From an uncultured Lachnospiraceae bacterium (GTDB lineage: Bacteria; Bacillota; Clostridia; Lachnospirales; Lachnospiraceae): a DNA stretch of 64,000 nucleotides. Below are positions 1 through 64,000 of the stretch, piece by piece. The position numbers and the translations under genes were made by a program. The stretch's first letter is position 1. Each line of letters opens with the position of its first letter. The stretch is from positions 1 through 64,000 of the forward strand of contig CATKXR010000014.1 in the NCBI GenBank assembly GCA_949840805.1, given 5' to 3'. Under the pieces are notes generated by a model, which worked only from the letters and a program-made list of their open reading frames with translations, did no database searches and was not told where the DNA came from.

Positions 1-1197
1 CTTTCTCTCCTCAGGCTCCAGATCCTTCAGACTCCTCTCAATACGGAAGAGCAGGTTGCAGTAACAAAGGCCTATCTCCGATGGGAGCAGCTGTTGTTCT
101 TTTGCTCTTTCCGGGTCAGCTGCTTCCCGCGGGATCTCTTCCGGCGAGTTGATGTCCAGCAGCTTTATGCTCCTGCGGCGGGCGGCTGGAATTGCTTCAA
201 AGAAGTATCTCCTGCAGTGTGCCAGGCAGCACACCAGGGTTACGTTTTCCACCTGGTTGTACCCCGTATAGCCGTCACATTCCAATAACCCGCGGAGGCC
301 TTCCAGAAAGTTCTTCGCGTATTCCCCCTTCCTTCCCGGCTGATACTCATACAGGATAATCGGCGCCAGACCGTCATTTCCCGTCAGATAGATCCACATA
401 TAGGAGGACGAGGCTGCCTCCCTTCCTTCTTCCCGCAGGACCTGGCAGACCGTTTCATCCGCGTGCAGGACTTCCCGCTTCAAAAGAGCTTTATGGAGGA
501 GATCGTATACCGGCTGGAAATACTCCAGCGCGCATTTGACGCACCAGTTCGCCGTCGTTTCCCTCGCCAGGGGCGCTCCCCTCTAGAGCCAGTCCATCTC
601 CTGGCGGTAGAAGGGAACCGAATTCATGAATTTCTGGTACATCACATAGGCCACCATGGAGGGAGACGCGGGGCTGTGGGACAGCAAAGGCACGGGAGCC
701 GCCGCTTTCGTAAAGGTCCCTTCGTCTTCCGCCCTGCACACGGGGCAGGCCAGAACCTCCCTCAGATAACGGACCCGTTCCACCTTTGCAGGCGTGATGG
801 ACAGCTCCTCCCGTACATACTGCCATGTGACGGTCTCCATCGGCGTGTCACAATCCGGGCAGAGACGGTATCCTTCCTCTACCGGGCACCGGACCTCCCT
901 CACCGGCAGGTTCTGGTACAGCTCCTCCCGTTTGGATTTGGCTTTCCTCTCCCGGGTATGGCTTTTGACCGTCACCGTTGTCCCTTCCGGCTCCCCTTCC
1001 TCCCGTTCCTTCTTCCGTCTGGTCTTTTCGCTGGAAGTGCCAAAAAATTTCCTTCGGAATTCCTCAAGCGTCTCATTGAGGCTGGCGACTGTAGCCTGCA
1101 GCTGGGCAACCGTCTCCCGCAGTTCCCTGATCTGTTCATCCTTTTGTTCGATTGTCTTTTGCATGAGCCCGATCAGCAGCTCGGTATGGTCCTCCAC
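1..1197 (-). pseudogene. tnpC: IS66 transposase TnpC, in-frame stop, truncated by window edge
   Basis: This is the DDE transposase of IS66 elements. GTG at 1197 is chosen as start because AAGGAGG lies about 10 nt upstream and the protein then opens VEDHTELL, as relatives do; the upstream ATG at 1455 adds an unlike extension. An N-terminal coiled coil is followed by a zinc-binding region with CPDC and CPVC. The frame meets a TAG at 583-585 (MDWL, stop, RGAPLAR) and then continues without frameshift to base 1, where HADET and CDGYTGYN supply the first two catalytic aspartates. A single CAG to TAG change would explain the stop. Read-through is possible but loss of function is likelier. Confidence 0.85.
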
Positions 1198-1492
1198 AGC
1201 AGCCCCCGCCTCCTTCGTCTTTTTCTTTATTATAAAGGAAAACAGGGTTGTCTGCAAACAGGTCTGAACCGGGCGGTGGGCATTTTGACGGACAGCAGGC
1301 ATGTGGATAACCCCGGTGGGCAGTGGATGTTCCTGAGGCTTTGGCACCCTTATCCACATGGGCCGTCCCGGCTGCGAAAGGCGGCTGTGGATTATCCGGA
1401 GCTGTGCGCGCGCCTTTGTGGACGGCTGCTTTCTACATACGGCCCGGACAGACAAAAATTATTTTTAAATTCTCTGTTTTTCACAAAAGATA

Positions 1493-1846
1493 TCAGAAGT
1501 CCCTCTTTTGCGAGGGGCGCAGCGCCCCGGGCTGGTCAATGGAGAGCCCTTCCATAAGCCAGCGGTATTCCTGGCGGGAGAGGGTGCGGACTTCGGAGGA
1601 GCTGCGCGGCCACTGGAAACTGCCGCAATCCAGCCGCATATACAGCAGCACAAAGCCGGTCTTATCATGGTGCAGCGCTTTGAGCCGGTCGGGTTTCCTG
1701 CCGCAGAAAAGATAAAGCGCGTTGGCGTAAGGGTCCATCTGATACGTGTCCCGGATGATTGCCATAAGTCCATTGATCGAGAGGCGCATGTCTGTGCGGC
1801 CGCAGATCAGATAGAGCTTTGACACCCCGGAGAGCTCCCCTAACAT
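1493..1846 (-). CDS. tnpB: IS66 family accessory protein TnpB (IS66 Orf2)
   Basis: The 117-residue product has the usual TnpB length and the family signatures LYLICGRTDMR, DPYANALYLFCGRKPDR and KTGFVLLYMRL. TnpB is needed for IS66 transposition but its biochemical role is unsettled. Its ATG overlaps the tnpA stop in ATGTTAG, so the two are translationally coupled. About 300 nt separate it from tnpC, longer than in many IS66 copies; I see no gene in that gap. Confidence 0.9.
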   Translation of the reverse strand: MLGELSGVSKLYLICGRTDMRLSINGLMAIIRDTYQMDPYANALYLFCGRKPDRLKALHHDKTGFVLLYMRLDCGSFQWPRSSSEVRTLSRQEYRWLMEGLSIDQPGALRPSQKRDF

Positions 1847-2229
1847 GGTTCCGTCAGGGCATGGAACAGATTGGTAAGGACCTCCTGCCCCGCATGGTTC
1901 ATCACTTCGATATGGATACCCTGGAAGCGGACATGGATGGCGGCCGCGCCTTCGTCCGCAATGGGATCAGCCAGGGAATCCCTGTCAGAAGACAGGCTGT
2001 TGGAAATATCCAGACAGATGATTTCCTGTTTTTCCCGCCGTATGTCGGAGCGTGTTTTTTTCGGGATTTGATATCCCATACACCGAAGCCGCCGTGTATG
2101 GTAAGAAAGGGCCTTGGGAGTTATACCGTGCTGTCCGCACCAGTCGTTGATCGTTTGGTTGCTGGTTCTGCACTCTTTGATCAGATCAAGCCACTCCTGA
2201 TCGGTATGTTTAATCCGTTTGTGAGCCAT
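1840..2229 (-). CDS. tnpA: IS66 family accessory protein TnpA
   Basis: The start is set at the ATG at 2229 (MAHKRIKHTDQEW), which gives 129 residues; an earlier in-frame ATG at 2376 would run into the IS terminus. The N-terminal half looks like a helix-turn-helix (TINDWCGQHGITPKALSYH), the C-terminal half is typically variable. First gene of the IS66 operon, overlapping tnpB by 7 nt. Confidence 0.85.
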   Translation of the reverse strand: MAHKRIKHTDQEWLDLIKECRTSNQTINDWCGQHGITPKALSYHTRRLRCMGYQIPKKTRSDIRREKQEIICLDISNSLSSDRDSLADPIADEGAAAIHVRFQGIHIEVMNHAGQEVLTNLFHALTEPC

Positions 2230-2383
2230 TGAGAAATCACTCCTTTTACAGTTTGAAGGGAGCAGGTGCGCACAGGGGGCAGAGAAACGGTTTTGGAAAT
2301 GCCATGTCCGGAATGCGTAATTGTGAGAACGGATATAGAGCCAGCTCCATTTGTATAGATTATCACACATATTCATCGCTTAC

Positions 2384-3178
2384 TTTACAATTCCTTTGGA
2401 AGGCCCTACTGTCCTTGCCGCAAAGGCCGTCCGTGAGGCCAGAAAAAATGGGCACAGAATTTTTATCAGTACAGGGCGCAATATGCCCATCGTAAGCGAA
2501 GAGGTGCTGTCTGTGGGATTTGATGGTGTTGTGGCCAGCGCTGGTCGGTATATTGAGATTGACGGAAAGGTAATCCGGGACAGCGTGCTTTCGGAGGAAA
2601 CCATTCAGAACTGTCTGGAAATTTTTCACCGGTATGGAATCTGGTGCAGGATCGAGAGTCCGGAGGGAATCTATATTGACAGCAGCCTTCAGAAAATCCT
2701 TACTGATGCCAAGGCCCAGCTTTCCAATTCGGAATTGATTCGGATGAAAAAAGAACTGGTTTCCGATGTAGGGGTAAAGCCATATACGGAGTATCCCAAA
2801 AAAGGAGCGTATAAGCTTGGCTTTATCTGTACTGACCTGAAAGATATTGAAAAAGTAAAACCCCATCTTGAAGAGAAATTCAATTTTGTGGTACATCCTT
2901 ATGCCGAAAACGCGGATTGCTATAACGGGGAAATTATCCGGAAAGATATGGATAAGGGAGAGGCAATGGAGCGTGTATGCGAGTATTATGGAGTTGGACT
3001 GGAGAATACCATTGCCTTTGGAGACAGCCTGAATGATAAGCAGATGATGGAATACGCGGGAATTGCGGTTGCCATGGGTAATTCCTGTGAAGAACTGAAA
3101 AAAGAGGCGGATATTGTCTGTGAAAGTGTGGAAGAGGATGGGGTTTACTACGAATTTCAGCGGCTGAATCTAATCTGA
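2384..3178 (+). pseudogene. Cof-type HAD hydrolase, 5' end cut off by IS66
   Basis: The remaining frame is a class IIB (Cof-like) HAD phosphatase: ISTGRN (motif II), a lysine in DKGEAM and GDSLND (motif III) are all present and the C-terminus is complete. The first ~12 residues, which should hold the DxDGT nucleophile, are missing. Sequence from 2384 starts at what would be the residues just after DxDGT (TIPLEGPTV). An ATG at 2351 in the IS end could start translation, but the product would lack the catalytic aspartates. The missing piece is expected on the far side of the IS66 copy, outside the window. Confidence 0.85.
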
Positions 3179-3528
3179 GTCCTTGATATAGGCTCCTACT
3201 ATTTCCAGTCTAGTCGAATTGTTGTCCAGCGCGATGCGCGAGATGTATTTGATCCAACAATTGGTTTTACAGGTATCTGTATAACGAATCTGTTGATGTG
3301 AATGTTATTATTACTGGTATTGGCAATAGCATATACGCGGTGGAAAAAGAAAGGGTTTGCGGATACTATATGAGGGCAGGGTAAAAATAATAAATTCCTC
3401 ATATAATCCAGGAAATCCATGCCGCGCAACCCCTTCTCTAGAGCTGACTTAACGTCAGTTTCCATGGAGGGGTTGCGTAATACGTGAAGAAAACTTATAT
3501 AGCCTGATATTGTCAATATAAGAGGGAT
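3179..3528. other. Gene-free stretch with a decayed, unrecognised frame
   Basis: Plus-strand frames near 3200-3380 read protein-like but broken (RIVVQRDARDVFDPTIGF, then after a frame change VDVNVIITGIGNSIYAVEKE). I do not recognise the family. The stretch ends with the nested inverted repeat at 3425-3477. Confidence 0.35.
3425..3477. repeat. Nested inverted repeat
   Basis: CGCAACCCCT at 3425-3434 pairs perfectly with AGGGGTTGCG at 3468-3477, and CTGAC/GTCAG forms a second hairpin inside. No T tract follows on either strand, so this is not a standard terminator. It may be a small transposon remnant or a protein binding site. Confidence 0.55.
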
Positions 3529-4926
3529 CTAAATCAGTTTCTTTCTATAAAATCTGACAAACATAATGCTTGTGACAGCGGCCGATATCATATCGGATAC
3601 AGGTTCAGCCAGAAAAACTGCGAACACACCGGAACCGCTGTTTACAAATGGAGCGATCGACACGGAGAGGGAAGCGCATATGGGGTTCCCGGTTAACAGA
3701 TATGGGAGCAGATATAATAAGGGTATCAGCAATATGACCTTTCTGTTGACAGCCATCAGCAGGGATACCTTTGCCTGGCCTAAGGCCATAAAGGACTGCT
3801 GGCAGGCCATCTGGGCTCCGAAAATAATGGTGCCGAACAGATAGATCCGCAAAGCCCAGGAGGCGAAAGCCAATGTGTCCGCGTCACTGGTAAAAACGCC
3901 CACAAAGATCCCTGGGAACAGCATCATAGTCACTCCGCTGAACATGGAAAACAGAACACATAAGGTAAATACGAGCTTAAAAGTGGAACGCACCCGCTCA
4001 TAATTCTGTGCGCCGTAATTGTAGCTCAGGATAGGCTGCGCCCCCTGGCACAGGCCGGATAAGGGCAGGAAGATAAACTGCCAGAGGCTGGTCAGAATGG
4101 ATATGGTGGCGATGGCCATAGTGCCTCCATATACCAGCAGCTGGTTATTAAAGGAGATCTGCAGCAGGCTGTCCGTCAGATACATAATAAAAGGAGACAC
4201 GCCCAGGGACATAATGGGAAGACAGATCTTAGGATCCAGTTTAAAATATTCCCTTCTGATCTTCAGTACGCTCTGACGTCCAAACAGGAATTTCAACACC
4301 CAAAGAGCGGACACTCCCTGGGAGATGATGGTGGCCAGGGCCGCGCCGGACACTCCCATATGTAAAACAAAGATAAAGACCGGGTCCAGTATGATATTTA
4401 ACACCGCGCCGATGAGAACGGTCATCATTCCCTTTTTCGCGAATCCCTGGGTATTGATATAGGCGTTCATGCCAAGTGTCAGCTGAACCAGGATCGTGCC
4501 CATGATGTAGATGGACAGATAAGCGTCCGCGTAGGAGATGGTTTCCTCCGTGGCCCCAAAAAGAAACAGGAGGGGTCTTTTGAAAATCAGTATGGAGACA
4601 GTTAAAAGGAAACCGCACAGGCTCAGCATTACATAACTGTTGGTCATGATTTTTTCCGCGCCGTCCTTATTTTGTTCCCCCATCTTAATGGCGCACAGGG
4701 GCGCTCCTCCCACGCCGATCAGCTGGGTAAAGGCGGTTATGGCTGTGACAATAGGCAGAGTAATGGACAAGGCCGCCATGGCCAAGGTTCCGTCACTCAT
4801 CTGGCCGATATAGATGCGGTCAACCATGTTATATAAAACATTTACCAGCTGGGCAACAATCGAAGGGATTGCCAGGGACAATAACAATTTTGAAATCTTT
4901 TCATATCCTAATTTATTTTCTTCCAT
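3529..4926 (-). CDS. MATE family multidrug efflux transporter
   Basis: 465 residues with about 12 hydrophobic segments in two MATE repeats. The N-terminus (LAIPSIVAQLVNVLYNMVDRIYIGQM) carries the family pattern, and the second repeat contains SYNYGAQNYERV. MATE pumps export cationic drugs or flavins using Na+ or H+ gradients at the inner membrane; substrate cannot be predicted. The start overlaps the 3' end of a decayed MFS gene by 14 nt, suggesting the pair once formed an operon. Length and ends look intact. Confidence 0.9.
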   Translation of the reverse strand: MEENKLGYEKISKLLLSLAIPSIVAQLVNVLYNMVDRIYIGQMSDGTLAMAALSITLPIVTAITAFTQLIGVGGAPLCAIKMGEQNKDGAEKIMTNSYVMLSLCGFLLTVSILIFKRPLLFLFGATEETISYADAYLSIYIMGTILVQLTLGMNAYINTQGFAKKGMMTVLIGAVLNIILDPVFIFVLHMGVSGAALATIISQGVSALWVLKFLFGRQSVLKIRREYFKLDPKICLPIMSLGVSPFIMYLTDSLLQISFNNQLLVYGGTMAIATISILTSLWQFIFLPLSGLCQGAQPILSYNYGAQNYERVRSTFKLVFTLCVLFSMFSGVTMMLFPGIFVGVFTSDADTLAFASWALRIYLFGTIIFGAQMACQQSFMALGQAKVSLLMAVNRKVILLIPLLYLLPYLLTGNPICASLSVSIAPFVNSGSGVFAVFLAEPVSDMISAAVTSIMFVRFYRKKLI

Positions 4927-5240
4927 TTTCAGAACCGTCCTTTCTTTTCCCTAATTTAAATTTTCCCACCGGATAACCCATACCCATCACCGCGGCAGAC
5001 AGCAGATAGGTAATAAAATAGCCAAAGTTTGTAGATACAAATCCCCACAGCATGGAACCGGCTCCGGTGCCCAGATCTCCAAGAAGCATCCAGGTAGTAT
5101 TGGCCACGCCTTTTCTGTGTTCATCGGCGTGGTTCAGTACATATACCTGTGTCAGCTGGGTTACAAACGTAATTCCGATGCCCAGCAGAACCCGCGATGA
5201 GGCAAGCGAAAATAAAATCTTTTTTTAAAAATTCTTTCAT
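4913..5240 (-). pseudogene. MFS transporter remnant with large internal deletion
   Basis: The upstream end begins MKEFLKK like an MFS N-terminus, then after a break the frame picks up a late segment (LLGIGITFVTQLTQVYVL, and GDLGTGAGSMLWGFVSTNFG) ending in a basic tail. Only about 100 of some 400 residues remain, so most transmembrane helices are gone. It precedes the MATE gene and overlaps its start. Confidence 0.65.
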
Positions 5241-5355
5241 ATAGCCTTGGTCTGTTGATGTATTGATTATATACTATGTTTTTTGAAATAACAATTATTT
5301 ATATATTATATATATTTATTCTAATTAAGCATAAATACAATATAAGGACCCAACC
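5241..5355. other. AT-rich intergenic stretch, likely promoter region
   Basis: Very AT-rich sequence upstream of the leftward MFS/MATE genes, ending at the IS30-type terminus. Several TATA-like runs are present, so no single promoter can be assigned. Confidence 0.3.
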
Positions 5356-7060
5356 GGGGTTGATTGAAATTCTGAATGCAACATTGAAATTGTAAATGCA
5401 CATTGACAGTTTTATGAAATTGTAATTATACGCCGCACAGAGTAAATGCAACACGTTTGACCGGTTTTTCTTGTCTTTTTTCTTCCTCTGCGCTAAAATC
5501 TCCTTAAAGATTGGCAGCTCAAAGGACGGACTGCATTTTTCCCTTTTGCCGAAGTTGTAAATGCACCCCGTTTATTCGTATGCTATTTCCTTTTTGTCCT
5601 GCCTTCTTTCAAGTGTTCCAGCTACTTCAAAAGTGCCGGTGTCAGGTTAATGGAATCGGACGGGATCTTCCTAAGGCCAAGGACGGCTGCCGTCTCCTGG
5701 CCGTAGATTTTGATAAACAAGTCTATGGGAGCCTGTCCGTTCCATTTTTTCCGTGGATAGGAATTGATGTGGTTCATCATCAGCCTGACCTCCTCTTCCG
5801 TATACCTCTCCTTCGCCGTCTTTTTCGGGATGATATAACGGATGAATTCATGGTTGCGTTCGCGGCTGCTTTTCTGGTTGCTGTTCATCGGGTCACAATA
5901 GAATACCCTGCATTGCTGTCCGGCTGTTTCCCCGCCTGTTTCTATCCGGGACGGATCTGTGAACTCACTCTCCCGGTCCGTAAGGACCACCTGAAACAGC
6001 CTGCAGTAACCCTCCGCTCCAAGCGCCTGTCTCAGCTTTTAGAATACCTCCGTCACACTTGCCGAAGTGTTGCGTTCCCTTAAAAACATCAGCTGAAGGT
6101 CGCTGGTCGTAAAGAATACCGTCAGGATCGCCTGTCCTCCCGGATGGATGATCACACTGTCCATCTGGCAGACTGCCGCATCCGGATGGAACTCCATATA
6201 GGCTTCATAATCCTCATAGCTTCGCCCTATATGGCATTTCCGGTCCACACGCAATACCGGCCCGCTTTTTTCCTCTCCGGTCTGCGCGGCTTCTGCCTCA
6301 GGTCGATATTTCGGGCATCCAAAAGTCCGGCATCTATATAGGAATAGATGGTCCGGTCGCTTACCGGCAGCTCGTCCCGGTGGGTTTCACAGATGGCAGG
6401 CAGGGACTGTCCCTGTTTCAGCAGCGGCGATACAATTCCATTGATCTGCTCCAGTTCCGCCTCCGTGAGGGAGATTCCCTTTCGTGATTCCGACAGAAGG
6501 CTTTCGTACTGCTCCTGAGCGTATTTTGCATCATAAAGCATCCGCCTGAGACGGCAGCGCATCCTTTTCTCACAGGAATTGCAGACAAACGGGGCCTTTT
6601 CATACCCTGCACAAAACTCTTCCAGATAATCCGGGCAGTTCTCAATGCAGCCGCCACAGGCACTCTGACACTGGCGCTTTCCCCTGACACACCCAGGGCG
6701 GCATGGGGGAACCTTTGCGCAGACTGCATGGTAGACACATCGGTTTCCCTTTGAGGATGCCACCAGCCGCCTGTGTGCCTTGATCTCCCGGCCAACGGTG
6801 GAGCGGTCCTTTCCGATGCGTTTTGCTATCTGAGCTATCTTGAGCTCTTGTTGGAGCCCTGCCTGGATAGCCAGTCTGTCATCAAATATAAAATGTTTCT
6901 TGCTCATATCTGCCTCCAATCCGAAGGCAGGACATGAAAGATTTTACTTGAGGAGCAGAGAAAAAGAAACCATGAAGTTCTGGATGCAACCTCATGGTTT
7001 CTGTGCCATACAATTCTAACTGCAACAGCAAATGTTGCAATTAACTATTCAATCAACCCC
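5356..7060 (-). mobile_element. Decayed IS30-family element
   Basis: Imperfect terminal inverted repeats begin GGGGTTGATTGAA at 5356 and, on the minus strand, at 7060; both continue to a shared TGCAACATT block. Inside is one transposase frame with an IS30-type HTH and DDE signatures, broken twice. The short direct repeat expected of IS30 is not obvious. The right flank enters mid-gene in an AraC reading frame whose N-terminal half is not on the left side, so the insertion was accompanied or followed by a deletion. Confidence 0.75.
5622..6907 (-). pseudogene. IS30-family transposase with frameshift and stop
   Basis: The N-terminal part (MSKKHFIFDDRLAIQAGL, then IAKRIGKDRSTVGREIK) is the IS30 HTH, followed by a cysteine-rich region. 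A frameshift near 6250 separates it from GRSYEDYEAYMEFHPDAAV with MDSV, the first catalytic Asp. An in-frame TAA at 6039-6041 (VTEVF, stop, KLRQAL) precedes VLTDRESEF and the glutamate region near NHEFIRYIIPK. All three catalytic blocks are recognisable but in pieces, so no active transposase is expected. Confidence 0.75.
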
Positions 7061-7201
7061 GTTGAGGCAGCAATCAGGACAGGGTTTTCAGACCAGAGCC
7101 ATTTTACAAATTATTTCAATCAGTTCATAGGGCTTGCGCCGGGGACTTACCGTGAAATATTCTCGGAGAAAGATGGGGACGGTGGGCAGCATGGGGAATA
7201 G
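7061..7201 (+). pseudogene. AraC-family regulator, C-terminal fragment
   Basis: 46 residues starting directly at the IS30-type right end read VEAAIRTGFSDQSHFTNYF and FIGLAPGTYREIF, the second helix-turn-helix and tail of AraC regulators. The first HTH and sensor domain are absent. It overlaps the likely start of the following transporter gene. Confidence 0.75.
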
Positions 7202-7928
7202 GGGATCAGCCGGGCACAGCGCGCCCCGCTTCATCGGGTGTCTGACGGCGCTGTTCACCATCATCATATGGGGGACGACATTCATATCCACCAAAGTCCT
7301 GCTTACGGATTTTAAGCCGGTGGAAATACTGTTCTTCCGCTTTGTCATGGGATTTGCGGCATTATTTTTGGTTTGCCCGCGCCGTATGAAAGGTGTGGGG
7401 CGCAGGCAGGAGTTGACTTTTGTGCTGGCGGGCTTGAGCGGGATATGTTTATATTATCTGTTGGAGAATATCGCTCTTACATATACGATGGCATCTAACG
7501 TGGGAGTCATCATCTCGGTCGCGCCGTTTTTTACGGCAATCTTGTCACGCTTGTTTCTGAAATCGGAAGGGAAGCCGCGGGCAAATTTTTTCATAGGCTT
7601 TGTGGTGGCGATGGCGGGTGTCGCGCTGATCAGCTTTAACGGCTCGAAACTGGAACTGAACCCCATGGGGGATCTACTGGCAGTCCTCGCAGCTTTTGTG
7701 TGGGCGTGCTATTCCATACTGATAAGGAAGATCAGCAGCTTCGGCTACCCGGTCATACTCACCACGCGGCGGACATTCTTTTACGGGATTCTGTTCATGG
7801 TTCCGGCATTATTCCTTTTTGATTTTGAAATGGGACTGGAACGGTTTACGGATATGACATGTCTGCTCAATATCCTGTATCTTGGACTTTCTGAATATAA
7901 CGGGAAGGGGAGTGAGAACGGTGAATGA
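7173..7928 (+). pseudogene. EamA/DMT family transporter, C-terminus lost
   Basis: The protein has a first EamA repeat (FTIIIWGTTFISTKVLL) and most of the second (LLAVLAAFVWACYSILIRK). It stops after LNILYLGL with an unrelated tail, about 50-60 residues and two helices short of the usual ~300. ATG 7173 is preferred over 7134 because GGAG lies about 6 nt before it; 7191 is also possible. DMT exporters of this type export metabolites or amino acids; the deletion probably inactivates it. Confidence 0.7.
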
Positions 7929-8002
7929 ATCTGTGATAAGGACGGAGGAGCAGATCATCAGCCTGTTCCCCGACAGGGAAACCTGTCGGATATAGGCATG
8001 GG

Positions 8003-8149
8003 GGACATCCTGTGGTTTGCGATGGCAAATGGAATTGTAAGGATACTGGCAGATATTCTAGGGAAAAAGGACTGCCGGAACAATATGGGCGGCTGGGCTT
8101 TCGCGGAGCCTATCTCTACTGCTGTTATCAGAAAGAACAGGAGAACTGA
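8003..8149 (+). pseudogene. GNAT acetyltransferase, C-terminal remnant
   Basis: Frame from 8003 ends LPEQYGRLGFRGAYLYCCYQ before TGA, the usual end of a GNAT acetyltransferase (YxxLGF then an aromatic strand). No acetyl-CoA binding motif or start is present. Between 7929 and 8002 there is only a short unidentified frame. Confidence 0.45.
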
Positions 8150-8152
8150 AAG

Positions 8153-8523
8153 ATGGATTTACAGAATGAAAAATGTGTCATGGTGATTGACGAGAACCTG
8201 CCGCTTGGCATCATAGCGAACACGGCGGCTATTATGGGTATCACGCTGGGGAAGCAGATGCCGGAAGTTGTAGGCGCGGATGTGTATGACAGGACGGGAA
8301 ACGGGCATTTAGGGATTATAGAATTCCCAGTGCCAATCTTAAAGGGCAATGTGGAGGTAATCAAGTCTATCCGTGAAAAGCTGTATGAACCGGAATTTTA
8401 GGACTTGACGGTGGTAGATTTTTCGGACCTTGCGCAGGGCTGCAAGACCTATGATGAGTTTATTGAAAAGATGAAAGATGTTCCAGAAACGGACCTGAAT
8501 TATTATAGGGTTGCTGTCTGTGG
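8153..8523 (+). pseudogene. DUF2000 family protein with nonsense codon and lost C-terminus
   Basis: Residues 1-82 match DUF2000 (KCVMVIDENLPLGIIANTAA, then GNGHLGIIEFPVPILK). TAG at 8399-8401 interrupts the frame; the same frame continues with DLTVVDFSDLAQGCKTYDEF, as expected for the family. Near 8523 the sequence switches into a metallo-beta-lactamase frame, removing the last residues. Function of the family is unknown. Confidence 0.7.
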
Positions 8524-9021
8524 GGCGGAGGGTTTGGCAGATACTGGATAAGAAAGGATGGCATCTGGCGGCGAGCTTAAATACTCATTCCAACGCAGAC
8601 CATATTGGCGGGAACAGATACCTGCAGGGGCAGACGGGATGCAAGGTTTATTCCGGCGGCATAGAGGCGGCTTTTACAAAATATCCGATGCTGGAGCGGT
8701 CCTTCCTTTACGGCGGTTATCCCTGTAAAGGACTTGCCACATAAGTTCCTGATGGCGCAGGAGAGTGATGTAGTGGATTTTACAGATGAGAGTTTCCCGA
8801 AGGAGATTGAGGTGATACCTCTGCCGGGGCATTTCTTTGATATGGTGGGATTCCGTATGCCGGATAATGTGGGGTTTCTCGCGGACTGTATCAGCAGCAG
8901 AGAGACTCTGGATAAGTACGGGGTTTCCTTCATTTATGACGTGGGAGCGTATTTGGAAACACTGGATCAGGTGGAAAAGATGGAGGCGGCTATGTTCGTT
9001 CCCGCCCACGGGAAAGCCTCC
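8524..9021 (+). pseudogene. Metallo-beta-lactamase fold protein, first copy, truncated at both ends
   Basis: The frame RRVWQILDKKGW then NTHSNADHIGGNRYL carries the HxHxDH-like metal site (here HSNADH). A one-base insertion near 8731 (AAAGGAC for AAAGAC) shifts the frame before LPHKFLMAQESDVVDF; PLPGHFFDMVGF and GFLADC with further ligands follow. The N-terminus is replaced by the DUF2000 remnant and the C-terminus stops at about 9021, where the AT-rich cassette begins. The missing C-terminal part occurs in the second copy at 12602-12961. Confidence 0.75.
8919..9021 (+). repeat. Direct repeat, left copy (MBL gene segment)
   Basis: About 103 bp here match 12602-12704 with roughly six substitutions. 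The repeated segment encodes the same part of the metallo-beta-lactamase protein and brackets the NTPase cassette. The mismatches make a fresh target duplication unlikely; two former tandem paralogues fit better. Confidence 0.8.
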
Positions 9022-9029
9022 CCTACTCG
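9019..9029. repeat. 11-bp inverted repeat flanking the NTPase cassette, left
   Basis: TCCCCTACTCG here is the exact reverse complement of 12519-12529. It sits at the point where the metallo-beta-lactamase frame ends, so it may mark the element boundary. A near-direct copy (TCCCCTGCTCG) also lies at about 12535, so chance or shared upstream sequence is not excluded. Confidence 0.4.
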
Positions 9030-9329
9030 ATTTTCATGATGGACAAACCGGTGGTATTTCATGATATTCCGGCTGATTGTGTACAGCATAAACTTTTTAT
9101 ATACTTTTTCCGCCGAACGGTAATTGAACCTCCGGAAATATAAATCATCTTATAGATTTTATGTATTGAATTACGTTTCTTGTCGTGATAGAATAAAATC
9201 GGAAAAATCGCTGTCAGAGGGGAAATTCGCGGAAGAAGTTGAGTTACTTAAAGAAAAGAAATTCATTAAAAACGATACGGCAGGAATAAAATTAACACGA
9301 AGAAACGGAAGGTACAAGGGAGAAAAAAA

Positions 9330-9764
9330 TTGGGAAAACAGATTAATATAACCCGGCGGGAATTTCAAAATAGCTACAGAAATCATTATCGTTTATATAA
9401 GACAGCCAATATAGAGACTTCACCAAAAAGCAGGAGACTTCTTTTGTTTTACTCTGTAGAATGCGGATTAAAAAGTTTGATTATGAAAAATATTGGGAAA
9501 AATACATATGAGGAGTTAAGAAAATATAGTGAAGAACAGGGGAAGCGTGTACATGGCCATGATTTGAAAGCAATGACACAAGAAGTTGGGATTGAGCACC
9601 AATATCCATTGAAGAGGATACGTCTCGCGAAAGAAGGATCATGCGCGCCGGAGCGGTATAATGAATTGTGGCGCTATGGAGCCGCTATAGAAGATGAGGA
9701 AGAGGAGATAAAGACAGAGAATACCTTGGAAAAGATTGCTGAATGGATTGAACAGAGATTATAG
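9330..9764 (+). CDS. HEPN-like small protein
   Basis: 144 residues from a TTG start; GGGAG lies 7 nt upstream and no ATG fits. The all-helical pattern (LLLFYSVECGLKSLIMK, then HGHDLKAMTQEVG, and RYNELWRYGAA near the end) resembles HEPN domains, in which a helical pair is followed by an HDL block. A canonical RNase RxxxxH motif is not evident, so nuclease activity is uncertain. It lies 10 nt upstream of the large NTPase in the same AT-rich segment, and the two look like a co-translated module. In such modules the HEPN protein is often the effector or a regulated partner; that is inference here. Confidence 0.6.
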   Translation: MGKQINITRREFQNSYRNHYRLYKTANIETSPKSRRLLLFYSVECGLKSLIMKNIGKNTYEELRKYSEEQGKRVHGHDLKAMTQEVGIEHQYPLKRIRLAKEGSCAPERYNELWRYGAAIEDEEEEIKTENTLEKIAEWIEQRL

Positions 9765-9774
9765 GAGGGAGAAA

Positions 9775-12411
9775 ATGATACGCTTTTTTACATGGCATGA
9801 TATAGAGACAGAGTTTGAAGACAGACGTTTGTCATGGCCGGAATCTTGGAGCGATGTGAGGGTATATAGCGATTGTGTTGTGATTGGTTGCGGACAGAGT
9901 ACTCAGGAAACAGAAAAAAATTGTCAATATTTAAAAGAGATATTTACTAAAAATTATAACATACAACAGAATAAAATATTGATTGATTTTAATCAGACAT
10001 ATTTAGATGTATTTTTTGAAGAAGCAGAGGAAGAGACCCCCAAAAAAAAGGAGTACGCGCCGCTTTTTAAGGATATTCGTTTTAGCATAGAAAAGATAAA
10101 GGCTGAGACAAAAGAATTTTCAGGAGCCCGGATTTTAGCCTTTCATTCCTATAAGGGAGGCGTGGGAAGGACATTATCCCTTATATCTTTGTTGCGGGAA
10201 TGTACAGCCAAGTACCCTGAAAAGAAGATACTGGTGATTGATGGAGACCTGGAAGCGCCGGGATTAACATGGATGTTAGAAGAGCGAGGTCAAAGTTCCA
10301 TCAGTTATATTGATATTCTGTCCGTCATGAATTTTGATAATGACACAGAGGATATGCTAAAGAGACTGGCAGAGCAGATACGGACATCCGTGATACCCGT
10401 TGAAACAGATGAAATGGAAGTCGAACAATTTTTTGTTCCCGCGTACAGAGATAGAAAACAGGTTATGAATATTTTTTCAAATTCTGAACGTGTTTTAATC
10501 TCTAAAGACAATAAATTTTATATAACAGAGACGATTTCCAAACTGGGGGCCAAACTGGGGGCAGATTTGGTTTTAATAGATTTGCGGGCGGGAATAACAG
10601 AATATTCAGCTCCATTTCTTTTTGACCCAAGAGTGGAAAAATATTATGTGACATCAACATCTCTGCAGTCTGTTAAAGGATTGCATCAGATTTTGGAACA
10701 AATTTATATAAAAACGGAATCTGAGCTTTTAAACTCAAAAATTTTTTTGACTATGATACCGAGAGATATGGAGGAAGAAAGAGTATTTGAACTTGAGGAT
10801 GAGATCTTAAAAAATATAGAGGGATGCTTTGACAGTACTTCGGATACGTTTCTTCGCGAAAATTACTTTGTCCCATTTAAATTTGATGACGCTTTAATCT
10901 CTCTTGGAGATTTTTCCAGTGTATGCGGGCTGCTCAAAAATAAAGGTATTACAGCAGTGATGGGACAGTTAGTAAAAGATTTATTTGCTTCCGAGGATAC
11001 AATTCCTTTTGAATTCGCGGAAGATGAGGCAAGAAAAATTTTAAAGAAGTTAAATGGAATCGCGGAAGGAGAAGTTACGGCAGAGGGAAATAGCAGCGCG
11101 AATATTTTGGCAACATCTTCTATCAGAGAAATCACCAGAAATTTTAAAAACTCGTTGCCCAGAATTGTTGTCGCGGGAGCTAAAGGCGCGGGAAAAACTT
11201 ATATTTATAAACAACTTTTAACTGCTAAAACATGGGAAAGATTTAGGGAGATTATTGAACAAACAGGAGGTGACGCTTCAGAGAATACATTAATTGTTCC
11301 GTTGATAGCTTCCCTAAATTTAAAAAATATCAATACGCTTATTTCAGGATGTATTACGAATATTAATGAAAGCTTAAATGGATTAGCCATAAAGAATCGA
11401 TTTGTCAATGAGAATTTTAGGACATTGAGAGAATATTTAGAGGGTAAGGAAGGACTGACCAGAGGACAATGGAGACAAAAATGGGAAGAGGCAATCCTTG
11501 CTCCTTTTGAAAGACAGTTTCAAACATTATCGGAGCTGGACGCTTTTTTAGAAACAAAGGGGAAAAAGTTAGTTTTTATTGTTGATGGTTTGGAAGATCT
11601 TTGTATGGATATGCAGATTCGAAAACCAGAGGAATGGAAATATGTATTATGCTCCATATGTCAGGATCTTATTAATGAGCTGGATAATCTGGACTATGGC
11701 AATATAGGGATTATTGTATTTGCCAGAAAAGATATGTTAAGTGAAGCGATTGAGACAAATTATGAGCAGTTTAGAAATCTCTATGTAAAATACGAACTGA
11801 ATTGGAGTCAGACGGAGGCCTTAAGACTGGCCTTATGGCTGGCAGTGAAAGCATATCCGGCTTTGTCAGAAAACATAGATATTCTCAACGCGTCAAGAGA
11901 TATCCTGGTGAAGAAGCTGACACGGCTTTGGGGTGTGAAGCTGGGGAGAGCGAATTCCAATGAGGCATTTTCTGATCGGTGGATTTTGGCAGCATTGTCG
12001 GATTTTACAGGCCAGCTTCAAGCCAGAGATATTGTGAGATTTCTTAAATACGCGTCAGATTCCTATGCGGATATGAATATGTTATATAAGGACCGATTGC
12101 TCATGCCTATTGATATCAGAAATGCCATTGATCCATGTTCAAAAGATAAAATAAGTGAAATAAAATCTGAAATGAAATATATTTATGATATATTGGAAAA
12201 ATTTATGGAAATGGATGAAGAGAAAAAAACGCTCCCCATAACATTGGATAAAATACAATTAACGGGGGAACAGATATCCAGGCTGGAGGCGCAGGGATTT
12301 TTGAAGATTTCTGATAAAAAATATTATCTTCCGGAAATTATCAGGCGGGCATTAGGATTTCGATATGAAAAGGGAGCCAGGCCAAGGGTTTTGTCATTGC
12401 TGGTAAAGTAG
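9775..12411 (+). CDS. KGGVGR-motif (ParA/MinD-like) plus second P-loop NTPase
   Basis: 878 residues; ATG 9775 is chosen because GGAGGGAG lies just upstream. Around residues 124-134 HSYKGGVGRTL is a deviant Walker A of the ParA/MinD class in the KGGVGR variant, with DGDLEAPGLTW (~156) and LVLIDLRAG (~264) as its further motifs. A second NTPase follows: GAKGAGKT (~468), LVFIVDGLEDL (~598) and GIIVFARKDML (~644), a STAND-like arrangement. The C-terminal ~200 residues are helical and unassigned. KGGVGR ATPases are known from putative bacterial conflict operons. The gene is much more AT-rich than its flanks, a sign of transfer. With the upstream HEPN-like gene it is a candidate anti-phage system. 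Confidence 0.8.
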   Translation: MIRFFTWHDIETEFEDRRLSWPESWSDVRVYSDCVVIGCGQSTQETEKNCQYLKEIFTKNYNIQQNKILIDFNQTYLDVFFEEAEEETPKKKEYAPLFKDIRFSIEKIKAETKEFSGARILAFHSYKGGVGRTLSLISLLRECTAKYPEKKILVIDGDLEAPGLTWMLEERGQSSISYIDILSVMNFDNDTEDMLKRLAEQIRTSVIPVETDEMEVEQFFVPAYRDRKQVMNIFSNSERVLISKDNKFYITETISKLGAKLGADLVLIDLRAGITEYSAPFLFDPRVEKYYVTSTSLQSVKGLHQILEQIYIKTESELLNSKIFLTMIPRDMEEERVFELEDEILKNIEGCFDSTSDTFLRENYFVPFKFDDALISLGDFSSVCGLLKNKGITAVMGQLVKDLFASEDTIPFEFAEDEARKILKKLNGIAEGEVTAEGNSSANILATSSIREITRNFKNSLPRIVVAGAKGAGKTYIYKQLLTAKTWERFREIIEQTGGDASENTLIVPLIASLNLKNINTLISGCITNINESLNGLAIKNRFVNENFRTLREYLEGKEGLTRGQWRQKWEEAILAPFERQFQTLSELDAFLETKGKKLVFIVDGLEDLCMDMQIRKPEEWKYVLCSICQDLINELDNLDYGNIGIIVFARKDMLSEAIETNYEQFRNLYVKYELNWSQTEALRLALWLAVKAYPALSENIDILNASRDILVKKLTRLWGVKLGRANSNEAFSDRWILAALSDFTGQLQARDIVRFLKYASDSYADMNMLYKDRLLMPIDIRNAIDPCSKDKISEIKSEMKYIYDILEKFMEMDEEKKTLPITLDKIQLTGEQISRLEAQGFLKISDKKYYLPEIIRRALGFRYEKGARPRVLSLLVK

Positions 12412-12574
12412 GAACAGCGGTATGGCAGTCACTGCCAGAAGGTTCCCCGGCTGATTACCTACGCGCCTGTGGACAGTAATTAACCGGTGCGGCACGAATC
12501 ATTTTCCCATACGGAAGGCGAGTAGGGGAACCCCTCCCCTGCTCGATTCCTAAAATGAAAGGAGGGGACGAACA
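12412..12574. other. Right junction of the NTPase cassette
   Basis: No gene seen. CGAGTAGGGGA at 12519-12529 mirrors the left junction; with the following CCCCTCCCCTGCTCG it can form a hairpin. GGAGGGG at 12561-12567 is the ribosome binding site of the next, broken frame. Confidence 0.4.
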
Positions 12575-12961
12575 ATGTATGAATTGGAGCAGGTAAGTGA
12601 GAGGGGTTTCCTTCATCTATGACGTGGGCGCGTATCTGGAAACACTGGATCAGGTGGAAAAGATGGAGGCGGCTATGTTCGTTCCCGCCTACGCAAAAGC
12701 CTCCGGGGATGTGAAAGAGCTTGTCCGCTATAACAGGGATAAGGTACACAGCGTTGGGGAGAGGATTTTGTCCATCTGTCAGGAGCCGGTTTGCTTTGAA
12801 CGCGTTTTGCGGGAAGTATTCAAAAGCTATGGGCTTTCCATGAACTTTGAGCAGTATGTATTAGTGGGCAGCACAGCGCGGTCTTACCTTTCGTGGCTGA
12901 AAGATACCGGTAAATTAGAGGCCGCGTTTCAGGACAGTATGCTGCTGTGGCAGAGAATATA
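12575..12961 (+). pseudogene. Metallo-beta-lactamase fold protein, second copy, internal deletion
   Basis: An ATG at 12575 behind a strong GGAGGGG site opens MYELEQVSER, a plausible N-terminus of this family. After about 30 nt the sequence jumps, out of frame, to the segment duplicated at 8919-9021 and then runs to a complete C-terminus (SYLSWLKDTGKLEAAFQ). The zinc-binding core is gone. The C-terminal part belongs to a longer protein with a helical extension after the MBL domain. Confidence 0.7.
12602..12704 (+). repeat. Direct repeat, right copy (MBL gene segment)
   Basis: Partner of 8919-9021, about 94 percent identical. Confidence 0.8.
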
Positions 12962-13131
12962 AGATGAAAAGGAAAAGGCTTCCCGATTAAGGAAAGACAG
13001 TCCCAATTGATCAAAGCTATCCCATGCGGAAAAACAGCATAATACACTCCAACAGGGATGATCTGAGGATCATCTCTGTCGCTGTACAGGCTGTACCGCA
13101 TGGACATTGAGAAAGCAGCCATTCGGTAGCT

Positions 13132-13147
13132 ACTCATAAAACAGTAT
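13132..13147. repeat. Transposon left terminal inverted repeat
   Basis: ACTCATAAAACAGTAT, 15 of 16 bases identical to the reverse complement of 20323-20338. The exact crossover dinucleotide cannot be fixed without an empty site. Confidence 0.6.
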
Positions 13148-13789
13148 CAACCAACAAACTGAAATAGGGTAGCTGCCATACAGGGTGCAGAAAAAGGCGT
13201 GTGAGAAACAAAGCGTTTCTTGCCCGCTTTTTTCATGCCCTTTGTTACGCAGTAGGGGCTGAAAAAGCATTAATACAGGCGGCTTTGTGTGCACATTTCC
13301 CATGCGACAAGGGAGTTATACCTTTTTCCTCAAAAACGCCTTTCTACTGCGTAACAAAACTGTGGTAACTATCCGAGGGAGCATAACCGCCTATGTTGGA
13401 AAAGCCTACATTGGATTATCCAACATTGGAAAATCCAACGCAATTAAATAAAGATATAAATAACTAAAGAAAAATCAAATACAGATTCCCTTCCTATCCT
13501 TTCCCTAATCCCTTCCCTTTGAAGCAAGGCAACGCGGCAGAGCCGCCGGAATGGAAAAAGAATAGAACGGAAATGACAGCACAAAGAAGTATCGTTTACT
13601 ATGTTACGCAATAGAACACTGTTTTTAAGGGTGGGAGTATAAAACCCTTGCTCCTGCCCCTATCGCCGCTGTAATGCTGCTTAAATCAAGCGAGAGAAGC
13701 CATTTAATGCGTATCATTCCATAATGGATTGAGAGCGTAAGCGGTCTATCCGATTGCGCTCTCTTAGCCGCCCAACAGCAAAGACAGGG
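13148..13789. other. Transposon left end, remnants only
   Basis: No intact gene. The frame near 13394 reads MLEKPTLDYPTLENPTQLN before a stop, resembling the repeat-rich linker of plasmid/ICE replication initiators (DUF6017-type), so a rep remnant is possible but weakly supported. The stretch 13625-13790 shows no convincing coding frame. Confidence 0.3.
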
Positions 13790-13838
13790 AAAGCCGTCAA
13801 GGACGCGCAAGCGTGCATTTTATCCTTGACGGCTTTTT
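13790..13838 (+). terminator. Rho-independent terminator-like hairpin
   Basis: AAAGCCGTCAAGGA at 13790-13803 pairs with TCCTTGACGGCTTT at 13823-13836, followed by T residues on the plus strand. It lies just after the 3' end of the leftward HTH gene, so it could also serve that transcript. Confidence 0.6.
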
Positions 13839-13854
13839 CTGGCTTTGCTACTTC

Positions 13855-14058
13855 CTACCTGTCAAAACGGAATTGTAGGATAGCTTTGATAAGCTGTGCT
13901 TTCAAACGGTCTTGAATATCGTCGTTGATATGTCCCCGATAGGTAGACAGGTACTTGATATGTCCGGCATAGTGCCGCAATACCGCGTCTATGGCTTCTG
14001 GCTCGCCGGCGACAGCTTTTTCAATAACTTCAAAGGGTATCAGCTTCTTGTTCCTCAT
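13855..14058 (-). CDS. Conjugative-transposon HTH protein (HTH_16 type)
   Basis: 67 residues (KLIPFEVIEKAVAGEPEAID, then DDIQDRLKAQLIKAI and a short basic end) match the small helix-turn-helix proteins that accompany a sigma-like factor in Tn916-type elements. It overlaps the sigma gene by 29 nt, indicating coupled translation. Likely regulates transfer or excision genes. Confidence 0.75.
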   Translation of the reverse strand: MRNKKLIPFEVIEKAVAGEPEAIDAVLRHYAGHIKYLSTYRGHINDDIQDRLKAQLIKAILQFRFDR

Positions 14059-14488
14059 GTTCTGATTTTAACCATTCCTTTCTCAACTGCTTCAATGACG
14101 CGTGTTTCCAGTAATTAGCTGTGCTTCTGCTTCGTCCATACTCGTTCCCGACTTCTGTATCAGTGTAACCGAGGAAGAAGTACATCAGCAAGACAACACG
14201 CTGTTGCTCCGGCAATCTGGCTAATGCGTCGGCTAACCGTTTGCTTGCCACAACAATTTTCTGCCCTTTCACAACAAAAACAGTTGGAATGTCGTATTGC
14301 TCAAAGTAATTATCTGTTGTGAACGGTTCAAAGGGTGTTTCGGACATCAGATAGTCAAGCGATACTTCGTGCTTCTGTTTCTGTCCAAAATCGCGGTATG
14401 CGCTGATTGCCGCATTGCGGAGAACAATTCTGCAAAAAGCGGCAAAGGCGTATTCGATATGCTCCATGAATTGTTCATAATACCTCAT
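14030..14488 (-). CDS. RNA polymerase sigma-70-like factor of a conjugative transposon
   Basis: 152 residues. The C-terminal region has a sigma region-4 HTH (LARLPEQQRVVLLMYFFLG, then YTDTEVGNEYGRSRSTANYW). The N-terminal region-2-like part is short, as in the Tn916 Orf7 class. GGGGGTGATGAG lies upstream of the ATG. Probably drives transcription of element genes; the rest of a Tn916-type transfer module is absent. Confidence 0.8.
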   Translation of the reverse strand: MRYYEQFMEHIEYAFAAFCRIVLRNAAISAYRDFGQKQKHEVSLDYLMSETPFEPFTTDNYFEQYDIPTVFVVKGQKIVVASKRLADALARLPEQQRVVLLMYFFLGYTDTEVGNEYGRSRSTANYWKHASLKQLRKEWLKSEHEEQEADTL

Positions 14489-14852
14489 TTTCTCATCACC
14501 CCCTTTCTTCCCAGTAGGGGGCCATTACAACAAACACCCATGCGGGATAAAACCGCGTGAGCGTTTGAGTAATACGAATTATTAAGGCATACTAAATGAT
14601 ATGTATGTTCATCTTCATAGTCGGAATACTCCGCTATGGTAGGCATGATTTTTTTGACAATCTATTATCCATGACACTTATAATCGGCATGGCGGCAACC
14701 TCCCGAAGCCGCCATAAAAATAAAACAGCGGCTTTATCTAAGCCGCCGCTTTAAGCACATAAGAGTATGTCTGCTGTACGACGGCTTTTTTCTTTTGCCG
14801 TCGTCCGGCAGATTTATGTTGAAATTAAATTGCTTAACCAAAAGGAGATTTT
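14489..14852. other. Intergenic stretch between sigma gene and ABC operon
   Basis: No gene. It holds the promoter side of the sigma gene, a minus-strand terminator (14713-14746) and a second GC-rich hairpin, ACGACGGC/GCCGTCGT, around 14778-14808. Confidence 0.5.
14713..14746 (-). terminator. Terminator of the ABC transporter operon
   Basis: GCGGCTT at 14728-14734 pairs with AAGCCGC at 14740-14746; reading leftwards the hairpin is followed by TGTTTTATTTTT. It lies downstream of the ArsR gene that ends the operon. Confidence 0.65.
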
Positions 14853-15092
14853 CTAAAATGCCTCCTTGTTCAACCTGTATTTTTTATATCTTCCTAACTT
14901 CTCAACCGTAACAAGATTGCATTTTTCTAATTTTTGCAAATGATACGATATAGAAGCATGGGAAATGGTGAAATAGCTTGCAATTTCCCCCGCATTAAGC
15001 GTATAATCCCTTAAAAGCTCAATGATTTTTAGCCTTGTATCATCAGCGAGAGCATGAAATTGTCTGTCTAAGCAATCACAAGCCTTAATCAT
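14853..15092 (-). CDS. ArsR-family winged-helix regulator
   Basis: 79 residues from ATG 15092. HALADDTRLKIIELLRDY and GEIASYFTISHASISYHLQK are the ArsR/SmtB DNA-binding core. A CDC near the N-terminus (residues 5-7) is the only cysteine pair, so metal sensing is not clear. Last gene of the ABC operon, 14 nt after the permease; probably an autoregulator or local repressor. Confidence 0.75.
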   Translation of the reverse strand: MIKACDCLDRQFHALADDTRLKIIELLRDYTLNAGEIASYFTISHASISYHLQKLEKCNLVTVEKLGRYKKYRLNKEAF

Positions 15093-15106
15093 TTTATATT
15101 CACTGT

Positions 15107-15865
15107 TCAAAGTTGCTTTTTGTTGAAAAGCCGAATAGCAATCAGCAATCCGAAAATGGATAAAATGATTGAAATGAAAGCTGGTATTACAAATTCTGCC
15201 GGAACAGCTTCGCCGGAAATCAAATCTACATTTTTTGAGGTTAAAATGAACGGATTGAATTTCGCAATCGGTTCTATCATTCCGAGCAAGGATATTATGG
15301 CAACAATACTGCCCGTAAAGAGTATGCTTGTGAAAGTCTGTTTGAATATCACACACCCAATCATTAGAATACTCAAATACAGAAAACCGACTATCCAAAG
15401 AGAGCCTGCGGCTAAAACAACATTTGAAAGGTTGCTATCATTCCATAAAAGGGCTGTGTAACCGTATGTCGTAGCATATCCAATCCAATAACTAATTGTC
15501 ATAAGTGTGGCGGCTACTGTATATTTTGCAAGGATAACAGCTTTACGGGACAGCCCCTTTGTAACCATTAAAACTAAGGTTCCTTTGGAATATTCATTCG
15601 ACAGACAGCTTCCAAACGAAATGATAAATGCGCTGAACCCAACGCCAGAAATGTTCTTGTAAAATTGTTTCCATGCGTCCAAAGCGACTGGTTCAGAGGT
15701 CATTTCCATATCTGCGGCTAAAGCTGATAGAATTTCCGGCGTAAATTTTGCAAGAAATGCGCTCATAATGCTGAAAATCAAAAAGACCGCAAACAAGATA
15801 ATAAAACGATAATTCTTCATATTTTCCGTAAATTCTTTTTTCATAAAAGCAATATATCCATTCAT
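15107..15865 (-). CDS. ABC-2 type transporter permease
   Basis: 252 residues with six hydrophobic segments and an N-terminus typical of ABC-2 permeases (MNGYIAFMKKEFTENMKNY). FSAFIISFGSCLSNEYSKGT and LVLMVTKGLSRK match the Nat/bacitracin-type family. It overlaps the ATPase gene by 4 nt. Probably exports a peptide or drug; the substrate is unknown. Confidence 0.85.
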   Translation of the reverse strand: MNGYIAFMKKEFTENMKNYRFIILFAVFLIFSIMSAFLAKFTPEILSALAADMEMTSEPVALDAWKQFYKNISGVGFSAFIISFGSCLSNEYSKGTLVLMVTKGLSRKAVILAKYTVAATLMTISYWIGYATTYGYTALLWNDSNLSNVVLAAGSLWIVGFLYLSILMIGCVIFKQTFTSILFTGSIVAIISLLGMIEPIAKFNPFILTSKNVDLISGEAVPAEFVIPAFISIILSIFGLLIAIRLFNKKQL

Positions 15866-16779
15866 TTCACTACCTCCAAAAACAGACTTTCAAGGGACGG
15901 TTCCATAAGTTCTATTTTTACGGGGCAAATCCCTGTTTCCGCAAGGACGCGAAACAAGGATTTTTGCACATTTACCATATCTCGGCTATGTAAAATAAGT
16001 TCCCTGTTATTTTCTTCAGAATGAAGTAACAATGGCTCTATGGATTTTTGTTTCTTGAAAAGCTGTAAATCTTTATCTGCCGAAAATTCCAAAAGCAAGC
16101 TGTCGTGACCATGCAAAGCCTTAATCTCTGCAAGTGTTCCAGTGACAGCGATTTTTCCCTCATTCAAAAAGGCGGCATGGTCGCAAATACGTTCTACATC
16201 AGAAAGGATATGAGTGGAAAATAGCACCGTCGTCGTTCCGCTGATTTTATAGAGAATATCCAAAATCTCTTTTCTTCCTACGGGATCAAGCGCGCTTGTC
16301 GGTTCATCACAAATCAGTAATTTCGGCTGTGTGAGCAATGCCTGTGCAATTCCCAACCGTTGCTTCATACCGCGAGAAAATCCGCCGATTTGCTTTGTCG
16401 CACCGTTTAGACTGACAAGGGAAAGGAGTTCATCACTTCTTTTTGAAATTTCGGATTTTGATAGACCAATGACTTCTCCGCATAGCTTTAGATACTGTAT
16501 GGGCGTCATATAGTTGTAAAATTCTGGGACGTCCGGCAAATATCCAATATATTGATTTGTCCTTGTCTGCCCAAAGAAAACCGGCTCATTGCAAACATAG
16601 ATTTCTCCGTTGTCGGGTTGCGATAGTCCCAATACCATTTTCATGGTCGTTGTTTTGCCAGCTCCATTTTTCCCTATGAAACCAAAGACACTTCCCTCTG
16701 GTACAGACAGATTAAGAGTGTCAATGATTTTCTGTTTTCCAAAACTTTTAGATAAATTTTGTATTGTGAGGATGTTCAT
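15862..16779 (-). CDS. ABC transporter ATP-binding protein
   Basis: ATG 16779 gives 305 residues; the longer frame from 16881 lacks support. GKNGAGKTTTMK (Walker A), FSRGMKQRLGIAQALL (signature variant) and LLICDEPTSALDP (Walker B) are intact, followed by an H-loop in STHILSD. The C-terminal ~90 residues are the regulatory extension seen in NatA/BcrA-type ATPases. Starts within the stop of the preceding PLDc_N gene (ATGA), ends within the permease start. Confidence 0.9.
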   Translation of the reverse strand: MNILTIQNLSKSFGKQKIIDTLNLSVPEGSVFGFIGKNGAGKTTTMKMVLGLSQPDNGEIYVCNEPVFFGQTRTNQYIGYLPDVPEFYNYMTPIQYLKLCGEVIGLSKSEISKRSDELLSLVSLNGATKQIGGFSRGMKQRLGIAQALLTQPKLLICDEPTSALDPVGRKEILDILYKISGTTTVLFSTHILSDVERICDHAAFLNEGKIAVTGTLAEIKALHGHDSLLLEFSADKDLQLFKKQKSIEPLLLHSEENNRELILHSRDMVNVQKSLFRVLAETGICPVKIELMEPSLESLFLEVVK

Positions 16780-16979
16780 TCGTTCTCCCCCTTTCCAAAG
16801 ACAAAATAAACAATCGGTCCAAAGAGCAAGAGGACGACAACAATTACAAGCCACATGGCTCTGTTTCCAAAGCGATAGCATGGGTGTTGCAGAATGTGTC
16901 TTACCGCCGCCACTGCAAGAGCGATGTCTACCAACAGGACGGGAGCCAGCAAAGGCAGAATGTTAAATAAAGTGTTCAA
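16776..16979 (-). CDS. Small membrane protein, PLDc_N (phospholipase D nuclease N-terminal) type
   Basis: 67 residues with two hydrophobic segments (LPLLAPVLLVDIALAVAAV and WLVIVVVLLLFGPIVYFVFG) ending in GKGE. This matches PLDc_N proteins, commonly the first gene of small ABC export operons. AGGAGGT precedes the ATG. Role probably accessory to the transporter. Confidence 0.75.
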   Translation of the reverse strand: MNTLFNILPLLAPVLLVDIALAVAAVRHILQHPCYRFGNRAMWLVIVVVLLLFGPIVYFVFGKGENE

Positions 16980-16998
16980 TGTTTTACCTCCTATATTT

Positions 16999-17040
16999 TA
17001 TCGTTTTGATAATATTACCACAATGATAATATAAAGTCAA
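16999..17040 (-). promoter_or_regulatory. Promoter and operator of the ABC operon
   Basis: On the minus strand TTGACT (17040-17035) and TAATAT (17017-17012) are 17 bp apart. Immediately downstream TATCAAAACGATA (17011-16999) nearly repeats the palindrome found in the promoter of the adjacent regulator gene, suggesting shared control. Confidence 0.6.
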
Positions 17041-17073
17041 TAGAAACCGCCACACTGATTTGGGACGGTCATT

Positions 17074-17616
17074 TTATTTGTCTGTATTTTCTGCCGGAGA
17101 TACGATTACACCTATCGTCCGTAATTTACGTTCTGAATTAGGTTTATTGCTTTTTACTGTGTTGATTATTTGAGAAATGCTTGTTACAAGAGAAGTCAAT
17201 TCATCATCAGAGAGATATAGTGGGGAAAGAGAAAATCCCGTCATATCTTTTTTGATATTGATATTTGGAGATTGACAATATTCTTGAAACTGTTTTGCAA
17301 ATCCGAAGATATACTGCATGAAATACTGCAAATAAAGTTCGCCGGAATTTTCCTCAACCATATTTTCCATATTGCTGTTGATGTCGTATGCCAGTGCGTA
17401 TGTTTTTTCTACTGTGCCGCGTACCTGTGTTTCTTCTACCACTTGTAAAATGCCTTCACTCAACATTTTTTTGATGTGCCGGTATAGGGTAGCTTGAGGA
17501 ATATCGTTATAAGTATCGGCTAAATGTTTCGCTGTTGTTTCCCCTTTTGAATATATTTCAAGAAGCAATTTACATTTTACCGGATTTGTAATGCAATCCA
17601 TAAGTTTATCGGTCAT
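17074..17616 (-). CDS. Winged-helix transcriptional regulator (ArsR/HTH_20-like)
   Basis: 180 residues from ATG 17616, preceded by GTAGGAGGG. The N-terminal winged helix (NPVKCKLLLEIYSKGETTAK, then DIPQATLYRHIKKMLSEG) is followed by a helical effector or dimerisation region. It is transcribed in the same direction as the ABC operon from its own promoter; both promoters carry TATCAAAA-Y-GATA palindromes. I infer autoregulation and control of the transporter. Confidence 0.75.
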   Translation of the reverse strand: MTDKLMDCITNPVKCKLLLEIYSKGETTAKHLADTYNDIPQATLYRHIKKMLSEGILQVVEETQVRGTVEKTYALAYDINSNMENMVEENSGELYLQYFMQYIFGFAKQFQEYCQSPNINIKKDMTGFSLSPLYLSDDELTSLVTSISQIINTVKSNKPNSERKLRTIGVIVSPAENTDK

Positions 17617-17645
17617 CTTTCGCCCTCCTACTTTGATATATGAAA

Positions 17646-17674
17646 ATATTATCATTTTGATACTAAAAAGTCAA
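17646..17674 (-). promoter_or_regulatory. Promoter and operator of the winged-helix regulator
   Basis: Minus strand TTGACT (17674-17669), 17-bp spacer, TAATAT (17651-17646). The perfect palindrome TATCAAAATGATA (17650-17662) overlaps the -10 and spacer, a position suited to repression. Confidence 0.6.
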
Positions 17675-17904
17675 TCGACACTATGAACATACTGTAATTA
17701 AATATTTGAAACATTTTTTCGGTACATGTTTGGCATTTCCGGCGTGTCCTCCGTAGTGGGGAATGAGAAAAATTTTTTCTTAAATTTTTCTAAAATCTTT
17801 GGCAAAACCGCTATGTCTGGTGTTGTAGGTAGTGAAAGAAAAACTATCACAAAGCGGGCAGAAATGCCGCTTGCAAATGTCTTGTTAGCGAAAGGGGGCT
17901 ACTT

Positions 17905-18246
17905 ATGGAAAACAGGAAACGAAACATACAAATCATTATCCGGGTAACAGAGGAAGAACGGGCGTTAATTGAGGAAAAAATGTGGCAAATACCAACGCTC
18001 AATCTCTCCGCTTATGCTCGAAAAATACTCATTGACGGGTATATCATCACGCTTGATTTGCAGGAAGTCAAAGGACATACGGCGCAGCTTCAAAAAATCG
18101 GTGCGAACGTCAATCAGATTGCAAAGCGTATCAACGAAACAGGGCGGATTTACGCCGACGACATAGACGAGATTAAGCATGTTATGGAAGAAGTCTGGCG
18201 GTTGGAACGTCGGTTGCTTCTGCAATTCAAGGGATTGACAAAATGA
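17905..18246 (+). CDS. mobC: MobC-like relaxosome accessory protein
   Basis: 113 residues; the N-terminal ribbon-helix-helix (RNIQIIIRVTEEERALIEEK) and the LQKIGANVNQIAKRINETG block are MobC signatures. MobC helps a MOBP-type relaxase open oriT. No relaxase gene follows; tnpW and the recombinase come directly after, so the mobilization module is incomplete. An oriT would be expected in 17675-17904 but I cannot point to one. Confidence 0.8.
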   Translation: MENRKRNIQIIIRVTEEERALIEEKMWQIPTLNLSAYARKILIDGYIITLDLQEVKGHTAQLQKIGANVNQIAKRINETGRIYADDIDEIKHVMEEVWRLERRLLLQFKGLTK

Positions 18247-18366
18247 GGGTTTGGGACACTTCCCAACAAGCAAAATGCTCCGGCGGCAGTCGGGCATTTT
18301 ACGAGAACGGCTATCCGTTCTCTATGCTTGCTATTCAGTTTTATCTTTGGAAAGGACGTGAAAGGA

Positions 18367-20287
<1,921 letters not shown>

Positions 20288-20322
20288 CCCGCAAGCTACG
20301 CCGTTTCCCGAAAACATTTCTA

Positions 20323-20338
20323 ATACTGTCTTATGAGT
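20323..20338. repeat. Transposon right terminal inverted repeat
   Basis: ATACTGTCTTATGAGT, reverse complement of the left repeat with one mismatch; about 36 nt after the recombinase stop. Confidence 0.6.
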
Positions 20339-20367
20339 GCCGCCCTTTTGGGTGGTCGCTTTTTCTA

Positions 20368-20562
20368 TTGGCAAGGAAGAATTGTAATTTTGATACCAAG
20401 GACGCTTTCTGGCATGCGAAGAACGTGGTGGCGCAAAACAGCACGGTGAAAGGGGAATACCTGGCCTGGTATTGTGAGAATGTAACATTCCTGGCTTTTG
20501 AGAAATCGGAGATGGAGGCCACGGTGACAACCAGGGTCATGAGCATTAAGAATCCGCTGATT
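20368..20562 (+). pseudogene. DUF3737 family protein, C-terminal fragment with internal deletion
   Basis: The frame reads DAFWHAKNVVAQNSTVKGEY then LAFEKSEMEATVTTRVMSIK, both hallmarks of DUF3737 (beta-helix-like) proteins. About 25 residues normally between these blocks are missing in frame. The N-terminal ~200 residues are absent, probably lost at the transposon junction, and the end runs into an opposite-strand LysR remnant. Confidence 0.65.
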
Positions 20563-20690
20563 GTCTGTGACGGATATTTCCTGCTCTGTCTTGCGCGTCA
20601 GATCCATGACTTCTTCTGCCCGCTTGCGCGGGATCATGCCTTCTTCGGTCAGGGTGATCCGGCGGTTTCCACGATTGAGAAGAAGCATCC
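20557..20690 (-). pseudogene. LysR regulator fragment
   Basis: RGNRRITLTEEGMIPRKRAE and LTRKTEQEI correspond to residues ~50-85 of LysR regulators, the linker after the HTH. Closely similar to the intact LysR next to it, suggesting an ancient duplicate. Flanked by the DUF3737 remnant with no gap. Confidence 0.6.
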
Positions 20691-20725
20691 TGAGTAAAAG
20701 CCGGGATAACAACACTTTGTGGCGT

Positions 20726-21628
20726 TTACTCCGAATTGTCCCTGAGAGGACCATCAAAATGTTCAAGCATCTCATTAAGCAGCAGCTTCGCCGCCGGTGT
20801 AAATACCTGGTATTTCTTCCAGATAAAATATAGCTTTGTTTTTAACCCCGGTGTTAAAGGCCGAAAGCACAGTTCGCTGTCCGATCCGGTATTGAGAAGT
20901 TGTTTTTCAAAGCCTATAAGATACCCAATCCCTTCTTGAACCAAAATGCCCGCGTTGTATGACAGGTTAAACGTCGCGATAATATTCAGTGTATCGACCT
21001 TTTCCCCAAACCATTTGGGATAGTCCTCTGTAACGCCCTGTCTGGAGCAAATGAGGGGCAAATTTAATAAATCTTTCATGTGGACAGCTTCCTTTTTCGC
21101 AAGGGGGCTGTCCTTTCGCATGAGGACGCCCCAGGTATTCGCATCCGGCATCTCCAGATAGTTATACTTGGACAGGTTTACCTCCTGGGCCAGAACAGCA
21201 AAATCCAGCAGTCCCCGGTCAAGCCGTGCCTCTACATCCTCCGTATCGCCGCTATACAAATGCAGCCGGAAATGTGGATACCGCTCTTGCAGAGACCTGA
21301 CCCGCCGGGCGAGATGCTTCATGCTGTCCGATTCCGCGCAACCGATCCGTACATCTCCGCCGGTGATCTCCCCCAGGGCCTTGAACTCGTCTTCCGTTTT
21401 CCCAACCATGTCCAGAATATCCTCCGCCCGCTTCCGCAGAAGCATCCCTTCATCGGTGAGCCGAACATTGTAATTTCCTCTGATAAACAGCTTTTTCCCA
21501 AGTTCTTCTTCCAGTTCTTTTATCTGCTTTGACAGCGTGGGCTGGGATATGTGGAGCCGCTTTGCCGCATGGGTAATGTTTCCTTCGTGAGCAATTTCTA
21601 AGAAATAGCGTAATGTCCGCAGTTCCAT
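20726..21628 (-). CDS. LysR-family transcriptional regulator
   Basis: 300 residues: N-terminal winged HTH (LRYFLEIAHEGNITHAAKRL, then HISQPTLSKQIKELEEELG) and a substrate-binding domain ending about residue 295. Full family length, clear start. It is divergent from the MATE transporter gene at 22034 and a TGAAATA/TATTTCA inverted repeat lies between, so it probably controls that transporter. Related fragments at 20557 and 25545 show this LysR type was once present in several copies. Confidence 0.9.
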   Translation of the reverse strand: MELRTLRYFLEIAHEGNITHAAKRLHISQPTLSKQIKELEEELGKKLFIRGNYNVRLTDEGMLLRKRAEDILDMVGKTEDEFKALGEITGGDVRIGCAESDSMKHLARRVRSLQERYPHFRLHLYSGDTEDVEARLDRGLLDFAVLAQEVNLSKYNYLEMPDANTWGVLMRKDSPLAKKEAVHMKDLLNLPLICSRQGVTEDYPKWFGEKVDTLNIIATFNLSYNAGILVQEGIGYLIGFEKQLLNTGSDSELCFRPLTPGLKTKLYFIWKKYQVFTPAAKLLLNEMLEHFDGPLRDNSE

Positions 21629-21685
21629 GGCAACACCTCCTTACCTAAAGTATAACACGTCCTGTCATTCTCTACAAGAATATCT

Positions 21686-21715
21686 TGAAATAAAAAACGG
21701 GTATTTGCTATTTCA
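21686..21715. promoter_or_regulatory. Possible LysR binding site
   Basis: TGAAATA (21686-21692) and TATTTCA (21709-21715) form an inverted repeat between the divergent LysR and MATE genes. LysR boxes usually show T-N11-A dyads; this one has a 16-nt gap, so the call is tentative. Confidence 0.3.
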
Positions 21716-21758
21716 GCGGCGCGGCATTATACTCTTTCCATAGGGAGACAGGAACATA

Positions 21759-21878
21759 GTGGAAGCATGGGATATTAAGGGCAGGATAGGCCAGGCCGCT
21801 CTTTTTGCAGGAAAAAAGCTGCCGATGATAGCTCGGTATAGAAAAATGACGGCAAAAATTTATAGAGAGAGGAAGTGA
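21759..21878 (+). CDS. Possible small or truncated ORF
   Basis: A GTG-initiated 39-residue basic frame (VEAWDIKGRIGQAALFAGKK at its start, ending MTAKIYRERK) follows GGGAGACAGG. I do not recognise it; it may be the tail of a lost gene. The rest of 21629-22033 shows no gene. Confidence 0.25.
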   Translation: MEAWDIKGRIGQAALFAGKKLPMIARYRKMTAKIYRERK

Positions 21879-22033
21879 ATTCTGTGGATGAGGAAAAATG
21901 TCCGCAAGCCCGCAATGGCCGCTCCGACCGGTCTTCCCCCTACGTTGCTTATTAATCGTTTACCAGATAAAATTAATTGAGTATTTCCTGTATTACAAAT
22001 ATTGAAAATAAAAGGTGATAGGAGGAAAGTTTT

Positions 22034-23410
22034 GTGATCGGAAAAACACTTGTGAAGGGAACTCCCTGGAAGCTGATTCTATCCTTTGCGATGCCGATTA
22101 TGGCAGGAAACCTTCTGCAGCAACTCTACAATACTGCTGACACGATCATTGTCGGCAACTTCGTGGGAGAGGCCGCCCTGTCTGCTGTTGGTACCTGCTC
22201 CAGCATGACCATGCTGTATTTGGCCCTTGCCCAGGGTTTTTCCATGGGCGCAGGTATCCTGGCCGCGCAGCTTTTTGGCGCCGGAAAGACAGAGGAAACG
22301 CGCAGGCTCGCCGGCACTTCGATCCTGCTCCTTACGGGAATGGGGTTACTGGCTTCTTTCATCGGAGCTGCCACCGCCGGATTGTTCCTGAGATATTTTT
22401 TGGGTGTGCCGGATTCACTGCTGGACATGGCGGTTATCTACTTTATCATTTATGCCGCGGGCCTTATATTCCAGTTTGCCTACAATATCGTGGCCGCACT
22501 GCTGCGCGCCGTAGGGGACAGTAAGGCATCGCTGTATTTCCTTCTGGTTTCCTCCACGGTGAACATTGTGCTGGATCTGCTCTTTGTCGCGGTGCTTCAC
22601 TGGGGGGTGGCCGGGGCAGCCATCGCAACCGTTCTCTCCCAGCTTTGCTGCTGTGTCGCCGCATATGGTTATATGCAAAAGCGGTACCCGGTCTTTCGGT
22701 TTCGCTGGAGAGATTACAGGTTTGACAGGGAGATCGGGGCTGGTGTCCTGCGAACCGGCGCTCCCATGGCGCTCCAGCAGGGAATGGTGTCCTGCGGCTT
22801 TTTCCTCATACAGCGGATGGTGAATTCCTATGGTCCCGCTATGACCGCGTCTTTTACCGTGGCGCAGCGCATAGAAGGATATGTGCTGATTCCGCCCATT
22901 GCGCTGCAAAATACCATGGCAACCTATTGTGGCCAAAACTTTGGGGCAGGAAGAACGGACCGCCTTGTTCTGGGTCTGAAGCAGGCAGTGATGCTGTCAG
23001 TTGGTATGATACTTTGTCTGTCCATCCTGTTGTTTTTGTTCCCTGCATTTGTCATCGGTTTCTTTGGCATTGAGGGGGTTTCTCTGGGATATTGTATACA
23101 GCATGTCCGATCTATGGCGTTTGCTTATTTAATTTTTGCCGCGTATTTTCCCTCCATGGGATTGTTCCAGGCGGTTGGTAAAGGTTTTTGGGCTACGTAT
23201 GTTTCTTCGGCGGCATTAGGCGGGCGCGTTTTGTTCACTTATACCCTATGCCGCCTGCCTGTAATTAATTATTCCGGGCTTTGGTGGAGCCAGCCGCTGG
23301 GATGGTGTATTGCCGGTGTGATGACATGCATCATGCTGTTTTGTATGTTTCACAGTAGCCTTCCATGCCGTATTCCCGGCGTCGCCGTGAATGAAAGGAA
23401 GTCTGTATAA
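22034..23410 (+). CDS. MATE family efflux transporter
   Basis: 458 residues from a GTG start behind AGGAGG. LSFAMPIMAGNLLQQLYNTA, DTIIVGNFVGEAALSAVG and the NFGAGRTDRL block in the second half are typical of the MATE family. About 12 membrane helices. Likely Na+ or H+ driven export of cationic compounds. The LysR gene upstream is divergent and may regulate it. Unlike the MATE frame at 26373 this one is full length. Confidence 0.9.
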   Translation: MIGKTLVKGTPWKLILSFAMPIMAGNLLQQLYNTADTIIVGNFVGEAALSAVGTCSSMTMLYLALAQGFSMGAGILAAQLFGAGKTEETRRLAGTSILLLTGMGLLASFIGAATAGLFLRYFLGVPDSLLDMAVIYFIIYAAGLIFQFAYNIVAALLRAVGDSKASLYFLLVSSTVNIVLDLLFVAVLHWGVAGAAIATVLSQLCCCVAAYGYMQKRYPVFRFRWRDYRFDREIGAGVLRTGAPMALQQGMVSCGFFLIQRMVNSYGPAMTASFTVAQRIEGYVLIPPIALQNTMATYCGQNFGAGRTDRLVLGLKQAVMLSVGMILCLSILLFLFPAFVIGFFGIEGVSLGYCIQHVRSMAFAYLIFAAYFPSMGLFQAVGKGFWATYVSSAALGGRVLFTYTLCRLPVINYSGLWWSQPLGWCIAGVMTCIMLFCMFHSSLPCRIPGVAVNERKSV

Positions 23411-23486
23411 TGAAGGAGATGGTTTTCGCGGCAGGTGAAAGGCAGGATGTTCTGTCTGCGTCAGAATGGTAAAGATAAGGAAAAAT

Positions 23487-24929
23487 ATGAGAAAAATTTT
23501 TATATTGATGGGCGTTATTATGATCTGTTTCGTTGCCGCGTGTGGAGCGCGGCAGAATGAACAGGAATCTTCTTTGGAGGGCGGCAGGGAGAAAACTGCT
23601 GTTTCACAGGAAAAATCCAGGGAAGAATCTTCCTTGAAAGAGGTGGATTCTGTGCCTGGGAAGCAGTCAGAAGAGGCTGGAAATGGCACCGGAGGGTATC
23701 CTTATGATTCTGTTTTCCCACAGCATGAGCCGTATGGGGAAGGGATCGGGGCCATGCCGGGGCGTGTGGTGTGGAATTATGACACGGATTCCGTGCTGTG
23801 GGACGGGGAAGGCTTTTGGTGGCGGCCGGAAAATTTTGATGAGTCTGTCATTCAGAGCATGGTAAATGAAAGCATTGCCTCTCTGGGAGGAAAGGAAACG
23901 GTGAAAGAGGGCTGGAACGCGTTGTTTGTAGCTCATAATGGGGCGAAAGGGAAAGGAAGCGTTTCTTACGCGGCTGGAGAAAAGGTTGCGATAAAGGCGA
24001 ATATCAATGGCTCCGGCGTCTTTGATGACGATACTTCCGGTGAAACACAGATGAGCTATACGAATCCTGTCCTGCTGAAAACGCTGCTGGTCTCACTGGT
24101 GGAGGAAGCCGGTATCAGGCCGTCGGATATTACCGTATATGATGTATCAAGGCTGTTCCCGGACTATATGGTAGAAATGTGTACAGAGGGGAGATTGGAG
24201 GGCGTGAACTTTGTAGACCGGAGAAACGGCATCGCGGATGAGACGGCGCCGATCAACTGGTCTTATGAGTTCAGTGGCGCGGTGAATTATCTGCCAACCT
24301 GTGTGACGGAAGCGGAATATATGATAAATCTGGCGAATTTGAAGGGGCATAGTTACGGGATTACCTTATGCGGAAAAAATCATTTTGGCTCTTTCATCAA
24401 CGGAAACGCGATGCGTCCGCCGGAAGGGGCAAACCTGCATCAGTTTTTGACAAGGAATGAGATGGAAAGCTACAGCCCGCTTACGGATCTGATGGCGAAT
24501 GAACAGCTTGGTGGAAAAACGGTGTTGTATATACTGGATGCGCTCATTTGCGCCACATCAGAGGGTTCTTCTATTACAGAAGAAACGGCCAGATGGCAGC
24601 AGGTTCCTTTTGACGGAAATTTTACGTCCAGCGTGTTTGTTTCGCAAGACCCGGTGGCGATTGATTCTGTGGGGGCGGATTTCCTAATCAATGAGCCTGT
24701 GGTTACGGAACATAATGGGGTTTTGAAGGACAATCCGAATGTGGAGAATTATCTGCATGAGGCCGGATTGGTGGGAAACGCGCCGTCAGGCAATGAGTAT
24801 TATAATGGGGATGGTGAAAAAGTGACGAATTTAGGCGTGCATGAGCATTGGAATAATTCGGTTGAGAAATTGTACGGTCGTAATCTTGGAAAAGAAAAGG
24901 GGATTGAACTGATTTATATTCTGAAATAG
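23487..24929 (+). CDS. DUF362-domain lipoprotein
   Basis: 480 residues from ATG 23487 (ATG 23466 is the alternative). MRKIFILMGVIMICFVAACG is a lipoprotein signal with lipobox VAAC, so the protein is anchored outside the membrane. After a charged linker the DUF362 domain runs from about residue 120: NLANLKGHSYGITLCGKNHF, then VSQDPVAIDSVGADFL. Cytoplasmic DUF362 proteins often carry 4Fe-4S clusters; no ferredoxin CxxCxxC motif is visible here. A relative lies at 32010. Role unknown; I infer a link to the extracytoplasmic redox locus downstream. Confidence 0.8.
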   Translation: MRKIFILMGVIMICFVAACGARQNEQESSLEGGREKTAVSQEKSREESSLKEVDSVPGKQSEEAGNGTGGYPYDSVFPQHEPYGEGIGAMPGRVVWNYDTDSVLWDGEGFWWRPENFDESVIQSMVNESIASLGGKETVKEGWNALFVAHNGAKGKGSVSYAAGEKVAIKANINGSGVFDDDTSGETQMSYTNPVLLKTLLVSLVEEAGIRPSDITVYDVSRLFPDYMVEMCTEGRLEGVNFVDRRNGIADETAPINWSYEFSGAVNYLPTCVTEAEYMINLANLKGHSYGITLCGKNHFGSFINGNAMRPPEGANLHQFLTRNEMESYSPLTDLMANEQLGGKTVLYILDALICATSEGSSITEETARWQQVPFDGNFTSSVFVSQDPVAIDSVGADFLINEPVVTEHNGVLKDNPNVENYLHEAGLVGNAPSGNEYYNGDGEKVTNLGVHEHWNNSVEKLYGRNLGKEKGIELIYILK

Positions 24930-24971
24930 CATTCTGTCCCACAGTTCTGTATTTGCTATGCGGCGGAAAAA

Positions 24972-25148
24972 AGAAATCAGGCAAAGGTAAATCAGGGGGA
25001 AAGGGTTCATGCAGGGGATCTGCTGGTAGTCTTTGATCTGGATAAGGTAAAAAAAGCCGGTTATAAAGCGACTACCATGGTGTTGGTTTCCAATGCCGCG
25101 GATATGGGTAAGATGGCGGAAGCCGGGACAAAACAGCAGAATGCTATT
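24972..25148 (+). pseudogene. PTS EIIA (beta-glucoside/glucose type) fragment
   Basis: About 59 residues match the C-terminus of EIIA-Glc-like domains (GDLLVVFDLDKVKKAGYKAT, then MVLVSNAADMGKM). The phosphorylated histidine and the rest of the transporter are absent. The frame runs straight into the next fragment at a short shared sequence. Confidence 0.6.
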
Positions 25149-25548
25149 ATTTCGATTCGGGGGGCTGGATGGCTTCTGATACCGTGACACCAGATGAATA
25201 TCAGGTAAACGCGGACGGAGCAAGGGTGGAGAACGGAATCGTGATGGCCAGGACTCTGGAAGAAAATACCATAGAGGGAGAAGTGATGTTACCAATTATG
25301 GTTCAGGCTAGAGATCAGGAGTTTGAGGCGGAACTTTATGACAGTGAGACAGCCAGAGAACTGATATCCCGTTTCCCCATGACTATTGCCATGAAGGGGA
25401 TCTCATGCTTTTTGGTTCTGACTGTCTGGTCTTGTTTTATAAGGACTTTCAGACTTCTTACCGCTATACCAGGCTTGGTTGCGTGAAGAACGGGGAAGGG
25501 CTTTCCGGTGCCCTGAGCAGGGGCAGTGTTACGGTGACATTCCATTAG
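25139..25548 (+). pseudogene. Cell-wall-binding/cyclophilin-like protein remnant
   Basis: ECYYFDSGGWMASDTVTPDE matches the wall-binding repeat of the gene at 31173. Then a cyclophilin-like (PF18050 type) domain starts (MVQARDQEFEAELYDSETA) and after a deletion near 25398 resumes in another frame with DLMLFGSDCLVLFYK and SRGSVTVTFH. About 25 residues are missing at that point. It appears to be a decayed paralogue of the exported proteins in the 31-33 kb block. Confidence 0.6.
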
Positions 25549-25887
25549 AGGCTGGCCATAAGGGTTATTTTTTCTAAGAATTTCTGGGCAGGTTTGGAGA
25601 AAAACTGGTATTTTTTCCAGATCAGGTTCATATTCGCGTGAATGGCGGGGGACAGGGGCTTGAACAGGAGGCCGCTGTCCTCTGTCACGTGGATGATCTT
25701 GTCCAGGGCAAAGGCGTATCCCAGGCCTTCTTCTACCATGAGGGAGGCGTTGAAGAGAAGGTTGTAGGTGGCGTCTACATTGATTTCGGAACGGCTCTTT
25801 TTCAGCCAGGACATAATCAGGTCCCCGTCCCTGGTGCTGCGGTTAAAGATCAGAGGTTTGTCATGGAGGTCTTTTGTTTGTAAAGAG
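25545..25887 (-). pseudogene. LysR regulator, C-terminal fragment
   Basis: The last ~110 residues of a LysR substrate-binding domain (ASLMVEEGLGYAFALDKI, ending FLEKITLMASL) are in frame to a proper stop. The upstream continuation of that frame, across 25888-26882, is the antisense of MerR and MATE genes and is not coding. Its stop overlaps the end of the cyclophilin-like remnant. Confidence 0.65.
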
Positions 25888-25934
25888 TGAGGATGTTCAG
25901 GAAGAAAACATTTGAGAGGGGAAGACGGGAGATT

Positions 25935-26279
25935 ATGACAGGGGAAGAGATTAGAAAACGGTTTCAGATACCGAAGGCGGCGCTGGCTGTTTATGATAAT
26001 CAGGTGAGAAGGCTTTTTTATGGAGACGGGACCGGAGAGGGGGAGTATGACGACAGGGATGTGGAACGGATTGGCATGGTTATGGCCTATCAGCGGATGG
26101 GCTTTGAGGACCAGGAGATCGGCGCGTTTTTCCGGATGGAGCAGGAGGGGGAAGCCACAAGGGAGCAAAGGCTTCATATACTTAAGAAACATCGGCTGTG
26201 TATTCTGGATGAGATTCATAAGAAGGAGAGGATTCTGGGTGAGTTGGATTTTCTTCGGTATGAGCTGGGTAGAGTTTAA
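25935..26279 (+). CDS. MerR-like regulator
   Basis: 114 residues from ATG 25935. MTGEEIRKRFQIPKAALAVY resembles the MerR winged-helix start, DDRDVERIGMVMAYQRMGFE the second part, followed by a helical dimerisation tail (EQRLHILKKHRLCILDEIHK). The usual arginine-rich HTH is weak. It lies upstream of the shortened MATE gene in the same direction and probably regulated it. Confidence 0.65.
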   Translation: MTGEEIRKRFQIPKAALAVYDNQVRRLFYGDGTGEGEYDDRDVERIGMVMAYQRMGFEDQEIGAFFRMEQEGEATREQRLHILKKHRLCILDEIHKKERILGELDFLRYELGRV

Positions 26280-26372
26280 ACTTTTAGTTAAAATGATATT
26301 GCCTTTTCGGAACTTCCTTGTAGTGCCAGGGTCTTGTAGAATACAGGTAAGAGGAGAAAAGGAGGGGCAGAT

Positions 26373-26846
26373 ATGGAAGGGAGTAAGAGGCTTTTTAGTG
26401 ACAGGGAGCTGTGGGCTCTGATTATCCCGCTGATGGGGGAAATGGCGCTGAAGCTGGTGGTGGGAATGATCGACACGGTCATGGTGGCCAGCGTTGGGGA
26501 GGCGGCGGTGTCCGGGGTCTCCCTGGTGGATTCGGTGATTCAGCTGCTGATCTATATTTTCGCGGCCATGGCCTCCGGGGGAGCGGTGGTTGCGGGGCAG
26601 TATCTTGGCTCTGGTGAGAGGAAAAGGGCCAGGGCGGCGGCGGGGGACGTGCGTTTTACCATGGGCATGTCGGTGCTCTCCATGTGGGTGTTCCGGTTTG
26701 GAGGTGCCTGGTTTCTGGCTGTGGGGCTTGGCATGGGGGCAGCGGGGGCCTGGGTCTCCATGGCGGTTCTGGACTGGCTGTACCGGTCGGTATGTTACTG
26801 GATCCGGTGGCGGGGAGGAAAATGGGAGGCCAAGAGGGTGATTTAA
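26373..26846 (+). pseudogene. MATE transporter reduced by in-frame internal deletion
   Basis: 157 residues instead of about 440. Residues 1-90 match the MATE N-terminus (IIPLMGEMALKLVVGMIDTV), residues 91-157 its C-terminal end (GDVRFTMGMSVLSMWVFR and a last helix with basic tail). The join after RKRARAAA keeps the frame. About six helices would be made, so normal transport is not expected. AAGGAGGGG precedes the ATG. Confidence 0.75.
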
Positions 26847-26958
26847 AAGTATGCCTTGCAGGCATGGTGAACCATTTGACATGAGTATTGGATAGGATTT
26901 TTGAATTGGTGTAAAATGGAGTCAGAACATACAGAGAAAAATTTAGGAGGATGGAAAT

Positions 26959-27810
26959 ATGGAATTTGTGACATTAAGCAACGGAGTGAAAATGCCAATG
27001 GAAGGGTTCGGCGTGTTTCAGGTGCCGGAGGCAGCGGTCTGTGAGCAGGCGGTGAGGGACGCCCTGGAGGTAGGGTACCGGCTCATTGACACCGCCGCCG
27101 CGTATTTTAACGAGGAGGCTGTGGGGGCGGCGATTAAAAGGAGCGGTGTTCCCAGGGAGGAGCTTTTTGTTACCACAAAGCTGTGGATTCAGGACGCTGG
27201 GTATGAAAACGCGAAAAAGGCGTTTGAGGTTTCTCTTGGGAAACTGGGCCTTGATTATCTTGATCTGTATCTGATTCACCAGCCTATGAATGATTATTAC
27301 GGCTCCTGGCGGGCCATGGAGGAGTTGTATGAGGAGGGGAAAATCCGGGCAATGGGGGTGTGCAATTTTTATCCGGAGAGGCTTGCGGACTTGTGTCTCA
27401 ATGTGAAGGTGAAACCTATGGTAAACCAGGTGGAGCTTCACCCCTTCTTTGCCCAGGAAAATGGCCTTGAGGTGATGAGGGAGTTCGGCGTGCAGCCGGA
27501 AGCCTGGGGGCCGCTGGCTGAGGGAAAACACGGGATCTTCACCCACCCGGTATTGACAGAGATCGGGGGAAAGTATGGGAAGAGCGGGGCTCAGGTGGCT
27601 CTTCGGTGGAATGTACAGAGGGGGGTGGTGATTATCCCCAAATCGGTACACAGGGAGCGCATGGAGGAGAACTTTAACATCTGGGACTTTAGGCTGGATG
27701 AGGGGGATATGGAAGCCATAGCAGCTCTGGATCTGGGGCACAGTGAGATTATTGATCACAGCGCGGCCCAGACGGCGAAGTTTCTTAACGGGTGGAGGAT
27801 TCATGAGTGA
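26959..27810 (+). CDS. Aldo/keto reductase
   Basis: 283 residues, full length. [19 protein letters not shown] contains catalytic Asp and Tyr, [10 protein letters not shown] the Lys and YLIHQPM the His; [20 protein letters not shown] binds NADPH. It resembles the 2,5-diketo-gluconate/prostaglandin F-type AKR group, cytoplasmic, reducing carbonyls with NADPH. TTAGGAGG is upstream. It begins the GC-rich block of redox genes but is not clearly co-transcribed with the next gene (104-nt gap). Confidence 0.9.
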
Positions 27811-27914
27811 TATGTCTGGCAGGCGGAGTATTCGGCAGGGATTTGGAGGTGTGAGGCCTTTGGGCTGTGCCGGTGTCGGGATAAACAGGGGATTAGAGGG
27901 AGTGTGATGAGAGG

Positions 27915-29543
27915 ATGAATGAAACGAAGCATGAAACGAAGCATGAAAAGAAAAGGGCCCAGCTTCTGATGCTGGCGCTGGCGGTTGTGATTCTGGCGGC
28001 GGCCGGGGCCGGGTGGTATTGGATTGGGTTTCGGCAGAAGGCCGGCGGGAATGAGGGAGCAGGAGCCGGGGGAAGGGCGCAGAACTCTTCCATGGCCGGG
28101 GAAGCGGGCGTGACGGCAGGCGGCGGGTCTGGCGGAGCCGGTTTGGCGGCCGGGGGGTCTGTGGAGGCCGGGCAGGCGGCAGGACGGGAGTCTGGAGGAG
28201 CTATGGGAGAAAACGGGAACTTGGAAAGCGGCAGGGAGCCGGGGGAAATCCGGGACGGACTGATACGTTTGGAGGGCGGAACCTTTGTCATGGGAAGCCC
28301 GGAGGGGGAGCCGGATGAGGTGGCCCATGAGGTGGAGATCAGCGCTTTTTATATTGACCCTTTTGAGGTGACCCAGAGGGATTATGAGGCGGTCATGGGG
28401 GAGAATCCCAGCTATTTTCAGGGGGAGAATCTTCCGGTGGACAGTGTGACCTGGTATGAGGCGGCGGAGTACTGCAACAGGCTCAGTGAGGCCAGGGGGC
28501 TTACGCCTGTTTATGCCATAGGGGACCGGACCGTGACCTGGGACCGGAGCGCCAACGGCTACCGGCTTCTGACCGAAGCGGAGTGGGAGTACGCGGCCAG
28601 GGCAGGGAGCGACACGGTTTTTAATCCGGGGAACCAGATTACCAGTGACAACGCCAATTTTCAGGGCAGTTATCCTTATCTGATTGAGGAGAATTATGTG
28701 AGCCGGAAAAATCCGGAGGTGGTGACCAGCCAGAACCGGGGGCAGACCATAGGGGTTGACAGCCTTTCTCCCAATGAGTTCGGCCTTTACAACATGCACG
28801 GCAATGTGTCGGAGTGGTGTTTTGATTATTATGGGGCCTATGACCTGGAGGGGACTGGGGACCCGGCCGGGGCGCGGAGCGGCTCTCTGAGGGTGAACCG
28901 GGGCGGGGGCTTTAATGACTTTGCCAAGCATTTAAGGAGCGCTTACCGGTCGGCGGCTAATCCTATTGACGGGGATGAGAATTTGGGCTTTCGGATTGGG
29001 AGAAACGGGGCGGCAGGGGAAGGGGTTGTAGAGACGGCCTATTCTCTGGATATTGAAATGCCGGAGAATCCACGGATTCTCATTGCGTATTTTTCTTATT
29101 CGGGCAACACGGAGAACGGGGCCCGGATTATCCGGGAAAAGACAGGGGCTGACCTGGTGGAGATTGAGATGGAGACGCCTTATCGGGGGAACATCTATGA
29201 GGTGTCTCAGGCGGACCTCAATGGGAATGTCCGGCCCAGGCTTACGACCCGTGTGGAGAATATGGAGGAGTATAATGTAGTGCTGCTGGGTTATCCCACC
29301 TGGTGGGCCACTATGCCTATGCCGGTGGTTTCTTTTGTGGAGCAGTATGATTTTGCTGGGAAGATCATGATTCCTTTCAGCAGCCACGGGGGAACCATAT
29401 TTGGGGACAGCGTGTCGGACCTTTCCAAGCTGGTGCCGGATTCCTATGTGGGGATTGGGTTTGAGTTCAACTATTCCGGGGGAAGGGATCTGGAGGAGCG
29501 GATTTCCCAGTGGCTGGCTTCCAGCGGAATCCGGGAGCGGTAG
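27915..29543 (+). CDS. Membrane-anchored FGE-like (SUMF1-type) and flavodoxin fusion
   Basis: 542 residues. Basic N-terminus plus one membrane helix (LMLALAVVILAAAGAGWYWI), then a Gly/Ala/Ser-rich linker to about residue 115. The formylglycine-generating-enzyme-like domain follows (RLEGGTFVMGSPEG, EVTQRDYEAVMG, RLLTEAEWEYAARAG, GNVSEWCFDYYG, LGFRIGR). The redox cysteine pair of true FGE, expected before the final LGFR, is absent (LRSAYRSAANP), so formylglycine formation is unlikely. Residues ~385-540 are a flavodoxin (ILIAYFSYSGNTENGARI, LGYPTWWATMPMPV, PFSSHGGT). The topology puts the flavodoxin outside the membrane, which is unusual. Followed 4 nt later by a DUF4405 gene. Confidence 0.85.
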   Translation: MNETKHETKHEKKRAQLLMLALAVVILAAAGAGWYWIGFRQKAGGNEGAGAGGRAQNSSMAGEAGVTAGGGSGGAGLAAGGSVEAGQAAGRESGGAMGENGNLESGREPGEIRDGLIRLEGGTFVMGSPEGEPDEVAHEVEISAFYIDPFEVTQRDYEAVMGENPSYFQGENLPVDSVTWYEAAEYCNRLSEARGLTPVYAIGDRTVTWDRSANGYRLLTEAEWEYAARAGSDTVFNPGNQITSDNANFQGSYPYLIEENYVSRKNPEVVTSQNRGQTIGVDSLSPNEFGLYNMHGNVSEWCFDYYGAYDLEGTGDPAGARSGSLRVNRGGGFNDFAKHLRSAYRSAANPIDGDENLGFRIGRNGAAGEGVVETAYSLDIEMPENPRILIAYFSYSGNTENGARIIREKTGADLVEIEMETPYRGNIYEVSQADLNGNVRPRLTTRVENMEEYNVVLLGYPTWWATMPMPVVSFVEQYDFAGKIMIPFSSHGGTIFGDSVSDLSKLVPDSYVGIGFEFNYSGGRDLEERISQWLASSGIRER

Positions 29544-29547
29544 GGCC

Positions 29548-30222
29548 ATGAGGGGGAGAGTAAAAATCCTTGTGGATATGGCCATGTACGTGTTTATGGT
29601 GTATCTGCTGGGCTACCGGGCGGGCAGCGGGCTTTTGCGCCACGGGGTTTACGGCTGCGTGCTGTTTGGGCTTTTTGTTTTTCACCATATCCTGAACGTA
29701 AGGTGGTACCGGGGGCTGGGAAGGGGCAGGTATCCTCTGGGGAGAGTCCTGTTTGTGGGGACGGATATGGTTCTTCTGGGAGGCATGGGGCTTATGGCAG
29801 TCAGCGCCGTGATGATGTCCGGGGATGTGTTCCCGGCCTCGCCTTTTACGGTTACCCAGAGGGCAAGGGATTTTCATAATCTGGGGACGTCATGGGGATT
29901 TGTGCTCATGGGGGTACATCTGGGGTTCCACACCAGAGGCTTTCTGAGAAAGGTGTACCGGACTGTGAAAGAGACGATTTTTGCCTATGTGTATGACCTG
30001 GTGTTTTTGCTGGTGCTGGCGGCGGGAATTTACTGTTTTTTCAGCAGCGGGATATGGAGGAACATGTTCCTGATTTCTAATGAAAATATGGCTTTTGCTC
30101 CTCTTAAGTTTTATGGGGAGTGTGTGATGACCACGGTTGGGGCGTGTCAGGCGGTCTGGGTGGTTACGGTTCTGGGCAGGAAGATTGGCGGGAAGAGGGT
30201 GGAAAGACAGGGGGAAGGATAG
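29548..30222 (+). CDS. DUF4405 (flavinylation-associated cytochrome-like) membrane protein
   Basis: 224 residues from ATG 29548, 4 nt after the FGE/flavodoxin stop, so co-translated. About six hydrophobic segments; histidines in FVFHHILNVRWY and in FHNLGTSWGFVLMGVHLGFH are placed as haem ligands in DUF4405. This family is known from extracytosolic flavin-transfer/electron-transfer loci. It could pass electrons across the membrane to the exported flavodoxin domains. Its 3' end runs into a 17-bp tandem repeat. Confidence 0.8.
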   Translation: MRGRVKILVDMAMYVFMVYLLGYRAGSGLLRHGVYGCVLFGLFVFHHILNVRWYRGLGRGRYPLGRVLFVGTDMVLLGGMGLMAVSAVMMSGDVFPASPFTVTQRARDFHNLGTSWGFVLMGVHLGFHTRGFLRKVYRTVKETIFAYVYDLVFLLVLAAGIYCFFSSGIWRNMFLISNENMAFAPLKFYGECVMTTVGACQAVWVVTVLGRKIGGKRVERQGEG

Positions 30223-30329
30223 AACCTGGGGAAAGGCAGAACTTAGGGAAAGACAGAATCCAGAGAAAGACAGAACCCAAAGAAAGGCGGAATACGGAGA
30301 TTGACAGAACCGGATGAAAGACAGACAGG
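30215..30329 (+). repeat. Degenerate 17-bp tandem repeat
   Basis: Six to seven units close to AAAGACAGAAYCCAGAG follow each other with a strict 17-nt period (units start at 30215, 30232, 30249, 30266, 30283, 30300, 30317). The array begins over the DUF4405 stop codon and fills the gap before the cupin gene. There is no spacer, so it is not a CRISPR. Confidence 0.75.
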
Positions 30330-30376
30330 GTTCAAAATTGAGACAGGGAAAAGATTCATATCAGTAGAAGGGAAGA

Positions 30377-30820
30377 ATGATGATGAAGATAATGGATAAG
30401 AAAGAATTTGACAAGGCAAACGTATTTGGGCAGGGGGAGGAGAACACGGCTTTCGCTAAGTATTTTATCGGAAATTCCTATTTGAACCCTCTGACCGTGC
30501 CGGGGGAGGCAACTGTGTTTATGGCCAATGTGACCTTTGAGCCGGGGTGCCGCAACAACTGGCATATCCACCATGCCGCAAAGGGCGGCGGGCAAATGCT
30601 TATCTGCACGGTCGGGGAGGGCTGGTACCAGGAGGAGGGGAAGGAGGCGGTGAGTCTGGAGCCCGGAATGGTGATCACGATTCCGGCGGGGGTGAAGCAC
30701 TGGCACGGCGCCAAGGCTGACAGTTGGTTTTCCCACATCTCCGTGGAGGTGCCTGGGGAGGAGACCGGGAATGAGTGGCTGGAAGCGGTGGATGATGAGG
30801 ATTATAGTAAGTTGAGCTAG
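30377..30820 (+). CDS. Cupin-domain protein
   Basis: 147 residues (ATG 30377, with 30380 and 30383 as alternatives; AAGGGAAG upstream). NNWHIHHAAKGGGQ and GVKHWHGAKADSWFSH supply the metal-binding histidines of a single cupin barrel; GEGWYQEEG and LEPGMVITIPAG are the connecting turns. Such small cupins accompany carboxymuconolactone-decarboxylase-like and AKR genes in gut Clostridia. Enzymatic role unknown. Its TAG stop is supplied by the first bases of the long palindromic repeat, suggesting the repeat inserted at or replaced the original 3' end. Confidence 0.85.
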   Translation: MMMKIMDKKEFDKANVFGQGEENTAFAKYFIGNSYLNPLTVPGEATVFMANVTFEPGCRNNWHIHHAAKGGGQMLICTVGEGWYQEEGKEAVSLEPGMVITIPAGVKHWHGAKADSWFSHISVEVPGEETGNEWLEAVDDEDYSKLS

Positions 30821-30981
30821 AGCGTGTTTGAAAATTCATTCCCGCCATCTGCACGCCCCACTTTGCGGGAGATCTGGCCCTCATTCGGTCAACGTAGCCC
30901 ACTACGCCTTCCTCATTCGGGCCAAATCTCCCGCAAACTGTGACGCACATCTGACGGAAAGCAATTTTCAAACACGCTCTA
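30818..30981. repeat. Long palindromic repeat A
   Basis: 164 bp. The ends TAGAGCGTGTTTGAAAATT (30818) and its exact reverse complement (ending 30981) are perfect; the inner arms pair with mismatches (TTTGCGGGAGATCTGGCC against GGGCCAAATCTCCCGCAAA) up to a central CGTAGCCCACTACG. A transcript would form one long hairpin. It may act as terminator or mRNA stabiliser behind the cupin gene. An antisense frame across it (30675-30971) is not considered a gene. Confidence 0.85.
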
Positions 30982-31142
30982 GTACATCGTTTTGCAAATA
31001 ACTATACCAATCACTTGCCTGTTTTCCCGATTGCACAGGTCAAAAAGCCTCAGTGTAGCCCCATTACGCCTGCGTTTTTTGACCGGTACACTCGAAAAAA
31101 CATTCTGCGTGTTTGGTCCAGTTATTTGCCGAAGGATGTACT
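30981..31142. repeat. Long palindromic repeat B
   Basis: About 162 bp directly abutting repeat A. AGTACATC with GCAAATAACT on the left mirrors AGTTATTTGC with GATGTACT on the right; inner arms are imperfect, with GGTCAAAAA/TTTTTGACC. The centre (GTGTAGCCCCATTACGCC) resembles that of repeat A (CGTAGCCCACTACGCC) though the arms are unrelated, hinting at one repeat class. Confidence 0.75.
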
Positions 31143-31172
31143 GGTGACGGTTTATAAGAAGGAGAGGACAGT

Positions 31173-31979
31173 ATGAGGCAGAAAAAATGGGCAGTAATGA
31201 TCATTGTAAGTGTGCTTATGACCATGATCAGCGGAATGACAGCTTTTGGAGCCGTGTGGCGGATGGGGCAGGAGCCCAACGGGGACCGCTGGTGGTATGA
31301 CAATGAGGACGGAACCTATGCCAGAGACGGCTGGTACTGGCTGGACGGAAACCGGGACGGCGTGGCGGAGTGCTACTATTTTGACGGTGACGGCTGGATG
31401 GCCGCGGACACGGTGACGCCGGACGGTTATCAGGTCAATGGGGACGGAGCCTGGGTTTCGGGGGGCGTGGTCATGACAAGGAATGGGGAGCAGGCAGGCG
31501 GTACCGAGAAGGGGGAAGGAAATCAGCTGGTGGTGTATTTTTCCCGCACCGGGACAACGGAGCGGGCGGCGGAAAGAATCAGGGAGGTGACAGGGGCTTT
31601 ACTGGTGCGCCTGGAGGCGGCAGAGCCTTACTCCGGTTCTTATCAGGAGACGTTAACCAGAGCCCGGAGGGAGCTGGACAGCAACGCAAGGCCGGCGGTG
31701 ACAACGGTGGTGGAAAATATGGACCGGTATGAGGTGATCTATGTGGGGTATCCGATCTGGCATGGAACGGTACCCAGGCCGGTTCTCACCTTTTTGGAAA
31801 GCTATGACCTGGAGGGAAAGACCATTGTTCCTTTCTGCACCAGCGGTGGCAGCGGCATAGAGGCCAGTATCCGGGATATCCGGGGCAGCGTGGGCGGCGC
31901 CGGTGTGACAGGGGGAAGGAGAGTCAATGACGTAAGTGTAATCGAAGACTGGCTTTCGGGGCTGGAGTTAAATCCGTAA
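31173..31979 (+). CDS. Secreted flavodoxin with cell-wall-binding repeats
   Basis: 268 residues. A cleavable signal peptide (basic MRQKKWAVMII, hydrophobic core, cut near TAFGA) is followed by choline-binding-type aromatic repeats (GDRWWYDNEDGTYARDGWYW, then ECYYFDGDGWMAADTVTPDG) to about residue 100. Residues ~112-268 form a flavodoxin (LVVYFSRTGTTERAAERI, VGYPIWHGTVPRPV, PFCTSGGSG). The protein is thus predicted on the cell surface with bound FMN. AAGGAGAGG is upstream. Neighbours are other exported redox-type proteins. Confidence 0.85.
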   Translation: MRQKKWAVMIIVSVLMTMISGMTAFGAVWRMGQEPNGDRWWYDNEDGTYARDGWYWLDGNRDGVAECYYFDGDGWMAADTVTPDGYQVNGDGAWVSGGVVMTRNGEQAGGTEKGEGNQLVVYFSRTGTTERAAERIREVTGALLVRLEAAEPYSGSYQETLTRARRELDSNARPAVTTVVENMDRYEVIYVGYPIWHGTVPRPVLTFLESYDLEGKTIVPFCTSGGSGIEASIRDIRGSVGGAGVTGGRRVNDVSVIEDWLSGLELNP

Positions 31980-32009
31980 TCCGCAAAAGAACGAGTAGGA
32001 GGTTTTGGA

Positions 32010-33552
32010 ATGAATGGGAAGAAAAAAGGAATGATTTTGGCAGCGCTGGCGGTTATGACGGGACTTGTTCTGACCCTTGGAGGCTGCGGCCAGAGCGCGG
32101 CTTCCCCGGCCAGTGAGGCCGGCACAGAAGACAGTACCCAGGCCCAAATGGTTTCTACATCGGAGAACCGGGTAATGGCTGCGGGAACTGCCTTGTCTGG
32201 AGGGCCTGGGGAGGCCCAGACGGAGAAGGAGGAAGATTTTATGAGGATTACAGTTGGGGACAGGGTTCTCACAGCGGTTCTGGCGGACAATTCCTCGGCG
32301 GAGGCATTGAAGGAGATTCTTATGACCGGACCCCTCATCATTGACATGAGCGATTATGGAAATATGGAGAAGGTGGGGCCTATTGGACAGAGCCTGCCAA
32401 CCAATGATGAGCAAGATTACCACCGGACCTGGGGATATTATCCTTTATATGGGTAATTCTCTGGTCATTTACTATGACACCAATTCCTGGAATTTTACAA
32501 GGCTGGGGAGGATACAGGATGTGACCCAGGCGGAGCTGAAGGAGATATTGGGGGACGGAACTGTTATGGTCACCTTGTCGCTGGGGGAGGAAAGGGCTTC
32601 TGGGGAACAGGCCGGGATGGTTCAGGCAGCAGATCAGGCGGCAGATCAGACAGAGGGGCAGGCAGAGGCAGCAGAGCCGGGGCAGGGGGAGAAGCCGGTG
32701 GTGTATATGACAGATTCCATTACCCCGGAAGGGCTTATGGCGGTTTATGACGCCATGGGACGTGACATGAAGGGCAGGGTGGCGGTGAAGCTGAGTATGG
32801 GGGAGCCGGGAGGCCGCAATTATTTATCTCCGGACCTGATTAAAGACCCTGTGGCGCGGGTGGACGGCACCATTGTGGACAGCAACACGGCCTACGGCGG
32901 TCAGAGGGCCAGCACGGCTCTTCATCTCCAGGTGGCCCAGGATCACGGGTTTGCGGCCATTGCCCCTATTGATATCTTAGACAGTGAGGGGACCATGGAC
33001 CTGCCTGTGACGGAGGGGAAACATCTGACGAGGGATATTGTGGGAGCGGGCCTGGCGGATTATGATTCCATGCTGGTGCTTTCTCATTTTAAGGGCCATG
33101 CCATGGGAGGATTCGGCGGGGCGCTGAAAAATATTTCCATTGGTGTTGCTTCTCAGAACGGAAAATTGCTGATTCACTCCGGCGGCGCCAGTGACAGCAG
33201 CTGGTCCGGGGGGACTCAGGATGATTTTCTGGAGTCCATGGCGGAGGCGGCCAAGGCGGTCAGCGATTACATGGAGGGGAACATGGTGTATATCAGTGTT
33301 ATGAACAACCTGTCTGTGGACTGTGACTGCGACAGCAATCCTGCCCAGCCGGACATGCATGATATCGGAATCCTGGCTTCCACGGACCCGGTGGCGCTGG
33401 ACCAGGCCTGTGTGGACCTGGTGTACGCGGCGGAGGACGGGGCTTCCCTGATTCAGAGGATTGAGTCGAGAAACGGGATTCTTACGGTGGCTCACGCACA
33501 GGAGATCGGGCTGGGGACCAGGGAGTATACCCTGGTGAGCCTGGATGAGTGA
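32010..33552 (+). pseudogene. Lipoprotein with cyclophilin-like and DUF362 domains, one frameshift
   Basis: MNGKKKGMILAALAVMTGLV then TLGGCG is a lipoprotein signal. Residues ~75-190 form a cyclophilin-like domain (MRITVGDRVLTAVLADNSSA, then MGNSLVIYYDTNSWNFTRLG), followed by an acidic linker and a DUF362 domain (LSHFKGHAMGGFGGALKNIS, STDPVALDQACVDLVY). The first frame ends at 32456; the second is open from 32356. One extra A near 32412 (GAGCAAGATTACC for GAGCAGATTACC) restores a single protein of about 513 residues. The frameshift could be real or an assembly error. The stop overlaps the next gene by 8 nt. Confidence 0.75.
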
Positions 33553-34471
33553 GATCATGGGCGGGCTGATCTCTCTTCTGCGCAGGGAGTGGATTTATCT
33601 GTGGTACTATTTTACGGTTCAGCTGGAGCAGATTGCCCCTTACTGGGCCCTTGGCATGGTGCTGGGGTCTCTGATTTCCGTGTTTGGCAAGGCCGGAATC
33701 CACAGTCTGTTTCAGGGTCTGAACGGGAAAAGGCTGGGGGTGCTGGGGGTGATTCCTGCAAGTCTTCTGGGGATTGCCTCTCCCTTGTGCATGTACGGAA
33801 CCATTCCCATTGCGGCGTCATTTTCTCAGAAGGGGATGAGGGATGATCTGCTGGCTGCCTTTATGATGAGCTCTATTCTTTTGAATCCCCAGTTGATCGT
33901 CTACAGCGGGGCACTGGGACGGAGGGCGCTTGTTATCCGGTGTGTTTCCTGCTTCTTGTGCGGGGCGGCTGCGGGGCTGATGGTGCGGTTCTTTTTTGGG
34001 GATAAAGGATTTTTTAACTTTTCCGGTTTTCGGGAGCGGGCGGGCAGGGACAGGGACCCTAATCTGATTTTGCGGTTTCTGAAAAATCTTGGGAGGAATA
34101 TAAAGGCCACAGGGGGATATTTTCTTCTGGGAGTGCTTTTGTCGGCGCTGTTTCAGAGGTATGTGCCTGCTGACAGGTTCGCGGCGCTGTTTGGAAGGCG
34201 GGAGGGCTTTGGGGTTCTCATGGCGGCGACCCTTGGGGTGCCTCTGTATGCCTGCGGGGGAGGGACCATTCCTCTTTTGCAGCAGTGGCTTTTGTCCGGC
34301 ATGAGCATGGGCAGCGCTTCGGCTTTTATGCTTACGGGGCCTGCCACCAAGATTACCAATCTGGGGGCTTTGAAGATTGTGCTGGGAGTGAGGCATTTTG
34401 TGTATTATCTTGTCTTTGTGATTGTGTTCGCTATGGGGACGGGGTGGGTGGTAAACCGCTTTTTGTGGTAA
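33545..34471 (+). CDS. Permease of the DUF318/ArsP-like family
   Basis: 308 residues, about eight hydrophobic segments. GIASPLCMYGTIPIAASFSQ and GVPLYACGGGTIPLLQQWLL are paired conserved loops with cysteines seen in this permease family, and LTGPATKITNLGALK follows. Relatives include arsenical exporters; others are uncharacterised. It overlaps the DUF362 gene, so both are co-translated. A terminator at 34542-34571 probably closes the operon. Confidence 0.8.
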   Translation: MSEIMGGLISLLRREWIYLWYYFTVQLEQIAPYWALGMVLGSLISVFGKAGIHSLFQGLNGKRLGVLGVIPASLLGIASPLCMYGTIPIAASFSQKGMRDDLLAAFMMSSILLNPQLIVYSGALGRRALVIRCVSCFLCGAAAGLMVRFFFGDKGFFNFSGFRERAGRDRDPNLILRFLKNLGRNIKATGGYFLLGVLLSALFQRYVPADRFAALFGRREGFGVLMAATLGVPLYACGGGTIPLLQQWLLSGMSMGSASAFMLTGPATKITNLGALKIVLGVRHFVYYLVFVIVFAMGTGWVVNRFLW

Positions 34472-34541
34472 ACCTGCATGGGTTTGGCGGCGGGATGTTT
34501 TATAATGGTATCATCAGATTTCTGAATCAACGGGGTCATGG

Positions 34542-34571
34542 AGAGCGGCTTTTTATGGGGCTGCTCTTTTT
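34542..34571 (+). terminator. Rho-independent terminator after the permease gene
   Basis: AGAGCGGC (34542-34549) pairs with GCTGCTCT (34560-34567) with one G-U pair, followed by a T tract. Nothing else coding is seen in 34472-34737. Confidence 0.6.
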
Positions 34572-34737
34572 GTGTTTTCAGGTGATTTTTGGAGAAGCCG
34601 GGGACTTGGCTGAGGGCATGAAGGTTATGATATTTCAGAATTTTTAAGGGCGGTTTCAGAAATGGTTTAAGAATGTTCTGCTATGCTGGTTTGGGTCAGA
34701 ATGTTTGGATATGGCCTGAAAGGTATGGTGGAGAATA

Positions 34738-35892
34738 TGAGATTTGATGATTTGCTTTCTATGAGTGTTAACAATTTAAAACGGAGGTGTCTGCGTACTC
34801 TTCTGACGGTGCTGGGGTGGTTATTGGGACGGGTTCTATTGTAGTCATGATTTCTTTAGGGCTGGGGCTGCAGAAACAGAGCCGGAAACTGGTGGAAGCT
34901 TCTGGAGGTCTGACTACGATACAGATTATGGAACGGTATGAGGGGGATTATGGGGAGGAGGACGGAAAGCAGCTGACGGATGAGGCGGTGAGGGAGTTTG
35001 CGGGCATGGATCATGTGAAACGTGTTTTTCCTATGCTGCAGATTCCGGTCATGTTGAGAAAGGGGGCTTATGGGGCTTCTTATGTGCCGCTAAATGGGGT
35101 TCCAAAGGAGTATCTGGAGGAGATTCCTATACAAAGGAATGGGAAGGCAAAGGCAGGGGCGGGTCTGCGGCTGATTTATGGTTATGATGTTGTGAAGGAG
35201 TTTACTCACCGCAAGACGGGAAAGGGATTTTATGATACCAATGAATTGCCGGAAGTGGATCTCATGGGAAAGCCAGTGTTTGTTACATTTGATGTGGATG
35301 GTTACTATGAGGCGGAGGCGGATAAAGGGGTGAAGCCGCCGAAAAAGTATCTGCTGGAGGCGGAAGGGATTGTGGATGAGGATAAGAGCAGGAATTTTCA
35401 GCATTCTTATTCGATTTATGGGGATCTTGATCTTTTAAAGACGCAATTGAGGAGGATTTTCGGGAAAAGGCCGATTCCGGGACAGCCGACTACAAGGAAG
35501 GGGAAGGCTTATCCGTATTTTGTCTACAATACCATTGAGGTAAATGTGGACAATGTGAAGCATGTGAAGGAGGTGCAGGAGCTGATTAATGGGGCCGGTT
35601 ATCAGGCTTCCAGTAATATTGAGTGGCTGGAGCAGACGGAGAAGCAGTCCGGTATGATTCAGGCGGTTCTGGGGGGAATCGGAGCGGTATCTCTGATGGT
35701 GGCGGCAATCGGGATTGCCAATACCATGATGATGTCAATCTATGAGAGAACGAAGGAAATCGGGGTATTAAAGGTGTTGGGGTGTGATTTGAGGTGTATA
35801 CGGAACATGTTTTTGATGGAATCGGCGTTTATTGGTTTTCTTGGCGGGGTTATGGGGGTGGCTTTAAGTTATGGGATTTCTTACGGTCGGGG
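34738..35892 (+). pseudogene. MacB/FtsX-type ABC permease, frameshift and lost C-terminus
   Basis: From ATG 34738 the frame reads MRFDDLLSMSVNNLKRRCLR then LLTVLG; one missing G near 34818 shifts into the frame that continues IGTGSIVVMISLGLGLQKQS. The large periplasmic region and the FtsX domain (GAVSLMVAAIGIANTMMMSI, then YERTKEIGVLKVLG) follow. The last helix is missing: after LSYGIS the sequence switches to a histidine kinase frame. No ATPase gene lies upstream. Non-functional as it stands. Confidence 0.8.
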
Positions 35893-36459
35893 GTGTGTAC
35901 GGATGAGGCCAAGCGGGATTATTATCTGGATAAAATAATGACAAAGGCCGTACAGATGAAGGAATTATCAGACCGTCTGTTTGAATGCAGCCAGGTTGGA
36001 GATGGAAGACGGGAAAAGAGAAGGAAGGAACCGGTACTTTTTCAGAGTGTATTTATGGACTGCTTGTCAGAGCTGGTTATGTTTCTGGAGGGGCAGGGCT
36101 TTATGGTGGAGGTCTGTCTGGAATGGAGGCGGGAGGTGATTTGGATATCCATGGGCGATATCTTAAGAATTGTAGATAATCTGGGAACGAATCTGTTGAA
36201 ATATGCGGATTGGGAGGAGGCAGTGAGAATTGCCACGGTTTATGAAGATGGAGAGGTGGGAATTGAGGTTTGCAATGGGATAAGAAGACAGGAGGAAGCG
36301 ATTCCCAGTACAAAGATTGGAATGGAGAATGTGAAAACTTTGATGGGGAATATGGGTGGCAGGTGTGAGACGGAAATGGGGGATATGGGATTCGCATACT
36401 GTTTCCTGCAAAGGGGGAGAGTCTTCAGAATTGTTAAGATGTCTTTTAGATTATATTAA
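35893..36459 (+). pseudogene. Sensor histidine kinase, C-terminal fragment
   Basis: DEAKRDYYLDKIMTKAVQMK then ELSDRLFE is the region after the phospho-His helix in kinases of this class; DILRIVDNLGTNLLKYAD is the N box of the ATPase domain and GMENVKTLMGNMGG its last part. Sensor, membrane and H-box parts are missing, replaced by the ABC permease remnant. The final residues do not match the family, so the end may also be altered. Confidence 0.7.
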
Positions 36460-36547
36460 AGAGTGTTCGCTAGAATGGAATCATCAAAGAAAAGGAACTT
36501 TGAAATTTCAGACTTTGAAATTTCAGAAAGTGAGGAATAGAAACGGA

Positions 36548-36908
36548 ATGAAAAAAGGAATTGGAAAAGTATCCATATTTATGATAGCAGCTGCCATGGG
36601 GTTGTCTGTTGCGGCCTGTACGCCTCAGGATGAGAAGGGAGGCAGAAAGACACAGACAGAGACAACGGTTCAGCCCAAGGTGTCGAAAGAGAAAGCGAAA
36701 AAGTCGGGAGAGGACAAGAAGGAGGAGAAGAATGCAAAAGCAGAGGAGTCAGCGAAGGAGACTGAAGAATCGGAAGGGGCAGCGAAAGATTCGGGAGCGG
36801 ATCAGACCCAGAGTTTCGGAGACAGATTCCAAGGCCCCGGCGGACAGTGATCCGGTAAAGCCGTCTGCTAAGACATCTGAAACGGAAACCACAAAGGATT
36901 CAGAGTGA
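36548..36908 (+). pseudogene. Small lipoprotein, charged, probable frameshift
   Basis: MKKGIGKVSIFMIAAAMGLS then VAACTP is a lipoprotein signal. The rest is a highly charged Lys/Glu/Ser-rich region. The first frame stops at 36850; a shift near 36811 leads to a similar Ser/Thr/Lys-rich tail ending at 36908. Such lipoproteins often sit beside ABC/two-component genes. Upstream, two copies of TTTGAAATTTCAGA occur in tandem (about 36498-36529). Confidence 0.5.
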
Positions 36909-37032
36909 TGGAAAGGGCAGGAGAACTTTATGATAGTAGTGCATATTTCAGAAAGTTTATGATCTCTTTCAGGAATGGTTAAGTCTACCTTAGTCTACGA
37001 TTTGGCGGAAGGGTGGAGTTTTACAAGGGAGG

Positions 37033-37314
37033 ATGGACTGGAAGGAGCGGCTGCTCCTTCTTTTTCCGTTATTGGGAATTTTGGTGTCGGTGGGGCTGTT
37101 GATGATTGGATTTGTGCGCTGGAGAACTTGTGGGATAGTTATTGTGGGAATGGCTGTTGGTGTTTTTGTGGCGGTACAGCCGTTTCGGGATGGGGAGTAT
37201 GAGTCTTGCGGGATTTATTTTGAGGAGATTGAGGGGCTGATTGAAGGGAAAATGGGGAAGGGGGTTTTATGTACGGATTTCTGGGGAGGGGAGGAGTGTG
37301 ACGCAGAGGAATGA
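37033..37314 (+). CDS. Possible small membrane protein
   Basis: 93 residues with two hydrophobic segments (LLLLFPLLGILVSVGLLMIG and GIVIVGMAVGVFVAV) and an acidic tail. GGGAGG touches the ATG with almost no spacing, and a terminator hairpin lies inside its first codons, so it may not be translated. No family recognised. Confidence 0.3.
   Translation: MDWKERLLLLFPLLGILVSVGLLMIGFVRWRTCGIVIVGMAVGVFVAVQPFRDGEYESCGIYFEEIEGLIEGKMGKGVLCTDFWGGEECDAEE
37041..37066 (+). terminator. Rho-independent terminator
   Basis: GAAGGAGC (37041-37048) and GCTCCTTC (37053-37060) form a perfect hairpin with a 4-nt loop, followed by TTTTT. It probably ends the lipoprotein transcript. Confidence 0.65.
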
Positions 37315-37640
37315 GAGGGGAAGGGTGATGTTTGTCAGTTCGGAGGGGTATGATGGGGAGAAATGTGGGGTGATGTATGGTAAGATAATGGGAAGGGTGC
37401 CAGACATGATAGGAGTGTATAAGTTTTAGTAGATTTGACCGTAATTTTAGCAAGGTTGCGAGATAGTTAATATATAGGAATCTTATCTTGTTTTTTCCCA
37501 TATGTGGTTAAGCCTTCTATACAAATACTGATAATTGTTATAAAATAGATATAGCAATTCTGCTATGAAATAGGAGTCTTTGGCTTAAATGAGCTATATG
37601 TATGTAATATTATAAGTTCTTTAAAGAGGAAGGGATAAAA
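37315..37640. other. AT-rich leader of the NACHT gene
   Basis: No gene seen. Base composition changes here from G-rich to AT-rich, marking the left edge of the transferred NTPase gene. It should contain that gene's promoter, but no clear -35/-10 pair stands out. Confidence 0.4.
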
Positions 37641-40600
37641 ATGGAGTTTGGGAAAGCAGCTTTTGATATTATTATGGAATTGATTTCAGCGTATGAGTTT
37701 GGACAGAATATATATGACAAGTGGACAAAAAAGAGTCTATTTGAAAGGAATTGCTGTGCTAAAAGAAGTATCAGTACTCAATTAGAAGATAAGCTGCGTT
37801 CTTTTATGATAAATCATGAAGAAGATTTGTTTTTAGATTCCGATTGGTTTTGCGATTTTTTAAAATATCAGAATCCAGTTGAGAAAATAGTAGAATATCT
37901 TGTCGGAGATAGGGGAGAGAACAGCCGGATTTTTCAAGACGGCTTTATAGACCGCCTTGTGTGTGACGCAGGAGAGATAGCTCAGGTAAACGGCAAGGAA
38001 TTTACGGCAAAGAATCAATTGGTTTTAAAGGAATTATATCAGGTATTAGCTGTCGGGGCCAGGGATATTTTGAATGGACAGATGGATTTGCCTCAAAAGT
38101 ACAGCCAGAGTGAGATAATACGGAATATCTGGCAGGCCAATGAATCGCGGACTGACCGTCTGGAAAGGCTGTTTGGAAGGGAAAAAACAGAGTTTTCAGG
38201 AAAAAAGTATGAGTACCCTGCGCTTCATATAAAGCGGTATTGTTATAACCAGGAGAATCGGTTGACAGGAGAGAGCAAATTTGCAAATAAATTTCAATTG
38301 ACAGAACTATGTCAGAAATATCCTTTTATTATCCTGCTAGGAGAAGCTGGAAATGGAAAATCCACAGAATTACAGTGGACGGCTGCGTTTTATAGTGAAA
38401 ATTCAGATTTGCCAAGGCCGGTTTATTTGACTTTAAAAACCTACATAGATGAGACCATAGAGAATTTAGCTAAAAAGCACGGATTCTTTATAGAAAAAGA
38501 GCATGAATTATTTTTTCTTATTGACGGATTTGATGAGATATCAGGAGGGAATAAACAAAATTTTTTAAAACAGTTGACAGCATACCATGAACAGAATCCG
38601 AAAGCAAGATTTTTAGTATCCGCAAGAAATAATTTTTACCGCAGGGACATCTTAGGGGATTATTTTAAAACTGTATGGATAGATTCGCTGACAGATGAGG
38701 ATGTTGCAGAGTTTGTCAGAGAATTAGGGATAGATGATAGGAAATTTTTATTAGAAATTGAACAGCGCAGCTTAAAAGAATTACTGTTGATCCCTTTTTA
38801 TTTGATAGAGTTATGCAGTATCTATCAGGCAAAAAAGATACTTCCGGAACGAAGTCAATTAATGAAGGAGTTAATGGAACATAAATTTGCCGAAGATTCC
38901 AGGAAGTTCCGAATGACAATGGATATTGATTTAGCGGGACAGAAGACGAGGATATTTTCTCAGCTTCAAAAAATTGCGGCTGCAATGCATGGAATGGATT
39001 GCCATTCTCTTCCGGAAAAAGATTATCAGAAGTTTATCCCTTCTTTGGAGGATAGGGAGCTTTTGCGCTATAGCAGTATTTGGAAATTTCAGGAAGAGGG
39101 CTGGCAGTTTTCCCACAATAATTTTGGCGAGTACCTGGCGGCAGAGTATCTTGCCAGGTGTCCGTTTGATGAGGTGAAAACTCTTGTATCAGCAGGATAT
39201 CCGGAACTGGGAATCTGCAGAAACTGGAATCATGTATTGTCTTATTTGCTCTTTATGGGCAATGAGGACATAGAGGCGTGGCTTTTGGAAGCGGATTTTA
39301 CTTTGTTTTTTGATTCGGATGTAACCCGGATTCCGGCTCCAAAGCGTTCAAAAATCCTGCGCAAAGAATGGGAAAGATTGAAAAGGCAGCATGAATGGAT
39401 TACAAGACAGCGATATCGGCCGGAGAAATTAATGCGATTTGGAGTAAATTATCTGGAGATTGATATGTTTTTAAACGAAATCAGGAATCCCCTGGACATT
39501 GTTGTACAGCAGAATGCAATTCTTGCATTAAGTTATTGCCCTAATTTATTTGGATGTGATGATAGAGTTCGGGATACTCTGATGGAGTTATGCCAAATAC
39601 AACAGGAGTATGAGGGTGTTTATGAGCGTGCAATACTGTGTATGTTAGAATTGGGTTTGATGGGTGAGAAAGAACTTGAAAAGTTAATGCAAATTTTTCA
39701 GGAAACAGAAGCATCAGAGGTCCGTTATGCTCTATATCGCTGTATTCGAGTTTTAGGAAAGGCAGATAAGTATATCTGGTTCTTATTAGATGGATTAAAA
39801 TATAGCTGTTGGTATGAAGGAAGGCTGGGGAATGAGTCTTCAGAATTGCATTATACTTTGATGTGTGTAGAGGAACCCTACGCAGCTATAAAAGTGATTA
39901 AGGAATTAGCGGACGACAAGAGATACTTTCATATCTACCAAATTGATAAGGTGATAGAACATATTTTCACCGGATTTACCGAAAAAAAGGTGAGATTTAC
40001 AGATGACAAATGGAGTACATTGGTAGAATTTTATGAGATAGTGTCTTCTAATGGTCTGCATAATTTGGAAAATATGGTTTTAAACTATTTTTCAGATGCA
40101 GGAGAGAAAATAAAGTTATGCCAGTATGAGTTAGAAAACGTGGCAGAAGGAAATTATTCATGGATTATTATAAGGCAGTTACTTGATGATGCGGTTTCTA
40201 AATGGATATTGGATCAATATAAAGAGGGGAAACTGAATCAAATGCAAGTAAGATTATGCATTGATTTTATGGACAGTCAAAATGCAGTATTTAACCAGCT
40301 TACGGCATTGTATTATGAAAAAACGGGTATTCAGATACAGGCCAGACAGAAGATTGATTACGATGTACTTCGCAGACAAGGAGACGCGAAGTATCTGACT
40401 GCAATTACATGTAAAAGAAAATATCTTTCTTTGATTGAAGAGTTAATAGGTTTATACGGAAAGGAAAGATTGACCAGAAAAGATATGGAGGAAGGTTACA
40501 TTGAATGGAAACAGAACCGCTATGATTTAGAACAGGTAAAATTTGATTATTTTCGCAGTGATGACACAGAAACCTTACAAGAGTGGAAAGACAGCGTTGA

Positions 40601-41717
40601 GCAGGAGTGGGAAGAGTATGAAAGCAGATTGGTTATAAGCTGGCTTTATAAATATCAAGGTAAAAAAGAGGACATTCCTGATGAAATTGAGGAGGCAGCA
40701 AAAACATATTTTGATAGAAACATAGAAATAATAAATTTTTCCCAAATGATCAGATGGCTGACAGATGAAGAATATGAAATATTGGATGGGAGAGGGCAAA
40801 GGATGCTTTACTTTGCTTGGCTATTTGATTTTCCAATGGAGAAAAGAAAGGCAGAAGGAATTTTTACAGCGACATATTTTTTGGATGAGGAACAGATACG
40901 CAGTCTGTTAGAGAGACATTTTACCAAAGAGGAACTTAAAAAAATTGTGCTGTGTAACATGAATCATGGTGGACTCAAAGGAGACGATTTGTGTCTGCAT
41001 TTAAGATATTGCGAAGAATTTGAAATCTGTGAATGTGCAGATGGGATACGAAAGATAGCGGTGGATGATACACGGTCACAGTGGGTCAGGGAAAGAGCAA
41101 TTAAATATTTTTATAAAGTAATTGGGTCGGAGGCAGTATGCCAGGTGATTCTTCCAAATTTAGATGGAAGAATGTTTATGGATACGGTTTCCAAAATAGT
41201 GGAAAACAGGCCAGAGGGGCTGGAAGATTTGCTGTGGAATTACGCCCAAAGAACGGATAAGGACAAAAATTTCTGTTATAGGTATCTTATCCAACTGCAG
41301 GATAACCGCGGATTAAAGGCTTATCGTGAGACTTTAGAGAAGAAAAGAAGAATTGAAAAAGATTATATAGAGGATGAATTATTAAGAAGTATTGGAAATA
41401 TCCGGAAGGAGGAACTTTGGGAAGAATTGTTTAAATTAGTGGAATTGTGGTGTCAGCCGGATTTTGAGGATATGGAATATGGAGGTCTAGACAATGTATT
41501 GGGAACAGCGCTTTCTGGAATAGCGGGAAGCGGCGGGGATGGATATGAGAGGGTAAAAACCTTGTTGGAAAAGAGGATCAGAGAGGAAACGCTAACATTT
41601 TCAAAAAGATTGCAAGTAGAGTATTGGCTGGGAGAAACAAAGGAGAGCTATAGGCAGAGTGTTCAACAGAAGTGGACGGTTGATGATGCGGAAAATTATA
41701 TATTTGGGGTTAATTAA
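37641..41717 (+). CDS. Large NACHT-like STAND NTPase
   Basis: 1358 residues from ATG 37641 behind GAGGAAGGG. Walker A GEAGNGKS (~234-241), Walker B LFFLIDGFDEI (~290-300) and FLVSARNNFY (~323) define a NACHT-type P-loop. The N-terminal ~225 residues are helical and match nothing I know; they may be the effector. The C-terminal ~900 residues look like helical repeats, the usual sensor arrangement of STAND proteins. Bacterial NACHT proteins and Avs proteins act in anti-phage defence. It stands alone, with AT-rich composition unlike its neighbours. Confidence 0.8.
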   Translation: MEFGKAAFDIIMELISAYEFGQNIYDKWTKKSLFERNCCAKRSISTQLEDKLRSFMINHEEDLFLDSDWFCDFLKYQNPVEKIVEYLVGDRGENSRIFQDGFIDRLVCDAGEIAQVNGKEFTAKNQLVLKELYQVLAVGARDILNGQMDLPQKYSQSEIIRNIWQANESRTDRLERLFGREKTEFSGKKYEYPALHIKRYCYNQENRLTGESKFANKFQLTELCQKYPFIILLGEAGNGKSTELQWTAAFYSENSDLPRPVYLTLKTYIDETIENLAKKHGFFIEKEHELFFLIDGFDEISGGNKQNFLKQLTAYHEQNPKARFLVSARNNFYRRDILGDYFKTVWIDSLTDEDVAEFVRELGIDDRKFLLEIEQRSLKELLLIPFYLIELCSIYQAKKILPERSQLMKELMEHKFAEDSRKFRMTMDIDLAGQKTRIFSQLQKIAAAMHGMDCHSLPEKDYQKFIPSLEDRELLRYSSIWKFQEEGWQFSHNNFGEYLAAEYLARCPFDEVKTLVSAGYPELGICRNWNHVLSYLLFMGNEDIEAWLLEADFTLFFDSDVTRIPAPKRSKILRKEWERLKRQHEWITRQRYRPEKLMRFGVNYLEIDMFLNEIRNPLDIVVQQNAILALSYCPNLFGCDDRVRDTLMELCQIQQEYEGVYERAILCMLELGLMGEKELEKLMQIFQETEASEVRYALYRCIRVLGKADKYIWFLLDGLKYSCWYEGRLGNESSELHYTLMCVEEPYAAIKVIKELADDKRYFHIYQIDKVIEHIFTGFTEKKVRFTDDKWSTLVEFYEIVSSNGLHNLENMVLNYFSDAGEKIKLCQYELENVAEGNYSWIIIRQLLDDAVSKWILDQYKEGKLNQMQVRLCIDFMDSQNAVFNQLTALYYEKTGIQIQARQKIDYDVLRRQGDAKYLTAITCKRKYLSLIEELIGLYGKERLTRKDMEEGYIEWKQNRYDLEQVKFDYFRSDDTETLQEWKDSVEQEWEEYESRLVISWLYKYQGKKEDIPDEIEEAAKTYFDRNIEIINFSQMIRWLTDEEYEILDGRGQRMLYFAWLFDFPMEKRKAEGIFTATYFLDEEQIRSLLERHFTKEELKKIVLCNMNHGGLKGDDLCLHLRYCEEFEICECADGIRKIAVDDTRSQWVRERAIKYFYKVIGSEAVCQVILPNLDGRMFMDTVSKIVENRPEGLEDLLWNYAQRTDKDKNFCYRYLIQLQDNRGLKAYRETLEKKRRIEKDYIEDELLRSIGNIRKEELWEELFKLVELWCQPDFEDMEYGGLDNVLGTALSGIAGSGGDGYERVKTLLEKRIREETLTFSKRLQVEYWLGETKESYRQSVQQKWTVDDAENYIFGVN

Positions 41718-42202
41718 GAAATAATATACAGCATAAAGATATAATTGTTTCAATGAAAAAGCGATTACAAAGTTTCATCCATCTTTTCGTTTTATTGGAA
41801 TATCCCTTCCCACTTACACGGTGATACTTTTGATGGAAAATGGGATTGACTTTTTTCTGTGAGGCCGTGTTGATATGTGCTATCATTTCTGCATAGGTTA
41901 TAGCGACATTTACCTGGTACTGGACAGCGAACAGGACAGAAGGCTTCAAGCGGTTGTGCTTGACAGAGTGCATCGTGCAAACCGCCCTGAACGGTTCTTA
42001 TAGGTGGAGCAGGAGGGCCTGCACCATGTAGCTTTTCACCCGGCGGCCTTGTACCAAATCCCCGGTGTAAAACCTATACCTGCCATGCAGGCAGGTGCTT
42101 ATCCCCGCTGTATACGAGGAAACAGAAAAATAAGCTACATGGAAAGACACAGAGAGACCGGACAGGAAGCGGTTCACATCATCTGATTTGATGAATAATA
42201 AA
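41718..42202. other. Gene-free stretch, possible insertion-sequence debris
   Basis: Short frames occur (for example LVLDSEQDRRLQAVVLDRVH near 41910) that read protein-like, but no family can be assigned and stops are frequent. The GC content rises compared with the NACHT gene. Confidence 0.3.
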
Positions 42203-42230
42203 TTGACAATATTTTAATATTTGGTATAAT
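42203..42230 (+). promoter_or_regulatory. Consensus promoter of the FMN/FAD reductase gene
   Basis: TTGACA (42203-42208) and TATAAT (42225-42230) with a 16-bp spacer, about 155 nt before the start codon, leaving a long AT-rich leader. Confidence 0.75.
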
Positions 42231-42384
42231 GTAATTAGAATATTTTAATCAAATATTCAGACAAATTGCATGGTTTATTCTCATGGTGCTTATACGTTAT
42301 GGTTTTTATAAACAATTTGTTTATATTAACTATTATGGAAAATGAGAAGATCGATGCGCAAAAACTATAATTTAGGAGGGACTT

Positions 42385-44415
42385 ATGAAAAGCGTAAGAC
42401 GAAAAATTTTATTATTTGGCCTAACTGCTATGATCTCCTTCAGCCTGGCGGCTTGTGGCTCAAAAGAAGAAGATACTGGTGGAACCACTGCTGGTACTGA
42501 TACTGCCGCGACTACAGCTGCGACCACAGCCGCGACCACAGCTAAAGAGGACGATGAAGATGTAACTACTGGTGGAACCTACACTGCGGGTACATATACT
42601 GCTACAGCGAAAGGGAACAATGGAGATGTAACTCTGGAAGTTACTTTTGACAGTGACGCGATCAAATCAATCGAAATAAAAGAACATGGTGAGACACCAG
42701 GTATTTCCGATGCTCCTATCGCGAAAATTCCGGAATTGATTATAGCAAACCAATCATTGAATATTGATGCCATTACCGGCGCGACTAACACAAGCAATGC
42801 CATTCTGAATGCCGTTGCTGACGCGGTAAACCAGGCTGGCGGAGATGCGGAAGCGCTTAAGAAAGTAGAAGTTGCCGCTAACGAAGCCGCGGGAGAGGCA
42901 GTTGAAAAAGAAGCTGACGTTATCGTGGTTGGCGCCGGCGGAGCCGGTTTAGCTGCCGCCGTATCTGCTGCCGAAGAAGGCGCGTCAGTCATTGTCATCG
43001 AAAAGAACCCTTATATCGGCGGCAATACGGTTCGTACAGGCGGCGGTTACGCTTCCTGTGATCCGGAAGCTATCGCGATTCATGAGATGACTCCCGGTCA
43101 AATGGCTGAAATCGAAGGTTTAATCGCCAGAGAGACGGATAATGAAGCAGTTAAGGGCTGGCAAAAGAAGGTAGCGGAAGATATGGAAGCCTATAAAGCG
43201 GAAGGCAAAACGCAGGTCTATGATTCCTTAGAATACATGTCACTGCAATACTTCTTCAGATTTAGCCAGGCTGCTGATCCGGAATTATTATATGATCTGG
43301 TATCTAAATCGAAACCGACGAAAGAATGGTTAGGGGAACTGGGATTTGACTGGACGGATTCACCAAGCTTATTATTAGGTGATACATGGCCCAGATGGTT
43401 CTCATCCGTTTCAGCACATGGCGGAAATATGTTCATTTCCGTATTTACAGATGAAATTGAAGAAAAGAATTACAATGTAGAAATTATTAAAGAAGTCAGA
43501 GCCAATGAATTACTTACTGCTGATGGCAGAGTTGTAGGTGTAAAAGGCACTGCTTCCGATGGAACGGAATATACGTTAAACGCTAATAAGGGCGTAGTTT
43601 TAGCTACCGGCGGTTTCTCAGCCAATAAAGAGATGTTAATCGAATATTCTGACGGAAGATGGGCTGACATTTCAAAATTGCAAACTGACAATGATCCGGC
43701 TATGGTTGGCGACGGAATTAAAATGGCATTAGAAATTGGCGCTGATGTTGTTGATATGGGACATTTACAATTAGTACCACTTTCGGATCCAAAAACCGGT
43801 GACGCGTATCCATTCATCGGTACAGGTACAAACCTTTATGTTAATAAAGAAGGAAAACGATTTGTAAATGAACTTTCTGACAGAGATACCCTTTCAAATG
43901 CCGCTTTAGCTCAAACAGACGGAATTTTCTATATGGTATGTGATAAAAACAATGCCGGTGTCGGCGAAGACGGTATCACTTATGGCGGACAAAACATTCA
44001 GGACTTGATCGATGCAGGTCTTGTTGTGAAAGCGGATACTTTGGAAGAATTAGCCGAGTTAATCGATGTTGATCCTGCGACTTTCGTTGAAACCATCGAG
44101 AAATTCAACGAAGCCGTCAAGACAGGTGTTGACCCGGAGTTCAATCGAGCTTCTTTTGGAGGCGACTTTATTAACCCTGACGGTAACCCCGGTATTTTTG
44201 AACCGCCGTTCTATACCGGTCCCAGAACTCCCTCGGCTCACATTACAAAAGGCGGCTTAAAGGTTAATACAAGTGCTGAAGTCATTGGTACTGACGGCAA
44301 TACAATTCCCGGATTGTTCGCTGCCGGTGAGGTTACCGGCGGACGCACGGTTGCCGGTTTGCTTGAAGCTATGACATCTGGCCGTACAGCCGGCAAAACA
44401 GTCATGGGTAAATAA
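42385..44415 (+). CDS. Exported FMN-binding/FAD-dependent reductase lipoprotein (fumarate-reductase-like)
   Basis: 676 residues. The lipoprotein signal ends FSLAACGS; a Thr/Ala-rich linker follows. Residues ~65-155 are an FMN_bind domain with the flavinylation-type motif ITGATNTS. From ~180, ADVIVVGAGGAGLAAAVSAA and IGGNTVRTGGGYAS are the FAD-binding fold, and the C-terminus has TPSAHITKGGLKVN and AAGEVTGGRTVAGLLEA. Related enzymes reduce fumarate, urocanate or similar acceptors at the outer face, fed by extracytosolic flavin. AGGAGGG precedes the ATG and a strong terminator follows. The specific acceptor cannot be predicted. Confidence 0.9.
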   Translation: MKSVRRKILLFGLTAMISFSLAACGSKEEDTGGTTAGTDTAATTAATTAATTAKEDDEDVTTGGTYTAGTYTATAKGNNGDVTLEVTFDSDAIKSIEIKEHGETPGISDAPIAKIPELIIANQSLNIDAITGATNTSNAILNAVADAVNQAGGDAEALKKVEVAANEAAGEAVEKEADVIVVGAGGAGLAAAVSAAEEGASVIVIEKNPYIGGNTVRTGGGYASCDPEAIAIHEMTPGQMAEIEGLIARETDNEAVKGWQKKVAEDMEAYKAEGKTQVYDSLEYMSLQYFFRFSQAADPELLYDLVSKSKPTKEWLGELGFDWTDSPSLLLGDTWPRWFSSVSAHGGNMFISVFTDEIEEKNYNVEIIKEVRANELLTADGRVVGVKGTASDGTEYTLNANKGVVLATGGFSANKEMLIEYSDGRWADISKLQTDNDPAMVGDGIKMALEIGADVVDMGHLQLVPLSDPKTGDAYPFIGTGTNLYVNKEGKRFVNELSDRDTLSNAALAQTDGIFYMVCDKNNAGVGEDGITYGGQNIQDLIDAGLVVKADTLEELAELIDVDPATFVETIEKFNEAVKTGVDPEFNRASFGGDFINPDGNPGIFEPPFYTGPRTPSAHITKGGLKVNTSAEVIGTDGNTIPGLFAAGEVTGGRTVAGLLEAMTSGRTAGKTVMGK

Positions 44416-44520
44416 TTGACGATTATCGTTATTATTAGAAAAGATTTCATCATTTACTAAAATCTCATGTAATAGAAACTTATAAAAGTTAAGTAAAATA
44501 ACTTGGTGAATTGAAAAATA

Positions 44521-44570
44521 AAGCATATATACATGATTGTTATAAGTCATTGTATATATGCTTTTTTTCG
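44521..44570 (+). terminator. Rho-independent terminator after the reductase gene
   Basis: AAGCATATATACA at 44521 pairs with TGTATATATGCTT near 44551-44563, followed by TTTTT. Confidence 0.8.
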
Positions 44571-44631
44571 CAAACAAATACAAAATTCGTAAATGTAATA
44601 TGTACAAATCGGAATTTGGGGAGGGTAAATT

Positions 44632-44900
44632 ATGAAACGAGAGTTAGGAACCGAAAGATGTAGACTTGCGTGCTGTCTGTGTTCGGAAAATGTAAAATGT
44701 AATGGCTGTTATTCGGATAACTGTCCTGACTATGCCCAATGCGAGAATAGAAAATGCTCCATCGAAAAGGGATTCTTAGGCTGTTATGCCTGAGAAAAGG
44801 ATTGCAGAAGAGGATTACTAAACAAAATTAAGCCATATGGTTTTACATTGTTTATAAAAAGATATGGGATAGAGAAACTTCTTGACTGTCTTGAGGAAAA
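44632..44900 (+). pseudogene. DUF3795-type cysteine-rich protein, in-frame TGA, truncated
   Basis: CRLACCLCSENVKCNGCY and CENRKCSIEKGFLGCYA are the cysteine-rich start of DUF3795 proteins. TGA at 44791-44793 then interrupts the frame exactly where a cysteine is expected; the same frame goes on EKDCRRGLLNKIKPYGFTLF and RYGIEKLLDCLEENG. After that the family match ends, so the 3' end is missing too. A Cys codon changed to TGA is the simplest reading. Confidence 0.6.
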
Positions 44901-45072
44901 TGGACCAGAACACTGTCCATGCCGTCCCCCGTCCCTCCCGGTATACAGGGCTACCAGCCCGTTATCAGCCGTAAAAGCAGCAGACCGTAAAAGGGCTGGC
45001 TGCCGGCGCAGGAAATGGTGGTGATGAAACGGTGGTAATCCTCCGGGGGCCGGCCTGAGGGGTACGTATCCA

Positions 45073-46005
45073 TCAAAATACAAAAGGAAATTTGACTTCT
45101 TCTCCTACAGAGAAAACGGACTCTCCTGATGTCTCGGTAACTTTGAAACTTGCGCCATCCCATCCGCTAATTTTGATGATTCCTTTTACACTTCCATCGT
45201 TTGATGTAAAAGCCAATTCTCCGTTTCCATGGTCAACAAAGGTCCCTTTTGTTTCACCCTGTCTGTAAATGGAGATAATTGCTTCATCATCACCTTCCCA
45301 GCTTTGCCGGGCGATTAGAGAACTGTATACGCTGCCGGTTCCCTGATTGTCTACAAACAAACCATATTTTGCTGATAATTCCGGCATGACAAAGGATTCA
45401 CCCTTTATTTCGGCTAACTCATTGGCGAGGACATAAGCTCTGTTCTTGGTAATCTCCTCCAAGAAGGTGTTCAGAAGGAGGGGATACATGCTGCCGTTTT
45501 CTTCACTGGATCCAATGTTCAGCAATGTCACTTCTTCTTTCATAGCTATCCAGTTCCTTTGTTCCCCAAGGATCTTTTCCTTTGTCTGCTGATCCGCGGA
45601 ATCACTGAATCTGCTCCAAAGGTTATTTAATTCCGTATCCCATATTACAAAAAACCATTTAGATGATACATTCATTTCTCCCTGAGTTTGAGCCGCCTCT
45701 GCTAACGGAGTATACTTTTGGATAATCTTATCAATATTCTCCAATTCTTTTTGCAGAGATGGTGAACCTGATACCACAAAGTCTACATCCGCCTTGATAT
45801 CCTCAGTAAAGTCATAAGTGAAATCTATTTCTGGTTTATCATACAATTCCATATCATTGTTTTCTCTGCCTTCAGAGCTGAATTGTTCTTCAACCTGAGA
45901 AAGGCTGCTTTCAGTGCTCAGATCATTACTTTCTGTTGCCTTTTTGTCGCAGCCAACACAAAGTACAGCCGTTAATAATAATGTCATCATATAAATTTTT
46001 TTCAT
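45073..46005 (-). CDS. Lipoprotein with LprI/DUF1311-like domain
   Basis: 310 residues. MKKIYMMTLLLTAVLCVGCD is a lipoprotein signal. After an acidic linker, residues ~95-200 have the LprI pattern with DTELNNLWSRF and LGEQRNWIAMKEE. The C-terminal ~100 residues (GSVYSSLIARQSWEGDDEAI, then GSVKGIIKISGWDGASFKV) are a separate beta-rich domain. LprI-type domains have been linked to lysozyme inhibition, but function here is open. Stands alone on the minus strand. Confidence 0.75.
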   Translation of the reverse strand: MKKIYMMTLLLTAVLCVGCDKKATESNDLSTESSLSQVEEQFSSEGRENNDMELYDKPEIDFTYDFTEDIKADVDFVVSGSPSLQKELENIDKIIQKYTPLAEAAQTQGEMNVSSKWFFVIWDTELNNLWSRFSDSADQQTKEKILGEQRNWIAMKEEVTLLNIGSSEENGSMYPLLLNTFLEEITKNRAYVLANELAEIKGESFVMPELSAKYGLFVDNQGTGSVYSSLIARQSWEGDDEAIISIYRQGETKGTFVDHGNGELAFTSNDGSVKGIIKISGWDGASFKVTETSGESVFSVGEEVKFPFVF

Positions 46006-46463
46006 GTGCTATATACTCTCTTTCTTCATCCCAAGGTCTCATATCGTATAGGAAGCTGTTTTCATCCATCTGCCCTATTGGGGGGCTGACATAGTGGTCA
46101 GTTCAATTAAAACCGCCCGACAGCTTCAGATGTATTGTCCTGTTCATTATAAAACATCAGCAAACGAAAAGCAACTTCTTTTCAGCAGGCGTTGGATTCC
46201 TTATGGATCCTTTGAGCTTTATCCACAGGGCCGGTCCAAATCAGTGATCTGCTGGAACCGCCGGGCTGAGCCGCCGATGACGGCCGAAAAAGGGAAGGTA
46301 TGGGAGCTGTCCTCTCAATCTGTCTCAGACAGATGAATTGGAAAAGTTTTGCAAATCCTCCAGATTTCAAGTATAATGAAGAAAAAGGCCCAATCTGATT
46401 ATGAATGGCTGACAATGTTTTAGCATCAGGGTATGTCTGAAACGGTATGAAAGTGAGATCAAT
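46006..46463. other. Intergenic stretch between divergent genes
   Basis: Contains the promoter regions of the leftward lipoprotein and rightward FRG genes. A short frame at 46094-46336 shows no family likeness and no ribosome binding site, so it is not called. No clear repeat. Confidence 0.4.
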
Positions 46464-47615
46464 ATGACAAAAATAAAAAGTAATATTCTTCCTCAGGAGA
46501 AACATGTAAAGACGGAAAATGTTCAGGATATTTCTCAATATATAGAGCGGGTAAATGAATATATCAAGGCTCAGCGACACAAAGAGAGTACGGTGGTGTA
46601 TCGGGGAGAACCGGATATTTACCCTAATCCATGTCGTCCAAATATTTTCCGCAAAGGTGTGATGAATGGCAATCAGTTTTTTGAGAAGAGTTTGTTTGAT
46701 GCCATGAGGCAGAATCGGCTGACAGGGGAGATTCGATATCTGGATAATGCTATTGATGCCCAGCATGGGGAATTTCCAAGCCGCCTTCTCGATGTATCTT
46801 ATAACTGTCTGACTGCTCTGTATTTTGCAGTGACTCCTTATTATCATAACAGCGAAGACTCTATGGATGATCGGGACGGAATGGTGTTTCTTTTTTTCGT
46901 GGATGAGATCTTTAGTCCCAGTGCCAAGAATACCAATGATAATTATGATGCCATTATCAACCGGGATCAGAAATGGATGCAGAATAATATTTTGTTTGAA
47001 AAAAATCATAAATTTATTGATCATACGAAGCTGAACAACAGGATCATTGCCCAGCAGGGAGCTTTTATTCTGTTTCAGGGAGATGAACCGGAGAGCCTTC
47101 CGGAATATATCAGTTATGGAATCCGCATTCCGGGAAAGGCAAAGGCGGGTATGAGAAAAGAATTGAGGCAGCTGTTTGGAATTCATACCGGAAGCATCTA
47201 TCCGGAGATCATTAATCTGGTAGATGAGTTGAGCAGCAAGAGCAGAAAACTCAATACGGAGGAGTTCAGCTGTAAAAATGAACTGAAGTATACTTTGAGG
47301 CAGTTTCAGAAAGAACTGGATTATTATTTTGACTATATGGTTGGAAGAAGGTCGGATGGGGAAGAGGATATGAACCGAATTCTCATGCATGTCGAGCATG
47401 TCGTCGACAGCTACCGGAGAGGCCTTCTGGAATTTGCGGAAAATTATTATCAGTGGAAAAGAGCGGGTCAGACAGAAGCGTTATGGGGGTTAAAAGAGAC
47501 GGAATTGGGTGAGATAATCAGTAAATATAATCAGTCTGTTCGAGAATTTGCGGAGAGTATAGGACGTTATGGCATGAAGGAATTTTCAAGTGATAAGCTG
47601 CAGATTACAAAGTAA
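46464..47615 (+). CDS. FRG-domain protein
   Basis: 383 residues. STVVYRGEPDIYPNPCRPNI (~40-60) and DAQHGEFPSRLLDVSYNCLT then ALYFAV (~98-125) are the FRG signatures, named for the conserved Phe/Arg/Gly. The C-terminal ~170 residues are helical and unassigned. FRG domains occur in phage- and defence-associated proteins; biochemical activity is not established. It is followed by a structured repeat and then an AIPR gene in the same direction. Confidence 0.85.
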   Translation: MTKIKSNILPQEKHVKTENVQDISQYIERVNEYIKAQRHKESTVVYRGEPDIYPNPCRPNIFRKGVMNGNQFFEKSLFDAMRQNRLTGEIRYLDNAIDAQHGEFPSRLLDVSYNCLTALYFAVTPYYHNSEDSMDDRDGMVFLFFVDEIFSPSAKNTNDNYDAIINRDQKWMQNNILFEKNHKFIDHTKLNNRIIAQQGAFILFQGDEPESLPEYISYGIRIPGKAKAGMRKELRQLFGIHTGSIYPEIINLVDELSSKSRKLNTEEFSCKNELKYTLRQFQKELDYYFDYMVGRRSDGEEDMNRILMHVEHVVDSYRRGLLEFAENYYQWKRAGQTEALWGLKETELGEIISKYNQSVREFAESIGRYGMKEFSSDKLQITK

Positions 47616-47617
47616 AC

Positions 47618-47720
47618 CTGCATGCGCCCGGCATCGGACGCACCACCACACATGAAAGTTTGGCGGGCGCATTAGGCATACCTGAATTCATGCCGCCTAA
47701 TCGGCGGCGGACTTTCATAG
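47618..47720 (+). repeat. Dispersed structured repeat, copy 1
   Basis: About 100 bp starting AACCTGCATGCGCCCGGC and ending CGGACTTTCATAGTAA. It matches 55870-55985 in inverted orientation at roughly 85 percent. Internal pairs (GCGCCC/GGGCGC, GCCGCC/GGCGGC, ATGAAAGT/ACTTTCAT) suggest a folded element. It lies 2 nt after the FRG stop, splitting FRG from AIPR. Confidence 0.75.
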
Positions 47721-47757
47721 TAACGAATATTCTGAAGAAAAGGGGGAGACGCAGGTT

Positions 47758-50133
47758 ATGGGTGCAATGTCTCAAAAGTTGAAGAGAGCTGAGAGTTTTA
47801 GAAATTATATTAATAAAATTTTGAGAAATCAGGAGATAGACTGTGATGAGGAATGGTGGGGCAGAGAGGATGTTTGGGATGAACTGCAGCAATTAGCCTG
47901 CGCAGAGGAAAATTATGTTTCGGATTCCATAAAATTAAATATTGACAGTATGGAGAAGCTGGTTATCGCAGTGTTTTGGCGGGATCCGGATGACCTCTTT
48001 AAGACAGTTACAGAAAGGATAGAGAAGTTGATTGAGGGAGGGGAGATAACAGGAATCCAGCTGGTATTTTTTGTCGGAGATATGAAGAGCAGAATCAGTC
48101 TGGAGAGGACATTTGACACAAAAGCTGTAGCAGGGCTGAGAAAGAAAGCCAGGAAAAACACAGCCAATAAAGAATTGGGGATTCACTGCATCTATATTCT
48201 TCAAAAAGAGTATGACAGCCAGGAGGTGAAGCTGACCGGGTTGAGGCGCCATGAGATGATGCAGATGCCTCCCATTGAGGGGAAGATCAACCAGGAAAGG
48301 CCTGAAAAACGTGAAGATCCCGGAGAAAGGATCAATGCACTGGTCTTTACGGTGGATCTGTATCAGCTGGCAAAGCTGTATAATCTGATTGGGGATAAAC
48401 TTTTTAAGAATAATGTACGGTTTGGAATCAGCGAGACTCTGGGAGTGGATTCGTCTATCCGGAGAACTTTGGAGACAGAACCAGAACTTTTCTGGTTTAA
48501 GAATAACGGGATTACAATCCTGGTGGAGAATCCTGATTTTATGCCAAGAAACGTGGAGGAATTGAAACTGGACTATATTGGACCGGAGAGAGACCCAAAT
48601 TTTTCCGTTGTAAACGGCGCGCAGACGATTACTACAGCGGCCAGGTATTTCTTCAATAAGGAGTATGATTTGGAGAACAGTCAGAAAGGGGCAGAAGAAA
48701 AGTCTGAATCTCTTAAAAAGCTGAACTATTCGAAGCAGGCCCAGGTGATTTTGCGTATTATTCAGATTTCCGGAGGCGAAAAACCTTCTGTACCTTCCCA
48801 TACGGCCAAGGACATCAGTGTGGCGCTGAATCGGCAAAAGCCTATTAAGATGGAGGACATTGCATTTACCCTGGGATTTGTGGAAAAACTGACAAAGTAT
48901 CTGGAGCGGACCTATGGGGGTAATTCGGAAGAATTTCTGCTGGTACGGCGAGGAGAAGAAAGCGGTGTGGATGAGGAGATGGATCTGGTGGAATTTGCCA
49001 GGGCCAGATTGGCCTGTATCAGTCATCCGGGAGAAGCCAGAAGCCAGGGAGCCAAGACACTGCTGAAAATCAGGACAGACGATGGGACAGAAGATACATT
49101 CCAGCGAAAGGATATTTTTGTACCGGAATGGGCGGAGGCGGATGAGAATGAGGAAGCCGGTGTCTTCCGCCGCTATTATGGTGCTGTCTGGTTTGCCCAT
49201 AAGATTGCAGGAGAATATGAGAGACAGAGAAAGGCTGTAATAAAAGGCGCGGAGAATGATTTTTCTACGGTCATTAACAATGGCAAATGGTATTTTACAG
49301 CGATTTTGGTGCAGCTCTTCCGTGGATTGACAGATGGGGAAGGAGTTTACAGTTGGGAAGAATATGATTTTTCTGATTTTGCAGTTTCGTTTTCGTCGGT
49401 ATGTGAGAAGATTCCGGAGGCCATGGTGTCTTTTGCAGGAATGGTAGTGTCTTATATAGAAGGGAAAGCAGAATATGGAGAACTGAATTCCAATCTGTTT
49501 AAGAAAGACGAGCTTTACAGAGGCCTGATGGAGGAGATTATACATGTCTTTACACCTGCTTTGACCGGGAATAGAGAGACCGGGGCACAGAAAGAATTGT
49601 GGAAGCTGGCGCAGCTGTTTTCTGTGACGAACACTCTCATAGCAAGAGCTGAGGTTGCAGCTGTAATGGAAGAACAGACAGCATGGCTGAAAACTGATGG
49701 AGGAAAGTCAGCAGCTGCTGACGCTAAGCGGAAGACGATTTTAAAAAAGCAGGCAGGTACAGGAAGAAAACTGGCTGCTGTTAAGATGGATTATCTGGTC
49801 CTAAATGGATGGAAATATCCCTGTAAGATACTTGCCCAGGCTCAGGCGGATACGGTATGCTATATATTAGAGAATTATGAGGTTGCAGAAGAGCAGTTAA
49901 AGGTCTGTTCTGATTGGCTTACCGCCCAGAAGGAAAAAGGCGAGACAAAAGAAAAATATTTTCGCAATGTGAAAAGGGTCGAAGTGAACGGAAAAGAGTA
50001 CTGGGTCGGGACTTCAAGCAACCTGGAGACGAAGTGCAGCCAGATAAGGACTCTCTGCGAAGTAGCCCATGTTGGAAAAAATGAGATTTTCTGGTATATG
50101 GACTCTTTGGAAACCCCTGTATTTTCCTGGTAG
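47758..50133 (+). CDS. AIPR family (abortive phage infection) protein
   Basis: 791 residues from ATG 47758, with GGGGGAG upstream. LFWFKNNGITILVENPDF (~245-262) and NFSVVNGAQTITTAARYF (~280-297) are the AIPR core motifs. The N-terminal ~200 residues resemble the restriction-endonuclease-like or partner-binding part of these proteins, without a clear catalytic motif. AIPR was first defined in the lactococcal AbiR abortive-infection system. A strong terminator follows. With the upstream FRG gene it forms a candidate two-gene defence module. Confidence 0.85.
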   Translation: MGAMSQKLKRAESFRNYINKILRNQEIDCDEEWWGREDVWDELQQLACAEENYVSDSIKLNIDSMEKLVIAVFWRDPDDLFKTVTERIEKLIEGGEITGIQLVFFVGDMKSRISLERTFDTKAVAGLRKKARKNTANKELGIHCIYILQKEYDSQEVKLTGLRRHEMMQMPPIEGKINQERPEKREDPGERINALVFTVDLYQLAKLYNLIGDKLFKNNVRFGISETLGVDSSIRRTLETEPELFWFKNNGITILVENPDFMPRNVEELKLDYIGPERDPNFSVVNGAQTITTAARYFFNKEYDLENSQKGAEEKSESLKKLNYSKQAQVILRIIQISGGEKPSVPSHTAKDISVALNRQKPIKMEDIAFTLGFVEKLTKYLERTYGGNSEEFLLVRRGEESGVDEEMDLVEFARARLACISHPGEARSQGAKTLLKIRTDDGTEDTFQRKDIFVPEWAEADENEEAGVFRRYYGAVWFAHKIAGEYERQRKAVIKGAENDFSTVINNGKWYFTAILVQLFRGLTDGEGVYSWEEYDFSDFAVSFSSVCEKIPEAMVSFAGMVVSYIEGKAEYGELNSNLFKKDELYRGLMEEIIHVFTPALTGNRETGAQKELWKLAQLFSVTNTLIARAEVAAVMEEQTAWLKTDGGKSAAADAKRKTILKKQAGTGRKLAAVKMDYLVLNGWKYPCKILAQAQADTVCYILENYEVAEEQLKVCSDWLTAQKEKGETKEKYFRNVKRVEVNGKEYWVGTSSNLETKCSQIRTLCEVAHVGKNEIFWYMDSLETPVFSW

Positions 50134-50209
50134 GCCTGCGGGAAGAAGGATTCCATAAAATAGAGAGGTTTCAGCGGCAAAGGCTGTGGAGAACTCGAGA
50201 TAAGAGAAT

Positions 50210-50256
50210 GGCAGACGCAGGAACTGATACGTTCAGGACCATGTGTCTGCCTTTTT
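50210..50256 (+). terminator. Rho-independent terminator after the AIPR gene
   Basis: GGCAGAC (50210-50216) and GTCTGCC (50245-50251) pair, followed by TTTTT; it also lies just past the end of the convergent transferase gene. Confidence 0.7.
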
Positions 50257-50268
50257 GTCTGTTTTCCT

Positions 50269-51201
50269 TCACGACAACAGCCCGCTGTCCCGGAACAGGC
50301 AGGTGAATTCCTTCTGGGCGTGCCCGAACATATGGTCCTCGAAAGTCAGCCAGGTCCGCAGAAACTCCAGGCCTTTGGCGGTCAGGCAGGTCTTGCCTCC
50401 CCGGCTCCCTCCGTGGCGTCGTTCCACCACAGCAAATCCGGTCTCCTGCTCCAGCTTGTTCAGCATGTCCCAGGCCTTGCTGTAGGACAGGGCCATCTGG
50501 GTACAGGCTCCCCGGACCGAGTGAGTGTCCTGGATCAGATACAAAAGCAGCTTGACTCTGGTGTTGAAAAAGGTGTGTTCTTTCTGGAGCCCCAGCTGAA
50601 TAAAGGGGTGGAGCAGGGCCCGGTTGTGCTCGGAGAGCCGTTCTTCCAGCTCCCGGCTGTCGTGTATGGTACACAAGATACCCGGATCCGGCACGTCGGC
50701 GAAAACCCGGCGGTCCGCCAGGGATTTCATGGCCCCCCGAAGTCCTTCCTCGCCGTCATAGGCCAGGATCCGGGGGAACACGGACTGGGACAAAAGGATG
50801 GGGTGGCCTGACTGTCCCTCATAGCGGGGCGTGATGATCTCCCCCTCCATGGACAGCATGGAAGCCAGGGTGTCGGCGGTGTACATGGGGGCGTTGACAG
50901 GGGTGAACATGACCCGCTCACATTTGCCTTCCAGATACTCAAGCCCTGTCTTTACAGACTCAAACAGCTTGGGCTGTTCACAGTCCTCCAGCTTGAGAAA
51001 GATCACCCCGTAGCCGGAGAGCTGGTACTTCACTTCCTCTTCCTGGGTTCCGGTTATGATGACGATGGGGAAAATGCCGGCCTGCTGGAAGGTGATGACG
51101 ATCCGCTTGACAATGGGGATGGTTCCCACCTGAAACAGAGGCATGGCGTCCTTTTTGCTGGCGGCGCCGATGACACCGCCGGTTCGGTTGATCCTGATCA
51201 C
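50269..51201 (-). CDS. MobA-like NTP transferase fused to ModE/LysR-type HTH
   Basis: 310 residues. The N-terminal ~200 residues are a nucleotidyltransferase of the MobA/MocA group (GGVIGAASKKDAMPLFQVG for the nucleotide loop, FTPVNAPMYTADTLASML and PRYEGQSGHPILLS). The first glycine loop is atypical, so activity is uncertain. Residues ~210-305 are a ModE-like winged helix (CTQMALSYSKAWDMLNKLEQ, then RRHGGSRGGKTCLTAKG). Such fusions accompany molybdenum-hydroxylase maturation in Clostridia; no hydroxylase gene is in the window. The upstream region carries a structured repeat. Confidence 0.8.
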   Translation of the reverse strand: MIRINRTGGVIGAASKKDAMPLFQVGTIPIVKRIVITFQQAGIFPIVIITGTQEEEVKYQLSGYGVIFLKLEDCEQPKLFESVKTGLEYLEGKCERVMFTPVNAPMYTADTLASMLSMEGEIITPRYEGQSGHPILLSQSVFPRILAYDGEEGLRGAMKSLADRRVFADVPDPGILCTIHDSRELEERLSEHNRALLHPFIQLGLQKEHTFFNTRVKLLLYLIQDTHSVRGACTQMALSYSKAWDMLNKLEQETGFAVVERRHGGSRGGKTCLTAKGLEFLRTWLTFEDHMFGHAQKEFTCLFRDSGLLS

Positions 51202-51235
51202 GGGTTTTCTCCTTCCTGTCCGGTTTTTTTGAAAT

Positions 51236-51440
51236 GGTTATGACCTTTTGACCCCTATGATACCACAGATTGCTCCGCGCTTTGCGCTTACGCAATCTTA
51301 AAACACCTCAAATCCGCTCATTTTTCTGCGAAAAATGGCTACTTTTCGGTGTTTTTTCGGGTCCCAAGGTCAAAAATCCTTTTGCAAGCGGGCTTGCGTC
51401 GGATTTTCCGACCTTTTGACCCTGGTATCATCATTTTATC
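51236..51440. repeat. Structured repeat region upstream of the transferase gene
   Basis: GACCTTTTGACCC occurs directly repeated (about 51242 and 51410), ATGATACCA and TGGTATCAT are inverted near the ends, and CATTTTTCTGCGAAAAATG forms a hairpin in the middle, inside a CACC/GGTG stem. This looks like another long folded element. The stretch 51441-51708 shows no gene. Confidence 0.55.
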
Positions 51441-51708
51441 ATAAAGAGAGACGGGAGGAAACCTGAAAAAAATTCTGAGAGGCCGCCAGAGCCGGTGTTT
51501 GGCTTTGGATCGCGGGCTCTTTTTTTCGCTCGGTTCTGTGAAGGGAACGTTACCGCCTATCAGCAGAACGAAGAGGCGCAGCGGGCAGGAGATAAAAAAT
51601 CCTCTGCCCGATTCGCGTGACAGCAGAATCGGAAAAGAAACTTAAATGGATTAATGATAATATGATAGTGGATATCCAATATAAAAAATGAGCTGTGAGG
51701 TGATAGTC

Positions 51709-52614
51709 ATGGATAGAAAAGAAGCCGTGAGGAAGAGTCTGAATTATATCGAAAAGCATATTAGCGGGAAATTGTCTGTAGAAGACATTTCCGGTTATGT
51801 GGGATATTCAGAATATCATTTTTCCAGAATTTTTAAAGAGTTTATGGGAGTATCGGTTATGGAATATGTTAAAAAACGGAAGCTGATATTCGCGTCTGAG
51901 GAAATTCTGAGAGGAAGAAAGATCATCGAAGTGGCTGTGGACTGTGGTTATGACTCACACAGCGGTTTTACAAGAGCGTTTTGCAGGGAATTTGGTTTTT
52001 ACCCCGCGCTTTTAAAAGCAATCACGATTCATTTAGAAGGAGGAAATGGAATGGAACATGTATTTATGGAAAAGGCCGGTCTTCATATGTCTAAGGAGGA
52101 GCTGCTGGCGAAAGTAAAAACGGCGGTGCTGGAAAACGGGATTTCGTTGGAGGAAGGTCAAATTGACGCGATGTACAAGAAAGCGGTTTCCGCTTATGAA
52201 GGAATGAAACGGTATTCCGGGGAAGAATATGTTACCCACCCTCTCCATGTGGCATTGATTCTGGCCTGTATGGAAGCGGAACCGGACTGTATTCTGGCCG
52301 GAATGATGTGTGATGTTCTGAAAAAAACGGACACGGATCTGGAGAAACTGTGTCTGCCAACCCAGGTAAAAACCCTTGTTCTGGGTACTAACAGGGAGAT
52401 TGAAGGGAGCCAGGAGCAGACGGATAAAAAAGTGGTTCTTATAAAAATGGCGGAGAGGCTTCACAATATGCGGACAATTGAGTTTATGGACGAGGAGAGC
52501 AGGAGAAAGAAGGCGGTGGAAACTCTGGAACTGTTTTTGCCTGTTGCGGCAAAACTGGGCAATGAAAAGCTGACGGCAGAACTGAATGATCTGGCTTTGA
52601 AGTGTCTGGCTTAA
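51709..52614 (+). CDS. AraC-type HTH fused to degenerate RelA/SpoT-like HD domain
   Basis: 301 residues from ATG 51709 (GAGGTGAT upstream). Residues 1-105 are the two AraC helix-turn-helix motifs (LSVEDISGYVGYSEYHFSRI, and VDCGYDSHSGFTRAFCREFG). Residues ~130-260 match the HD_4 hydrolase fold (RYSGEEYVTHPLHVALILAC). The HD doublet, normally LLHDVVEDT, reads MMCDVLKKT, and ADRLHNMRT reads AERLHNMRT. Metal binding and hydrolysis are therefore unlikely; the domain may bind a (p)ppGpp-like ligand as a sensor. Monocistronic. Confidence 0.8.
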   Translation: MDRKEAVRKSLNYIEKHISGKLSVEDISGYVGYSEYHFSRIFKEFMGVSVMEYVKKRKLIFASEEILRGRKIIEVAVDCGYDSHSGFTRAFCREFGFYPALLKAITIHLEGGNGMEHVFMEKAGLHMSKEELLAKVKTAVLENGISLEEGQIDAMYKKAVSAYEGMKRYSGEEYVTHPLHVALILACMEAEPDCILAGMMCDVLKKTDTDLEKLCLPTQVKTLVLGTNREIEGSQEQTDKKVVLIKMAERLHNMRTIEFMDEESRRKKAVETLELFLPVAAKLGNEKLTAELNDLALKCLA

Positions 52615-52715
52615 TTCGAACGGTTTAAATTCCGCCTGGGCCGTCTTCAGGCCGGACCGCTCCGGATTCGACAGGAGGTGCCCCGCTGGCCCATCAAAAA
52701 ATTTCTTCATAAGTG

Positions 52716-52746
52716 TTGACTTAGACTGAACTCGAAGTAGTAGACT
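52716..52746 (+). promoter_or_regulatory. MerR-type promoter with 19-bp spacer
   Basis: TTGACT (52716-52721) and TAGACT (52741-52746) are separated by 19 bp, and the spacer CTTAGACTGAACTCGAAG is an imperfect palindrome. Overlong spacers with such a dyad are the hallmark of MerR-activated promoters. The cognate regulator is not adjacent. Confidence 0.65.
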
Positions 52747-52777
52747 GTAGAAAATGGTATACACAGAGAGGGGAGAG

Positions 52778-53878
52778 ATGATGATGGAATATCGGATCAA
52801 TCAGAAAACCGGAGATAAGATCAGTATCCTGGGCCTTGGCTCCAGCTGTATCTCTGACACGGCGGAAGGAGAGGCCCTGGAGGCCCTTGGGAAGGCCTAT
52901 GAACACGGAGTCAACTACTTTGACATGGCAGCCGGAGGGGCGGCCTGCTTCGAGTACTATGGGAAGGCCTTTGAGAAGGAGCGGAAGCATATTTTTTATC
53001 AGATTCATTTTGGGGCCAACTACGCTACGGGGACTTACGGATGGACCACAAAACTGGATGAGGTGAAGCGTTCTGTGGACTGGCAGCTTACGAAACTTCG
53101 GACCGACTACATTGATTACGGGTTTATCCACTGTCTGGACGAGGAGTCGGATTGGGAGGCCTATGAGAAGAACGGAGTTCTCGCCTTTCTTCTGAGTCTG
53201 AAGGACCAGGGGGTGGTGAGGCACCTTGGGCTGTCTTCCCACACGCCGAAGCTGGTGAACCGGGGGCTGGACACAGGTCTTCTGGATATGGTCATGTTCT
53301 CCATCAACCCGGGATATGATTATCATCACGGGACTTACGCCAAAGGAAATGGGGCGGAGCGCATGGCCCTCTACCGCAGGTGTCAGGCGGAGGGAGTGGG
53401 GATCTCGGTGATGAAGGCGTTTTCCGGGGGGCAGCTTCTTGAGGCGAAGACTTCTCCTTTCGGGAAGGCGCTGACAGAGTATCAGTGCATTCAGTACGCT
53501 CTGGATAAGCCCGGGGTTCTCACGGTTCTGCCGGGGATTCGGGGGCTTAAGGACATGGAGCGGATCCTTGGATTTCTGGAGGCCTCTCCCCAGGAGAAGG
53601 ACTATTCGGTCATCGGCTCTTTTACCCCCGGAGAGATGGAAGGAACCTGCGTCTACTGCAACCACTGCCAGCCCTGCCCGGCGGGCCTGAATGTGGGTCT
53701 GATCAACAAGTATTATGACCTGGCCAAAGCCGGGGACGCTCTGGCGGCAGGCCATTATGAGAAGCTGGAGAAGAAGGCGGGAGATTGTCTTCACTGCGGA
53801 CACTGCGACAGCCGGTGCCCCTTCCATGTGAGGCAGGGGGAGAATATGGACCGGATTCGGGAGTATTTCGGGGCATAA
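52778..53878 (+). CDS. Aldo/keto reductase with C-terminal ferredoxin-type domain
   Basis: 366 residues from ATG 52778 (GGGAGAG upstream; 52781 and 52784 also possible). The AKR barrel occupies ~1-285 (ISILGLGSSCISD, GVNYFDMAAGG, RHLGLSSHTPKLV). The C-terminus has CVYCNHCQPCPAGLNVG and CLHCGHCDSRCPFHV, binding one or two 4Fe-4S clusters. The catalytic Tyr/Lys region is partly altered, as in many ferredoxin-type AKRs of anaerobes. Probably a cytoplasmic redox enzyme of unknown substrate, controlled by the MerR-type promoter upstream. Confidence 0.85.
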   Translation: MMMEYRINQKTGDKISILGLGSSCISDTAEGEALEALGKAYEHGVNYFDMAAGGAACFEYYGKAFEKERKHIFYQIHFGANYATGTYGWTTKLDEVKRSVDWQLTKLRTDYIDYGFIHCLDEESDWEAYEKNGVLAFLLSLKDQGVVRHLGLSSHTPKLVNRGLDTGLLDMVMFSINPGYDYHHGTYAKGNGAERMALYRRCQAEGVGISVMKAFSGGQLLEAKTSPFGKALTEYQCIQYALDKPGVLTVLPGIRGLKDMERILGFLEASPQEKDYSVIGSFTPGEMEGTCVYCNHCQPCPAGLNVGLINKYYDLAKAGDALAAGHYEKLEKKAGDCLHCGHCDSRCPFHVRQGENMDRIREYFGA

Positions 53879-53882
53879 ATCC

Positions 53883-55040
53883 CTACACATAAAGTTCCCG
53901 GCTGTGAGTCTCCCAGGACTCGGGCATCTCCAGATGATCGATCATGCGCTCCAGGACAGGAATGGGGAGGCTGCGCTGTCTCTTCTGGTTTCTCACAAGG
54001 AGTTCCTCGTAGGGGACCTCCAGATAGACCAGGCGGATGCGGGCGTGATAAGCGGAGAAGAGACCGCACAGCTGTTCCCTGTTTTTAAAGATCAGGTTGG
54101 TGGCGTTCCAGATAAATGGCTCTTGCTTTCTCAGATATTCCCTGGCCCGTTTGGTGGCGATCTGAACCGCTTTGGAGGAGCCTTTTTGGGGAGAGATCCC
54201 GTATTCCTCCCGGATCTGGTCCAGGGAGATCACTGGAAGCCCGCCTCCGTGCCGCGTAATCCAGGTATCTTTTCCCGCCAGGGGAAGGCCTGCCATGAGA
54301 CGGACCTCAAAGGCCGTGTCGTCGTACAGTTCACTGCCTTCCCACAGGTCGGTTCTGTGAAAATATTCGTAGCGGGTATGGGGGTTGGCAAAGGCGTAAG
54401 CCTGGTCCCAGATCCCCAGTTCTCTCGCGTATTCCCCAAACAGTTCCACATTGCTCTCCAGATCTTCTCCTGCCTGGTTAACCCTTCCGGCGGCGTCTGC
54501 TTTGGAGAGGAGATACAGAAGTTTCAGGGGGAGACATTGGGATGCTTTGATCAGGTCCGCCTCGGGCCGGCGCTTCTTTAGGAACCACACCGGAAGGCCG
54601 TGATAGCGGATCAGCTTTGCCACAAGTTCCCGCTCCTCCCAGGTCAGGCCGAAGCGGGCCTGCTGCCGGTAGGCCATGGCCCGAAACACCTGCTCCCCGA
54701 CGATGGTATGTCTGGGGGAAGTCCAGGCGCCGTCTTCCAGCCTGGTGCAGGAGGGTTTTCCGATGTCGTGGAAGGCAGCGGCCAGGAACAGAAGCTCCTG
54801 CTCCGGGCGGCTCAAAGTCTGCCACTGACTGAGGGTGGTCACCTGGCGGCATACCAGCCTGGTGTGCTGCCAGACATCACCTTCCTTGTGGTAGAGGGGA
54901 TTCTGAGGTACCTGTCTCAGCATGTTCAGTTCCGGAAAGACTTCTGCCAGATCGTCCAGGGAAAAGTCTGTCCGGCGGATATGGTTTAGGATTCCGGTTC
55001 CCCAAACTTCCCGGTTTGGGGCAGAGATATTTTTTTCCAT
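53883..55040 (-). CDS. HD-domain phosphohydrolase plus P-loop kinase (RNA-repair type)
   Basis: 385 residues from ATG 55040; the longer frame to 55289 runs into the ligase gene. The N-terminal half is an HD domain (DVWQHTRLV with His59, FLAAAFHDIGKPS with His91-Asp92, then SPRHTIVGEQV and IRYHGLP). The C-terminal ~140 residues are a kinase: P-loop GLPLAGKDTW (~251-260), a likely acceptor-binding SLDQIREEYG and a lid with RNQKRQRSLP. This pairing of phosphatase and kinase is what an RNA end-healing enzyme needs. The start shares one base with the ligase stop (TGATG), so both are co-translated. Confidence 0.8.
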   Translation of the reverse strand: MEKNISAPNREVWGTGILNHIRRTDFSLDDLAEVFPELNMLRQVPQNPLYHKEGDVWQHTRLVCRQVTTLSQWQTLSRPEQELLFLAAAFHDIGKPSCTRLEDGAWTSPRHTIVGEQVFRAMAYRQQARFGLTWEERELVAKLIRYHGLPVWFLKKRRPEADLIKASQCLPLKLLYLLSKADAAGRVNQAGEDLESNVELFGEYARELGIWDQAYAFANPHTRYEYFHRTDLWEGSELYDDTAFEVRLMAGLPLAGKDTWITRHGGGLPVISLDQIREEYGISPQKGSSKAVQIATKRAREYLRKQEPFIWNATNLIFKNREQLCGLFSAYHARIRLVYLEVPYEELLVRNQKRQRSLPIPVLERMIDHLEMPESWETHSRELYV

Positions 55041-55852
55041 CAAAGGCTTCCTCCTTCCTGCCAGGCTCCGAAGAGATGGGCCTGGTCCGCCAGTCTGTTG
55101 GGGATGAGAGGGCGGGATGCCCAGTGGCTCTCCGAATCCAGTATAGCGGTTAAAAACGAGGCCCTCACATATTTCAGCCGGTCGGTTACATAGTCCCCGT
55201 CCTCCACCTTGATGTAGATCCCTTCCATGATTCCTGACAGATCCGTCTGTGTCAGGGCCATATCCAGACGGACTTTTGCCTTTTGGCACTGTTCTTCAAA
55301 AGATTGCCTCTGGTTTTCCGATATGAAATGGCTGGGGCCGATGAAACGGGTGATCTCCTGGGGACTCTCATAGGTTCCCTGGTCCAGCACCAGGACCGAG
55401 TGGATAAACGGGGCCCCGGCCAGAAGTTCTCTTCTTTTGGCTGTGGACAGAAACCGGCCCTTCTCCTTGTCAAAGAGATCAAATTCCATAAAGTAGTGGG
55501 GCAGGCGGTCGTAAAAGACCGTGTGTTTGGCGTACAGCCACTCGCCGTACATCACGTAGCGGCTGCCCAGGATCTCCCGGAGAGAGTCCTGATACATTCC
55601 TGCCCAGCGTTTGAACAGGTCAAACTGCCTCTCCCCATAACCCCCTGTGAGAAAATGACCTCTGCTCTGAAGGTACATCTTCTGGTCCTGTCCAAAGCTG
55701 ACGCCGCAGTTGGCCCCGTCCACCTTTTCCTCCAGCACCAGATATTTTCCGGCAATTTCCCGGAAGGGTACGGATTTCAGATCCTCGTCCCCCTGCTGTT
55801 TTCTGGACCCTTCCAGATGGCGGGTCCGGGGATATTTATAAATGCTTTCCAT
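55040..55852 (-). CDS. RNA ligase
   Basis: 270 residues from ATG 55852 with AAGGAGC upstream. Covalent nucleotidyltransferase motifs are complete: VLEEKVDGANCGVSF with adenylated Lys43, RYVMYGEWLY (~99-107), YFMEFDLFD (~120-128), EGIYIKVED (~210-218) and DRLKYVR (~224-230). It would seal RNA ends using ATP. With the downstream HD/kinase it forms a compact end-healing and sealing operon, perhaps for tRNA cut by toxins or phage-triggered nucleases. A dispersed repeat lies directly upstream. Confidence 0.85.
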   Translation of the reverse strand: MESIYKYPRTRHLEGSRKQQGDEDLKSVPFREIAGKYLVLEEKVDGANCGVSFGQDQKMYLQSRGHFLTGGYGERQFDLFKRWAGMYQDSLREILGSRYVMYGEWLYAKHTVFYDRLPHYFMEFDLFDKEKGRFLSTAKRRELLAGAPFIHSVLVLDQGTYESPQEITRFIGPSHFISENQRQSFEEQCQKAKVRLDMALTQTDLSGIMEGIYIKVEDGDYVTDRLKYVRASFLTAILDSESHWASRPLIPNRLADQAHLFGAWQEGGSL

Positions 55853-55869
55853 AATAAATTCACGCTCCT

Positions 55870-55985
55870 TGCTATGAAAGTCCGCCGCCGAAGGCGGCAT
55901 GAATTCAGGTATGCCAAGCGCGCCCGCCACACTTTCATGGGTGGTGGCGCGCCTGCCCCGCCGGGCGCATGCAGGTTTGCTATGA
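55870..55985 (-). repeat. Dispersed structured repeat, copy 2
   Basis: Inverted relative to 47618-47720 and about 85 percent alike; its ends read CTATGAAAGTCCGCCGCC and GCGCATGCAGGTTTG. GCCGCC/GGCGGC and GCGCCCGGC pairings are kept. It sits between the RNA ligase start and its presumed promoter, so it would be part of the leader. Confidence 0.75.
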
Positions 55986-56478
55986 AAGTGTCAAACCCTC
56001 ACAATAGGTCCGCGCGCGTGTTTGCTTTTGGGGACTGATTTTTCGGCAAATTTATGGAAGGAGAGGGTGTCAGGGGACGATTTTTCCCATGCGAAAAGCA
56101 GATCCTTTCCCGGATGTTCTCCCAAGTCTGATTTCGATCTCTTTGACATGTTCCCATCAAAACAAAAGGCTGCTTTTATGAGAGCCTTCTTCCTTCTTCT
56201 GCCGGTGTCCCGACTGTTCTGTATGGTTTTAAGTTCTGGTCAAATGATAGAAATTACTTGGCGTCCTCCTGTCCGAAAGTCATCTGCTCTCTTTTTGGCG
56301 AAGGCAGCCGCCGCAGGGTTATGGGATCCGGGTCTGCTGCCTGATTGATCGGTTTTTCCGGCCCCTGGGCAAAGTAAAGTCTTGCCGTATGGGCTGAATT
56401 TATTATAGACCAGAGAGAGGGGAAAGGCAAGGGGGATTTTGTAAAGTTGTAAAGATTTCGTCCCGAAGATTGCGGACA
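55986..56478. other. Gene-free stretch
   Basis: Upstream region of the leftward RNA-repair operon. Short frames have no family likeness. No clear terminator or repeat found. Confidence 0.4.
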
Positions 56479-56507
56479 TTGACGGAAAATAGGGGGTGTG
56501 GTAAGAT
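56479..56507 (+). promoter_or_regulatory. Promoter of the Rpn remnant
   Basis: TTGACG (56479-56484), 17-bp spacer, TAAGAT (56502-56507), 41 nt before the GTG start at 56549. Confidence 0.55.
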
Positions 56508-56548
56508 GGAAATGTAAAAGTGATACGGACTGAGGAAGGGAGATATTG

Positions 56549-56650
56549 GTGAAAGGACCAACGGGTTTAGCTCAGACCGTTGATCTGGCGGCGGACAAAG
56601 CCAGGTATGACGCCTGCGCCAAAAAGATTTTAAAAATGTTAGGCGTTTGA
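56549..56650 (+). pseudogene. Rpn family nuclease/transposase N-terminal remnant
   Basis: A GTG-started 33-residue frame (VKGPTGLAQTVDLAADKARY, then DACAKKILKM) resembles the opening of Lachnospiraceae Rpn (PD-(D/E)XK) proteins, where ADKARYD is followed by KxILAWIM. It ends after LGV; the nuclease domain is missing. Confidence 0.5.
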
Positions 56651-56816
56651 GAAACTCAAGAACCTGGCGGATATATTGTCAGAATATACTTTCAGCTTCG
56701 GCTTTCGCGATCTTAGAAAGATCTGCTGATTTACCCGCCCTCTGTGCTGCTGGAAGAAGATGATGAGGACAATGACGAAATTCATAGTTAGTAAAGAGTT
56801 TAATTCGGAGGACATT

Positions 56817-57005
56817 ATGAAATCAGGCAATAGAGATGATGGCTGGTTAACTGGAAGACTGTATTTCAACAGAAAAGATAAAAGAGTAATGATCAAGAGA
56901 CCGCGGAGTGGGTTTGGCTATACAATGAATTTAGGAAATAAGTGGACATGGATATTTCATATTATCTTTGTAATTATTATAGTTATATTAGTCAGCGCTC
57001 TTTAA
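56817..57005 (+). CDS. DUF5808-type small membrane protein
   Basis: 62 residues from ATG 56817, with GGAGG upstream. DDGWLTGRLYFNRKDKRVMI and SGFGYTMNLGNKWTW match DUF5808, in which a YxNPxD block precedes a membrane helix; one hydrophobic helix (IFHIIFVIIIVILVSAL) ends the protein. Function unknown. It runs directly into the GNAT remnant. Confidence 0.65.
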   Translation: MKSGNRDDGWLTGRLYFNRKDKRVMIKRPRSGFGYTMNLGNKWTWIFHIIFVIIIVILVSAL

Positions 57006-57329
57006 GACCGCTTCTGGCAAGGAGAAGTTTACAACCAGGTAAAGTGGCCTAAAGAAATACCGGGGGACAATGTATATGTGATTCATGTATTGGCAGTCCA
57101 CCCGGATTTTTTTAGAATGGGAGTAGGAACAGCGCTTCTTGATTACGCATGCCGCATGGGCAGGGAAAATGGAGTGGGAGCAGTGCGGCTTGATGTGTAT
57201 GAGAAAAATTTTTCAGCTATACATTTATATGAAAGCTGTGGATTTTCATATCGTGGGACGATTGATTTGGGACTAGAAGAATTGTATGGTTTAAAGTGGT
57301 ATCATGTCTATGAAAAAATTTTAATTTAG
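57006..57329 (+). pseudogene. GNAT acetyltransferase lacking its N-terminus
   Basis: The frame opens right after the DUF5808 stop (DRFWQGEVYNQVKWP) and contains VLAVHPDFFRMGVGTALLDY, the acetyl-CoA loop, and NFSAIHLYESCGFSYRGT, the C-terminal signature. The first ~70 residues of a normal GNAT enzyme are missing and no start with a binding site is seen. The end overlaps the convergent flavodoxin gene by 9 nt. Confidence 0.7.
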
Positions 57330-57764
57330 ACTCCCGGCCCACTCCCTGGCTTTGGCGAGATCCTTCTCATTGGGATGGCCCTTGGCGATTCCCCCGATCC
57401 TGGCAAATGGTCCGAAGGTGTCAAATCCCCGGCACTGGAAGCTGCCTGTCACGGATATGCCTTTTTGTTTCAGGAGTTTTTTCATGCTTTTGGTGTAATC
57501 ACGGTAAGGGGTTCCGCAGGTACACAGGAGAAAGATTTTCTGTCCCTTGGGGAAATGAGTCTGTCTGGCAAAGTCCAGGATTTTTTCGTGCATGTTGTGG
57601 TAAAAGCAGCCGGAGGCCAGACCTACCAGGTCATACTGGCTTAAGTCAACATCATTTGACAGGGAAAGGTCTATAAGATCAGCGGGCAGGACCTGGGCCA
57701 TGGCGGCGGCCACTTTTTTTGTGTTGCCGTGGTGTACGGAAATATATAAAATCGCGGTTTTCAT
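57321..57764 (-). CDS. Flavodoxin-family protein
   Basis: 147 residues. AILYISVHHGNTKKVAAAMA is the FMN phosphate loop region, VGLASGCFYHNMHEKIL and FLLCTCGTPYRDYTKSM the two isoalloxazine loops. No signal peptide, so cytoplasmic, unlike the flavodoxins at 27915 and 31173. Likely a short-chain flavodoxin or flavodoxin-like quinone reductase; a low-potential electron carrier. AGGAGGA lies upstream. Confidence 0.85.
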   Translation of the reverse strand: MKTAILYISVHHGNTKKVAAAMAQVLPADLIDLSLSNDVDLSQYDLVGLASGCFYHNMHEKILDFARQTHFPKGQKIFLLCTCGTPYRDYTKSMKKLLKQKGISVTGSFQCRGFDTFGPFARIGGIAKGHPNEKDLAKAREWAGSLN

Positions 57765-57961
57765 CTGAAATCCTCCTTATGCGGCTGTAGAAAGTTTTTC
57801 TGATCTGTGATTTAAAATATATCATATTTTTATATTGTACGCAACCAAAGATTTCATGCTGCCGTTGGGGGTGGAGAAGGTATTGATTTGATGGTATTTC
57901 AATGTTATACTGATTTCATAAGAAAGAATATGCCAGAAAAAGCATAGTGAGGCGAGGTTAT

Positions 57962-59048
57962 ATGGAAGACGGAAAAAGATATAAAGAGGAACTGTACCAG
58001 GAAGCATTAGAGACGGCCAGTGATCTTAATGTTTCAGAGAATGTACCGCTGGAGCGAACGGCAGGCAGAGGAATTGGTGGTTTCTCTGGTACAGGGAATG
58101 CCTATTCCGCTGGTCTATTGTTATCGGAACAGAGAAGAGCAGATGGTGATTTTAGACGGACAGCAGAGAATTTTAAGTTTGTATTTATATTATATTGGCA
58201 AATTTTTAAAACGAAAAAAGAACGCGTTTGTGGATTTAAAAAAATTGACAGACCATGAGATGGGAATTCGTCAGGGCCTGGAAGAATATGGTTTGAAAGA
58301 TAAAATCTATACCATGAAATTGGTGGGAAGGGAGGGGAATGAGCGAGAAGTAGATATTACATATGAAACTTTGACGGCTCCCCAGAAGCGAAAGATTGAT
58401 TTTTGCCCCATCACACTGATCCAGATCAATGTGGACAGTGAACAGTACAGAGAGCGAACATTGCACAAAATTTTTGCCAACCTGAACATGGGGGGAAGTC
58501 CTTTATCGAGTCAGGAACCGCGAAATGGGATATATGGATGCAAGTTTTATGATATGCTGTATGATATCAATGATTATTGTAAAAAGTGGCGTTTTTTGTA
58601 CAGCGGAAATCAAAACATGGATGTAAATAAGGAAAGCAAAGACGTAGAACTGCTTTTGAGAATGTGTGCTTTCAGGTATTATGTGACGGGAAGCGGGGCA
58701 GACTTTCTGTTAAATGAGTATAAAGGAAAAATCAGCATACTGCTGGACGATTTTTCGGAAAAAGCCAAGGATTTTGATCTCGTTCAGATAGAGGAATATA
58801 GACAGGTCCTGCTGTCTTTTATCGATTCACTGGAAGAGGTAAGCGGAAGGAATAAGGGGTTGGCTCTGATCAGTCTGTTTGTGGCATGGGACAGAATTGG
58901 AGATCAACGGTTTATTTCAAAGCGGAAAGTGACATCAATTGTCGAAAGTGAGGAATATCGAAGTACAATTTTACATGGGACTTCGGGGCGCAATGAGATA
59001 GAGAAACGATTGAGGTGTGCTTATGAGCGGCTACAGATTGATGATTGA
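57962..59048 (+). pseudogene. DUF262 protein with N-terminal frameshift
   Basis: ATG 57962 (GGCGAGG upstream) opens MEDGKRYKEELYQEALE; near 58015 the reading switches to the frame continuing ILMFQRMYRWSERQAEELVV. That block, with VQGMPIPLVYCYRN and VILDGQQRILSLYLYYIG, is the DUF262 core (ParB/Srx-like, as in GmrS of GmrSD type IV restriction). The rest to 59048 is helical and has no DUF1524 His-Me nuclease, so it would be a stand-alone DUF262 protein. Starting at an internal ATG (58020) could still give most of the protein. Probable defence gene. Confidence 0.7.
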
Positions 59049-59072
59049 GGAGATCACAGATGTGAAATATAA

Positions 59073-59111
59073 GGAGCCGAGACGCTTTGAGGGAGCGGGC
59101 GGCTCCTTTTT
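59073..59111 (+). terminator. Rho-independent terminator after the DUF262 gene
   Basis: GGAGCC (59073-59078) and GGCTCC (59101-59106) pair across a GC-rich loop, followed by TTTTT. Confidence 0.6.
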
Positions 59112-59139
59112 ACGCCCAGGCCCCCTCAGCCAGATGATC

Positions 59140-59580
59140 TTAATATCGCTTCATCAGAAGTCTGAAAATCACGATTCCAGCTCCGAGCTGGAACAGGAGA
59201 TACCATGCCAGATACAAAATGATCGTGTGGGATTCCACCAGTTTTAAAGAGCCCAATATGGAAAATATCACTATAGAGACAGCGAGGACCGCCAGGCCCA
59301 GAAGATAGGCGTATCGGCCGGATTTGTCCCGGAGCTGTATCTTCAGCTCGTCGTGGAGCTCGATCTGTTCCCGGGCCAGTTTTTCTTCGTACCGCTTTTG
59401 ATTTTTTGGGGCGGACCAGTAAAAATATCGGAAGAGCATGGCAAGGCCTCCGCCTATGGCGCCTCCGGCGAAGCCGATGAGCAGGGAGTCCAGGGGAGTG
59501 TCTGTCAGTATATGGGCCAGGAGAAAGAGGCCTCCTGCCAGAAGATACAGGATTCCTGTGATCAGTTCATTTCTTTTCAT
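59140..59580 (-). CDS. Small membrane protein paired with XRE regulator
   Basis: 146 residues from ATG 59580; the longer frame lies over the regulator. Four hydrophobic segments (ITGILYLLAGGLFLLAHIL, SLLIGFAGGAIGGGLAMLF and two near the C-terminus) with a charged central segment. No named family recognised. It overlaps the XRE gene by 14 nt, a common small-operon layout in Firmicutes, suggesting that the pair acts together. Confidence 0.7.
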   Translation of the reverse strand: MKRNELITGILYLLAGGLFLLAHILTDTPLDSLLIGFAGGAIGGGLAMLFRYFYWSAPKNQKRYEEKLAREQIELHDELKIQLRDKSGRYAYLLGLAVLAVSIVIFSILGSLKLVESHTIILYLAWYLLFQLGAGIVIFRLLMKRY

Positions 59581-59782
59581 GTTCACCATTCCTTTCGTGG
59601 ATAAAAATTTCCTCAATGGGTCTGCCGAAAAAATCGGAGATGACAAAGGCCAGTTCCAGAGACGGGTTGTATTTGCCGGTCTCGATGGCGCTGACGGTCT
59701 GTCTCGATACGTGGATGGACCGGGCGAAGTGTTCCTGGTTCAGCCCCAGGGACTTCCGCAGCTTTTCTACCTTATTTTCCAT
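59567..59782 (-). CDS. XRE-family HTH regulator
   Basis: 71 residues, essentially one HTH domain: KLRKSLGLNQEHFARSIHVS and RQTVSAIETGKYNPSLELAF, ending FFGRPIEEIFIHE. This is the YgzD-like class usually encoded with a membrane protein. Likely autoregulatory. TTTACAATGT and TTGACAAAA-type AT sequence upstream may hold its promoter. Confidence 0.9.
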   Translation of the reverse strand: MENKVEKLRKSLGLNQEHFARSIHVSRQTVSAIETGKYNPSLELAFVISDFFGRPIEEIFIHERNGEHEKK

Positions 59783-59892
59783 GGTGTACCTCCCTGGTTT
59801 GACAAGGTTCCTTTACAATGTCAGGATATCATGGTTTTCACTTTTTGTCAATGTTCCTTTACAAAAATCTTTTTATGGCAATTTTATGAGTT
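59783..59892. other. Upstream region of the XRE operon
   Basis: On the minus strand TTGTAAAGGAACATTGACAA and a second GTAAAGGAACCTTGTCAA are near-identical and 40-50 nt apart, a possible pair of XRE operator sites. No gene. Confidence 0.35.
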
Positions 59893-59955
59893 ACGATTCA
59901 TGAGGTATCTGAATCGCTGTATAGCTGAGTGAGCGAAGTCGGCGATTGGGGCAAG

Positions 59956-60113
59956 GCCAGTCAGAGGAGGGCTGTCCCGTCCGGGTTCGGATATGCCAAA
60001 CATTCCGATGAGCCCTTAAAACGGAAAACAGTCGGGGTACGGCCCTCCTGTTTTCCTGGTCTCATCTCCATGGCATAAACTCGCCCGGCCGGGACAGCCC
60101 TCCTCTGACTGGC
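59956..60113 (-). repeat. Structured palindromic element, copy A
   Basis: Left arm GCCAGTCAGAGGAGGGCTGT (59956 onward, 30 nt) and right arm ending 60113 are reverse complements with one mismatch. Between them, on the minus strand, is a core with nested pairs GATGAG/CTCATC and GGAAAACAG/CTGTTTTCC. The core is about 88 percent identical to copy B. Similar flanks extend outward to about 59893 and inward to about 60137. The 61-residue minus frame through it is not called as a gene. Confidence 0.85.
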
Positions 60114-60420
60114 AAAAGCAGAATTCGCTGGCTGAGATTCGCTCACTTAAAGCGATTCCGATATGGAGCGCTGTTTCAACTTTCTGCTGGTCAATGACTG
60201 TGTTGCCTGCCATATTTTGCTCATTCAATGTCGTAAAATCAATGTTCTCAACTAAATTTGGCCTTATAACAGCACATCTGATCCGGTTACTATAAATTTC
60301 TGGAATCTCTCGATTTCTCAGGCTTTTTGATCGTTTCATAACTTATCTGGAGGGAGCCGTTCCCTAACCAGTCCGGAATAATATCTGGCCAGCTATATTT
60401 AAGCCGGCGAATTCTGATTT
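60114..60420. other. Spacer between the two palindromic elements
   Basis: No recognised gene. A minus-strand frame (60339 downwards, MKRSKSLRNREIPEIYSNRI) reads protein-like for about 75 residues and then enters copy A; family unknown, perhaps a decayed gene. Confidence 0.3.
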
Positions 60421-60576
60421 TGCCTGAGAGAAAGGGTCTCCGGTCCAGGCGAATTTACGCTATGAAGATGAGACCAGGAAAACAGGAGGGCCGTATCCCG
60501 ACTGTTTTCCGCTTTAAGGGCTCATCGGAATGCTTGGCGTATCTGAGTCTGGACCGGAGACCCTTTCTCTCGGGCA
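60421..60576 (+). repeat. Structured palindromic element, copy B
   Basis: Arms TGCCTGAGAGAAAGGGTCTC (60421, 28 nt) and its complement ending 60576 pair with one mismatch. Arm sequence is unrelated to copy A, while the core (GATGAGACCAGGAAAACAGG and onward) is nearly the same in inverted orientation. The inner pair ACGC/GCGT replaces TGCCA/TGGCA of copy A, a compensatory change. Confidence 0.85.
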
Positions 60577-60717
60577 CCACCACGACATCGCTCGCTCACC
60601 GAAACAGCAATTCAAATATCCCATGAATAGTACTTTATGAATCATATGTTGAAGTGGAAAATTGGCTATGATATAATCGGAACATGGAATAAGAATCTAG
60701 AACAAGGAGAGCGACGG

Positions 60718-61443
60718 ATGAAAAAAGTGCTAGCGGCGATGGCGGCAATGTTTGTGGCTTTAGTTCCTTTAGGCGGGGTATGGGGAATCTTGCTCAGGCC
60801 AATGATCGGCGGCGGGGTCGAGCAGAGCTTTCTTTACCCCATCTATGGCGGGCTGATTCTCTTAGCGGGACTGATTGTGGGCAGCGGGGCAGTTCTTTAT
60901 GAGGAAATCAAAAAGATCCAGGCAGGGAGACCAACTCCGGCGGGTGAGATTTCACTGAAGAAAGAGCCCCAGAAGAAAGAGCCCCCCAAAAAAGAGATTT
61001 CAAAGAAAGAGACTTCCAATGTTTCCCTGGAGGATGCTTTGGAAGAATTTCCTTTCCTGGCGGAGCTGATATGTAAGGTTGGCGGGAATGATTGCCGTCA
61101 GGGTGTGGGCTCAGACAGGATGAGCTGGGACCCTTCTATGAAACAATTCCGGAGAATTTATCAATTGGAGGAAACCAGAAAATTCTTCCTGAGTTCTTTT
61201 ATGGATGCCAAGGGGATTATTGTAAAGTACAGTCTGGATGTGGAGGAAGGGGCTGATTCTCATTATGAGATCCTTCCGGAAAAAATGGACCGGCTGGTAC
61301 AGATTTTAAAGGGGATGAATCAAAGCGCTTCCCAAAGTCCGGCAGAGAATTGTGTCTGTTATCTCCGGCAGCACAGCGGCTGGGATTTGATCACCCTGGC
61401 CGAGGTAAATGGATTGATTGATAAGGAGTTTCACTATGGATAA
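60718..61443 (+). CDS. Membrane-anchored protein of unknown family
   Basis: 241 residues from ATG 60718 (AAGGAGAGCG upstream). Two N-terminal hydrophobic segments (VLAAMAAMFVALVPLGGVWG and YPIYGGLILLAGLIVGSGAV) are followed by a Lys/Glu/Pro-rich linker with KKEPQKKEPPKKE repeats (~85-110) and a ~120-residue soluble domain. I do not recognise the domain. It appears intact and monocistronic. Confidence 0.65.
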   Translation: MKKVLAAMAAMFVALVPLGGVWGILLRPMIGGGVEQSFLYPIYGGLILLAGLIVGSGAVLYEEIKKIQAGRPTPAGEISLKKEPQKKEPPKKEISKKETSNVSLEDALEEFPFLAELICKVGGNDCRQGVGSDRMSWDPSMKQFRRIYQLEETRKFFLSSFMDAKGIIVKYSLDVEEGADSHYEILPEKMDRLVQILKGMNQSASQSPAENCVCYLRQHSGWDLITLAEVNGLIDKEFHYG

Positions 61444-61538
61444 AAGGAAATTTTGTGGAGGTTAATGGGCAGAAGCCCGTTGTAACTGCGGGGATTTGGT
61501 GATATTATATAACTATCAACCGCGAGGAGGAATATTTT

Positions 61539-62351
61539 ATGGCAACATTTAAGACCAACGACAATGTGGAGATCTATTACGAGGTATCCGGCCAGGGAGC
61601 GCCTCTGTTTATGCTCCCGGGCTGGACCTGCACCACCAAGTTCTGGAAACACAATGTGGAGGAGCTGTCCAGGCATTTTCAGGTGATCTGTATGGATATG
61701 AGGGGCCATGGGGAGTCGGAGAAGGTCATGCGCAGCCATCGGATCTCTCGGTATGCCATGGACGTGAAGAACCTGCTGGATTATCTGGACGTGGATCATG
61801 TGACGGTTCTGGGGTGGTCCATGGGGGCCTCCATTCTCTGGAGCTACATCGAGCTGTTCGGCAACCACCGTCTGGCGGGGCTTGTGTGCGTGGACCAGTC
61901 GCCGGCTCAGTACACGGGACCGGATTGGGTGTGGGGACAGAAGGGCTGCTATGACATGGAGATGTTTATCCGCACCTGCTATGATATCAAGTACGACCCC
62001 AAGGGGGCGGCTGCCGGGCTGGTAGGGGCCTGCCTGTACCACGAGCCCACGAAAGAGGACGCGGATTTTATCGTGGAGGAGATCTGTAAGTGTCCGCCTT
62101 ATGTGAGGATTGAGATCATGCGGGATCACACCAATCTGGACTGGCGTGATTTTATTCCCCACATCAATCTTCCCACTCTGGTGTGCGTGGCCAGAAACAG
62201 CAATGTGTTTGACTGGCACGGCAGCGCCTGGGTGGGGGAGAATATTCCCGGAGCCAGGACCGTGTTTTTTGAGGATTCCGGCCACATGCTGTTCTGGGAG
62301 GAACCGGAGAAATTTAACCGGACCGTGACCGAGTTTATCAAGGGCCTATGA
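61539..62351 (+). CDS. Alpha/beta hydrolase
   Basis: 270 residues. LPGWTCTTKFWKHN is the oxyanion region, VLGWSMGASILWSY carries the nucleophile serine, and FEDSGHMLFWEEPEKF the catalytic histidine. The fold and length fit chloroperoxidase/arylesterase-like hydrolases acting on small esters. CGAGGAGG precedes the ATG. Its last 4 nt overlap the following AraC regulator (ATGA), so the regulator is co-expressed. Confidence 0.9.
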   Translation: MATFKTNDNVEIYYEVSGQGAPLFMLPGWTCTTKFWKHNVEELSRHFQVICMDMRGHGESEKVMRSHRISRYAMDVKNLLDYLDVDHVTVLGWSMGASILWSYIELFGNHRLAGLVCVDQSPAQYTGPDWVWGQKGCYDMEMFIRTCYDIKYDPKGAAAGLVGACLYHEPTKEDADFIVEEICKCPPYVRIEIMRDHTNLDWRDFIPHINLPTLVCVARNSNVFDWHGSAWVGENIPGARTVFFEDSGHMLFWEEPEKFNRTVTEFIKGL

Positions 62352-63184
62352 TCACCAGCGAAGCCGTCAACCGGGCCATTGACTACATATTGGAGCACCT
62401 TGAGGAGGATTTAAGCCTTGAGAGGGTGGCGGCTCACTGCCATTTTTCCAAATACTATTTTTCCCGGCTTTTTAAGGCTCAGACCGGGGAGAGTCTCTAC
62501 GGGTTTATCAAAAGGGTCCGGCTGGAGCAGAGCGCCTTCCGCTTAAAGACAGAGAAGGACCGCCCCATCACGGAGATCGGAGCGGACTATGGGTACAGTT
62601 CTTCCAATTACAGTTCCGCTTTCCGGCTTCGCTACCAGATGACTCCCGTGAGTTTTCGTGGGCAAAGCTATGACCGGTCCATGGAACACCCTTTTTTCCA
62701 TCACGAGAACTGGCATGTGGAGACTTTTGAGGAGTGCCGTGGGAAGGTCATGGTCAGGAATGTGCCGGATTTTCGGGTGGTTTATGAGAGGCGGTTCGGC
62801 AGCTATGAGGAGCTTTCTGCCCAGTGGAACCGGTTTGTGGAGAAATATGGGGAGTATCTTGCGGAGAATACCCTGTTTCTGGAGAGAACCTACGACGACC
62901 CGGCGGTGACGGAGGCCGGGAATTGTCTCTATGACCTCTGTATGACCGTGGGGGAGGACTGTCCTCTTGAAAACACTACGGTCATACAGGGGGGAAAGTG
63001 CGCGGTGTACGGTTTTAAAGGCCATGCCAAATATATTTACGCGGTCTATCAGACCCTCTTTCTGGTGTGGCTCCCCAGAACCGATTATCAGCTGGACCAG
63101 AGCAGAAGCCTGTTTGACATTTATCATGCGGTGGACGGCAATACTTTGTACATGGAGCTGGATATTTGCCTGCCGGTGAAGTGA
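62348..63184 (+). CDS. AraC-family regulator with GyrI-like effector domain
   Basis: 278 residues. Two N-terminal HTH motifs (LSLERVAAHCHFSKYYFSRL and ITEIGADYGYSSSNYSSAFR) are followed from ~115 by a GyrI-like small-molecule-binding domain (VRNVPDFRVVYERRFGSYEE, and a C-terminal LYMELDICLPVK). Members of this class bind drugs or metabolites and activate nearby genes. Overlap with the hydrolase gene suggests that it controls this operon. Confidence 0.9.
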   Translation: MITSEAVNRAIDYILEHLEEDLSLERVAAHCHFSKYYFSRLFKAQTGESLYGFIKRVRLEQSAFRLKTEKDRPITEIGADYGYSSSNYSSAFRLRYQMTPVSFRGQSYDRSMEHPFFHHENWHVETFEECRGKVMVRNVPDFRVVYERRFGSYEELSAQWNRFVEKYGEYLAENTLFLERTYDDPAVTEAGNCLYDLCMTVGEDCPLENTTVIQGGKCAVYGFKGHAKYIYAVYQTLFLVWLPRTDYQLDQSRSLFDIYHAVDGNTLYMELDICLPVK

Positions 63185-63238
63185 GAGTGGAAAGTTAATC
63201 AGTTAGACATGAATTTTTAGGCTGGCAGAGATTAAGGG

Positions 63239-63520
63239 CTACATGTTAAACAAATCCCCATGAGTTCCTGTGTCAACTAATGTCAGAGTTAGGATGTCGT
63301 CTTCTATAAGATAGATTAGGAGCCAGTCAGGCTGAATATGACATTCTCTATAGCCTTTGTAATTTCCGCTCAGAGGATGGTCTTTGTATTTTGCCTCCAG
63401 AGGAATTTTGGCTTTCAGCTTTTCCACAATTTTTTCCAGCAGGGAAATGTCAAGCCCTCTTTTAACCGCAAGTTTTAATCCTTTTTTAAAACGGGTGGAA
63501 TATTTAACTTTCAGAGTCAT
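63239..63520 (-). CDS. YafQ/RelE-type mRNA interferase toxin
   Basis: 93 residues: KYSTRFKKGLKLAVKRGLDI, then HPLSGNYKGYRECHIQPDWL and LIYLIEDD, ending TLTLVDTGTHGDLF. This is the YafQ group, with the conserved H-P-L and catalytic His near the C-terminus. It cleaves mRNA on the ribosome. The start overlaps the antitoxin gene by 17 nt. Confidence 0.9.
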   Translation of the reverse strand: MTLKVKYSTRFKKGLKLAVKRGLDISLLEKIVEKLKAKIPLEAKYKDHPLSGNYKGYRECHIQPDWLLIYLIEDDILTLTLVDTGTHGDLFNM

Positions 63521-63791
63521 CTTCTAATATCTCCTGAAACATTTCTCTGATATTGGTGTAGGATTTTACATTGGGATCCCTGCTGATCTGTTTGGCTTCT
63601 TCCATGGCCTCCAGGACTTCGGGCTTAAGCTGGGGAAGTTCCACTTTAAAAGGGAGTCCGCCTCGCAGGACAGCCTGTCTTAAAAATATGTTTACCGCGC
63701 TTGACATGTCCATTCCAAGCTGACTAAATAAATCCGCAGCCTGTCTTTTTAGATCTTCATCAATTCGAATTTGGGTTTGAACCGTAGCCAT
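63504..63791 (-). CDS. DinJ/RelB-type antitoxin
   Basis: 95 residues. The ribbon-helix-helix N-terminus (QTQIRIDEDLKRQAADLFSQ, then GMDMSSAVNIFLRQAV) and GGLPFKVELPQ are the RelB/DinJ signature; the acidic C-terminus would wrap the toxin. First gene of the pair, with a palindromic operator overlapping its promoter. Confidence 0.9.
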   Translation of the reverse strand: MATVQTQIRIDEDLKRQAADLFSQLGMDMSSAVNIFLRQAVLRGGLPFKVELPQLKPEVLEAMEEAKQISRDPNVKSYTNIREMFQEILEDDSES

Positions 63792-63823
63792 GAGTGGATA
63801 CCTTCTTTCTACTGTTTTGATAA

Positions 63824-63864
63824 ATCATATCCTAAATTATTTACAATGTCAATATTTTGTAAAT
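63824..63864 (-). promoter_or_regulatory. Promoter and operator of the toxin-antitoxin operon
   Basis: Minus strand TTGACA (63852-63847) and TATGAT (63829-63824) with a 17-bp spacer. The inverted repeat ATTTACAA (63839-63846) and TTGTAAAT (63857-63864) surrounds the -35, as expected for DinJ autorepression. Confidence 0.75.
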
Positions 63865-64000
63865 GAAGAAATGAGTGTGGTAAACGGGGCTGACAGACAA
63901 TTGATCTATGGGATATCTCCAGACTGGCCCCCAAAGGGCAAGATTTCAGAAGTTTATATTTGAATCCTTCCTTATAATGGGGTGGACATCGGGCGTGGGT
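63865..64000. other. Window end, no feature seen
   Basis: No coding frame or repeat recognised in the last 136 bases. Confidence 0.4.

Follow-up and report, generated by a model that had tools for sequence, protein, structure and literature searches.

A two-hairpin mobile DNA repeat with a common core and matched, changing arms in a Lachnospiraceae genome

Bacterial MITEs such as RUP, NEMIS, Bcr1, ERIC, YPAL, and EFAR are presented, in the passages of PMC3733652 used here, as noncoding, multicopy elements with terminal inverted repeats and strong hairpins that generate target duplications. The hairpin family studied here is alike in these respects, its target duplications having been tested in one genome only (G440). 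It differs from the MITEs of that account in sharing one asymmetric core across many genera and terminal repeats and in having arms that are lineage specific, yet matched within each copy. Moreover, the copy in the window (i.e., the whole stretch of 64,000 nucleotides analyzed) measures 744 bp, more than the 70 to 300 bp quoted there. In bcr1 of the Bacillus cereus group, the resemblance extends to tens of copies per genome, intergenic position, conserved predicted secondary structure, and mobile features (PMC6542083, PMC2267715). According to these papers, bcr elements are confined to a single species group, and the swapped, matched arms of the hairpin family are absent from their descriptions of bcr1 as far as used here; the two are set apart by description, not by sequence. 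REPs and REPINs, which are mobilized by RAYTs, are likewise high-copy mobile palindromes, but the REPs of PMC3733652 are 20 to 40 bp long with a GTAG tag, whereas units of the hairpin family span roughly 200 to 860 bp, and we separate them by size. Two further cases resemble the arms. In template-switched hairpins, stems change and yet remain complementary, but the stems in the part of that study used here are those of rRNA (PMC8794818), and the long perfect inverted repeats described for mitochondria of Nematomorpha are coding palindromes in mitochondrial genes (PMC6649704). Unlike both of these, as presented there, the hairpin family is mobile and repeated many times in a genome.

What is already known is its general mode: the family works like a bacterial MITE in the features tested in G440. 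New here are a core common to many genera and scaffolds and arms that are matched but change freely. A preliminary description of the locus had assigned it to no named family, and this holds for Rfam 15 and the open-licence PubMed Central literature searched, in which no description of the hairpin family was found. With Rfam at gathering thresholds, no family was detected at the element, and the window gave only Clostridiales-1, elsewhere; at E values up to 1, ten loci yielded a single match, to RNAI, with an E value of 0.63 that lies below the threshold of that family.

Structure and surroundings of the window copy

From 59890 to 60633, the window holds a single copy of the mobile repeat, whose two ends are formed by hairpins A and B. 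Its features, in window positions, are the following.

59883 to 59889, plus strand: left copy of the direct repeat TTTATGA, an identical 7-mer lying beside both ends; possible target duplication, suggestive only
59890 to 60633, no strand: whole two-hairpin mobile repeat, with limits placed from the terminal inverted repeats and the flanking TTTATGA; the same A/B pair is present in contig C26 of assembly G000 and in G061
59890 to 59925, plus strand: left terminal inverted repeat, imperfect, aligned to the reverse complement of 60598 to 60633
59926 to 60149, plus strand: hairpin A, including the outer stem 59926 to 59936/60139 to 60149
59956 to 59979, plus strand: left arm of hairpin A, 24/24 complementary to 60090 to 60113
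59992 to 60077, plus strand: core A, conserved and asymmetric (covariance model match at 59979 to 60088, 129 bits; cores A and B were both among the 33 sequences used to build the model)
60090 to 60113, plus strand: right arm of hairpin A, 24/24 complementary to 59956 to 59979
60150 to 60401, no strand: spacer between the hairpins, crossed in part by an open reading frame (ORF) at 60016 to 60339 on the minus strand
60421 to 60576, read on the minus strand: hairpin B, inverted relative to A
60421 to 60448, minus strand: right arm of hairpin B, 27/28 complementary to 60549 to 60576
60456 to 60541, minus strand: core B, conserved and asymmetric, 79/86 identical to core A (model match at 60445 to 60554, 124 bits)
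60549 to 60576, minus strand: left arm of hairpin B, 27/28 complementary to 60421 to 60448
60598 to 60633, minus strand: right terminal inverted repeat, imperfect, pairing with 59890 to 59925
60634 to 60640, plus strand: right copy of TTTATGA

Each imperfect inverted repeat thus occupies the outermost 36 bases of its side. TTTATGA occurs 22 times on the plus strand of the 64-kb window, so that its presence beside both ends proves little alone, and this candidate target duplication is only 7 bp long. We regard the window copy as one nonautonomous, MITE-like repeat with two hairpins in convergent orientation, each bearing at its stem tip a conserved, asymmetric core of about 86 nt, with the moderate confidence that we attach to the best explanation as a whole (see below). 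At 744 bp, it compares with composites of ∼860 bp in Hungatella and full units of 212 to 217 bp in G440.

The preliminary description had recognized two inverted, folded elements with conserved cores, and these proved real, with coordinates correct to within a few bases. Its complementary arm pairs were likewise found (24/24 in A, 27/28 in B), as was the relatedness of the flanks in inverted order (59892 to 60133 versus 60402 to 60632, 78%). Its view that the arms of A and B are unrelated in sequence did not hold fully: weak similarity remains (21/2,000 shuffles scored as high), as expected of homologous arms that have diverged far. A compensatory change was also seen as reported, from TATGCC/GGCATA to TACGCC/AGCGTA, the pair concerned being U-A in 20/33 and C-G in 13/33 sequences of our first alignment. 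In RNA folding, the region of hairpin A (59888 to 60180) reached a z score of −11.6, with 0/200 shuffles as good, and that of hairpin B (60330 to 60645) a z score of about −7.5 on either strand, with 0/100 shuffles each. Folded alone as single-stranded DNA, core A gave a z score of −3.4 on one strand and −3.9 on the other (0/200 shuffles each). Core B alone gave −1.9 with 9/200 shuffles as good and is, by this prediction, not clearly stable.

A coding role of the hairpins was considered and rejected, since their small ORFs had no Pfam match above threshold. The ORF crossing the spacer matched no Pfam family, and for the two ORFs of the element, no family rose above the cutoff, with one subthreshold match to AXE1 (E = 0.013).

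To the left, the element is flanked by a helix-turn-helix regulator gene (59567 to 59782, minus strand) and to the right by a gene starting near 60715. Just upstream of the regulator gene, two 21-nt direct repeats (TTTGNCAANGTTCCTTTACAA) occupy positions 59798 to 59864 and may be its operator. Elsewhere in the window, an ORF at 58020 to 59048 (plus strand) contains a GmrSD_N domain (E = 1e−20), a Clostridiales-1 RNA lies at 51258 to 51430 (minus strand, 113 bits, E = 6e−25), and two adjacent small ORFs at 63239 to 63791 (minus strand) resemble what we take to be a YafQ/RelE-type toxin and a RelB/DinJ-type antitoxin. One genome, G013, retains the gene on the right (80% identity starting at window position 60668), and the 444 bases preceding it contain no match to the element. 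We rejected it as a clean empty site of the window copy because what lies upstream there looks by eye like the final part of another gene and because the left-hand gene has its match on another contig.

Copies, outer scaffolds, and mobility

In a pattern scan of named genomes, six contigs proved to contain the core; they belong to two metagenome-assembled genomes of Hungatella, which is placed in the Lachnospiraceae. The search for further copies by covariance model that the preliminary description had proposed showed them to be plentiful. With a model built from 33 copies, matches were obtained in 2/24 genomes of the window's genus, in at least 20/397 genomes sampled from the same family (f1, which we infer to be Lachnospiraceae), representing at least 17 genera, and in at least 5/295 genomes sampled from the order, all five in that same family, the share of the order sample that lies outside the family being unstated. 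These counts are lower bounds, and the E values of the model are rough. Deeper searches yielded 85 copies in G062, 66 in G156, 30 in G440, 29 in G061, 26 to 27 in G280, 14 in G246, 11 in G131, 8 in G145, and 4 each in G239 and G429; in G367, 22 copies were found, versus one in the wide search. In complete genomes, the strands of the matches were mixed. No match to the element was found among the plasmids and phages searched, nor to the two patterns searched in viral contigs. In the Hungatella genomes G061 and G062, many of the 29 and 85 model matches lay at contig ends. Assembly G000 (90% complete, 6.35% contaminated), the genome to which the window belongs, behaved similarly: the end of contig C26 falls within the same A/B pair as that of the window, and contig C14 ends just past a third hairpin, of B type.

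Crude ORF calls around 65 cores gave 18 convergent, 17 codirectional, 3 divergent, and 27 unresolved gene contexts, with 17/65 cores overlapping a long ORF by the same crude caller, and we draw nothing from either figure. A fragment of ∼100 nt of the spacer occurs alone in G012, another genome of the window's genus (L011:1501-1601). It is adjoined there by the motif GGATTAGC, which also flanks the fragment in a Hungatella copy, and it is perhaps a separate small repeat.

The boundaries of the mobile unit were most evident in G440, where hairpins lie within units of 212 to 217 bp bounded by AGRYAATTGCGAAAY, 15-bp inverted repeats with 51 exact matches in this genome and none for the reversed control. 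Among 25 bounded elements, 11 were of full length, 11 were hairpin-less scaffolds of 49 to 67 bp, and 3 were intermediate, a split that gives no genomewide proportion, the regions having been picked by motif or model. Taken as a 10-bp target duplication, which was the best of 16 boundary and length settings, the flanks had a mean identity of 0.58 versus 0.28, and in 8/25 elements they were identical at 8 or more of 10 positions, compared with 0/600 mismatched pairings. An 8-bp setting one base over scored nearly as well, which means that some boundaries in G440 are shifted. The scaffolds with the same ends and no hairpin (L141, L237 to L240, L244, L246, L248, L249, L252, and L254), many of them with matching flanks, indicate that a scaffold can reside in the genome without the core. 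Several of these short scaffolds have the appearance of deletion products, the hairpin having been lost between short direct repeats on either side of it.

Other genomes had other ends. TTAGG was present at both ends in 2/3 complete composites of G061, the same hairpin was joined to two outer sequences in G367 (L271 and L273 versus the others), and copies of family III in G061 and G008 showed by eye another end, TGTCATTTAG. These differing ends indicate that several outer scaffolds carry one core. An autonomous element of this kind would be expected to have the ends AGGTAATTGCGAAAC and a 10-bp duplication. Shortened cores that lack the inner stem, also of family III (L048:461-536, L056:552-627, and L137:1012-1087), have long matched arms of their own and TGTCATTTAG-like ends.

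In a hand-made list of neighboring matches within about 900 bases of each other, 15/19 were convergent, the kind to which the window pair belongs, 3 were tandem, and 1 was divergent; the convergent excess has a P value of 1e−6 against an expectation of 1/4, which overstates the independence of the pairs because some share descent. REPs, too, often occur as inverted pairs. We consider the hairpin family very likely to be mobile. Where the preliminary description had left a choice between a functional RNA and a transposing hairpin, transposition is borne out by the many copies, the terminal inverted repeats, and the target duplications of G440, while the covariation that it had invoked is here no proof of RNA function.

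Matched arms and a probably selected core

Across the window and the loci first taken from G000, G061, and G062, 46 hairpins were listed, among which at least six arm types were distinguished by eye. Free loss of arm complementarity, which the preliminary description had named as an outcome against it, was not the pattern found: matched arms were present in 32/33 complete hairpins compared. In the 1/33 exception (L072:2240-2406), a left arm of one type is combined with a right arm of a different type. Halves of two types are also joined in L083 and L123, which are partial or shortened copies, making three hybrids in all. These look like products of recombination or deletion between the two hairpins of a composite; assembly error is possible as well.

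In G156, the arms of the 22/66 copies read spanned 77 to 124 aligned positions. Within a copy, they were on average 98.7% matched (lowest value, 93.8%), whereas between copies the inner 75 nt were on average 56.5% alike, versus 48.4% when shuffled. This bears on the proposal that the core itself is mobile and inserts into the tips of existing palindromes, the arms then being target DNA. Such insertion would agree with the two outer scaffolds around one hairpin in G367 and with the occurrence of the G440 scaffold both with and without a hairpin. It would, however, demand many preexisting palindromes with arms as long and as closely matched as those of the 22 G156 copies, it does not lead one to expect arms weakly homologous to each other, and scaffolds without a hairpin have another possible origin, namely deletion between short direct repeats. 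We find it hardly credible.

Across 62 hairpins from 18 genomes, 3,175/3,252 arm positions were Watson-Crick pairs; this set, which left out the window and Hungatella copies, comprised 72 typed matches, from which 1 duplicate and 9 matches lacking a matched run next to the core had been removed. In G367, whose copies are a recent burst, one arm site carried the same base on both arms in 16/17 assessable copies (G in 7, T in 9) and was mixed in one; 17/20 copies were judged, L268 (right arm replaced) and L270 and L274 (other subfamilies) having been left out. Elsewhere in the arm, one-sided differences were present in at least five copies (L258, L266, L267, L269, and L272). Among standard pairs, G-U contributed about 1%, in the core as in the arms, compared with 9/129 pairs in a yardstick of six tRNAs only. 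On the hairpin strand, the G156 arms had 20 G-U versus 5 A-C mismatches (P = 0.004), but the arms of the other 17 genomes together had 9 versus 13 and those of 33 mostly Hungatella hairpins 17 versus 26, so that the strand signals conflict, and we set strand preference aside as evidence for RNA because this bias is inconsistent across genomes. With G-U rare and no consistent strand bias of mismatches, pairing could be kept at the level of DNA. Stepwise compensation in an RNA should leave more G-U than the 1% seen, which also favors leveling in DNA, while the G-U excess of G156 and the one-sided differences of G367 oppose it. On balance, and reading from the pattern, the arms are probably leveled at the DNA level. 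The part of PMC8794818 used here proposes template switching both as the origin of stems and as the means by which they remain paired with the loop retained; for the maintenance of short stems, the authors regard their strongest evidence as circumstantial.

The covariation noted in the preliminary description proved very strong in the core. Of the paired cells in 113 aligned matches (111 distinct), 95.7% held standard pairs, compared with 42.7 to 53.3% in controls with one side slid by one to three columns, and 27/28 pairs had changed on both sides, these counts leaning towards the model to which the alignment (A4) was fitted. The covariation score was 0.690, versus 0.201 when shuffled and at most 0.180 when slid. 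In the first alignment, made with MAFFT from 33 sequences, 14/28 pairs already had double changes. Six unpaired core columns (28, 33, 35, 132, 141, and 143) had identities of 0.99 to 1.00, and the other unpaired columns much less; for this column analysis, three palindromic reverse matches were dropped (110/113 kept), whereas the covariation test used all 113. The core helices contained more A-C (63) than G-U (31), or about 32 versus 21 without two doubtful columns, which fits neither simple model unless the RNA is the opposite strand. From the covarying helices, the near-invariant unpaired columns, and the double changes in the MAFFT alignment, we think that the fold is selected together with the asymmetric loop positions within it.

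An ordinary MITE family, its core an ancestral sequence without selected function that was kept by recent spread, would have the terminal repeats and target duplications observed here, and its core would not be needed for residence, as the short scaffolds without a hairpin suggest. This reading nevertheless has to accommodate at least 17 genera, far-diverged arms, 27/28 double-changed pairs, and loop positions that drift would not spare, and it appears very unlikely. Near-invariant loops within covarying helices are the classic signature of RNA, and a structured noncoding RNA, selected as such and spreading by riding in MITEs or by protecting transcripts, would also suit the one-strand G-U excess in G156 and the account of bacterial MITEs as transcribed and acting through RNA folding in the passages of PMC3733652 used here. 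Against it stand the scarcity of G-U pairs, the inconsistency of the strand bias, the lack of any matching Rfam family, and the placement of the composite's hairpins on opposite strands, such that a single transcript would contain them in opposite orientations. We judge selection as RNA to be rather unlikely.

The explanation that we favor, with moderate confidence, is a MITE-like superfamily of mobile hairpins in which the core is recognized folded and the arms are kept matched at the DNA level. A putative transposase acting on the outer repeats would move the unit, using several different outer scaffolds. The arms would be kept alike by template switching at the replication fork or by repair templated from the folded strand, processes by which long arms could change wholesale and yet stay nearly perfect, and the core would escape this leveling because it is selected in a folded, asymmetric form. 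With hairpins on opposite strands of the composite and wobble pairs rare, the core seems most likely to act as a single DNA strand that folds and is recognized by a putative protein, although we propose this only tentatively. A bolder version, which we consider unlikely, makes the core a family-wide folded-DNA signal for one dedicated putative protein, moving between unrelated MITE scaffolds, with the arms rebuilt from one half by hairpin-primed copying at each move. If that were true, the element would carry its own means of keeping a perfect palindrome, whatever its sequence.

Perfect stems with changing sequence are usually taken to prove that an RNA is functional, and a covariation-based search for RNAs is likely to report the hairpin family as a new RNA. 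Copies of the family are often found at contig ends. With tens of copies per genome and arms of up to 124 positions, the family offers a direct test of DNA template switching versus selection, and it is a further mobile element of gut bacteria, widespread and apparently unnamed.
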